Shown here piece after piece: positions 1 through 37,312 of a stretch of DNA of 37,312 nucleotides (the first letter of the stretch is position 1; each line of letters begins with the position of its first letter). Below the pieces are notes generated by a model. That model saw only the letters and a list, made by a program, of their open reading frames with translations, had not been told where the DNA came from and did no database searches. The position numbers and the translations under genes are program-made. The DNA is from Acidobacteriota bacterium. GTDB taxonomy: Bacteria; Acidobacteriota; Terriglobia; Bryobacterales; Bryobacteraceae. The DNA lies in contig VFZX01000029.1 of NCBI GenBank assembly GCA_016871015.1, positions 1 to 37,312 of the forward strand, in the 5' to 3' direction.

Positions 1-100
1 AGGGCATCCCCCAGCTTAACCGCTGTCCCCCGGTTACCCTTCGTTTGTGTCAACCGCCCACCGGCACACTTGTCAAGGATGTCTCCGGTTCGCACAAGAG

Positions 101-123
101 AAGGACTGATTATATAAGTCCTT
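101..123. promoter_or_regulatory. Inverted repeat around a TATATA element, candidate operator/promoter
   Basis: A perfect 7-bp inverted repeat (AAGGACT at 101-107, AGTCCTT at 117-123) flanks a 9-nt AT-rich spacer containing TATATA at 111-116. TATATA resembles a -10 box, with a weak candidate -35 (TTCGCA, 89-94) 16 bp upstream. A repeat centred on a -10 element suits a repressor site controlling the small membrane protein gene downstream. No T-run follows the second arm, so a terminator is less likely. The assignment is inference from sequence alone. Confidence 0.4.
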
Positions 124-178
124 TATCTGAGTAGTGAGCGCGGCGCGAATCGAGTCTTCAACCTACTGATTAAGAGAC

Positions 179-206
179 AGGAGGCTCGATGGACCAGACC
201 AGGTAG
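179..206 (+). promoter_or_regulatory. Shine-Dalgarno plus five-codon mini-ORF with 5-bp tandem repeat
   Basis: A perfect AGGAGG (179-184) stands 4 nt before an ATG at 189. That ATG opens only a five-codon frame (MDQTR, stop TAG 204-206), and the stop overlaps the GTG (206-208) of the next frame as TAGTG. The mini-ORF contains the tandem duplication GACCA-GACCA (192-201). Removing one copy would join the ATG in frame to the downstream gene, giving an N-terminus MDQVVLRKIVWEEM. The strong ribosome site therefore belongs to the membrane protein gene, and the duplication puts it out of frame unless ribosomes reinitiate at the overlapping GTG. Confidence 0.7.
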
Positions 207-730
207 TGCTTCGCAAGATCGTTTGGGAGGAAATGGTGTATGCGAGGATGCGATCCGAGTACTTCGGCGAGCTCGTTCACATGTATCAGGAACGCGACAA
301 GTGGTTTCGACTCGTCGTGCTCGTTCTCAGTTCCGGATCTGTATTCTCGGCGATGTCGTCGGTGGATCCGATGACAAAATTGATCGCGCCTGTTCTGGCC
401 ACAGGCGGAAGTTTCTGGCTGCTCCTGAGCCACTATGCGAGCCTCTCGAAACATGCCAGCGACCTCAGCGCCGGCTGGGGCGCGATTGCACGGGATATGG
501 AGGCGCTATGGAACAATTTGGAGGCGCCTGACGCGGAAGCCATGTACCACCGGCTGAATGATGGAGCCGGAACGCTTTCCAAATCCGGTACGAAGTTCCC
601 ACGCATTGAGAAGCGCCTGATTCGCTGCCTCGACCACTCCGCTGCGCTGTTGACTTCGCGATATGCCTCAGTGATGCGAGACCGCACCGCCCCCACCTCC
701 GCCGCCCTCGCGGAAAAACGATCCGTCTAG
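206..730 (+). CDS. SLATT-like two-transmembrane-helix protein
   Basis: A 174-residue protein. An N-terminal helical segment has the motif RMRSEYFGEL (14-23). Two hydrophobic helices follow at about 34-53 and 57-76, then a long charged helical tail. This layout matches SLATT-type two-helix membrane proteins, which Burroughs, Aravind and colleagues predicted to be pore-forming effectors in nucleotide-activated conflict systems; many family members stand alone. No nucleotidyltransferase or other partner is visible, and the window begins just upstream. The frame used here starts at GTG 206, 21 nt from the good Shine-Dalgarno, with a small out-of-frame ORF between (see the 5-bp repeat). The gene may thus be expressed by reinitiation, be switched off, or carry an assembly error. 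Its stop shares the CTAG at 727-730 with the opposing gene. Family assignment is moderate. Confidence 0.65.
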   Translation: MLRKIVWEEMVYARMRSEYFGELVHMYQERDKWFRLVVLVLSSGSVFSAMSSVDPMTKLIAPVLATGGSFWLLLSHYASLSKHASDLSAGWGAIARDMEALWNNLEAPDAEAMYHRLNDGAGTLSKSGTKFPRIEKRLIRCLDHSAALLTSRYASVMRDRTAPTSAALAEKRSV

Positions 731-1902
731 TAGCGCCCCGGATTCTCGTACCAGATCACACCCAACTGGTCCACCTCTTCAGTCGTGACCACATCCGGGT
801 CGCCGTCGCCGTCGAAGTCGGCCAGCTCGACGAGGTCGAACTTGACACCCTCGGGACCCGAGATGTCGACGGGACGCCAGGCGCCTGACTCGTCCTGGGT
901 CAGATAGTAGACACCACGCTTGTCACCCTTGGCCCCTTCATTCGACACCAACAGGTCGAGCTTGGTGTCAAGGTTCAGGTCCACTGCCCGGACCGCCTTG
1001 GCGATTCCGGCGTTGGCGTGGATGGGGATCACCGTGGGCGACCAGCGCTGTCCGTCAGCAGAGCCGCGCTTGTGGAAGTGGATCTCGTTGGGACGCACGG
1101 CGGCGAGCACGTCGCGCAGTCCGTCACCGTCGAAGTCAGTATAGTCGATGAACATCACTTCGCGGTCCTGTGAGCCGACCGGGTGCTCGGTCCAGGGCTT
1201 GGTCTGGTCGGCGGCTGATCCGGGATTCTCGAGCCAATACACGCCCGAGCGCGCACCGCGGCGGTCCGAGAACAGGATGTCCTGGTCGCGGTCGCCGTCC
1301 ATGTCGGCGGTGATGATGGACATAATCCAGCCGGCGGGCCGGAGCGGATGCCAGGTCCAAGCCGCGAGGTCACGGGGCTTGGCGGGGGCACGGAGCCAGC
1401 CGATCGCGGCATCCGGACCCTTGGCGCCGGCGACCAGATCCGTGCCGTGGCGCGAGTCGACTTGAAGGGGCACGGCGAACATCCACTGCATGAGGTCTTT
1501 GGCGGCGGGAATGGGCTCCGTTTTCCAGGCCGCGCTGTCCCAGTAGCGGTCCGGATCGTTGGGCGCCCAGTGGACGAACAGCGAGCGGGTCTTGCCCTCG
1601 CAGGCCGACACCACGTCGATCCAGCCGTCGCCGTCGACGTCCACGAACTGCGCGTCCTCGGCCGATGGAACCGCGCCCACTGTGACTTGCCTCCATTGGC
1701 GGCGCGAGTCGACGCGGGAAGGGAACAAGTAGACCCGGACGACGCCACCCTGCTCCCAGCCCGTAACCACGTCGTGGCGTCCGTCGGTATCGACGTCCAT
1801 GAGCTTGACGCCGTCCGCGCCGCGTGAGGTGTTGTCGATCGTATGGCGCGGCCACGGTGCGCCGGAGAACGCTACCTGGAAAGCGAGCACGAGCGGGAGC
1901 AT
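727..1902 (-). CDS. Secreted FG-GAP/VCBS repeat beta-propeller protein
   Basis: A 391-residue protein with a short hydrophobic N-terminus that can serve as a signal peptide. Calcium-loop motifs of the D-x-D-x-D-G type recur at roughly residues 36-44, 87-97, 198-208, 256-266, 307-317 and 361-372, the hallmark of FG-GAP/VCBS blades, so the protein should fold as one calcium-binding propeller outside the cytoplasm. It is the last gene of a leftward operon, 8 bp after the symporter stop. The ATG at 1902 has no clear Shine-Dalgarno, so coupling to the upstream gene is likely. Ligand binding or polysaccharide recognition is plausible from the symporter context but not shown. Confidence 0.8.
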   Translation of the reverse strand: MLPLVLAFQVAFSGAPWPRHTIDNTSRGADGVKLMDVDTDGRHDVVTGWEQGGVVRVYLFPSRVDSRRQWRQVTVGAVPSAEDAQFVDVDGDGWIDVVSACEGKTRSLFVHWAPNDPDRYWDSAAWKTEPIPAAKDLMQWMFAVPLQVDSRHGTDLVAGAKGPDAAIGWLRAPAKPRDLAAWTWHPLRPAGWIMSIITADMDGDRDQDILFSDRRGARSGVYWLENPGSAADQTKPWTEHPVGSQDREVMFIDYTDFDGDGLRDVLAAVRPNEIHFHKRGSADGQRWSPTVIPIHANAGIAKAVRAVDLNLDTKLDLLVSNEGAKGDKRGVYYLTQDESGAWRPVDISGPEGVKFDLVELADFDGDGDPDVVTTEEVDQLGVIWYENPGRY

Positions 1903-1910
1903 GGATTTGA

Positions 1911-3419
1911 TTATCGCGCGGGCGGCAGACTCCGCCGCGTGAGTCCGGTGATTTTCTCCGGGCCGGGCGGCGGGCCGAGGAAGCTGGCGGCGAGTCCGGT
2001 GGCAACGGTGATGGCAGTCCCCAGGAATCCGTAATAGAACGTCGAGATCCTGCCCAGTGCCTCGATCCAGGGCGGGGCGCTCGATCCTGCGACGAGCTTC
2101 GACACCGGCACTGCGATCGTGGCCGCGAATCCGAGCAGCGCACCGGCAAGCACGCCTGAGGCATTGGCCCGGTGAGAGAGCATTCCCAGGAGGAAGATTC
2201 CAAGCAGGACCCCGGCGAACGGGTACATCACGATGTTCAGAATCTGAAACACACTGTGGCGCGTGCCCAGATATTGAATGCCGAGCGCTGAGGCTACCAC
2301 CAGCACGCCGAGGCCGAGCAGGAGCAGCCGGGCGCTCCGGACGCTCTTCTTGCGGCCTGCGAGGAGAGCCCCCGCGGCCGCGGCCATGCCGGACTCAATG
2401 CTCGTGATCACGGCGGCCATCATGGCGACAATCATGAGTCCGCGCGCGCCCGAGGGAAGCACGCTCATGACGAATACGGGCAGCGCGTCATCCGGTACGC
2501 GCATCTTGGCCCCGATCTCCGGGTGCAGGTGGAAGTAGGCGAAAATGATGATCCCGAGGAACGGATAGATGAGCGACACCGGTTTCAGGAACAGCCCGTT
2601 GCGCCACAGGGATTGCCGGGCCACTGCTTCGGAGCGCGCCGTGAGGTATTGCTGCAGGACCACCTGGTCGGCGCCGGAGGCCGACAACATGCCGACCAGC
2701 CCGAGCGCGAGTCCGCTGACGACGCTGATCTCGGTGTAGAGGCTGAACAGGGGAGGCGCATTGAACCGGCCACTGTCCGCCGAGATGCGGATCACCTCAC
2801 CGAGTCCGCCCGAGTATTGGATTCCCAGCACGATCATAGTGGCGAGCCCGGCCAGCAGGAGGAAGAACTGGACGACATCGGTCCAGATGACGGCGTGCAT
2901 GCCGCCGAGCAGCGCGCACGCGATGCCCAGTCCGCCGATCAGCAAGATGGACGGCGTTGTGGTCCAGCCGAGCATGCGTGAGATCACGAGCGATGCCGAG
3001 TAGAGCATCGTGGCCATCCACAGCAGCCGCGAGCAGAGGAAGAATAGCGTGGCGCACCGGCGTACCGGATCGCTGAATCGCAGCGACAAATACTCGTAGG
3101 CCGAGGTGATCCGCAGGCGGAAGAACAGGGCGGGGTAGAGCCAGACCACCACTGGAACGGCAAGCAGGATCCCGACCGTCTGGAGTCCCACCCAGATGGT
3201 CCCGTCGGGGCGGTTCAGCCAGCCCGTGTAGCCAAGGAAAGTATTCGTGCTGAACAACGCCATGTACATGCTGATCGCGATTGGCCAGCTTGCCATCGAC
3301 CGGCCTGCGAGCAGCACGTCGTCCTGATGCTTCATCTTGCCCGCGTGCCAGGCGGCGATTCCAAGCAGAACTACCGCGTAGAGCGCGATGCAGATCCAAT
3401 CCAGCCGGTCGACGGCCAC
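1911..3419 (-). CDS. Sodium:solute symporter (SSS family)
   Basis: About 502 residues and around 13 hydrophobic helices, the usual size and topology of SSS/SGLT-like transporters, which couple sodium entry to uptake of a sugar, amino acid or organic acid. Family-typical features are the first helix after DRLDW, the segment SMYMALFSTNTFLGYTGW, and ASGADQVVLQQYLTAR, matching the conserved block before the QR(Y/F) helix. I chose GTG at 3419, two bases after the stop of the preceding gene. A longer reading of this frame only translates that gene out of frame. The substrate cannot be read from sequence; secreted propellers in the same operon suggest a carbohydrate or its breakdown product. Confidence 0.85.
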   Translation of the reverse strand: MAVDRLDWICIALYAVVLLGIAAWHAGKMKHQDDVLLAGRSMASWPIAISMYMALFSTNTFLGYTGWLNRPDGTIWVGLQTVGILLAVPVVVWLYPALFFRLRITSAYEYLSLRFSDPVRRCATLFFLCSRLLWMATMLYSASLVISRMLGWTTTPSILLIGGLGIACALLGGMHAVIWTDVVQFFLLLAGLATMIVLGIQYSGGLGEVIRISADSGRFNAPPLFSLYTEISVVSGLALGLVGMLSASGADQVVLQQYLTARSEAVARQSLWRNGLFLKPVSLIYPFLGIIIFAYFHLHPEIGAKMRVPDDALPVFVMSVLPSGARGLMIVAMMAAVITSIESGMAAAAGALLAGRKKSVRSARLLLLGLGVLVVASALGIQYLGTRHSVFQILNIVMYPFAGVLLGIFLLGMLSHRANASGVLAGALLGFAATIAVPVSKLVAGSSAPPWIEALGRISTFYYGFLGTAITVATGLAASFLGPPPGPEKITGLTRRSLPPAR

Positions 3420-3421
3420 TT

Positions 3422-3874
3422 CTACTGCCGTGTCAGGACGGCCCGCGTCTCGGCAGTGTTGTTCTGGACCTTGATCCGGCGGACCTGCGTGAGCGTCGAG
3501 CCGTCGCCCGACAAGGTCCACTCGTCTTCCATGGCAATCGTCTCTTTGCCTTGAAAGTTCAGCCTATGGGAGAACCTGAGTGTCGATCCCTCCCACCGGA
3601 CCCGGCTCCGCAGCTCACTGCTCTTGACCGGATTCACGGATTCCGACCCGTCGGTGGCGTACTTGTACTCCGCACGGCCCGGCGCCATTCCACCCTTCTG
3701 TTCCGTGGCTACGAGGAGGCTGGTGCCTTTCTGCTCGACCTTGGTCACCAGAGAATCCGGTGGCGGGATCGCGCCGAACTCGCTGCGCGCCCTGTCGAGT
3801 TTCCAGGTCCCGTTGATGTCGGGATCGGCAGCGGCCAGGATGGCCGCGAACAGGAATACCGGCAGGCAGCGCAT
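3422..3874 (-). CDS. Small secreted calycin-like protein
   Basis: A 150-residue protein with a short signal peptide (MRCLPVFLFAAILAAA) followed at once by DINGTWKLD. The G-T-W near the mature N-terminus followed by alternating beta-strand-like sequence resembles lipocalin/calycin-like small secreted proteins common in Acidobacteria, often annotated only as hypothetical. No catalytic residues are recognisable. It lies 17 bp after the large propeller gene and 2 bp before the symporter start, so it is probably co-transcribed and may bind a small ligand. The fold call is inference from pattern; the function is unknown. Confidence 0.7.
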   Translation of the reverse strand: MRCLPVFLFAAILAAADPDINGTWKLDRARSEFGAIPPPDSLVTKVEQKGTSLLVATEQKGGMAPGRAEYKYATDGSESVNPVKSSELRSRVRWEGSTLRFSHRLNFQGKETIAMEDEWTLSGDGSTLTQVRRIKVQNNTAETRAVLTRQ

Positions 3875-3891
3875 GATGCCAGTCTACTCCA

Positions 3892-6819
3892 TCACTGAGG
3901 GCGCTGGACAGTGATTTGGATCGCGTCGCTCTGTGTGGCAGTCGCCAGGCTCCGCACCTGAGCGACATAGACACCGGGACGAAGGTCGTCCGGGATCTGG
4001 GCGGTAATCTGGCCCGGTGCGGATTGCAGCAGCGGGATCTGGAGATCGGAAAGAGTCACGCAGGATCCCCCCAGGACATAGGGGAGCGGCGCCGTGTCCG
4101 CCGTCGCCGGCGTAGCGAGATTGGTGCCGGTGATGGTGATGAAGGCGCCAGGGCCGAACGCCGTGGTCCCGTTGTTCGCGTTGAGGATTCCACGGCTGCC
4201 CGCCGACACAAGCGGACGGACCGGCGCGCCGGAACGCTGGAGCGGGATCACGGCGAGACCGGAGAGCGTGATTACGTATGCCGTGCCTTGCGAGTCAACC
4301 ACCATGTGGCGCGCGGGGACATTGGCGCGCTGGGCGCCGAAGACGAGGAATGCCGGATTGTCGGGTGCGATGGCGACCACTGATTCGGCGCCCGTCCGGA
4401 TGTTTACGAGCTCGATCGTGGGCCGGGCGTCGTCGCGCGTGGCGGCCAGAATATTTGCCCGGACCGGAACCGTGAGCCGCACAAACTGGTTCTCGTCAAG
4501 GGCCCAGGACGAAGCCACGTGCCGCTGCCCGGAGCTGACCACGGTCTGGGTCGGAGGCTGGCCGGGAGCGGCAGGAGGTCCGAACTGGACCACGCCGGGA
4601 CGCTCGGCACCGCCAATCACCGCGAGCGACGGGCTCAGGATCAGGCCGTTGAGCAGGAAGTAGGAAGCTCCGGGACCTGCCGCGGACGGCCCGAAGTAGC
4701 TTTGAATCGGCGCCTGGTTGACGGTCCGGCGGACGGTGTATTGATCGGCAAGACCGTCGTACAGGTAGGCGTTGCCGTCACCGCCGAGCAGCGCGAGCCT
4801 GTCTCCTCCGGCCGTGGCCGCGAAGAAGATATTCGGTGCGCCGGCCACGATGGTCGTCGTTGTGTTGTTCGGTGAGATGATCGGGCTGGCGGGGCGCGGA
4901 AGCGCCTGGTTGCCGAGCAGCCTCCACAGTCCGCCGTTCGACATCACGAACTGGACACCGGACACGCTCACACCGATGGCGCGCGGTGTAATGGCGCCCT
5001 GGGCGCCGGCGCGCGGGATCGGAGGGAATTCAGCTTGTCCCACGACGCGCCGCGCGTCGAGGTCGACGATGCTGATCGACTCACCCCCCGCGTTGCCGAC
5101 GTACAGCGTGTTGCGGTCGAGCGAAATGGCCATCGAGTGGGGGAGCTGTCCAACCTCGATGGGCTCGATGAAACGCTGCCGGCGTGTATCGAACACCTCG
5201 ATCCGGTTGTATCCGGAGTTGGCGATGTAAACGCGTCCCCGCGGCTCATCTAATACCAGCTCCCACAGCCCCTCGCCATTGGCGAGCGACACGGGCACGG
5301 GGTGAATGACGCCGCGCTGATCGCTCTGGCGGAAATTCATGTACACGCGGATCGTGTTCGGAAGGTTGATCGCCTCGCGGGAGGTCAGCGTGACGTTGAT
5401 GGGGGCGCCGCCGCCCAGTCCCGCGCCGGTGAACACGTTGGTCCCCGGCTGGCGCTGGACTCCGGTCCGGCCCGGCTCCATCACGAAATCGATCTGGGAA
5501 GGCGCAAGGCCGCTCTTTGCTTGCGCAACCAGAGCGGTGGTCAAGACTGGCACGGCGAAGGTCAGCCGTCCGCTGCCGAGATTGTTGACCCGCACCGTAG
5601 CGCGCGCAATGCCGCGGTTGCACAGGTCGTTCGCCAGGAACACCTGTGTTGAGTCCGGCATGATGATCGGATGCTCGAACAGTTGTCCCAGCGGGAGGTC
5701 GACAATGCCCGACTCCGACGTCGCAAAGGCGCGTGTGCCGTCCTGAGCGGTCACGATCTTTCCCAGAATGCTCTCCGGCAGCCGGATCCCGAGCCGCACG
5801 CCCAGATTGCGCGAGTTGGCGAGCAGCATGACGTCTGAAAGCGGCCGGGCGTTCGGCGCTCCTTGTGCGATGTTGAACGCGCCGTAGACGGTCTGGCCGT
5901 CGGGTGAAAAGGCTGTGCCTCCGAAGTTGTTGGGGAGGTTGATGACGGGATTGAAGCCCTGCTGCGTCAGGATGAACGGGTAGTTGGCGGTGTTCATCTG
6001 CGCGATCACGTTCAGCGTGGTCACGTCATAGAGCGTTGATCCGGCCATGACACGGGAGCCATCCGGTGACATCGAAAGTACAGTGGACTGTCCGGTCACC
6101 GTGCGGTTGCGCAGAACCGTGCCCGAAGCGACCTCGTAGACGAACAGCGTGGTCTGGGCGTTGTTGGCCGTCTGGTTGATGGCCACCATTCCAATGATGA
6201 ACTGGCCGTCCGGAGTGCGGATCAGACGCCCGGGGAATGCGGTCTGCGGGCGGCCAAGAAAAACAGCCGGCAGCGGGTTTGGAGTGGAGATCGGTGGAGG
6301 CGATGAGACGGGAATGAGTTGCAGGCCGACTTCCTGGTTGGGATCGTAGATCAGCAGCGTGTTGAGCGAGTTGTTTTGTCCAGTGCCCTGCGTCGTGACG
6401 AGGGCGCGGCCGTCAAAGCCCACCTCGACACCTTCGGGACGCGCCGGGAGGCTGACGTTCTGGACCACCCGGGGACCCTGGAGATCGATCACCGTGAGCG
6501 ACGCACTCTGAACATTGGTGACAAACAGCGTGTTGCCATCCATCGACATGGCGGCGGAAGAGGGGAACTGGCCGACCTCGATGAAGCCCACCTCCTGGCC
6601 GGTGGCGTAGTTGTACAAAAAGACGCGGTTGGCTCCGGAGTTGACGACATAGAGCATGTTGCGCGCCTCGTCGAGCACGATGTCGCTCGGCTGGCCGGCG
6701 AGCGGAACGCTCTTGCCGAACTGGGCTCCGGGCGGCGTGTTGAACTGCGCCAGGAGGCTGCCGGCCAGACAAAATACCCCCGCGCCTCTGATGATTCCCG
6801 TCAGCGATTGCAAAGCCAT
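3892..6819 (-). CDS. Secreted double beta-propeller with Solibacter-type C-terminal domain
   Basis: About 975 residues from ATG 6819, which opens a good signal peptide (MALQSLTGIIRGAGVFCLAG). A TTG at 6858 would add 13 residues. The body carries YVTN/NHL-like propeller repeats in two halves. Strings such as DEARNMLYVVNSGANRVFLYN and SMDGNTLFVTN in the first half are echoed by DEPRGRVYIANSGYNRIEVFD and SLDRNTLYVGN in the second. The last ~100 residues (about 3895-4200) match the TIGR03437 C-terminal domain described from Solibacter usitatus, recognisable by GAFITITGTNL and a PLLQSAPGQITAQIP block. It heads a leftward operon with a secreted calycin-like protein, a symporter and an FG-GAP protein. 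A role at the cell surface is likely; the ligand is unknown. Confidence 0.85.
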   Translation of the reverse strand: MALQSLTGIIRGAGVFCLAGSLLAQFNTPPGAQFGKSVPLAGQPSDIVLDEARNMLYVVNSGANRVFLYNYATGQEVGFIEVGQFPSSAAMSMDGNTLFVTNVQSASLTVIDLQGPRVVQNVSLPARPEGVEVGFDGRALVTTQGTGQNNSLNTLLIYDPNQEVGLQLIPVSSPPPISTPNPLPAVFLGRPQTAFPGRLIRTPDGQFIIGMVAINQTANNAQTTLFVYEVASGTVLRNRTVTGQSTVLSMSPDGSRVMAGSTLYDVTTLNVIAQMNTANYPFILTQQGFNPVINLPNNFGGTAFSPDGQTVYGAFNIAQGAPNARPLSDVMLLANSRNLGVRLGIRLPESILGKIVTAQDGTRAFATSESGIVDLPLGQLFEHPIIMPDSTQVFLANDLCNRGIARATVRVNNLGSGRLTFAVPVLTTALVAQAKSGLAPSQIDFVMEPGRTGVQRQPGTNVFTGAGLGGGAPINVTLTSREAINLPNTIRVYMNFRQSDQRGVIHPVPVSLANGEGLWELVLDEPRGRVYIANSGYNRIEVFDTRRQRFIEPIEVGQLPHSMAISLDRNTLYVGNAGGESISIVDLDARRVVGQAEFPPIPRAGAQGAITPRAIGVSVSGVQFVMSNGGLWRLLGNQALPRPASPIISPNNTTTTIVAGAPNIFFAATAGGDRLALLGGDGNAYLYDGLADQYTVRRTVNQAPIQSYFGPSAAGPGASYFLLNGLILSPSLAVIGGAERPGVVQFGPPAAPGQPPTQTVVSSGQRHVASSWALDENQFVRLTVPVRANILAATRDDARPTIELVNIRTGAESVVAIAPDNPAFLVFGAQRANVPARHMVVDSQGTAYVITLSGLAVIPLQRSGAPVRPLVSAGSRGILNANNGTTAFGPGAFITITGTNLATPATADTAPLPYVLGGSCVTLSDLQIPLLQSAPGQITAQIPDDLRPGVYVAQVRSLATATQSDAIQITVQRPQ

Positions 6820-6878
6820 CTCTCGATACGTTACTCTAAACCCTTCGACCCCTCTCAAGTTTCGTATGATTTTCGCCC

Positions 6879-6915
6879 TTGACGCAACTCTCCACGCCCG
6901 TACAGTGTTGAAGGA
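6879..6915 (+). promoter_or_regulatory. Candidate sigma-70-type promoter of the tad operon and ribosome site
   Basis: TTGACG (6879-6884) and TACAGT (6901-6906) are separated by 16 bp and lie just ahead of the DUF192 gene, the first rightward gene of the pilus cluster. AAGGA at 6911-6915 sits 8 nt before its TTG start. A transcript starting about 7 nt after the -10 would begin around 6913 and have a very short leader that trims the Shine-Dalgarno, so the exact start matters. This is the only promoter-like sequence in the ~100-bp divergent gap that fits both spacing and position. Confidence 0.4.
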
Positions 6916-6923
6916 TTGAGCCG

Positions 6924-7265
6924 TTGAGAATCCGGAATGTCACGCGTGGAACACTACTGGGCGACAAGATTGACGTGGCAGACACAAGCCAAAAGCGGCG
7001 CACCGGACTGCTCCGCCACACAGGACTTGGGGAGGGTGAGGGCCTGCTGATCGTTCCCTGCGAGGCGGTTCATACCTTCGGCATGCAGTTCCCCATCGAC
7101 GTCGTGTACGTGAACAGGAAGAAGCGCGTGGTCAAGACGCGCCCGAACATGGTGCGGAGCCGGATTTCCCTCTGCCTTTCTGCACACTCGGTGGTGGAAC
7201 TGCCGGTGGGGGTGATTGCGAGCTCGCGCACCGAGCGGGGAGACGAACTGGCGTTCGAATCATGA
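6924..7265 (+). CDS. DUF192 family protein
   Basis: A 113-residue protein matching DUF192: N-terminal V-T-R-G, the DTSQKRRTGLLRHTGL block, the GEGLLIVPCEAVHTFGMQFPIDVVYVN core with conserved H-T-F-G-M, and the terminal VVELPVG stretch. The biochemical role of the family is not established. The start is TTG at 6924, supported by AAGGA 8 nt upstream and by alignment of the N-terminus with the family. Its TGA overlaps the ATG of the following TPR gene by 4 nt (ATGA), tying it to the tad operon. It lacks the signal peptide many family members have. Confidence 0.85.
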   Translation: MRIRNVTRGTLLGDKIDVADTSQKRRTGLLRHTGLGEGEGLLIVPCEAVHTFGMQFPIDVVYVNRKKRVVKTRPNMVRSRISLCLSAHSVVELPVGVIASSRTERGDELAFES

Positions 7266-8224
7266 GAATCTGTTTCCTGCTGTTGTCGCTGCTGTTGTCG
7301 CTGTCGTGCGCAAGGCAGGTTCCGTCCGCGCACATGCCCAAGGTTCCGCCGCATCCGGTCCGGCAGGCGATGGAGAGACACGTGGCCAACGCGGTGGACG
7401 CCGGGGACGGCGACCTCGAAGTCCAGGCGCTGCGCCGCGCCGTGCTCGAGCACCCCAAGGATGTCAAGGCCCGGACGGATCTGGCCAGCCGGTATCTCAA
7501 GATGGGATTCCCTGAGCTGGCCGCCGAGCATTACAGGCTTGCCGCCGGCTATGCGGAGGATCCGGAGGTCTACGTGACCGTTGCGCGGGGGCTTCGCGCG
7601 GCCGGCATGGCAACTGAGGCGGTACGGCTCCTGGACAAGTTTCTCGCCGGCACCCCGGATTCGCCGCCTGCGGCGCGTGCCTGGTCTGGCATCCTCCATG
7701 ATGAGGTGGGAGAGCTTGCCGTCGGTGAGTCCGAACACCGGCGCGCGATCGCCGATTCCACCGCTCCACGCGATTACCTGTACAACAATCTGGGCTATAA
7801 CCTGCTGTTGCAGGGCCGGTCGAATGAGGCGGAAGCCGAGTTCCGGAGAGCATTGGAGTTGTCGCCGCGGTCCGAGATCAGCCGCAACAACCTGGGTCTG
7901 GCACTCGGATCCTCAGACGAAGCCGTGCAGCATTGGCAATCTGTCAGCGGACCAGCGGCGGCGCACAACAACATGGCCGCCGTCCACATCGAGCAGGGCC
8001 GGTATCCGGAGGCTCGCCGGGAACTGAATTTGTCCCTGGGTTACGATCCGGGCAACGACGCGGCACTTCATAATTTGGCGCTGGTTTCGCAACTGGACGG
8101 CCTGCCCGCCGTCCTTCCCTTGAACCGTTCCGTGTCCCGCTGGAAGAAATTCGGTATGATTTTCGGTGGACGCAGGAATTCCAACCCGGTGGCGAGTCCT
8201 CTGCTGGCCTCGCGCCAAGATTAG
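7262..8224 (+). CDS. TPR-repeat (TadD-like) probable exported protein
   Basis: A 320-residue protein whose N-terminus is a strongly hydrophobic signal sequence ending in LSLSCARQ. The cysteine could be lipidated, but the lipobox is imperfect, so lipoprotein status is uncertain. Tetratricopeptide repeats follow, for example HPKDVKARTDLASRYLKMGF, DYLYNNLGYNLLLQGRSNEAEAEFRRALEL and AHNNMAAVHIEQGRYPEARRELN. Tad clusters usually encode a TPR lipoprotein, TadD, needed for secretin assembly, and this is the best candidate for that role. It overlaps the DUF192 gene by 4 nt and ends 8 bp before the pilin gene. Equating it with TadD is inference from architecture and position. Confidence 0.75.
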   Translation: MRICFLLLSLLLSLSCARQVPSAHMPKVPPHPVRQAMERHVANAVDAGDGDLEVQALRRAVLEHPKDVKARTDLASRYLKMGFPELAAEHYRLAAGYAEDPEVYVTVARGLRAAGMATEAVRLLDKFLAGTPDSPPAARAWSGILHDEVGELAVGESEHRRAIADSTAPRDYLYNNLGYNLLLQGRSNEAEAEFRRALELSPRSEISRNNLGLALGSSDEAVQHWQSVSGPAAAHNNMAAVHIEQGRYPEARRELNLSLGYDPGNDAALHNLALVSQLDGLPAVLPLNRSVSRWKKFGMIFGGRRNSNPVASPLLASRQD

Positions 8225-8232
8225 GAGAGCAT

Positions 8233-8421
8233 ATGGTAAAAAACATCTTCGTTCGGCTTTGGCAGGATGAGCAGGGCCAGGACCTGGTCGAGTACGCCTT
8301 GATCGTCGCCGCTGTCGGACTGGCGCTGATCACGACCGTCAACCAGTTGTCCCAGGCTGTGGTCAGCCTTTATTCGAGCATCACGGAAGGCCTGACCAGC
8401 ATTGGAGCTTCCGGACAGTAG
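8233..8421 (+). CDS. flp: Flp-type major pilin subunit
   Basis: A 62-residue type IVb (Flp) prepilin. The motif DEQG|QDLVEYALI holds the expected prepilin peptidase site after G15, with glutamate and tyrosine at +5 and +6 of the mature protein (E20, Y21), followed by one hydrophobic helix and a short C-terminal tail. The mature pilin of about 47 residues is polymerised into the Tad pilus by the machinery encoded downstream. AGGAGAG ends 4 nt before the ATG, a strong ribosome site suiting an abundant protein. The gene's last 20 nt overlap the proposed start of the next gene, so there is no terminator directly behind the pilin. Confidence 0.92.
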   Translation: MVKNIFVRLWQDEQGQDLVEYALIVAAVGLALITTVNQLSQAVVSLYSSITEGLTSIGASGQ

Positions 8422-9898
8422 GCGCGCCGGGCGGCTGAGGTCCTGGCTAGTTCCGGATCTGGCGCTGAGCGCCGCCGCGGTCACCGCGTTTTTCTGTCTG
8501 TTTCTGTTCGGCGGAAGCACCAAGCTGTTCCGCGACTCCGACACTGGCTGGCACGTTCGCAACGGTGAGCGGATCCTGGTGGAGGGTGTGCTTCCACGGA
8601 CGGATCCGTATTCCTGGACCAGGCCCGGGAACGCTTGGTATGCCTGGGAGTGGGGCGCTGATGTGGCGATGGGAGCGGCGCACCGCTGGCGTGGCCTGGA
8701 GGGGGTCACCGCGCTGTTCGTAGCCCTGATCGGAGTGGCTACGTGGCTTTGGTTCCGGCTGACGTGGGCCATGGGGGGAGATTTTCTGCTGGCCTGCGCT
8801 CTTGCGTCCCCGATGCTTTCGACCACCAATATGCATTGGCTGGCCCGGCCGCACATTTTCAGTTGGTGCCTGGTGCTGATCTGGCTGATCGTGATGGAGC
8901 GCCGGGAGCCGCTCGCCTGGCGGTGGTACCATCTGGCCGCGGCCGCCGGATTCGGCGCGGTATGGGCCAATGTCCACGCGAGCTTTTTCTTCGGCCCGGC
9001 GATCGCGTTCCTCTACGCTGGGGGATACTGGCTGCAGCGGATCCTGTGGCCAGAGACGGGTGCGCCGCCTCCGGGTGGGTTTGTTCTTGCAGGTCTGGCG
9101 GCCGCGGTTGGGAGCCTGCTCAATCCGTACGGCACGGGGCTGCACGTTCACGTCTTCCACTACGTGACCAATCGTGAACTGCTCCAGCGTGTGGGCGAGT
9201 TCCAAACGTTCAACTTCCACTCTGAAGGCTCGGCGCAGATCCTGGCGACGGTGGTGATCAGCCTGATGGGAGCCGCGTTTGCGCTGGTTCAGCACAACGT
9301 CCCGCGCGCGCTGCTGCTGGTGGGATTCTCGGTGCTGGCGCTGCGGTCAGCGCGGGCGCTCCCGATGCTTGCGCTCATGTTGCCCGCGGCGAACGCGGCG
9401 ATCCGGGGGGTGATCCCGCATCTCGGCCAGGTTTCGGACGCGCTCCGGTATTCCGGAAACCTGCGCAAGCTCGACAGCCGCCTTGGGGGGCTGGCGCTGG
9501 TTCCGCTGCTGCTCGCGCTGGTGGCGGCCTCGCCCCAGCGCGCCGGATTTCCGGGTTCCGAGTTTCCCATTCATGCGGACGCCGCGGTTGAGGCGTTGCC
9601 TCCGCAAACGCGGTTGTTCGCGCCCGACAAGTTTGGCGGCTACCTGATCTACCGGTTCGCCGGCACACGAAAAATCTTCTTTGATGGAAGGAGCGACTTT
9701 TACGGGATCGATTTTATGAAACAATATATTGATCTCGTTCAAGTCCGGCCAGGCTGGGAAACGCTGCTGGCCAGATGGAATCCGACGCACGCTTTGCTCC
9801 CGCTCAACTACTCCCTGCGCGCCGCCCTCGAAAAGTCCGGATGGAAGATCCTTCATACCGGTCCTGTAGCCGTTCTGCTGGAGGCTCCAGCGCGTTGA
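8402..9898 (+). CDS. Polytopic GT-C-like membrane protein within the tad operon
   Basis: A 498-residue protein with about ten hydrophobic helices and a C-terminal soluble part of ~110 residues. After the first helix comes the loop FRDSDTGWHVRNGERIL...LPRTDPYSW. An acidic D-x-D followed by W-H in the first extracytoplasmic loop is typical of GT-C-fold lipid-dependent glycosyltransferases and relatives. The only usable start before that motif is TTG 8402, overlapping the pilin stop by 20 nt; GAAGG lies about 10 nt upstream. It is not a standard Tad component. Its place between pilin and cpaB suggests pilin or surface glycosylation, but this is inference. It could equally be an uncharacterised membrane protein unrelated to sugars. 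Confidence 0.65.
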   Translation: MELPDSRRAGRLRSWLVPDLALSAAAVTAFFCLFLFGGSTKLFRDSDTGWHVRNGERILVEGVLPRTDPYSWTRPGNAWYAWEWGADVAMGAAHRWRGLEGVTALFVALIGVATWLWFRLTWAMGGDFLLACALASPMLSTTNMHWLARPHIFSWCLVLIWLIVMERREPLAWRWYHLAAAAGFGAVWANVHASFFFGPAIAFLYAGGYWLQRILWPETGAPPPGGFVLAGLAAAVGSLLNPYGTGLHVHVFHYVTNRELLQRVGEFQTFNFHSEGSAQILATVVISLMGAAFALVQHNVPRALLLVGFSVLALRSARALPMLALMLPAANAAIRGVIPHLGQVSDALRYSGNLRKLDSRLGGLALVPLLLALVAASPQRAGFPGSEFPIHADAAVEALPPQTRLFAPDKFGGYLIYRFAGTRKIFFDGRSDFYGIDFMKQYIDLVQVRPGWETLLARWNPTHALLPLNYSLRAALEKSGWKILHTGPVAVLLEAPAR

Positions 9899-9901
9899 TT
9901 C

Positions 9902-9914
9902 GGAAAAATTTTCC
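9902..9914. repeat. Short palindrome in the gap before cpaB
   Basis: GGAAAAATTTTCC is a 13-bp perfect palindrome in the 74-bp gap between the GT-C-like gene and cpaB, the widest gap inside the tad operon. It could be a weak hairpin trimming transcription after the pilin, or a protein-binding site for a secondary promoter (TTGATT lies at 9895-9900 but no good -10 follows). It lacks a GC-rich stem, so a strong terminator is unlikely. AGGAAG at 9961-9966 is the ribosome site for cpaB. Confidence 0.3.
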
Positions 9915-9972
9915 CTCCAGACTAGGGTTTAACACCCAACGGGCGAAGTCTGTCCACCTCAGGAAGTGATTC

Positions 9973-10920
9973 ATGGACCGCAAAAAGATCCTCACCATCT
10001 TCGGCGCCGCCTGGTTGTCGGCGATGGTTCTCACCTGGGTCCTGTACACGGCGACCAAGGCCCCCAAACAGGACAAGATGACCAATGTCGTGGCCGCCGC
10101 GCGCGACATGTCAATTGGCACGCGCGTCGCCAAGGCCGACGTGAAGCTGGTGCCGGTGCGGGCAACCGATACGCCGAAGGGCGCGCTGCTCAAGCTGGAA
10201 GATGCAATCGGACGGACGCTGGTCTACCCGATTACGGCCAGTGAGCCGCTCACCAGCATCCGGCTGACTTCGCAGACCAGCCCGGAAGGAATCGCGGCAA
10301 CGATACCGCGGGGTTTGCGCGCGGTGTCGGTTCCGTTTACCGACGCCACGGGCGCAAGCGGCCTGGTGGGTCCGAAGTCGCGGGTGGACGTTCTCTATAC
10401 GCGCACGGGTAACGCCGCCGAAGCAATGACCGTCACTGTTCTAGAGGACGTGGAAGTATTGTCGATCGGACGCACGGTCGAGGTTCCCCCCGCGCAGGCG
10501 CCCGGCACCAAGGCCGCGCCGCGGCCGACCAATCAGACCGCCACTCTGCTGGTATCGCCGGATCAGTCGCGCAAGCTCGAACTTGCCCGCAACCAAGGCA
10601 AGATCAGCCTGATCCTGCGCAATCCCCTGGATTCGAGCACGCAAACCACTCAGGCGACCACCGCGGTTCCGGGTGGCGAGCGGCCCTCGCCCGCGACCAT
10701 GGACTCCATTGATCCGATGCTGCTCGCCGTCATGGGCAAGCGTGGGACCAAGCGGGGCGCGCGGACGGGCATGAGCAACGCCGAGTGGAACGCCTTGATC
10801 GGCGAGGATGGCCCCAAGCCTCCCCCCAAGCCCAAAGAGGAGAAGAAGGAGCCGCCCAAGCCGCGCGTCGTGGTCGACGTGTTTCGCGGTGAAAAGCACA
10901 CCCAGGAAATGTTTCAATGA
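9973..10920 (+). CDS. cpaB: Flp pilus assembly protein CpaB/RcpC
   Basis: A 315-residue protein: one N-terminal membrane helix (about 6-24), an SAF-type domain containing VVAAARDMSIGTRVAKADVKLVPV and an RGLRAVSVPF block, then a region with RVDVLYTR and ATLLVSPDQSRKLELARNQGKISLILRNP typical of RcpC/CpaB. A Pro/Lys-rich stretch (about 277-297) precedes the terminal VVVDVFRGEKHTQEMF. CpaB sits in the periplasm and works with the secretin of the Tad pilus. It overlaps cpaC by ATGA. The basic proline-rich tail insert of ~40 residues is longer than I would expect but not disruptive. Confidence 0.9.
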   Translation: MDRKKILTIFGAAWLSAMVLTWVLYTATKAPKQDKMTNVVAAARDMSIGTRVAKADVKLVPVRATDTPKGALLKLEDAIGRTLVYPITASEPLTSIRLTSQTSPEGIAATIPRGLRAVSVPFTDATGASGLVGPKSRVDVLYTRTGNAAEAMTVTVLEDVEVLSIGRTVEVPPAQAPGTKAAPRPTNQTATLLVSPDQSRKLELARNQGKISLILRNPLDSSTQTTQATTAVPGGERPSPATMDSIDPMLLAVMGKRGTKRGARTGMSNAEWNALIGEDGPKPPPKPKEEKKEPPKPRVVVDVFRGEKHTQEMFQ

Positions 10921-12317
10921 GAACCGTCCGCCTCAGGGCGTCTGCGTCCATCCTGCTGCCCTGCGTGTTCCTGCTGGGGCAAACCGCTCCGACGCGGGAG
11001 CTGAATATGACGGTCGGGCGGGGCGAGCTCATCCAGTTTGGCAGCGACATCAGCCGGGCGGCGGCTTCCGAGCCGAAAGTGGCGGACGTGGTGGTGGTGA
11101 GTCCGCGCGAGGTGATGATCAACGCCAAGGGTGTGGGCAAGGCGACGGTGATCGTATGGGAGTCCGGTTCGATTCCGGCGCGCTACAACGTGAACGTGAC
11201 CGCCGACGCGGCGCCGTTTGAGAACATCAAGACCAGGATTTCGTCGAGCCTCCCCGACGCCGCGATCAGCGTGACCGGCAACGAGGAGACTCTGGTGCTC
11301 ACCGGGTCGGTGAAGGATGCGGCCCAGTTCAAGCAAGCCGAGGCGCTGGCTGCGACGCATTCGCGCAAGGTGATCAACCTGCTGCAGACTCCGCTCCCCG
11401 CCGAGCCCCGCCAGGTGCTGCTGCAAGTGAAGTTCGCCAGTGTCGACCGGGTGCGCCTCACCGACCTGGGATTCAACTATTTCAGCCGCAATGACAAGAC
11501 GCTCGGGTCCCTCACGACGCAGCAGTTCCAATTCCCGCGCTTCAGCCAGCTTCAGTTCCAGGACCAGCAGTTCCAGAACACCACCGTCAACTTCGCCGAC
11601 TTGTTGAACCTGTTCGCCTTCCGGCCGGATTTGAACATCGGTGCGACGATCCGCGCGCTGCAGAGCCGCAACCTGCTGCAGATCCTTGCCGAGCCGAACC
11701 TGATCGTGGTGGAGGGCAAGGAAGCGAATTTCCTGGCCGGTGGCGAGTTTCCGTTCCCGACCATTCAGTCGACCACGACGGGCGGCGCGATTTCGCCGGT
11801 CATCACGGTGCGGTTCCGCCGGTTTGGCATCGAGCTGACGTTTACGCCCACGATCTCGCACACGGGATCGATCCACCTGAAAGTGAAGCCCGAGGTCAGC
11901 GCGCTTGATTTCTCGAACGCCGTTCAGCTTCAGGGATTCCTGATCCCCGCGATTTCGACGCGCACGGCTGCGACCGAAGTGATCCTCAAGGACGGGGAGA
12001 GCTTTGCGATCGCCGGGCTGATCGACAACCGCGTGATCCAGACGATGAGCAAGATCCCGTGGCTCGGCGACGTGCCGATCGTGGGAAATCTGTTCCGCAG
12101 CCGCAGCAACCGGAAGTCGACCGACGAACTGCTGGTGGTGGTGACGCCAAGGTTCGTCAAGCCGGTCCCGGCTGGGGAGTCGATCAAGCTGCCCGACACC
12201 GTGGAGACATGGCTGCCGGCGGTTGCAGAGGACAAGGCCCGGCAATCCAAGGGCAAGAAGGAAGAAAAGAAACCGAAGTTCTCAGGACCTCGTGGACACC
12301 AAGAGCCAAAGAAATAA
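10917..12317 (+). CDS. cpaC: Tad pilus secretin CpaC/RcpA
   Basis: A 466-residue outer-membrane secretin. A signal peptide ends near residue 24. The pilus-secretin N-domain follows (ELNMTVGRGELIQF... to about 95), then a BON-like segment (about 100-160), and the secretin core ending with the family signature EVILKDGESFAIAGLIDNR and KIPWLGDVPIVGNLFRS, then LLVVVTPRFVKP. Such proteins form the ring through which the Flp pilus leaves the cell. A lysine-rich tail extends past the core. It begins in a 4-nt overlap with cpaB and its 3' end overlaps the proposed GTG start of the next gene by 26 nt. Confidence 0.92.
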   Translation: MRTVRLRASASILLPCVFLLGQTAPTRELNMTVGRGELIQFGSDISRAAASEPKVADVVVVSPREVMINAKGVGKATVIVWESGSIPARYNVNVTADAAPFENIKTRISSSLPDAAISVTGNEETLVLTGSVKDAAQFKQAEALAATHSRKVINLLQTPLPAEPRQVLLQVKFASVDRVRLTDLGFNYFSRNDKTLGSLTTQQFQFPRFSQLQFQDQQFQNTTVNFADLLNLFAFRPDLNIGATIRALQSRNLLQILAEPNLIVVEGKEANFLAGGEFPFPTIQSTTTGGAISPVITVRFRRFGIELTFTPTISHTGSIHLKVKPEVSALDFSNAVQLQGFLIPAISTRTAATEVILKDGESFAIAGLIDNRVIQTMSKIPWLGDVPIVGNLFRSRSNRKSTDELLVVVTPRFVKPVPAGESIKLPDTVETWLPAVAEDKARQSKGKKEEKKPKFSGPRGHQEPKK

Positions 12318-13563
12318 CCGGCGGGGCGCGACCACCTTCCAATTGATGGTGATCCTGGTGCCCGTGCTGTTTGCGTTCATGGGCTTCGCGGTGGACCTGG
12401 GCCGGCTCTACATGATCCGGGCGGAGTTGAAGTCGGCGGCCAATAGTGCCGCGCTCGCGGGTGCGGCCAGGCTTGCCGGATTTGACGCCGCGATCGATTC
12501 GGCGGGACAAGCGGCGCGCGATTCGCTGGCCGAGATCGACGGCTTCGCCAACAAGATCGACTTCGGGGGAAGGATCGTGGGCGAGTCGGAAGGCGCGCTG
12601 ACGTCGACCATTGAGGAGCCGGAGTACTTCGAGGATGTCGCGGGCGCGACCGGCACGGGTGAAAGCACGGCGGCCGGGACTGGCGTGTTCAGGCATGTCC
12701 GGGTGACGCTGAGCGCGCAGGCGCCGACCGTGTTTTTCCGGTTTCTGCCGCTGGCGCAGGAAGGACTCGTGAACATCCGCGTGAATGCGGCCGCCGGAGT
12801 CGGCGCGCCCCTGTGCACGGCGTGCGGGATTGAGCCCATTGTGATCGCCGCGCCCGATGCGGCCGAGACTACAGACTTCGGATTCACGGCCGGGACGCGG
12901 TACACGCTGGGTTATTCCTGCAACGGGCAGCCGCAGCCGCAGGCGCTGCCGGGATCGGTGCAGCGGATTCCGTATCTGATGTTGAACCGCTACGATCAGG
13001 ACGTCGAGACCACGGAACAGATCCAGGGCTACCGGATCGGCGCCGCGGGATTGCCGCCCAACGTGGTGGAAGCAAAATCGTGCGTCAACACGGCCACCAC
13101 GGAGACGTTCTGGGAGTCAGCCGCGGCGATCCCGTGCAATCAGAACACGGTGGCGCCTGTGATCCGCGCGTTCATGTGCGGATTGGCGAACCGGTTTGAA
13201 GCAGGCGTGTACTCGGGCTGCGAGACAATCCAGGACATCGACAGCTTCTCACAGGCCGTGGCGCCCGATACCGACCTGCAGGATACCGACGATTTTCAGT
13301 CGACCTACGCGGGCAACGGGCGGCGCATCATCACCATCGCGATTGCCGAGTCGTTGGCGGATCCGCTCGCGATCACGCTGGTCGGGTTCCGGCAGTTCCT
13401 CCTGAATCCGGCCGCGAACACGACCAACGTCAATGCGCTGGATGCGAGCGGACGTTTCCTGGCCACCTATATCGGGAGTCCGATGCCGCTGAAGCAGGGC
13501 CGGACTTCGGGTTGCGGATCGGCGATGACCGCGGGTCCGGGGAAAGTGGTGCTGCACCAATGA
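12292..13563 (+). CDS. TadG-like pilus assembly protein
   Basis: About 423 residues. The N-terminus, RRGATTFQLMVILVPVLFAFMGFAVDLGRLYMIRAELKSAANSAALAGA, is the classic Tad/TadG-like anchor: a basic segment, one hydrophobic helix and an alanine-rich amphipathic helix. The rest is a large extracytoplasmic part with several cysteines and no evident von Willebrand A motif (no DxSxS), unlike many TadG proteins. The start is taken as GTG 12292, preceded by AGGA; an earlier in-frame ATG lies inside cpaC. It ends in an ATGA overlap with the first tadE-like gene. A role in anchoring or initiating the pilus is inferred from the family. Confidence 0.8.
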   Translation: MDTKSQRNNRRGATTFQLMVILVPVLFAFMGFAVDLGRLYMIRAELKSAANSAALAGAARLAGFDAAIDSAGQAARDSLAEIDGFANKIDFGGRIVGESEGALTSTIEEPEYFEDVAGATGTGESTAAGTGVFRHVRVTLSAQAPTVFFRFLPLAQEGLVNIRVNAAAGVGAPLCTACGIEPIVIAAPDAAETTDFGFTAGTRYTLGYSCNGQPQPQALPGSVQRIPYLMLNRYDQDVETTEQIQGYRIGAAGLPPNVVEAKSCVNTATTETFWESAAAIPCNQNTVAPVIRAFMCGLANRFEAGVYSGCETIQDIDSFSQAVAPDTDLQDTDDFQSTYAGNGRRIITIAIAESLADPLAITLVGFRQFLLNPAANTTNVNALDASGRFLATYIGSPMPLKQGRTSGCGSAMTAGPGKVVLHQ

Positions 13564-14060
13564 GACGCAACCGGCGGGCGAGAAACGGGACGTCGCTGAT
13601 CGAGTCGGCGATGTGGATCCCGATCCTGGTGTCGCTGCTGTTCGGAATGGTGGAGTTGGCGCGGGTGTCCTACACGTACTACACGCTTCACAAAATCCTC
13701 TACAACGTTGGCAAGACACTGGGGAAGACGCCGCTGAACTTTTGCGTCGACGAGGAGTCGATCACGGCGATCAAGGAGTTTGCGTTGTCGGGGAGTCTGG
13801 AAACTGGTACGCGGATTCTGCCCAACCTTGAGGCGGACCAGATCCAGGTGCGGCTCGAGCGCAGCCTGGCTGACACGGGAGAGATCGTCGAATGCGATTG
13901 CTCAAGCACCGGTTGCGACATCTCGCAGGGCGGGCTCCAGCCTGAGTACATCGTGATCTCGCTGTCCGACGGTTATCCGGTGCAGTTGACGTTTCCAGGG
14001 TTGAGCCTGGACCCGATTCCGCTGCGTCCGCAGGTCCGGGTTCCGGCGGGAGGCGGATGA
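13560..14060 (+). CDS. TadE-like pseudopilin (first copy)
   Basis: A 166-residue protein starting at ATG 13560 within the ATGA overlap with the TadG-like gene. The N-terminus ARNGTSLIESAMWIPILVSLLFGMVELARVSYTYYTLHKI is a TadE-like prepilin segment: a glycine, then glutamate five residues on, then a hydrophobic helix. The remaining ~110 residues form a soluble domain with four cysteines, three of them clustered (CDCSSTGC). TadE and TadF are minor pseudopilins processed by prepilin peptidase and needed for Tad pilus assembly. Confidence 0.82.
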   Translation: MRRNRRARNGTSLIESAMWIPILVSLLFGMVELARVSYTYYTLHKILYNVGKTLGKTPLNFCVDEESITAIKEFALSGSLETGTRILPNLEADQIQVRLERSLADTGEIVECDCSSTGCDISQGGLQPEYIVISLSDGYPVQLTFPGLSLDPIPLRPQVRVPAGGG

Positions 14061-14061
14061 G

Positions 14062-14562
14062 ATGAAGAGGCGCAAGGGACAAGCACTGGTTGAGTACGCG
14101 CTGGTCTGGTCGGCGGTATTTTTTCCGTTGACCATGATGATCATCTTCACCGCGCAGCTTCTGTGGACCTGGCACTCGGTGGTCGAGCTCACGCGCGATG
14201 CTGCCCGTTACGCGGCCACCCATTGCTACCAGGCGGGCGGCGAAAACGTCGTGTCCTATCTGCGGCAGAACCTGCCGCTGATGCCGGACCGGGGACGGTT
14301 CCAGGACGGCGGCGTCGACATCGAGATCACCTATTTCCAGCGCAACGCCGAGACGGGCACGCTCGAGGAGTTCGCCTGCGACGGCGCGGCGTGCAGCCGG
14401 GAGTGCGTGCCGGACGCGGTGCGGGTGGGTGTCGCCAACTACGAGTTCCTGGGAATCCAGAGCTACTTCGGCTTGCCGCCCGTCTCGATCCCCAACTTCT
14501 CAACCACGATTCCCATCGAAAGCGCCGGCTGTGGTCCCGACTCGGAGGACTGCACGCCCTAG
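14062..14562 (+). CDS. TadE-like pseudopilin (second copy)
   Basis: A 166-residue protein, 1 bp after the previous gene. Its start, KRRKGQALVEYALVWSAVFFPLTMMIIFTAQLLW, carries a G-QALVEY processing motif that resembles the Flp pilin (G-QDLVEY) more than its TadE-like neighbour does. A soluble domain with six cysteines follows, the last two near the C-terminus (AGCGPDSEDC). It has the same length as the preceding gene and a comparable layout, so the two probably play the TadE and TadF roles. The exact TadE/TadF assignment is not decided by sequence. Confidence 0.82.
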   Translation: MKRRKGQALVEYALVWSAVFFPLTMMIIFTAQLLWTWHSVVELTRDAARYAATHCYQAGGENVVSYLRQNLPLMPDRGRFQDGGVDIEITYFQRNAETGTLEEFACDGAACSRECVPDAVRVGVANYEFLGIQSYFGLPPVSIPNFSTTIPIESAGCGPDSEDCTP

Positions 14563-14575
14563 GCGGGAGAACTGA

Positions 14576-15748
14576 ATGGCCATATCGATTCTGGTCGCCT
14601 CAAGCGACGAACACTTCCGGGAGAGCGTTCGCGAGAACCTGCTGAACGTTCCCAACTCGCGGCTGGTGGCCGAGTATCCGGAGGTGGCATCGAATCTCTA
14701 CATCCGCGTCCTGCAGGACATTGAGCGAAATCCCGACTGCGGGCTGATCCTCGACCTGGCGAGCGATCCAACGGAGAACCTGCGGATCATGGAGAAGGTC
14801 AAGCAGGCCGCTCCGCACCTCTACATCATTGCTTCGAACTACTCGGCTGAAGGCGAACTGGTAATCGATTCCCTGCGCGCGGGAGCGAACGATTTCATCA
14901 CGCAGCCGGTCCGGCGCCTCGATTTCCGGGATGCGATGGCGCGGTTTGAAAGGGCGCCCAAGCACACCACCGCGATGCAGAGCCGGCTCGGCAAGGTCTA
15001 CACGTTCATCGGGACCAAGGGCGGTGTGGGAACAACGACCCTGGCGGTGAACTTCGCCTCCGTGCTCGCGCAGCGCAAGCACAACGCCGTGATGCTCGAT
15101 CTCGACTGGGTGGCCAATGACGTGTGCATGCAGATCGGCGCGCAGCCGCAGTACACCCTGCTTGAGGTCGGCGAGAACCTGGGGCGGCTCGACCAGCAAC
15201 TATTCGAGGGCTTTGTGACGCGTGATCCGCTGGGGTTCTTCGTCGTGGGCCCGCCGGATTCGCTCGAGAACCACGGATACTTCACCGAGCCGATGTTCCG
15301 GGATTTCGGCAACTTCCTGGTGGAAAAGTATGACTCGGTCGTGATCGACGCCGGCCGCCGCGTGAGCGACGAGCTGGTGATGGGCGCGATGCAGGTGTCG
15401 ACCACGGTTTTCCTGGTCCTGACCCAGGAGTTCGGCGCGGTGCGCAACGCACAACGCTACCTCGCCTACCTCATGCGGATGGGCTTCAACCAGGACCAGG
15501 TAAAGCTGGTGCTAAACCGCTATGACAAGAATGCGGGCTCGGACCTGGCAAGCTTGGACCAGATCCAGCAGACGCTCAACCAAAAAGTCTTCTACGGGAT
15601 TCCGCGGTCGCCTGAAGTCCTGCGGGCGATTAACCGCGCGCGTCCGTTCGTGGTGAACCGCGAAGCCGCGCCCGACCTCGACAAGGCTTTCCGCGCCTTT
15701 GTCGACAAGGCGGGCGGCGTCAAGAAACAGCTCGCGGAATCGGCGTAA
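14576..15748 (+). CDS. cpaE: TadZ/CpaE pilus localisation ATPase
   Basis: A 390-residue protein with two parts. Residues 1-130 form an atypical response-receiver-like domain in which the usual K-P of receivers is Q110-P111, so phosphorylation signalling is doubtful. From about residue 140 there is a MinD/ParA-like ATPase with the deviant P-loop KGGVGTTT (148-155), the switch DLDWVANDV and VIDAGRR. TadZ/CpaE proteins place the Tad machine in the cell, typically at the pole. The start ATG follows GGGAG. It lies 13 bp after the second tadE-like gene and 12 bp before cpaF. Confidence 0.9.
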   Translation: MAISILVASSDEHFRESVRENLLNVPNSRLVAEYPEVASNLYIRVLQDIERNPDCGLILDLASDPTENLRIMEKVKQAAPHLYIIASNYSAEGELVIDSLRAGANDFITQPVRRLDFRDAMARFERAPKHTTAMQSRLGKVYTFIGTKGGVGTTTLAVNFASVLAQRKHNAVMLDLDWVANDVCMQIGAQPQYTLLEVGENLGRLDQQLFEGFVTRDPLGFFVVGPPDSLENHGYFTEPMFRDFGNFLVEKYDSVVIDAGRRVSDELVMGAMQVSTTVFLVLTQEFGAVRNAQRYLAYLMRMGFNQDQVKLVLNRYDKNAGSDLASLDQIQQTLNQKVFYGIPRSPEVLRAINRARPFVVNREAAPDLDKAFRAFVDKAGGVKKQLAESA

Positions 15749-15760
15749 CCGGGCGATCAC

Positions 15761-17080
15761 ATGTCCACCACGCCTCGCAGCTACACTCGTCCGGGATCGG
15801 GCGCCGACCGCTGGTTCGCGATCAAGACGCAGATCCATACCCGGCTGCTGAACTCGCTGACGCCGGAGCAGCTCAAGGGGATCAACAAGGACGGGATGCG
15901 CGAGCAGGTCGGCTCAAGCGTTGAAAAGCTGGTCCGCGACGAGCATATCCCGATGACGGTGAACGAGCGCGAGCGGCTGGTGGAGGAGATCCTCGACGAG
16001 GTATTCGGACTTGGCCCGCTTGAGCCGCTGATGAAGGATCACACGATCAGCGACATCATGGTGAACGGCTTCGAGAATGTGTACGTCGAGCGCGGCGGGC
16101 AACTGGTGGAAACCAACATCCGATTCAAGGACGCCGCGCATGTCCGGCTGATCATCGACCGCATCGTGTCGAACATCGGACGCCGGATTGACGACTCGTC
16201 GCCGATTGTCGACGCGCGCCTCACCGACGGATCGCGGGTGTGCGCGGTGATCCCACCGCTCAGCCTGATCGGTCCGGTGATGTCGATCCGGCGGTTCGGG
16301 AGGAAGCTGCTCACCACCGACGACCTGCTGCGCAACGAGACGCTCACCTCCGGCATGCTCGATTTCTTGAGCGGCTGCGTCGAGGCGCGGCTGAACATCG
16401 TCATCTCCGGGGGATCGGGATCCGGCAAGTCGACGATGTTGAACACGCTGTCGCGCTTTATCCCGGAGGAGCAGCGTGTGGTCACGATCGAGGACACCGC
16501 CGAGCTCCAATTGCAACAGTCCCACGTGGTCCGCCTGGAGACGCGCCCGCCCAATATCGAAGGCGCGGGCGCCATCAGCCAGCGCGATCTCGTGATCAAC
16601 GCGTTGCGTATGCGTCCCGACCGCATCATCATCGGCGAGTGCCGCGGCGCCGAAGCGTTCGACATGATGCAGGCGATGAACACGGGCCACGACGGATCGA
16701 TGACCACGGTCCACGCCAATTCCGCATTCGAAGCCTTCTCGCGCCTGGAGACAATGGTCATGATGGCGAGCCAGCACGTGCCGGACTACGTGATCCGGCA
16801 GATGCTCGCCGCCGCCGTCCAGGTGGTCGTGCACATGCACCGGCTTTCGGATGGGACGCGCAAGATCACCAGCATCTGCGAGGTGCGTGAGACCGACGGC
16901 ACCACCACCGACATCCACGAGATCTTCCGGCTCGACCGCGAAGGCGTCAGCCAAAGCGGTAAAGTATTGGGGAAGTTCCGCGCCACGGGCGTTGTGCCGC
17001 ACGTGCTGCACCGGCTCAAGGCGTGGGGCATCCACCTTTCGAACTCGATTTTCCAGGAGCAGCAGGTCCTGAAGAGCTAG
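15761..17080 (+). CDS. cpaF: Tad pilus assembly/secretion ATPase CpaF/TadA
   Basis: A 439-residue type II/IV secretion-family ATPase. Family features in order are the N-terminal helical domain, the GLGPLEPLMKDHTISDIMVNG block, the Walker A motif GGSGSGKST (217-225), the IEDTAELQL Asp/Glu box, RIIIGECRGAEAFDMMQAMNTGHDG (Walker B-like region with adjoining GHDG), and the TTVHAN histidine box. It powers pilus polymerisation from the cytoplasmic face together with TadB and TadC. Length is normal for CpaF. It is followed 3 bp later by tadB. Confidence 0.95.
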   Translation: MSTTPRSYTRPGSGADRWFAIKTQIHTRLLNSLTPEQLKGINKDGMREQVGSSVEKLVRDEHIPMTVNERERLVEEILDEVFGLGPLEPLMKDHTISDIMVNGFENVYVERGGQLVETNIRFKDAAHVRLIIDRIVSNIGRRIDDSSPIVDARLTDGSRVCAVIPPLSLIGPVMSIRRFGRKLLTTDDLLRNETLTSGMLDFLSGCVEARLNIVISGGSGSGKSTMLNTLSRFIPEEQRVVTIEDTAELQLQQSHVVRLETRPPNIEGAGAISQRDLVINALRMRPDRIIIGECRGAEAFDMMQAMNTGHDGSMTTVHANSAFEAFSRLETMVMMASQHVPDYVIRQMLAAAVQVVVHMHRLSDGTRKITSICEVRETDGTTTDIHEIFRLDREGVSQSGKVLGKFRATGVVPHVLHRLKAWGIHLSNSIFQEQQVLKS

Positions 17081-17083
17081 CTT

Positions 17084-18055
17084 ATGTCGTTCGTCATTGT
17101 CGCCGCCGTCATCTTCACCATCGCCCTTTGGATCGCGGCTCACTACGCCTTCAGCGTGCCCGAGCAGCATGCCTCGGACCTGGTCACGAGCCGGATGCGA
17201 GAGCTACGGGCCCGGTCGGGCGTCCGCAACTCCGGCCGTACCGATCTTCTGCGCCGTGAGCAGAAGGGCACGTTCGCCGCTGTCGGCGAGTTTTTTGAAT
17301 GGGTAGGCGTAACCCGCCGCCTGCAGGAACACATCGATCAGGCGAACCTGAAGTACAAGGCGGTGGACGTGCTGGTGGTCGCCGTGCTGATCGGCGTGGG
17401 CGTGTTCCTGATGCTGGGCGTGTTGGGCATGTCGATGTTCGTGCTGCGGGTTGTGTTCTCCGTTCTGGCGGGCGCGATTCCGATCATGCTGATCGAGCGG
17501 GCGCGCAAGAAGCGGCTGGCGAAGTTCGAGGAGCTGTTCCCGGATGCGATCGACCTGTTCAACCGGTCGATGAAGGCCGGCCACACGATCCACAGCGGAC
17601 TCGACACCATCGCCACCGAGTCGATCGAACCTGTGAAGATGGAGTTCAAAAAGGTGACCGAGGAGCTTGGGCTCGGGTCCCAGATCGACCAGGCGCTGCT
17701 GAACCTGGGTAAGCGCGTGCCGCTGATCGACGTGCGGTTCTTCATCACCGGACTGATCCTGCAGCGGCAGACCGGCGCCAACATGGTGGAGGTGCTGAGC
17801 AACTTGTCGGACCTGGTCCGCGAGCGCCTCAATATGACCGCCAAGATGCGCGCGCACACCGCCCAGCAGAGGATGTCGGCCGGCCTGCTCTGCTCGCTGC
17901 CGATCGTCGTGGGAATCGGCTTTTGGATCGTCAAGCCTGAGTACATCCAACTGCTCTATTCCGACGAGACCGGCAGCAAGTTCCTGACCTATGCGATCGT
18001 GTCGGAGATCGTCGGGATCCTGGTGATCCGCAAGCTGGCCAATCCGAGGTTCTAG
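17084..18055 (+). CDS. tadB: Tad inner-membrane platform protein TadB
   Basis: A 323-residue protein with an N-terminal membrane helix (about 2-22), a cytoplasmic stretch, a double hydrophobic segment (about 88-130) and the T2SSF-type domain starting FPDAIDLFNRSMKAGHTIHSGL, then C-terminal helices. With TadC it forms the inner-membrane platform driven by CpaF. It lies 3 bp behind cpaF and 3 bp ahead of tadC, and the order cpaF-tadB-tadC is the standard one. Confidence 0.92.
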   Translation: MSFVIVAAVIFTIALWIAAHYAFSVPEQHASDLVTSRMRELRARSGVRNSGRTDLLRREQKGTFAAVGEFFEWVGVTRRLQEHIDQANLKYKAVDVLVVAVLIGVGVFLMLGVLGMSMFVLRVVFSVLAGAIPIMLIERARKKRLAKFEELFPDAIDLFNRSMKAGHTIHSGLDTIATESIEPVKMEFKKVTEELGLGSQIDQALLNLGKRVPLIDVRFFITGLILQRQTGANMVEVLSNLSDLVRERLNMTAKMRAHTAQQRMSAGLLCSLPIVVGIGFWIVKPEYIQLLYSDETGSKFLTYAIVSEIVGILVIRKLANPRF

Positions 18056-18058
18056 AAG

Positions 18059-19009
18059 ATGGCGATTCTCCCCCTGGTGTTCTTCATCTTCGCGTTCGGG
18101 ACCATCGTCGCGATCCTGTGGTCCGGCTACCACTTGCTGGCCGAGCAGGAGGATCCGCTCGGCGACCGGCTGCTCGAATTGCAGTCGGCAGGTACGTCGG
18201 CGGCTTCGGGTGAGCGCCGGTCGGGGCGGAGGCGGGCCGGCGGCGGACTGCTGAACAGCATCGTCTACCTGATCAGCGTCGTGCCAGGCGGCGAGGAGTG
18301 GCTGCGCGACAACGAGCGTGAGCTGCGGGCGGCAGGCGTGCGCAGACCCGAGACGTCGGCGCTGTACAGCGTCTTCCATGCGCTGTTCTTTGTCAGTCTG
18401 ATGCTGCTGATGCTCTACTTTCAACGGGACAATGCGTTCTCGAATATGCTCGGCGGCATGGCCGCGGCCTTCATACTTGGATGGCTGCTGCCGAAGCAGG
18501 TGCTTTACCGGATGGTGAAGCGGTATAAGGAACGGTTGCAGGAAGCGCTGCCGGACACCGTCGACATGCTGGGCATCGTGCTCGGAACAGGTCTGGCACT
18601 GGATCAGGCGCTGTTGCGCGTCAGCGAGGAGATGCAGCACATCTATCCGGAACTCTCAGGCGAGTTCTACACCGTGGTCATGCAGGTGAAGGCCGGACAG
18701 GAGCGGTCGAAGGCTTTCAACCAACTGGTGCGGCGCACAGGTATTGAGGACGTCAAGTCGCTGTCGGCGATGATCGTCCAGAGCGAGAAGTTCGGCACCA
18801 GCCTGTCGCAGGCGCTGAAAGTCTATGCTGAGAATCTGCGGACCCGCCGGAGGCTGCGCGCCGAAGCCGCGATCAGCAAGGCGGGCATCAAGATGCTCTT
18901 CCCGATCGTGCTTTTCATCCTGCCGGCGCTGTTTGTGATCACGCTGGTGCCGGGCATGCTGAGCGTGATGCGCGACCTCAAGGGCGGGATCGGCGCCGGG
19001 GCGCGATAG
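18059..19009 (+). CDS. tadC: Tad inner-membrane platform protein TadC
   Basis: A 316-residue protein built like TadB: an N-terminal helix, a central pair of helices, then the T2SSF domain with LPDTVDMLGIVLGTGLALDQALLRVSEEM and QSEKFGTSLSQALKVYAENLR, and a C-terminal helix (about 279-301). It is the last recognisable Tad gene in the cluster. The following epimerase gene starts only 9 bp later, so the transcript probably continues into it. Confidence 0.92.
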   Translation: MAILPLVFFIFAFGTIVAILWSGYHLLAEQEDPLGDRLLELQSAGTSAASGERRSGRRRAGGGLLNSIVYLISVVPGGEEWLRDNERELRAAGVRRPETSALYSVFHALFFVSLMLLMLYFQRDNAFSNMLGGMAAAFILGWLLPKQVLYRMVKRYKERLQEALPDTVDMLGIVLGTGLALDQALLRVSEEMQHIYPELSGEFYTVVMQVKAGQERSKAFNQLVRRTGIEDVKSLSAMIVQSEKFGTSLSQALKVYAENLRTRRRLRAEAAISKAGIKMLFPIVLFILPALFVITLVPGMLSVMRDLKGGIGAGAR

Positions 19010-19018
19010 AATAACGGG

Positions 19019-20035
19019 GTGCGGTCCGCACTCCTTTTCCTCATTGTGTCCATCACCGAAGCAGCCAACTACCGGACTGCCGTCCTGAGCGACGGCGGCA
19101 CGCCCGTCATCCACCTCACCGACCAGGCCACCGGCACTCACGTGGCCATCCATCCCGCGCGGGGAAACAATGCGCGGTCGATGACGGTGCGTGGCGAGGA
19201 GGTCATGTGGACCTCCCCGGACTCAACTTCCGGACGGCCCGCGCTCGATGGCAATCCGCTGCTCTGGCCGTGGGCAAACCGCATCGCTGGCGAGTCCTAT
19301 TGGGCCAACGGCAAGCAGCACCGCCTGAACTCAGCGCTGGGCAACGTGCGCAAGGACGGGAGCCAGTATCCGATCCACGGACTGCTGATGTTCACCGACG
19401 CGTGGGAGCTGGGCGAGGTGCGCGCCACCAGCGAGGGCGCAACCGCTACCGCCAAGATCGAGTTCTGGAAGCACCCGGAGTGGATGGCGCAGTTCCCCTT
19501 CGCGCACACGATCATCATGAACCACCGGCTGAAGGACGGTGTGCTCGAAGTCGAGACCGTGCTACGAAACCATTCCTCCCAGCCGATGCCGGTGTCACTC
19601 GGTTATCATCCCTACTTCCAATTGACTGACTCGCCCCGTGATGACTGGAAGGTCCGGCTTGCGGCGCGCGACCATGTGGTTCTGAATCCTCAGCTCACAC
19701 CCACGGGCGAGACCAAGCCGGTGCCGTTTTCCGATCCGCACGCGTTGAAGGGATCACAGCTTGACGACGTGTTCACCGGGCTGGTTCGCGGATCCGATGG
19801 CCGCGCTGTGTTCTCCGTGCAGGGCCGGAGGCAAAAGCTCGAAGTAATCTACGGCCCGAACTATCCCGTGGCGGTGGTCTACGCGCCCCCTGGACGCGGA
19901 TTCATTTGCTTTGAGCCGATGACGGGCGTGACCAACGTGTTCAACCTGGCGCACGAGGGCAAGTTCCCGCTGCAATCGGTGCCGCCGGGCGGGGAATGGC
20001 GGGAGAGCTTCTGGATCCGGCCCAGTGGTTTCTAG
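19019..20035 (+). CDS. Secreted aldose 1-epimerase (galactose mutarotase family)
   Basis: A 338-residue protein with a short signal peptide ([15 protein letters not shown]) and an aldose 1-epimerase fold, which interconverts alpha and beta anomers of free sugars. Expected catalytic residues are visible: H120 in PIHGLL, H197 in GYHPYF and the base E299 in [18 protein letters not shown] is also typical of the family. The start is GTG 19019, 9 bp behind tadC. Its end overlaps the receptor gene by 11 nt, so the two are probably translated together. Periplasmic location plus the receptor suggests sugar scavenging, although the sugar is unknown. Confidence 0.88.
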
Positions 20036-22541
20036 CCTTCCGCTCGCGCTGCTGCTGTTCCAGTTGCCTCCGGTTTCAGCCGCGAAAGAGGAGCCTCCGG
20101 CGCAGGCCGATTCCAGCCGGCGCGTCGAATTGAACCTGCTCGGCAAGACCGACACCGCGGCAGGCGAGAGCCGCCGCAACGAGAACGTCCAGTTCAATCT
20201 CGTCGACAACAACGCGCTCAAGGAGTTGAACGTCCGGCTGGGCGTCACGGCCACGATCCACCCCGAGTTCCGGCCGGAACGGAACTACTTCGGCGCCGAA
20301 TATGGAAATCCGCCCTCAGCCATTTTGCATGTGCCTGCCGCGCGGCGCGACGCCACGCACGGGTCGTTCTACTACGGACACTTGAACAGCATCTTCAGCG
20401 CGCGTTCGTTCTTCCAGGTGGGAGCCGTGCAGCCCGCGCGCGAGCACGACTACGGATTCACGCTCGGATCCGCGCTCAGGCCCAGGTGGTTCGTCCAGAT
20501 CGATGGCAGCCAGCAGAAGTTGCGCGGCAACGTGAACGGCAACGTGCTGGTCCCAGGGCCGGACGAGCGGACCACGCTCGCCACCGATCCGGCGGTGCGC
20601 TCGCTGGTGTCGCGCTGGCTGGGGCTGTATCCGCGGGAGCTGCCCAACCGCACCGACATCAACGATCGCGCGCTCAACACCAACGCCCCGCAGGTGATCG
20701 ACAACTCAAACGGCGGGGCTCGAGTCGAGTTCACGGCTTCGGCGCGGGACAAGGTGATCTCGCAGTATCAGTTCACTTCGCAGTTCGTCGATGCGTTCCA
20801 GCTTGTGGCGGGGCAGAATCCGGACACCGCGACCCGGTCACACCGCGCCCGCCTCACCTGGAACCGGACCTGGGCGGCGTCGACCATCCTGGAGCTGTCG
20901 CTGGGCTTTGACCGGACTGGATCGGTGCTCCAGCCCGAGCCTAACTCCGCCGGACCGATGGTGTCGACCTCGGGCCTGACCACGCTCGGTCCGCTCGGCT
21001 CGATTCCGATCAACCGCGCGCAGAACCTGTTCCGCTCCGGCGCCACCCTGCGCCATACCGCGGGCGGGCATTCCATCACCGCCGGATTCCAGATCACGCG
21101 CCGGCAGTTCAACGGAATCGAGACCGACACGCACCGCGGGTTTTTCTCCTTCAACAACGATTTCGGCCGCGATGCGATCTCGAACCTGCGTCTCGGCGCG
21201 CCCACCCAGCACATCGTCTCGATCGGTGACGTCCACCGCGGATTCCGCAACTTCGACCTGCACTACTACGCGGGGGACACCTGGAGAGTCCGGCCGCGGC
21301 TGCAGTTGAGCTACGCGCTCCGGTGGCAGCCCATCACGCGTCCGGGTGAGGTGAACGGGAGGAATCCGGTCGCCTACCGCGGCGACTGGAACAACTTCGC
21401 GCCGCAGTTTGGCGTAGCCTGGCGCGGATTCCGTGCAGCATACGGACTGCACTACGGCGAGATCTTTCCGGTGACGTTTTCCCAGGTCCGGTTCTCGCCG
21501 CCGGGAAGTGTGAAGGTGGTGGTTACCGCGCCGAGCCTCATCAATCCCCTCACCAGCGTCCCCGATGCACGCGGAAACATCTACGCGCTCGACCCGAACC
21601 TGCGGACGCCCTACGCGCACCAGTACAACGCCTCGTGGGAGCCTCGGACGAGCTCGGCCTGGCGGGTCCAGCTTGGATACGTGGGAAGCCGGCAGCATAA
21701 GCTGCTGCTCATGTGGTACCTGAACCGCGCGCACGCCGCCGCCGGTCTGCCCACCACCACCGCGACCATCAACCTGCGCCGGCCGGATCCGCGCTACGCC
21801 GAGATCCGGTGGGTGCTGAACGGCTCACGGGGATACTTCGATGCCGCCCGCGCGACGCTCGTGGTTCCACGCTGGCGCGGGCTTTCAGTCGATGCCTCGT
21901 ACTGGTTCAGCAAGTCGCTGGATCTTGGCAGCGCGTACACCAACACGGCCTATGAAGCTGACTCACGCCTGTCCCGCGGGCAATCGGAGTACAACCAGCA
22001 CGCCGACATGAAAGCGCTGAGCAATTTCGATCAACCGCACGCGTTCCTGGTGCGGCCGGCCTACACGTGGAAGGGATTCGCGCTCTCCTCGGTCGTACTG
22101 CTCAAGTCCGGCACGCCGTTCACGGTGCAGACCGGTGCCGACGGACCGGGATTCGGCAACGTCGACGGCAACGGCGGCGACCGCCCGAACCTGATCGATC
22201 CTACAGTGTGGGGGCGCACCGTGGGACATCCCGATGTGTCGGCGCTCCTGCTGCCCAGGTCCGCGTTCGCCTATCCGGCGCCGAACGACGAATTCGGCGG
22301 CAATCTCGGACGCAACACGTTCCGCAAGGGCGGGATCTACAACGTCAATGCGTCGCTCGCCCGGACCTTCACCCTCGCCCGCGACCGCCGTCTCACCCTG
22401 CGCGCCGAATCGGTGAATCTGCTCAACACGCCCCAGTTTGCAGAGCCGGGCGCGGATCTCGCCACGTTCAACTTCGGATTCATCACGAACACGTTGAACG
22501 ATGGCCGGACGTTCCGCTTCGTGCTACAGCTCGGTTGGTGA
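20025..22541 (+). CDS. Oar/TonB-dependent-receptor-type outer membrane barrel, short form
   Basis: An 838-residue protein with a signal peptide (about 1-19) and a barrel that ends in a terminal tryptophan (FRFVLQLGW), as outer-membrane beta-barrels do. Landmarks typical of acidobacterial Oar-like receptors include [51 protein letters not shown]-like [18 protein letters not shown]-like [11 protein letters not shown], and [24 protein letters not shown]. The carboxypeptidase-regulatory-like domain these proteins usually carry at the N-terminus is missing, and the plug region looks reduced. It starts at GTG 20025 inside the epimerase gene. It may be a compact TonB-dependent transporter or a passive barrel derived from one. 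Its 3' end overlaps marR on the other strand by 18 bp. Confidence 0.8.
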
Positions 22542-23027
22542 AACCGGCGTACGGAGCTTGTCAAGCAGCCCAATCAGTTCGCGCAGCTCCAGTTCAGTGA
22601 GTCCCGCCATGCTGTCGTGGACGCTCTGGGACATCGGCTCATCGAGCGAGGCGAGGAGATCCAGACCGGCCTGAGTGATGAAGCACATCACCTGGCGGCG
22701 GTCGGCCGGGCCGCGCTTGCGTTCGACCAGCGCTTTGGCCTCGAGCTTGTCCATCAGCCGTGTAATCCCTGGCGTCCGCTCGATCATCCTGCCGGCGACG
22801 TCGAGTGTGGCCAGTCCGGGACCGCCAGCGCCGCGGAGGATGCGGAGCACGTTGTACTGCTGGATGGACAGGTCGCGGGGCTCGACCACAAGGTTGATCC
22901 TGCGGCGGACTTCGTCGTTGGTGCGCATCAGGCCCAGCAACGCTTCCTGAGCCGGCGAGGAGAACGGCCGGGTCTGCCGGATCTCCGCTTGAAGCCGGCT
23001 GGATGATTCAGGTCCTGTAGCTTCCAT
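22524..23027 (-). CDS. MarR family transcriptional regulator
   Basis: A 167-residue protein from ATG 23027. The winged-helix core reads [16 protein letters not shown], then [27 protein letters not shown] (recognition helix) and the wing motif [15 protein letters not shown], with helical dimerisation segments on both sides. Such proteins bind palindromic operators and often respond to small phenolic or oxidising ligands. A longer frame upstream only re-reads argJ. Its start lies 20 nt inside the argJ 3' end, making it the last gene of the leftward housekeeping operon. Targets are not evident. It may regulate its own operon or the opposing receptor gene. Confidence 0.88.
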
Positions 23028-24186
23028 TGATGCGGATATATCCCTCTGTGAAGTCGCAAGCCCAAAAGCGCGCGGATGCGGCGCCTTTGCCGCGGATCCG
23101 GAAGTCGATGGTGCAGTCCTTGGAGTCCAGGCGTTTCTGGAGGTCGGCCTCGTCGAAGCGCGCGGCGAGTCCTCCACGGCAGACCTGGGTGCCTTGCAGC
23201 GCGATGTCGACTTTTGACGGATCGAAGCTTGCGCCGCTGTACCCCGCGGCGCAGATGATCCGGCCCCAATTGGCGTCCGACCCGGCGATCGCGGTCTTGA
23301 CCAGCGGCGAGTTGCCGATCGCCCGGCCGATCCGCACGGCATCCTCCTGGGTGGCCGCGCCCCACACGTGGATCGTGATCAGCTTTGACGCGCCTTCTCC
23401 GTCCCGCGCGATCTGGACGGCGAGGTCCTGCGCCAGCTTGGTAAGCGCCTCGGAGAACAGATCGTAGTCGGCTCCGGTGAGGCGGACGCCGGAAGCCCCG
23501 TTGGCCAACAGGATCAGCGTGTCGTTGGTCGACATGTCGCCATCCACGGTGATCCGGCTGTAGCTCGCCTCGTTGGCGGTGGCGAGCAGCCGCCTGCAGG
23601 TGGGGGCAGAGACCGCCGCGTCGGTCATGATGTAGCCGAGCGTGGTCGCCATCCCCGGATGGATCATTCCCGATCCCTTCGTCGTGCCAGAGATGCGAAC
23701 GGTCCCGCCGTCGAGTTGCACGTCCGCGTGGGAGACCTTCGGCACGAGATCCGTGGTCATGATGGCATTGGCGACATCCGGGAAGCGGTCCGGCGACAAG
23801 CCTTCCACCAGTCGTGGCAGGGCGTTGGTGACCAGATCCGGGTTGAGCTCGACGCCGATGACTCCGGTGGAGGATGGAAGAACTTGATGAACTGGAATTC
23901 TCAACAATCGGGCCACAGCGCGGCTGGTCGCCTGGGCGACCTTCATTCCTGTCCGCGTGGCGCAGTTGGCGTTTCCGGCGTTGATCAGGAGCGCGGATGC
24001 CTTTCCGCGGGTGGCCTTTAAATGAGAGCGGCAAAGCAATACCGGAGCCGCCTGCACGCGGTTGGTCGTAAACACTCCCGCCGCCGAGCAGGCTGTTTCC
24101 GACACGATCAGGGCGAGGTCGTCCTTGGCCGCCTTCCGGATTCCCGCGTAGGTGGCGGCATACTTGTAGCCCAGGGGCAAACTCAA
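23008..24186 (-). CDS. argJ: ArgJ, glutamate N-acetyltransferase / ornithine acetyltransferase
   Basis: A 392-residue ArgJ. It transfers the acetyl group from N-acetylornithine to glutamate (and in bifunctional forms also uses acetyl-CoA) in the cyclic arginine pathway. The self-cleavage site is clear: KGSGMIHPGMA|TTLGY, with T181 as the nucleophile of the beta chain. NAGNANCATR (69-78) and DGDMSTNDT are also family motifs. The start is TTG 24186, whose last two bases overlap the fmt stop (TTGA). No other arg gene is nearby. Mono- or bifunctionality cannot be told from sequence. Confidence 0.93.
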   Translation of the reverse strand: MSLPLGYKYAATYAGIRKAAKDDLALIVSETACSAAGVFTTNRVQAAPVLLCRSHLKATRGKASALLINAGNANCATRTGMKVAQATSRAVARLLRIPVHQVLPSSTGVIGVELNPDLVTNALPRLVEGLSPDRFPDVANAIMTTDLVPKVSHADVQLDGGTVRISGTTKGSGMIHPGMATTLGYIMTDAAVSAPTCRRLLATANEASYSRITVDGDMSTNDTLILLANGASGVRLTGADYDLFSEALTKLAQDLAVQIARDGEGASKLITIHVWGAATQEDAVRIGRAIGNSPLVKTAIAGSDANWGRIICAAGYSGASFDPSKVDIALQGTQVCRGGLAARFDEADLQKRLDSKDCTIDFRIRGKGAASARFWACDFTEGYIRINGSYRT

Positions 24187-25121
24187 CGATTTTCTCCCAA
24201 TCGTTCATTTTCTAACAGCCGGTGGCCGTTTAGGAAGGCCTCCGGGTAAACTCTTTTCCTCCCCTGCAACTGGAGTTCCTCGATCTCCAGCATGGAGCCC
24301 CCGCCAGCGGCCACCAGCAGGCGTTTCTTTTCAGTGATCAGCGTGCCCGGAAGCGCCAAAGTGTGGCTGGATTTCACACGGCAGCGGTGGATCTGGAGCG
24401 TCTGGCCGCGGAACGTGGTCGCCGCACCGGGCCAGGGCTGGAATCCGCGCTGCCGGGCGTGAATTTTCGCCGCGGGCCAGTTCCAGTCGATGGAGGCATC
24501 CTCCTTCTTGAGGATTGGCGCGTAGGTGGCGGCCGCGGGATCCTGCGGGACCGGTTGGATGACGCCGGATTCGATCCCTTCGAGCGTCTCGATCAGCAGA
24601 TCCGCCCCGGCCACGGACAGGCGGCGGCCGAGTTCCACCGCGGTTTCCTCCGCGCCGATCTCCGTGTCCCACTTCAAAAGCATGCCACCCGTGTCGAGTC
24701 CGGCGTCGATCCGCATCGTGGTGACGCCGGTGCGCTTCTCCCCGTTCGCCACCGCCCACTGGACCGGCGCTGCTCCCCGGTAGGCGGGCAAGAGCGAACC
24801 GTGGACATTGATGATCCCGTGCGGAACCATGTCAATCACGGATTGCGGGATGATCTGGCCGTAGCCCACCACCACCATTACGTCGAGGCTCATCGCGCGG
24901 AGCAGGTCTTGCGCTTCGGGGCGGCGGATCCGCTCGGGCTGGTGGACCGGGAGTCCGAGCCGGATCGCGCACTCTTTCACCGGCGGTGGTGCGAGTTCCT
25001 GGCCCCGGCCCTTGGGACGGTCCGGTTGGGTGAGCACGGCTTCCACGCAGTGCCCTGCCTCAACCAGCTTCTGAAGCGGCGGCACCGCAAACTCGGGCGT
25101 GCCCAGGAAAGCGAGCCGCAC
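24183..25121 (-). CDS. fmt: Methionyl-tRNA formyltransferase
   Basis: A 312-residue Fmt that formylates initiator Met-tRNA with 10-formyl-tetrahydrofolate. FLGTPEFAVPPLQKL opens the N-terminal domain. The catalytic trio N105, H107 and D143 sits in NVHGSLLPAYRGAAPVQ and DAGLDTGGMLL, matching N106, H108 and D144 of E. coli; the glycine and tyrosine in HGSLLPAY replace the usual Ala and Arg/Trp. The C-terminal OB-fold domain is present. The start is GTG 25121, 1 bp after the def stop. With def it forms the N-terminal formyl cycle. Confidence 0.93.
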   Translation of the reverse strand: MRLAFLGTPEFAVPPLQKLVEAGHCVEAVLTQPDRPKGRGQELAPPPVKECAIRLGLPVHQPERIRRPEAQDLLRAMSLDVMVVVGYGQIIPQSVIDMVPHGIINVHGSLLPAYRGAAPVQWAVANGEKRTGVTTMRIDAGLDTGGMLLKWDTEIGAEETAVELGRRLSVAGADLLIETLEGIESGVIQPVPQDPAAATYAPILKKEDASIDWNWPAAKIHARQRGFQPWPGAATTFRGQTLQIHRCRVKSSHTLALPGTLITEKKRLLVAAGGGSMLEIEELQLQGRKRVYPEAFLNGHRLLENERLGENR

Positions 25122-25122
25122 T

Positions 25123-25638
25123 TCAGCTCCACTCGCCGGCTTTGACCAGCTTGCGGATCTTGCGGCGGATGATGTCGCGCTTGAGCAGGCTCAGGTGGGT
25201 GAGAAACAGGATACCGTTCAGGTGATCGGTTTCATGTTGGATCGCACGCGCCAGCAGTTCCTCGCCGGTCAGCTCGAACGCCGCGCCTGCAACGTCGTGC
25301 GCCTGGACGGTCGCCTTGGCTGCGCGCTTGACGTTCTCGCGGAACCCGGGGATCGACAAGCAGCCCTCTTCTCCGATCTGCGATCCTTCGAGCGCGGTGA
25401 TTTCGGGATTGATCAGGACGACACGCTGGGTCTCATCCTCGCCCGCCGAGCAGTCGATCACAGTGAGGCGCATCGGGAGACCTACCTGTGGCGCTGCCAG
25501 TCCTACGCCCTTGTGCGCGTACATCGTCTCGAACATATCGGTCACGAGCTGCTTGAGGTCTGGCGTATCGAACTGCGTCACCGGTTCGCAGAGCTTTTCA
25601 AGGATCGGGTCGCCGTACTTGACGATTTTGTAGATCAT
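25123..25638 (-). CDS. def: Peptide deformylase
   Basis: A 171-residue deformylase that removes the formyl group from new proteins. All three motifs are present: GVGLAAPQVG (44-53), EGCLSIPG (91-98) with metal ligand C93, and QHETDHLNG (134-142) with H135, E136 and H139 of the HExxH metal site. The start ATG 25638 lies in a TGATG junction with aroC. A longer reading upstream only re-reads aroC. Length and motifs are those of an active enzyme. Confidence 0.95.
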   Translation of the reverse strand: MIYKIVKYGDPILEKLCEPVTQFDTPDLKQLVTDMFETMYAHKGVGLAAPQVGLPMRLTVIDCSAGEDETQRVVLINPEITALEGSQIGEEGCLSIPGFRENVKRAAKATVQAHDVAGAAFELTGEELLARAIQHETDHLNGILFLTHLSLLKRDIIRRKIRKLVKAGEWS

Positions 25639-26810
25639 CAGTAGTTCCTCACTTGCTCCTGGTATCCCTCGAAGTTCCGGCGCGTCTCGACGAGCGAATC
25701 GCCGCCGAACTTTTCGAGGAACGCCTGGGCCAGCACGATCGCCACCATCGCCTCGCCGATCACGCCCGCCGCGGGCAGCACGCACACATCCGAGCGCTCG
25801 TAAGCTGCAAGCGCCGATTCGCGGGTGGTGAGGTCCACGGACTCGAGCGGGCGCCGCAACGTGGAGATCGGTTTCAGCATACCTCGAACCAGCAGATCCT
25901 GGCCGTTGGTCATGCCGCCCTCCAGGCCCCCCGCACGGTTGGCGCCGCGCGTGAAGTGGCGTTGTTGCTTGTCGTAGTGGATTGTGTCCTGCACTTTCGA
26001 TCCGAAGTTGGCCGACCCCTCCGAGGCGAACCCGATCTCGACGCCCTTGACCGCCTGCATTGAGACGATCGCCTGCGCCAGCCGGCCGTCCAGGCGCGAG
26101 TCCCACGTGGTGTGCGATCCCAGCCCCACCGGCAGCCCGTGCGCAACCACTTCGAACACTCCGCCTACCGTGTCGCCGGTCTTGTAGGCCTGGTCGACAA
26201 CCGCTTTCATGCGCTGTTCGGCCTCCGGATCCACGCACCCCAGAAGGACTTCCTGCCTGCGGCTCAGCTCGACGATCTCGTCCCAGCTCGCCTGGCGCTC
26301 CAACCGCGCGGATCCGCACTGGATCACGTGGCTCAGCACCTCGATTCCGAATTGCGCGAGCAACTGCCGGGCAAGCGCTCCAACCGCGACCCGTGCGGTG
26401 GTCTCGCGGGCGCTTGCGCGTTCGAGCACATAGCGCGCTTCGGGGAAGTTGTACTTGATGGCTCCGGCGAGATCGGCATGTCCGGGCCGCGGCCGGTTCA
26501 CCGGCTTCCGTTTTTCCGCGCTGCCCTCGTAGTCCTCAACCGGGAGCGTTTCGGTCCAGTTCTTCCAGTCCCGGTTCTCGATGATCATTGCCACCGGCGA
26601 ACCGATGGTTTGCGAATGCCGGACGCCGGAGACAATCCGCACCGTGTCCGTCTCGATCTTCATCCGTCCCCCGCGCCCGAATCCCTGCTGGCGGCGCCAG
26701 AGCTGGTGGTTGATTGCCTCTGGCGTCACCGGGATCCCGGCGGGCATTCCGGTGAGCGTCGCAACCAGGCACTCTCCGTGCGACTCCCCGGCGGTTTCAA
26801 AACGCAGCAT
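25638..26810 (-). CDS. aroC: Chorismate synthase
   Basis: A 390-residue chorismate synthase, the last shikimate-pathway step, converting EPSP to chorismate with reduced FMN. Motifs: GESHGECL (8-15) with the catalytic H11, GRGGRM, RPRPGHADLAGAIKY with its histidine, RASARETTARVA, and near the C-terminus DVCVLPAAGVIGEAMVA. The ATG at 26810 directly follows an AGGAG that merges with the HAD gene stop, and the gap between the two genes is 3 bp. It is the third gene of the leftward operon. Confidence 0.96.
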   Translation of the reverse strand: MLRFETAGESHGECLVATLTGMPAGIPVTPEAINHQLWRRQQGFGRGGRMKIETDTVRIVSGVRHSQTIGSPVAMIIENRDWKNWTETLPVEDYEGSAEKRKPVNRPRPGHADLAGAIKYNFPEARYVLERASARETTARVAVGALARQLLAQFGIEVLSHVIQCGSARLERQASWDEIVELSRRQEVLLGCVDPEAEQRMKAVVDQAYKTGDTVGGVFEVVAHGLPVGLGSHTTWDSRLDGRLAQAIVSMQAVKGVEIGFASEGSANFGSKVQDTIHYDKQQRHFTRGANRAGGLEGGMTNGQDLLVRGMLKPISTLRRPLESVDLTTRESALAAYERSDVCVLPAAGVIGEAMVAIVLAQAFLEKFGGDSLVETRRNFEGYQEQVRNY

Positions 26811-26813
26811 CTC

Positions 26814-27482
26814 CTACACCGCCCTCTGGCCGCGGAGCCACTGCGGCAGGGCCTCATCGTTGAAATCGGGGATCTCCAGGCCGACGGCGGGAAGTCCAGT
26901 CAGCGTGGTGCTCAGGCCAACCACCCGGGTGCCCGCGGCACGCGCGGCCTCAACGCCGGCAAGGGAATCTTCAAACACGATGCAGTTGCGCGGGTCAACA
27001 CCCAACAACTCGGCGGCCTTCAGGTAGATGTCCGGGTAGGGCTTGGGACGCTCGACAAAGTGCCCGTCGATCACTTCATGGAAATGGCCGCGCAAATGGG
27101 CGCCATCGAGCACCAGGTCGATATTCGGAGTCTCGGCGTTCGAGGCCACGGCCATCGGGATCCCGCCGAACTCGGAAAGGATCCTGCGGACGCCTGGCAC
27201 CAGGTGCTGCTCCAGCACCGGGGCCATCATCTCCCGGTACAGACGTTCCTTGGCCGCTCCGTGGGCATGCACCGCATCCTCGCTCAAATCCGCGCCGAAG
27301 AAATCGCGGACGATGTCGTCGTTGCGGAGCCCGTGCATCCGTTCCTGGACGAGCGAGGGGTCCATTCCGTGCCGGGCCAAATAGGCCTCCCACGACTGGT
27401 TGTGCAGCGGTGTCGAGTGAATGATCACTCCGTCCATGTCAAAAATCGCAGCCATCCCGGCTGGCAGAAGCGGCGTTCGCAC
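26814..27482 (-). CDS. HAD-superfamily hydrolase, beta-phosphoglucomutase-like
   Basis: A 222-residue HAD phosphatase. Motif I FDMDGVIIHS holds the nucleophile D15 and acid/base D17, followed by the helical cap. Motif II is AVASNAE, motif III is ERPKPYPDIYL, and motif IV is FEDSLAGVEAA. These features match subfamily I proteins such as beta-phosphoglucomutase and small sugar-phosphate phosphatases. The start is GTG 27482 with AGGAAG directly upstream; a shorter start at ATG 27455 is possible. Substrate unknown. Its position between a 2-hydroxyacid dehydrogenase and aroC gives no firm clue. Confidence 0.88.
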   Translation of the reverse strand: MRTPLLPAGMAAIFDMDGVIIHSTPLHNQSWEAYLARHGMDPSLVQERMHGLRNDDIVRDFFGADLSEDAVHAHGAAKERLYREMMAPVLEQHLVPGVRRILSEFGGIPMAVASNAETPNIDLVLDGAHLRGHFHEVIDGHFVERPKPYPDIYLKAAELLGVDPRNCIVFEDSLAGVEAARAAGTRVVGLSTTLTGLPAVGLEIPDFNDEALPQWLRGQRAV

Positions 27483-27488
27483 TACTTC

Positions 27489-28562
27489 CTATTTTAGATC
27501 CTGGATCAGGCGGGCCCACTTGGCCTGGAAGTCCGCGCGGTCAAACACCTCGGGATTCAGCACTCCCACCGGCCGCTTCCCGCGCGCGAGGTCGAGCATC
27601 GCCTGGCAGGACATCGTTCCCAGCCGCTGGCCGTGTTCGCGCGTAATGGCGATTCCGTGGGGCGCCAGAATCACGTTGTCGAGCTCGGCGAACCGGGGCG
27701 GGGCAGTCAGCGGCTCGCCAATGAAGCAGTCGATTCCAGCGCCCGCGATCCGGCGGTGCTTCAGCGCTTGATACAACGCCTCCTCGTCGACGATTCCGCC
27801 GCGCGCGACGTTGATCAGGTAGGCGTCCGGCTTCATCAGCGCGAGTTCGCGCGCGCCGATCAGGTTGCTGGTCTGGGGCGTCAACGGGCAGTGGATGCTC
27901 ACGAAGTCCGCCGACGACATCAACTCGTCAAGCCCCACCATGCGCACGGGACCGCCATCGGTCACGAAGGGATCGAAGCCGATCGGCGGATTCATCCCAA
28001 GCCCTTCGCACAACTGCGCGAGCGCTCTTCCGATGCGGCCGAGTCCGATAATGCCGAGCGTGCGTCCGCCGATCTCGCATCCTTGGAACCGCAGCGGATC
28101 GCCCCAGCGTGCCTCACGGACCAACCGGTCCTTGCCCATCAGGTTGTGCGACAGGGCGAGCATCCAGCACAGAGTTGCTTCCGACACGCAACGGTCCACC
28201 GCGCCGGGTGTGATGGCGGCGACGACGCCGGCACCGGTGCAGGCCGGGACATCGACATTGTCGTAGCCGACGCCGAACCGGACCACAGCGAGCAGGTGTT
28301 CAGCCTGGGCGAGCGTCGCGCGGGTGATCTTCGATCCGCGCACGATCACGCCCTGGTCCGCGCCCAGTTGTGCGGGCGTCACCTCCGGGGTATGCTCGGG
28401 AAAGCCGCGAAGTTCGACAAACGGGGCGTCCGAGAACACGCCGAGTCCGACATCGGGCGACGGAAAATTGCCGTCTGGCAAGAATGAGTCGCCGGTGAAG
28501 GAGACCCGGAAAACTTGCCGGTCCCAGCCGGTCCGTGGGGCGTAGCGGTCAACTCGCTGCAA
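27489..28562 (-). CDS. NAD-dependent D-2-hydroxyacid dehydrogenase family protein
   Basis: About 357 residues. The Rossmann signature GLGRIG (about 173-178) follows TLGII. The conserved catalytic-type residues appear in order: arginine in NVARGGIVDEEAL, glutamate in CFIGEPL and histidine in LAPHGIA. VVRFGVGYDNVDV is the usual nucleotide-domain lead-in of phosphoglycerate dehydrogenase relatives. I chose TTG 28562 because GGAGG (28570-28574) lies exactly 7 nt before it; a TTG at 28583 would place that site inside the gene. It is first in a seven-gene leftward operon. The substrate is not evident. It differs from SerA in having no C-terminal regulatory domain. Confidence 0.88.
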   Translation of the reverse strand: MQRVDRYAPRTGWDRQVFRVSFTGDSFLPDGNFPSPDVGLGVFSDAPFVELRGFPEHTPEVTPAQLGADQGVIVRGSKITRATLAQAEHLLAVVRFGVGYDNVDVPACTGAGVVAAITPGAVDRCVSEATLCWMLALSHNLMGKDRLVREARWGDPLRFQGCEIGGRTLGIIGLGRIGRALAQLCEGLGMNPPIGFDPFVTDGGPVRMVGLDELMSSADFVSIHCPLTPQTSNLIGARELALMKPDAYLINVARGGIVDEEALYQALKHRRIAGAGIDCFIGEPLTAPPRFAELDNVILAPHGIAITREHGQRLGTMSCQAMLDLARGKRPVGVLNPEVFDRADFQAKWARLIQDLK

Positions 28563-28569
28563 GAAAGTT

Positions 28570-28600
28570 CCTCCGATGAGCAAAAACCTGCATCATAGCA
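28570..28600 (-). promoter_or_regulatory. Extended -10 promoter and ribosome site of the housekeeping operon
   Basis: Read leftward, TGCTATGAT occupies 28600-28592: a TATGAT hexamer (one mismatch to TATAAT) preceded by TGn, the extended -10 arrangement that needs little -35 sequence. Transcription would start near 28585, giving a leader of about 23 nt with GGAGG at 28574-28570 and the TTG start at 28562. Position, spacing and ribosome site agree with each other. No comparable promoter for the rightward protease gene is obvious in the same 78-bp gap. Confidence 0.5.
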
Positions 28601-28640
28601 TGCAACACCTGCTACACGGAAATCACTAAGACAAAGGCCT

Positions 28641-31600
28641 ATGTCTTTTCGCAATTTGAGCATTCTGATCGCCATGCCGCTGTTCGCGGACGAGGTAAAC
28701 CGCAAAGTCTTCCTGAATCCCCACGGATCGCTGACGGAGGCGAGCCCGCGCCCGGCAGGCTCCATCGCGGAGACTTTTCTCAGGTCCGCGGTGAACCTGG
28801 GTCCTGAAGGCTTGGCCGGCACCTTCGTCGCCAAAGAGTACAAGACGGCGCACAACGGTGTTACGCACTTCGTGTACCGCCAGCGATTCCAAGGCATCGA
28901 GGTTTACAACGCGGACTTCACCGTCAATCTCGACCGCGACGGCCGGGTGCTCAGCGCTGGCGGAAATCTGTACCCGCGGCCCACCGGTGCACTTCCTCCG
29001 CAACTGAGCCAAAAGGCGGCGTCAGCGGCTCGTACGGCGGCACGTGCGGTGTCGCAGCCGGATTGGGCACCCGCCGGACCCGCTCCCGAACTGGTCTGGT
29101 TCGGTGTCAACGGACTCCTGCGGCCGGCCTGGGTGGTGGAGACGCTCGGCGAAGACGGAATCTCGCGCAGCAATCTCGTGGTTGACTACGAGACGGAGCG
29201 GATCCTGGCCACGGAGAGTATGACGTACTTCCAGAATCCCCAGGGTCTGGTGTTTGAGCGGGGCACTCCGCGGCCGAACCCGCAGCCGGGCCGGGTACTC
29301 GATACCCCGCCGCCTTTCGTGTCACGCACGATGCAGTCCTTTACCGGCGATCCCACGGCGTCGCCACGTGGCTGGGTGTCGGGCGGCCGGACCGCGGGGA
29401 ACAACGTGATCGCCGGGCTCAATCCGCTGGGCATCATATTTCTCGAAACTCCAACGCTGAGCTTCAGCACGGGCGGCGAGTTCACCCCGCCGCTCGACCT
29501 GGGTCCTGGTGCGCCGCCCCTGTACACGTTCGGCGATGCGGCCACGGTCAACCTGTTCTACTGGATGAACCGCACCCACGATCTGTTCTACGCCGCCGGA
29601 TTCGATGAGGCCGCGGGCAATTTCCAGGAGGACAATTTCGGTCGCGGCGGCTCCGGCGGTGATGCGATCCGCGCCTATTCCCATTTCGGATCGGGCGGAC
29701 AGATCGCGGCCCAGTTGAACAACGCGTTCTTCCAATGGCGGAGGCCGGAGGACGGATCCCCGTCGATGATCGCCATGTACCTGGGATCGAGCCGGGGCGA
29801 GTTCACCGACGGGTCCTATGACGGTGACGTGATTGTCCATGAGTACGGGCACGGCGTCAGCGCCCGGCTGGTGCGGCGCAACTACACGACGTTCCAGGGC
29901 GGTTCGATGGGCGAGGCGTGGAGCGACTTCTTCGCGCTCGAGTTTCTGTCGCCGGAAGGCGCCCCGGTAGACGGGGTCTACGGCGCGGCCGAGTACCTGT
30001 TCAACGCCTTTGGGACCGGGTTGCGCACACGGCCCGTCTCGACCCGCATGGACGTGAATCCGCTCACGTTCGCTGATTTGGGGCGGGTGATCTCGTTCCC
30101 TCAGGTTCACGCCGACGGTGAGATTTGGGTGCAAGCGCTTTGGGACATTCGCGCCAACCTGATCCGGCAGTTCGGAGAACGCGAGGGGCGGCGCCGGGTG
30201 CGCCTGCTGGTGATCGACGGAATGAAGCTGTCACCGCCCGCGCCCTCAATGGTCGACATGCGGGATGCGATCCTGCTCGCCGACCGGGTGGGTTTCCGCG
30301 GCGAGTCGCAGGAGCAGATCTGGGCTGGGTTCGCCAAGCGGGGGCTGGGCGTGCTGGCTCAGTCGTTCTCGGCGGCATCGACGCATGTGTCGCCGTCGTT
30401 CGACACGCCTTCCCGCACCGCGGCGATCCGCTTCTACGAAGATTCCTACTATCAGGGAGAGGCAGTCCGCGTGATTCTGCATGACGCCAACCTGGCAGGA
30501 GCGTTTACCTCGGTGATCCTCACCAGCACGAGCGGTGATCTCGAGCCCCTGGTCCTCGACCGCACCGGAGCTGTCTACATCGGCAGCCTTCCCACGAGCC
30601 CGTTCGCCGGGCCGCAGCGGAATGGCGTGTTGAACCTGTCCCTGGGTGACTCGATCACCGCCCATTACCGGGATCCCGATACCGGCTCTGGCCCCCGGGA
30701 CATCGAGCACACCGCACCAACGAGCCTCACCTATTCGACGTTTTCATCGCCGCCGCGTCCCTTCACGTTCTCCAATGAGGTGAACCTGAACTTTCGCGCC
30801 GGTCAGGGCGCCTTCCGCCGGGTCGAGTTGCCCTTCGACTTCCCGTTCTACGGTCAGACGTACCGGTCGGTGCGGCTGTGGTCCGACGGCCTCCTTTCGT
30901 TTGGCACCGCGAATCCCGGTTTCTGCCGGGATCCCATCGAATTCTCGAAGGTTACCGCGATCGCGCCGCTGTGGCTCTTCATGACCACCGCGGGTGCCGT
31001 GCAGCCCAACGAGAGCGTTTACCTGTCGTCGGCACCGGGGTCGGTGACGTTTCGATGGGTGGGTGAAACGCTCCCGATTCTCGCGCCGCCCACTCCCGTG
31101 AATTTTGCCGTAACCCTCAACGAGAATGGGACGATTGAGTTCAGGTACGGGCCCGGCAACACGAGTCTGAGCCAGGGACTCCAGAGCGCCGCCTGCGGCA
31201 TCCTTGCGCCCATGATCGGGATATCGAGTGGCCGCGAGACGATGACACAGACGGCCCCCGGCACCTACGGACGCGTGAACCTGGAGAACGCACCCGTGGT
31301 GGCGATGATTCCGGCAGAGAACCCCCCATCTCTTCCATCCGGCGAGCTAACCCAGCCCACGGCCGGGCAAACCGTTCAGTCGATCCTGTCCGGACGGGGG
31401 ACGCTGGCGAGCTTCAACGATGGCATCAGACGTGCGGATGTGTTGATCGACGGCGGCTACCGGGCGGGTGCGGCGCTGGCCATCAATCCCCGCCTTCCGC
31501 AGTGCTCCGGAGTGCCAAACATGAATTGCTACGACCTCACCTTCGATCTGGATGTCAACGCACTGGGCCTCAGTCCGGGCGCTCACAGGATCCAACTGCG

Positions 31601-32393
31601 CGTCGCCAACTTCGGCGGAGGCTTCACGGACATCCCGGCTGAGCCGGTCGAGTTCACGGTGGAGCCGGGCGAGGCTGCCCCGCCTGCCGGAGCGGTTGAG
31701 ACGCCGGGCGGCGGTGAAACCTTGCGGGGCGCGATTCCGATTCGCGGATGGGCGGCGGCCGGATCGCTGCGCGTCACCGCGGTGGATGTTCTGGTCGACG
31801 GACTGACCGTGGGCCGCGCGGTCTATGGTGCGGCGCGGCCGGACGTTTGCGATGGCCTGAATCCGCGTCCGGTCAACTGTCCCGGCGTGGGTTTCACGTT
31901 CACCTGGAATAGCGCCTCTGCTAACCTTCCGTTTGCCGACGGTCCACACGGGTTGCAGATTCGCGTGTTAGACCAGACGGGACGGATGACCCTGCTCCCC
32001 GAGACTCCGGTGACCATCAACCTCGAAAATGGCGGGAACCAGCTCCCCGTGGGCGTCCTGGTCACGCCGGCCAACGGCGACCGTGTATCCGGAGTCACGC
32101 GGATCTGGGGTTATGCGTGGGACCCCGACGGCCGGATCGTCAACGCGACCCTGTTCGTCGACGGCGAGGTGATCGCGGCGGTTCCCTACGGTGAGCCAAG
32201 GCCGGAACAATGCGAGCAGCTTCCCGATGTGGCCCGTTGTCCCAACATCGGATTCGCACTCGAGTTCGACACACGCGTCCTCGCCAACGGCAGCCATGTG
32301 CTGGGGATCCAATTGACCGACGACCGTGGATCCTCGGTGTTCATCGCCGGCCCCAACCGCCGCGGCATCAACATCACGGTGGACAATCGATAG
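28641..32393 (+). CDS. Secreted M36 fungalysin-like metalloprotease with C-terminal beta domains
   Basis: A 1250-residue protein. A short signal sequence (about 1-16) leads to an FTP-type propeptide region (GVTHFVYRQRFQGIEVYNADFTVN) and the peptidase domain. The zinc site is H400-E-Y-G-H404, with the third ligand E425 in GEAWSDFFA, as in M36 enzymes. After the peptidase comes a beta-sandwich resembling nidogen-type NIDO domains (PFYGQTYRSVRLWSDGLLSFG to about 31180). Three Ig-like repeats of ~115 residues then follow, each with one cysteine pair: QCSGVPNMNC, VCDGLNPRPVNC and QCEQLPDVARC. It should be processed and act outside the cell on proteins. AAAGG precedes the ATG. It is transcribed alone. 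Confidence 0.9.
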   Translation: MSFRNLSILIAMPLFADEVNRKVFLNPHGSLTEASPRPAGSIAETFLRSAVNLGPEGLAGTFVAKEYKTAHNGVTHFVYRQRFQGIEVYNADFTVNLDRDGRVLSAGGNLYPRPTGALPPQLSQKAASAARTAARAVSQPDWAPAGPAPELVWFGVNGLLRPAWVVETLGEDGISRSNLVVDYETERILATESMTYFQNPQGLVFERGTPRPNPQPGRVLDTPPPFVSRTMQSFTGDPTASPRGWVSGGRTAGNNVIAGLNPLGIIFLETPTLSFSTGGEFTPPLDLGPGAPPLYTFGDAATVNLFYWMNRTHDLFYAAGFDEAAGNFQEDNFGRGGSGGDAIRAYSHFGSGGQIAAQLNNAFFQWRRPEDGSPSMIAMYLGSSRGEFTDGSYDGDVIVHEYGHGVSARLVRRNYTTFQGGSMGEAWSDFFALEFLSPEGAPVDGVYGAAEYLFNAFGTGLRTRPVSTRMDVNPLTFADLGRVISFPQVHADGEIWVQALWDIRANLIRQFGEREGRRRVRLLVIDGMKLSPPAPSMVDMRDAILLADRVGFRGESQEQIWAGFAKRGLGVLAQSFSAASTHVSPSFDTPSRTAAIRFYEDSYYQGEAVRVILHDANLAGAFTSVILTSTSGDLEPLVLDRTGAVYIGSLPTSPFAGPQRNGVLNLSLGDSITAHYRDPDTGSGPRDIEHTAPTSLTYSTFSSPPRPFTFSNEVNLNFRAGQGAFRRVELPFDFPFYGQTYRSVRLWSDGLLSFGTANPGFCRDPIEFSKVTAIAPLWLFMTTAGAVQPNESVYLSSAPGSVTFRWVGETLPILAPPTPVNFAVTLNENGTIEFRYGPGNTSLSQGLQSAACGILAPMIGISSGRETMTQTAPGTYGRVNLENAPVVAMIPAENPPSLPSGELTQPTAGQTVQSILSGRGTLASFNDGIRRADVLIDGGYRAGAALAINPRLPQCSGVPNMNCYDLTFDLDVNALGLSPGAHRIQLRVANFGGGFTDIPAEPVEFTVEPGEAAPPAGAVETPGGGETLRGAIPIRGWAAAGSLRVTAVDVLVDGLTVGRAVYGAARPDVCDGLNPRPVNCPGVGFTFTWNSASANLPFADGPHGLQIRVLDQTGRMTLLPETPVTINLENGGNQLPVGVLVTPANGDRVSGVTRIWGYAWDPDGRIVNATLFVDGEVIAAVPYGEPRPEQCEQLPDVARCPNIGFALEFDTRVLANGSHVLGIQLTDDRGSSVFIAGPNRRGINITVDNR

Positions 32394-32403
32394 CCGGACC
32401 CGG

Positions 32404-32427
32404 ACCCTCGATGCTACCGTAGAGGGT
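32404..32427 (+). promoter_or_regulatory. Hairpin covering the ribosome binding site of the PduS-like gene
   Basis: ACCCTC (32404-32409) and GAGGGT (32422-32427) are exact complements separated by 12 nt. The right arm is the GAGGG Shine-Dalgarno for the ATG at 32429. In RNA the hairpin would hide the ribosome site, as in translational control elements or RNA thermometers. It stands in the 35-bp gap after the protease gene and no T-run follows, so a terminator is unlikely. The stem is short (6 bp), so its effect is unproven. Confidence 0.4.
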
Positions 32428-32428
32428 T

Positions 32429-33739
32429 ATGCTGTCTGACAAGCTTCGCGCTTCGGGCGTTGTGGGCGCCGGTGGCGCGGGCTTTCCAGTTCATGTGAAG
32501 GCCAGGTCGCAGGTCGAGTTCATGGTGGTGAACGGGGCCGAGTGCGAGCCGCTCATCCACAAGGACGCCGAGATCATGAAGCACTTTCCGGGTCCCATTC
32601 TCGACGGTGCCGAGGCGATGCGGCAGGCCACCGGCGCGCAGCGCACCAAGTTCGGCGTCAAGACCAAGAACCAGGAATCGATCGATGCACTGAAGGCCGC
32701 CAACCGCCACGCTGCCGTCGACTGGGTGGAACTCGGCGACTTCTACCCGTCGGGCGACGAGTATGAGCTGGTCTACACGGCCACCGGGCGGCTGATTCCC
32801 GCCGCTGGAATCCCGCTGGCAGTAGGCTGCGTGGTGAACAACGTCGAGACGCTGTACAACGTGACGGAAGCGCTGGCGGGCCGCCCGGTGACCCACAAGT
32901 TCGTGTCGATCGCGGGCGCGGTGCGTGAACCGAAGTCGTTCTGGGTGCCCGTGGGCGTAACGTTCCGCGAGCTGATCGCGCTGGCGGGCGGCGCGTCGGT
33001 GCCCGAATTCGGAATCTTCGTCAGCGGACTCATGATGGGCACGTTCACCTGGGACCAGGACGATGTCGTCACCAAGACCACCGCCGGGCTGATCCTGCTT
33101 CCGTCTGACCACTACCTGATCACCCGGCGTGTCCGCACCCAGGTGGAGATGAACCAGATCGGAAAATCGGCGTGCGACCAGTGCAGCTACTGCACCGAGT
33201 TCTGCCCGCGGTACCTGCTTGGCTACGAAGTCCAGCCGCATAAGGTGATGCGCAGCCTCGGATTCACGATGTCGGGCGAGGCTTACTGGAACCAGTGGGC
33301 GGACCTGTGCTGTTCCTGCGGGCTGTGCACGCTCTATGCCTGCCCCGAGGACCTCTATCCCAAGGAGGCGTGCGATGACGGCAAGAAGTACCTGCGCCAG
33401 GCCGGGATCAAGTTCCAGCAGCAGCATCCGGTCCAGGTGCATCCGATGAAGGAATACCGCCGTGTCCCGCTGTTGCAGTTGCGCAGGCGGCTGAAGGTGG
33501 ACGAGTACGAGCGCGATACACCATACGAAGAGATCCGGTACCAGCCCTCCAAGGTCCGGCTGAAGCTGAAGCAGCACGCAGGCAAGCCCGCGGCGCCGGT
33601 GGTCAAGGTGGGACAACGCGTGAAAGCCGGGGCTCTGGTGGCGGACCTTCCCGAGGCGGATTTGGGTTGTCCGGTTCACGCCTCCATCGCGGGTACGGTA
33701 TCGGCGGTCACGGCGGACAGCATTGAGGTGACGGCATAA
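32429..33739 (+). CDS. PduS/RnfC-like flavin and iron-sulfur electron-transfer protein
   Basis: A 436-residue protein of the PduS type (cobalamin reductase of the propanediol-utilisation microcompartment, related to RnfC and the 51-kDa subunit of complex I). Segments in order: GVVGAGGAGFPVHVK and NGAECEPLIHKDAEI (flavin/nucleotide domain), an SLBB-type region (VSIAGAVREPKSFWVPVGVTF), a first cluster site C249-x2-C252-x2-C255-x3-C259, a second site CCSCGLCTLYAC (C294-C305), and a C-terminal sandwich with GCPVHASIAGTVSAV. PduS proteins carry FMN and two 4Fe-4S clusters and pass electrons to or through the shell. The ATG of the PduT-like gene follows its stop directly. No cobalamin enzyme is nearby, so the electron acceptor is unknown. 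Confidence 0.88.
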   Translation: MLSDKLRASGVVGAGGAGFPVHVKARSQVEFMVVNGAECEPLIHKDAEIMKHFPGPILDGAEAMRQATGAQRTKFGVKTKNQESIDALKAANRHAAVDWVELGDFYPSGDEYELVYTATGRLIPAAGIPLAVGCVVNNVETLYNVTEALAGRPVTHKFVSIAGAVREPKSFWVPVGVTFRELIALAGGASVPEFGIFVSGLMMGTFTWDQDDVVTKTTAGLILLPSDHYLITRRVRTQVEMNQIGKSACDQCSYCTEFCPRYLLGYEVQPHKVMRSLGFTMSGEAYWNQWADLCCSCGLCTLYACPEDLYPKEACDDGKKYLRQAGIKFQQQHPVQVHPMKEYRRVPLLQLRRRLKVDEYERDTPYEEIRYQPSKVRLKLKQHAGKPAAPVVKVGQRVKAGALVADLPEADLGCPVHASIAGTVSAVTADSIEVTA

Positions 33740-34291
33740 ATGGCCAAGAATTCAATCGGACTCATTGAGCTGACGTCGATCGCGTCCGGCTTCCAGTGCT
33801 GCGACGCTATGCTCAAAGCTGCTGATGTCGACCTTGTGGTCTCACGCAGCATCTGCTCGGGCAAGTACATGGTGCTGATCCGTGGCGACGTGGCCGCCGT
33901 TCAGGCAAGCGTCTCCGCCGGACGTAGCGCGGGCAACTTCTCCGTCATCGACTCCTTTGTGATCCCGAACCTGCACGAGAGCGTGTTTCCCGCCATCGCA
34001 GGCAACAGCAAGGTCGAACGGATGGAAGCGCTCGGCATCATCGAGAGCTTCTCCGTGGCCGCGCTCATTGAGGGCGCTGACGCGGCGGTCAAAGCAGCCA
34101 ACGTGGAGCTGATCGAGATCCGGCTGGCGATGGCCCTGGGCGGAAAGGCGTTCGCTACGTTCACCGGGGATGTCGCGGCGGTTCAGGCGTCGGTCGAGGC
34201 CGGCGCGCAGGTGGTGGGGCAGAAGGGGATGTTGGTCAACAAGGTGGTGATCCCCTATCCCCGGCCCGAACTGCTGCGCGAGATGATCTGA
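33740..34291 (+). CDS. PduT-like tandem-BMC-domain shell protein (BMC-T)
   Basis: A 183-residue protein with two BMC domains (about 1-90 and 95-180), the design of trimeric BMC-T shell proteins. It follows Salmonella PduT closely in pattern: SIGLIELTSIASG, DAMLKAADVDLVVSRSICSGKYM and GIIESFSVAALIEGADAAVK. C39 in S-I-C-S-G-K matches the PduT cysteine (Cys38) that holds a 4Fe-4S cluster at the trimer pore, so an iron-sulfur shell conduit is likely. It directly follows the PduS-like gene, and the two proteins interact in the Pdu system. No other shell protein, pentameric vertex protein or signature enzyme is in the window. Confidence 0.92.
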   Translation: MAKNSIGLIELTSIASGFQCCDAMLKAADVDLVVSRSICSGKYMVLIRGDVAAVQASVSAGRSAGNFSVIDSFVIPNLHESVFPAIAGNSKVERMEALGIIESFSVAALIEGADAAVKAANVELIEIRLAMALGGKAFATFTGDVAAVQASVEAGAQVVGQKGMLVNKVVIPYPRPELLREMI

Positions 34292-34293
34292 CC

Positions 34294-34761
34294 TCAGAAC
34301 GCCGCGGGACCCGATGGGTCGATGCTCAGTTTCCGTCCAACGAACGGACCGTTGCCAATCGCCAGATTGACGGTTCCGTTGGGCTCGATGAAGTCGACCA
34401 CTGTGCTCGCCTCGAGCCGTCCCGCCTGGGCGATCCGCATCGTGCACCGGACCCGGACGAAGCCCGCGAATTCGCCCTTCTCGTCGAAGGTGAACAGTTG
34501 GAAGGTCAGCCGGTACTGGTCGCCGTCGCGCCGCCATGCTCCCTGCGCCGGACCCTCCCGGTGGGCGGGAGCCAGCGTCGAGTTCTCGGTGAAGGTCCCG
34601 TCGGCGTGGTAGGTATGGATCGCGCGGAATTCCACCTTCGTGGGGTCAGTGGCGTTGAGGACGGTGATCGCCCAGGTGCCGATGATCGGGTCGGCAACTT
34701 GGGCGGCAGCTGGCGCGGCAAGCAGTGCCGCGGCAAACAGGGGGAAGAATCTTCTGGTCAT
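34294..34761 (-). CDS. Small secreted calycin-like protein
   Basis: A 155-residue protein from ATG 34761, with signal peptide MTRRFFPLFAAALLAAPAAA and a mature start ADPIIGTWAITVL. G-T-W near the N-terminus followed by beta-strand-like repeats (FRAIHTYHADGTFTENST, GPAQGAWRRDGDQYRLTFQLF) suggests a lipocalin/calycin-like barrel, similar in outline to the protein at 3422-3874. GGA lies about 8 nt upstream of the ATG. A longer frame exists but has no signal peptide at its end. Its stop is 2 bp from that of the PduT-like gene on the other strand. Function unknown. Confidence 0.75.
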   Translation of the reverse strand: MTRRFFPLFAAALLAAPAAAQVADPIIGTWAITVLNATDPTKVEFRAIHTYHADGTFTENSTLAPAHREGPAQGAWRRDGDQYRLTFQLFTFDEKGEFAGFVRVRCTMRIAQAGRLEASTVVDFIEPNGTVNLAIGNGPFVGRKLSIDPSGPAAF

Positions 34762-34790
34762 GGGTTTAGTCCTTTCGGGTTTGAGATTGC

Positions 34791-34813
34791 CGGGGCGGCG
34801 TTTCGTCGCCCCG
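34791..34813. repeat. Strong hairpin in the calycin-larE divergent region
   Basis: CGGGGCGGCG (34791-34800) and CGTCGCCCCG (34804-34813) form a 10-bp stem with a 3-nt loop. The single non-Watson-Crick position is a G-U wobble if the plus strand is the RNA and an A-C mismatch if the minus strand is, so the structure is better suited to rightward RNA. No T-run follows on either side. It lies in the leader of the leftward calycin-like gene and is the first strong hairpin met by rightward transcripts leaving the PduT-like gene, so it could act as a stop, pause or stability element. Confidence 0.45.
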
Positions 34814-34869
34814 TGATTCCACCATGCCGGAAATCGATGGAAATAAATAGGTTGTCGGAGTTGTCGCGC

Positions 34870-34875
34870 TGTCAA
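34870..34875 (-). promoter_or_regulatory. Candidate -35 element for the small secreted protein
   Basis: Read leftward, a perfect TTGACA occupies 34875-34870. Its best -10-like partners are ACCTAT at 17 bp or TATTTA (34849-34844) at 20 bp, neither ideal. Position upstream of the secreted calycin-like gene, with a leader of ~75 nt including a hairpin, makes promoter function plausible. Only the -35 is convincing. Confidence 0.3.
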
Positions 34876-34900
34876 ACAACCGTTGTGAGGTGCGTGGATG

Positions 34901-34906
34901 TATAAT
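34901..34906 (+). promoter_or_regulatory. Consensus TATAAT -10 element of larE, leaderless arrangement
   Basis: A perfect TATAAT lies 7 nt upstream of the ATG at 34914. Normal spacing places the transcription start at about 34912-34914, on the start codon, so the mRNA would lack a 5' leader and a Shine-Dalgarno; none is seen upstream. A good -35 is not visible (AACCGT at 17 bp). If translation instead starts at ATG 34944, the leader would be ~30 nt but still without a clear ribosome site. Confidence 0.5.
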
Positions 34907-34913
34907 TTGAGCT

Positions 34914-35774
34914 ATGGCCGCGCTCGTGAACCTGGCTGCTTCCATGGCGCCGCTGGACCCGCAACTGCTTGAGGCCAAACAGGAGCGGCTGTTTGCGAAC
35001 CTCCGTGAGCTGGGCCAGGTGCTGGTCGCCTACTCGGGCGGCACGGACTCGGCCTACCTTGCCTGGGCCGCCCATCAGGTGCTCGGCACACGCTCTGCCG
35101 CGATCACGGCGGACTCACCGTCCATTCCGGAGTCCCATAAGCGCGACGCCGCCGAGTACGCCCGGGTCTGCGGCTTCCAGCACGAGTTCATCCCGACCTA
35201 CGAGTTCGACAACCCGGACTACGTGAAGAACGACAAGGACCGATGCTTCCACTGCAAGGATGAGCTTTTCGTCAGGCTGGAAGAGGTGGCTGCCACGCGC
35301 AACGTCGCCCACATCATCTACGGAGTCAACCAGGACGACCTGGGGGACTACCGCCCGGGCCAGCGCGCCGCGAAGATCCACCAGGTGAAGGCGCCGCTTG
35401 TCGAAGCGGGCCTGGCTAAGGCGGAAATCCGGGAGCTGTCCCGCCGCGCCGGACTGCCGTTCTGGGACCGTCCCGCCGCCGCCTGTCTCAGCTCACGCAT
35501 CCCGTACGGGACGCCTGTCTCAGTCAAGACGATCAAGACTGTCGAGGCCGGTGAGGAGTCGCTCAAGGATCTCGGGTTCCGGCAGTTCCGTGTCCGGTTC
35601 CACGGCGAGCTGGTCCGGATCGAGATTGCGCGCGAGGAGTTGGAGAGGGCACTCAGTCTCGAAATGGCCGGACGGCTGACGGCCATCTTCAAACCGCTCG
35701 GGTTCCACTACGTGACGCTCGACCTCGAGGGCTACCGTCAGGGATCCCTCAACGCCGTTTTGAACGGCGGCTGA
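34914..35774 (+). CDS. larE: LarE, ATP-dependent sacrificial sulfur transferase
   Basis: A 286-residue LarE-type protein. LarE activates the pyridinium dicarboxylate precursor with ATP and gives up its own cysteine sulfur to build the nickel-pincer cofactor of lactate racemase. The PP-loop is SGGTDS (41-46). The likely sacrificial cysteine is C191 in AAACLSSRIPYGT, matching Cys176 of Lactobacillus plantarum LarE. A further RCFHCK pair (C111, C114) is present. The start is ATG 34914, or ATG 34944 giving MAPLDPQLLEAK. LarB, LarC and LarA are not in the window, so the cofactor pathway would need genes elsewhere. Its last 37 nt overlap the opposing membrane protein gene. Confidence 0.92.
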   Translation: MAALVNLAASMAPLDPQLLEAKQERLFANLRELGQVLVAYSGGTDSAYLAWAAHQVLGTRSAAITADSPSIPESHKRDAAEYARVCGFQHEFIPTYEFDNPDYVKNDKDRCFHCKDELFVRLEEVAATRNVAHIIYGVNQDDLGDYRPGQRAAKIHQVKAPLVEAGLAKAEIRELSRRAGLPFWDRPAAACLSSRIPYGTPVSVKTIKTVEAGEESLKDLGFRQFRVRFHGELVRIEIAREELERALSLEMAGRLTAIFKPLGFHYVTLDLEGYRQGSLNAVLNGG

Positions 35775-37198
35775 TACTGGTACACGTACCGCGGCCAGAC
35801 CACGCCCCAGCGGTGCGGGACATTGCCGAGCGCACGGAACCGGTCTTCGAGGTCCGTTGCGAGCCTGTAGTAGCGGGCCAGGAAGCCGAGCACCGGATCG
35901 GGCTCCAGCGGGTTGTGCATGATCAGGTAGGCGGTCCCTTCGACCTGGATCATGCTGGCGAGAAGGCGCCGCGACTCGGGGTGGTTGTGCTCGTCGCGTC
36001 CTGGACCGCGGATCATGTCGTCGAGTGCGACCCAGTGGACCGCGGGGTTGAGCTTCAGGTCCGTGTCCGCAAGCTGGCCAAACTTGGGAATGTAGACTGG
36101 ACCTGGAAGCGCGCGGACATAGGCGGTGAACTCCCGGTGTTTCGCGGCTGCCTCGGCCGGGATCCAGTAATCGAGCGGGTTGTAGGCCAGCGCGAAAAAT
36201 GCGGCCAGGGCGGCGATCTGCCCGGGCCGGGTGGCGGCCGCCGCGAATCCGCGGACTCCCCAGTAGATGAGGAACACGCCGAAGGCCGCGAACACGTTGT
36301 TGCTTGAGCCCGGATCGAGCGCGCCCATCACCGCGGACAAAGTCGCCGCGAACATCTGCACGTGCCAGATCCCGGCGGTCCGTACGGATTTCCAAAATGC
36401 CCAGGCGCCCGCGACGACGAGTGGCAGGTAGCTGCGCAGTGCCAGCCGTGCGATCCGCGAGAGCGATTCCGCGTCGAGCTCGCTCCACGCGCTGGGGACT
36501 TCCCAGGTGAAGTAGTGGAAGTGCGATCCAAACAGCGACGGCCCGCCGAACAGGTACAGCCCCGGCCCGAGCACGGCGAGCAGTGCGGCTCCGGGCAACG
36601 ACTTTCTCCATCCGTCGCGCGTGAATACCCATACGAACCCGCCGAGGGCGAACAACGCCCCGTGCTGCTTGATCCAAAACGCGGCGGCGAGCAGGGCCAG
36701 GGCAGGGAGGCGGTCGCCTCGCGACAGGCGCCAGGTTCCGGCGAGTGCCGCGGCGATCATGAGCGAGTCGGCGTGGGCACTATCGAGGTAGCCGTCCATC
36801 GCGTGATAGGCGGCGGCGAACAGTCCCGCACCGGTCCAGGCCCAGAGGCGGCTGTTGGTCGAATCGCGAAGGGCCTGGTAGAGGACCACGGCGATCCCCG
36901 CCATTCCGAGGACCGCGACCAGCCGGAGGGTGAACAGGTTGACCCCGAAGAGCCACGAGAACGGCACCGAGACGTAGTAGTAGAGCGGGTTGTAGGCGAG
37001 AGCGACGAACTCGGGCGCCGGAGCGGTGTAGATCGGCAGGCCAGCCGACGCACGCTCAAAGTGCTGGAGCACCGTGCCCTCCATCACTTCCAGAAACAGC
37101 GGAAACCGGATGTGGTTGGAGAGCAGCACCAGTAGGAGTCCGGTGCTTGCCAGCGCGGCGCCCGAGAGTAGGAAGCGGAACGCTATCGCCCCCGTCAT
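35738..37198 (-). CDS. Polytopic GT39-like membrane glycosyltransferase candidate
   Basis: About 486 residues from ATG 37198 (a TTG at 37207 would add three). Around ten hydrophobic helices are followed by a ~140-residue soluble C-terminal part. The first extracytoplasmic loop carries FLEVMEGTVLQHFERASAGLPIY and AYNPLYYYVSVPF, an arrangement seen in GT-C/GT39-like (PMT, ArnT-type) proteins, where an acidic pair in this loop binds metal-lipid phosphate sugar. YLDSAHADSLM and WIKQHGAL also occur in such proteins. It is encoded alone at the right edge of the window and its end overlaps larE. The sugar donor and acceptor are unknown. Confidence 0.65.
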   Translation of the reverse strand: MTGAIAFRFLLSGAALASTGLLLVLLSNHIRFPLFLEVMEGTVLQHFERASAGLPIYTAPAPEFVALAYNPLYYYVSVPFSWLFGVNLFTLRLVAVLGMAGIAVVLYQALRDSTNSRLWAWTGAGLFAAAYHAMDGYLDSAHADSLMIAAALAGTWRLSRGDRLPALALLAAAFWIKQHGALFALGGFVWVFTRDGWRKSLPGAALLAVLGPGLYLFGGPSLFGSHFHYFTWEVPSAWSELDAESLSRIARLALRSYLPLVVAGAWAFWKSVRTAGIWHVQMFAATLSAVMGALDPGSSNNVFAAFGVFLIYWGVRGFAAAATRPGQIAALAAFFALAYNPLDYWIPAEAAAKHREFTAYVRALPGPVYIPKFGQLADTDLKLNPAVHWVALDDMIRGPGRDEHNHPESRRLLASMIQVEGTAYLIMHNPLEPDPVLGFLARYYRLATDLEDRFRALGNVPHRWGVVWPRYVYQYQPPFKTALRDP

Positions 37199-37287
37199 TC
37201 TTCTCAAGGTCGCGCGAAACGGGGGTGGAATTCAAGGAAAACGAGCTTCTGGAAGTACTGGAACGGGCCAGGGAGTGGCCGGGCTAA

Positions 37288-37308
37288 GCGGCACGGCCTT
37301 CATGCCGC
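37288..37308. repeat. Short inverted repeat near the right edge
   Basis: GCGGCA (37288-37293) and TGCCGC (37303-37308) are exact complements with a 9-nt spacer. The ~110 bp from 37199 to the end contain no convincing gene. The hairpin could belong to the control region of the leftward membrane protein gene or to a neighbour cut off by the window. No T-run is visible before the sequence ends. Confidence 0.25.
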
Positions 37309-37312
37309 CAGT

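Follow-up and report, generated by a model that had tools for sequence, protein, structure and literature searches.

An unlinked PduS-PduT gene pair as a probable satellite electron conduit of an ACI-like microcompartment in Acidobacteriota

The stretch of DNA analysed here, referred to as the window, spans contig C29 from end to end (37,312 nucleotides; GenBank VFZX01000029.1) in the genome of an Acidobacteriota bacterium in the Bryobacteraceae (assembly GCA_016871015.1). It carries two ORFs, abutting on the forward strand with 0 bp between them, that encode a PduS-like oxidoreductase and a PduT-like shell protein (Table 1), and the contig ends just 3.0 kb past the latter.

Table 1. Features of the PduS-PduT pair and neighbouring genes in the window
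Feature	Positions	Strand	Basis
D-2-hydroxyacid dehydrogenase (PF00389/PF02826)	27489-28583	-	
M36 fungalysin-type metallopeptidase (1250 aa)	28641-32393	+	
PduS-like flavo-iron-sulfur NADH oxidoreductase (436 aa)	32429-33739	+	ORF, Pfam domains, alignment
PduS Complex1_51K (FMN/NADH-binding) domain, residues 7-146	32447-32866	+	Pfam
PduS first [4Fe-4S] motif, C249xxC252xxC255xxxC259	33173-33205	+	alignment
PduS second [4Fe-4S] motif, C294xxC297xxC300xxxxC305	33308-33343	+	alignment
PduS C-terminal RnfC_N-type barrel-sandwich domain, residues 372-429	33542-33715	+	Pfam
PduT-like tandem-BMC-domain (BMC-T) shell protein (183 aa)	33740-34291	+	ORF, Pfam, structure-chain alignment
PduT pore cysteine C39 codon, predicted ligand of pore cluster	33854-33856	+	alignment
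LarE-type sacrificial sulfur transferase	34914-35774	+	

Profiles PF01512, PF10531, PF13534 and PF13375 were matched in that order along the PduS-like protein, which is the domain set and order given for PduS in the excerpts of PMC6325248 that were available. Its barrel-sandwich domain lies at the C-terminus, unlike that of RnfC, and RnfC could be aligned to it only in permuted order. The two cluster motifs, CxxCxxCxxxC and CxxCxxCxxxxC, have spacing identical to that of the Citrobacter PduS motifs (PMC2982820, in excerpt), and the protein was 38% identical to the annotated Salmonella PduS across 95% of its own length. A survey of 299 genomes of the class returned full-length PduS sequences 61-100% identical to that of the window in 29 genomes, the window's own included (clade A), and sequences 44-47% identical in another 10 (clade B), after which match scores dropped from 336 to 121 bits. 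For comparison we used 43 clade A loci, i.e., the window, 14 named loci and 28 from class genomes, together with loci fetched from 6 of the 10 clade B genomes. The named loci came from metagenome assemblies labelled Acidobacteria, Bryobacterales, Bryobacteraceae, Terriglobia or Candidatus Solibacter usitatus, and some may be the same species as class genomes. All eight cluster-motif cysteines were invariant in the aligned PduS sequences (43/43 of clade A, including one cut by a contig end and one of 406 aa; 6/6 of clade B), as were G10, G13, A14, G15, G16, G18, F19 and P20.

The PduT-like protein contains two PF00936 stretches, combining the tandem BMC domains and pore cysteine of PduT, and solved PduT-type chains aligned with it end to end. 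At the position of C39, the chains 3nwg and 3pac have cysteine, while 3n79, also named PduT, has serine as deposited. C39 was invariant in the aligned sequences (42/42 of clade A and 6/6 of clade B), and so were K26 and K118, in the same 42/42 and 6/6, which we take to be edge contacts between BMC tiles. The protein scored 130.7 bits against the NCBIfam equivalog TIGR02526, under the cut-off of 250.3, and is therefore named 'PduT-like'. Across 11 chosen locus pairs (22 comparisons), dN/dS was 0.05-0.15 for PduS and 0.02-0.13 for PduT, values that are approximate because several dS were near or above 1; selection on the pair is purifying in the locus pairs tested. A sequence-only reading of this DNA had described an isolated PduS-PduT pair at 32429-34291 that keeps both cysteine-cluster sites and the pore cysteine and looks functional. 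That description was borne out: Pfam and the alignments agree on the two genes, the eight PduS cysteines have the published Citrobacter spacing, C39 aligns with the cysteine of two solved chains, and the intact frames and cluster cysteines and the dN/dS of 0.02-0.15 suggest functional proteins.

The only shell-domain matches on C29 were the two domains of PduT, and no microcompartment gene besides PduS and PduT was found in the window. The LarE-type gene begins 0.6 kb downstream of PduT; LarE has a role in lactate racemase maturation, and no match to this gene turned up next to PduS-PduT at any of the remaining 42 loci. Between the end of the metallopeptidase gene and the start of PduS there are 35 bp. 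The co-directional ORF upstream of PduS was mostly something other than an M36 metallopeptidase in relatives, and some ORF of >=200 aa ended within 150 bp upstream of PduS in 26/41 loci, a count that includes shadow ORFs and omits 2 loci near a contig edge; our script-based ORF calling favours long ORFs, shadow ORFs among them. The D-2-hydroxyacid dehydrogenase gene, 3.8 kb upstream of the pair, encodes an enzyme of a class that ACI main loci are published to contain. Apart from the window, L018 was the only one of the 43 loci with a homologue near PduS, and the gene's position beside the pair is therefore probably a coincidence. No sigma-70-type promoter or terminator was matched at the pair, and no Rfam family or tRNA in the window.

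Across the clade A loci, the pair stood alone. No aldolase, BMC-P, aldehyde dehydrogenase (AldDH) or separate BMC-H gene was matched in any of the 43 loci, the DNA covered being 37 kb for the window and 5-21 kb for relatives. A search for a third conserved gene, in which 932 ORFs of >=60 aa from 12 loci were compared with all 43 without ORF filtering, gave a top neighbour matched in 10/43 loci. An earlier version of this test, which set aside PduS, PduT and overlapping ORFs, gave a largest family in 5/43 loci and was weak because its ORF picking caught PduS in 30/43 loci and PduT in 10. PduT came after PduS at a spacing of -10 to +185 bp in 38 loci, and in two others the contig ended just past or within PduS. 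In three genomes (G210, G299 and G300), PduS and PduT lay on different contigs (L167, L168 and L169 with L020, L023 and L068) and both were kept, which provides a natural test of their coupling. A pair of the window's type, apart from the main shell locus, was present in 29 of the 39 genomes with PduS and PduT. In two single-contig genomes from the window's family, the main locus was 1.5 Mb (G109) and 3.2 Mb (G153; 1.6 Mb the other way if circular) from the pair, and the nearest association observed was an AldDH gene ~29 kb from the pair on one contig of G225. Upstream of the pair, main and AldDH loci, we found no convincing common motif; the best shared k-mers exceeded all ten shuffles (0.29 vs <=0.19 for 7-mers, 0.12 vs 0.09 for 8-mers) and were judged to be GC-rich repeats of compositional origin. 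A plasmid vehicle was considered and rejected: 13 plasmid-collection records matched, none of them >=60% identical, and the ten among the matches listed were 36-39% identical.

We then turned to the host genome (8.66 Mb in 720 contigs, 99.7% complete), which held one PduS, one PduT, and a total of four BMC-domain and three BMC-P matches over three contigs. The BMC-domain matches comprised one on contig C191, one on C10 and the two PduT domains, and all three BMC-P genes were on C191. The gene order on C191 was class II aldolase, BMC-H, BMC-P, BMC-P, BMC-P, and on C10 a BMC-H gene was followed directly by an AldDH gene of the acylating type (547.6 bits against TIGR02518, under the cut-off of 620.1). 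No second PduS was found in the genome, the sole other match being weak (29% identity over 96 residues). PduL was likewise not found, in a search that gave matches in control genomes, and no diol dehydratase large subunit was found, a negative that is weak because no control matched either. The tetranucleotide composition of the window correlated with that of C191 at r = 0.982 and with that of the initial 20 kb of C10 at r = 0.987, compared with 0.71-0.96 for the 12 relatives' loci tested; this composition shared among C29, C191 and C10 argues against contamination.

In the class survey, which scored up to five candidates per genome for PduS and AldDH and up to 11 for PduT, PduT occurred in 39/299 genomes, exactly the same 39 as PduS. 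The presence in 29/299 genomes of PduS 61-100% identical to that of the window indicates that the pair is not a chance occurrence. BMC-P was matched in 109/299 genomes and unmatched in 190/299, and was found in 29/29 clade A and 9/10 clade B genomes. The sole genome with PduS and PduT and no BMC-P match was G152, which has a completeness of 85% and contains four BMC domains. The AldDH of the window's genome was matched strongly in 29/29 clade A and 3/10 clade B genomes. The association of clade A with BMC-P gave a Fisher p of 1.3e-14 by genome and a hypergeometric p of 2e-6 by genus (20/20 clade A genera fell within the 60 of 106 that have BMC-P), tests in which the relatedness of the genomes is only partly removed. 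Conversely, 71/109 BMC-P-positive genomes (two of them showing only one weak BMC-P match) had no pair, and the pair is therefore dispensable for the organelle. One genus was mixed, with the pair in G129 and not in G121.

To characterize the organelle itself, we compared 67 main loci picked for the BMC-P genes in them; 29 came from pair-carrying genomes and 38 from genomes that lack the pair. BMC-H and the first and second BMC-P genes were matched in all 67, the third in 66 and the aldolase in 58. The nine loci with no aldolase match beside the shell genes (L090, L094, L097, L105, L110, L113, L115, L117 and L118) all belonged to pair-carrying genomes (9/29 vs 0/38); seven of them fall in two genera, and a contig end truncates L105. 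BMC-H adjoined AldDH in all 39 of the AldDH loci examined, and in two of these the main locus was only a few kb off. The recurring neighbours read in these AldDH loci were RecJ, in at least 21/39, and a ~167-aa protein with no function assigned, encoded after AldDH in at least 11/39 (L178:6460-6963 and homologues); recJ lay behind the 167-aa gene in both loci read (L178 and L188). One AldDH, at L011:8914-10674, has a long C-terminal tail past the Aldedh domain, with, by eye, two encapsulation-peptide-like helices, a Cys-Gly-Cys-Gly stretch and a further ~45 residues.

These arrangements resemble the ACI type of microcompartment, for which the sections of Sutter et al. (2021; PMC8217296) that were available describe BMC-H and a BMC-P triplet together with two enzymes, a class II aldolase bearing a C-terminal encapsulation peptide and a hydroxyacid dehydrogenase; AldDH is there consistently on a satellite locus and has MIC3 as its only close phylogenetic relative. 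As in ACI, the class II aldolase has a C-terminal encapsulation-like helix (by eye, a VTRxELIxLVxEAL-like tail was seen in all 14 aldolases inspected, every fourth of 56-59), the window's genome has a BMC-P triplet and at least one BMC-H, and AldDH sits on a separate satellite locus. Unlike ACI, the main locus showed no hydroxyacid dehydrogenase match: there was none on C191 and one in 1/67 main loci in a tblastn search that used the window's enzyme (PF00389/PF02826) alone and could miss a remote homologue. We therefore call the organelle 'ACI-like'. The idea that a hydroxyacid dehydrogenase had been swapped for PduS-PduT was rejected on the same count of 1/67, and because a gene cluster that seemed enriched in main loci of pair-lacking genomes proved on reading to be RuvB.

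We consider it likely that the pair serves, as a satellite electron-conduit module, an ACI-like sugar-phosphate microcompartment encoded elsewhere in the genome. From the sequences, both proteins are intact, single-copy, conserved as a pair and confined to genomes with shell genes and an AldDH of the acylating type, and it is because they are single-copy that we prefer a satellite to a module that works without a shell. The pair has too few shell genes for a shell and a BMC locus lies elsewhere in the genome, which corresponds to a satellite locus in the 2021 wording (PMC8217296); in the 2014 wording (PMC4207490) it would be 'satellite-like', because a BMC-related redox gene accompanies the shell gene, both definitions being taken from excerpts. 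The sequence-only reading had headed its description of the pair with the words 'without a microcompartment locus', which is correct for the window, where PduT supplies the only shell domains, and incorrect for the genome, given C191 and C10. Of its two proposals, the satellite fared well: the BMC-H, BMC-P and aldehyde dehydrogenase genes it suggested searching for were all found on those two contigs, and BMC-P and AldDH accompany the window-type pair in 29/29 genomes. The conservation of the two genes together, which it had also proposed to check, extends over the same 39/299 genomes, and what it named as contrary evidence, a full BMC locus with its own PduS and PduT alongside decay of the pair, was not encountered, there being no second copy in the genome and a dN/dS of 0.02-0.15.

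By analogy with characterized relatives, the aldolase would release an aldehyde inside the shell and AldDH would convert it to acyl-CoA, making NADH in the lumen. PduS, carrying FMN and two [4Fe-4S] clusters, would dock on the lumenal face of PduT and oxidise this NADH. Electrons would then pass to a [4Fe-4S] cluster in the pore of the PduT trimer, where C39 from each of the three subunits would hold it, and on to a cytosolic acceptor, so that NAD+ would be regenerated without NADH crossing the shell. C. freundii PduS binds FMN and two [4Fe-4S] clusters, oxidises NADH and copurifies with PduT, and the reported midpoints are -150 mV for the PduS cofactors and +99 mV for PduT (PMC2982820, in excerpt). 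Most likely, therefore, if the acidobacterial proteins behave as their homologues do, PduS oxidises lumenal NADH and PduT passes the electrons through the shell. Organelle-bearing genomes without the pair must balance NADH another way; the recurrent AldDH-locus neighbours read (RecJ and the 167-aa protein) turned up no co-located NADH-recycling gene.

The sequences themselves do not fix which way electrons flow, and the conduit could run in reverse, with cytosolic electrons entering through PduT and PduS making NADH or reducing a lumenal acceptor, as may occur for an alcohol-forming step inside the lumen. We regard this as unlikely, since AldDH resembles the acylating, NADH-producing type, at the TIGR02518 score given above, and the midpoints, as reported in the excerpted source, would favour outward flow. 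A role for PduS as a corrin reductase, reactivating B12 for a cobalamin enzyme as in Pdu with PduT serving only as an anchor, is very unlikely. C. freundii PduS is also a cobalamin reductase (PMC2982820, in excerpt), and the domain order of our protein is that of PduS; however, in this genome it is an aldolase and an AldDH that are encoded alongside the shell genes, no diol dehydratase large subunit was found (weak, the controls being silent), and PduS and PduT are kept in GRM loci without B12 enzymes according to the passages of PMC6325248 consulted. The other proposal of the sequence-only reading, a shell-free redox module in which a cytosolic PduT trimer acts as iron-sulfur partner of PduS with no microcompartment, would explain why no other shell gene lies near the pair in the DNA of 43/43 loci of the window's type and why no third gene is conserved beside it. 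It has become highly improbable, as 0/29 genomes with a window-type pair lack BMC-P or AldDH even though 190/299 class genomes have no BMC-P, and K26 and K118, presumably the tile contacts, have been kept throughout (42/42 and 6/6). That the pair is left over from a lost Pdu-type locus, whether as a stray, a decaying or a contaminating piece of DNA, as its isolated position and patchy distribution might suggest, is barely credible in view of the dN/dS of 0.02-0.15, the intact frames in relatives, the invariant cluster cysteines, the similarity in composition to C191 and C10 and conservation in 29/299 genomes.

The history of the pair was compared with that of the main locus. On the 67-row main-locus tree, the 12 families required only 11 family changes, the smallest number possible, f2 branching inside f1 (the window's family), and the presence of the pair required at least 8 changes. 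Among the 29 pair genomes, the main locus separated 23 f1 rows from six rows of f3, f5, f9 and f14 by one branch with support of 100/100, whereas f1 was broken up on the PduS+PduT tree of the same 29 genomes. There, G001 (f3) was grouped with the f1 rows G000, G050, G043 and G149 with strong support (100/99), the f5 and f14 rows joined the f1 row G036 (92/94 and 91/80, not starred), and f9 was placed elsewhere. Forcing the six non-f1 rows together on the pair tree cost 102.7 log-likelihood units (AU p 3e-12, a value that is not fully a priori because the group was chosen after percent identities were seen). The pair had a median identity of 0.690 between families and 0.700 within them; for the main locus the corresponding values were 0.655 and 0.765. 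Against separate inheritance, f9 stayed one clade and the pair-tree changes over the five families equalled the minimum of 4; the conflict rests on the break-up of f1 and not on scattered single families.

As judged from these trees, the pair appears to be inherited partly independently of the shell and AldDH genes. It looks like an independently transferred plug-in module whose movement between soil bacteria seems to have been separate from that of the other organelle genes. The simplest reading is transfer between acidobacterial families, with the pair landing or surviving only where a shell exists; ancient paralogy with loss, rather than transfer, may instead lie behind the tree conflict. 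We tentatively suggest, with confidence somewhat short of even, that PduS-PduT acts as an 'electron port', autonomous and spread by horizontal transfer, with which an aldolase/AldDH microcompartment already in place can be retrofitted. If so, the vertically inherited shell would stay in place while electron export was gained or lost through one unlinked two-gene cassette. Related genomes, even of one genus, share the main shell locus and differ in whether they carry the pair; this amounts to a natural gene swap, and deletion or addition of the two genes could therefore be used to test electron export with the organelle operon untouched. It also suggests that a redox conduit is able to evolve as a separable module. 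The role of PduS and PduT in organelles without B12 enzymes is described as an open question in the available part of PMC6325248.

Amongst known systems, the pair resembles the PduS and PduT of the Citrobacter and Salmonella Pdu microcompartment in domain order, cysteine spacing, pore cysteine and the pairing of the two genes. Unlike in Pdu, it lies outside any pdu operon, neither PduL nor diol dehydratase was found in the genome (the search controls for the latter being silent), and PduT is under the NCBIfam equivalog cut-off. GRM microcompartments, as portrayed in excerpts of PMC6325248, share a PduS-PduT pair in organelles without B12 enzymes; there, PduS and PduT are a component of the GRM loci, whereas in the present genomes a long distance separates them from the main locus. 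The words PduS and PduT have no occurrence in the main text of the ACI description, as available (PMC8217296), and our literature searches found no paper on an unlinked acidobacterial PduS-PduT pair. Closest in taxonomy is a second acidobacterial type of microcompartment locus in the same class that has its own PduS-PduT (clade B: G213, G103, G105, G104 and G084; loci L083-L086 and L088), which we call PVM-like from gene content alone. In these five of the six clade B loci fetched, PduS-PduT lay near three BMC-H, one or two BMC-P, AldDH-like and aldolase-like genes, on the opposite strand from the shell genes in four and on the same strand in G104. The PVM-like loci thus differ from the window in holding pair and shell genes within ~15 kb, and in a PduS that is only 44-47% identical. 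The parts of the system described here are of known kinds, and it is their unlinked and, by the trees, separately inherited arrangement that is new.
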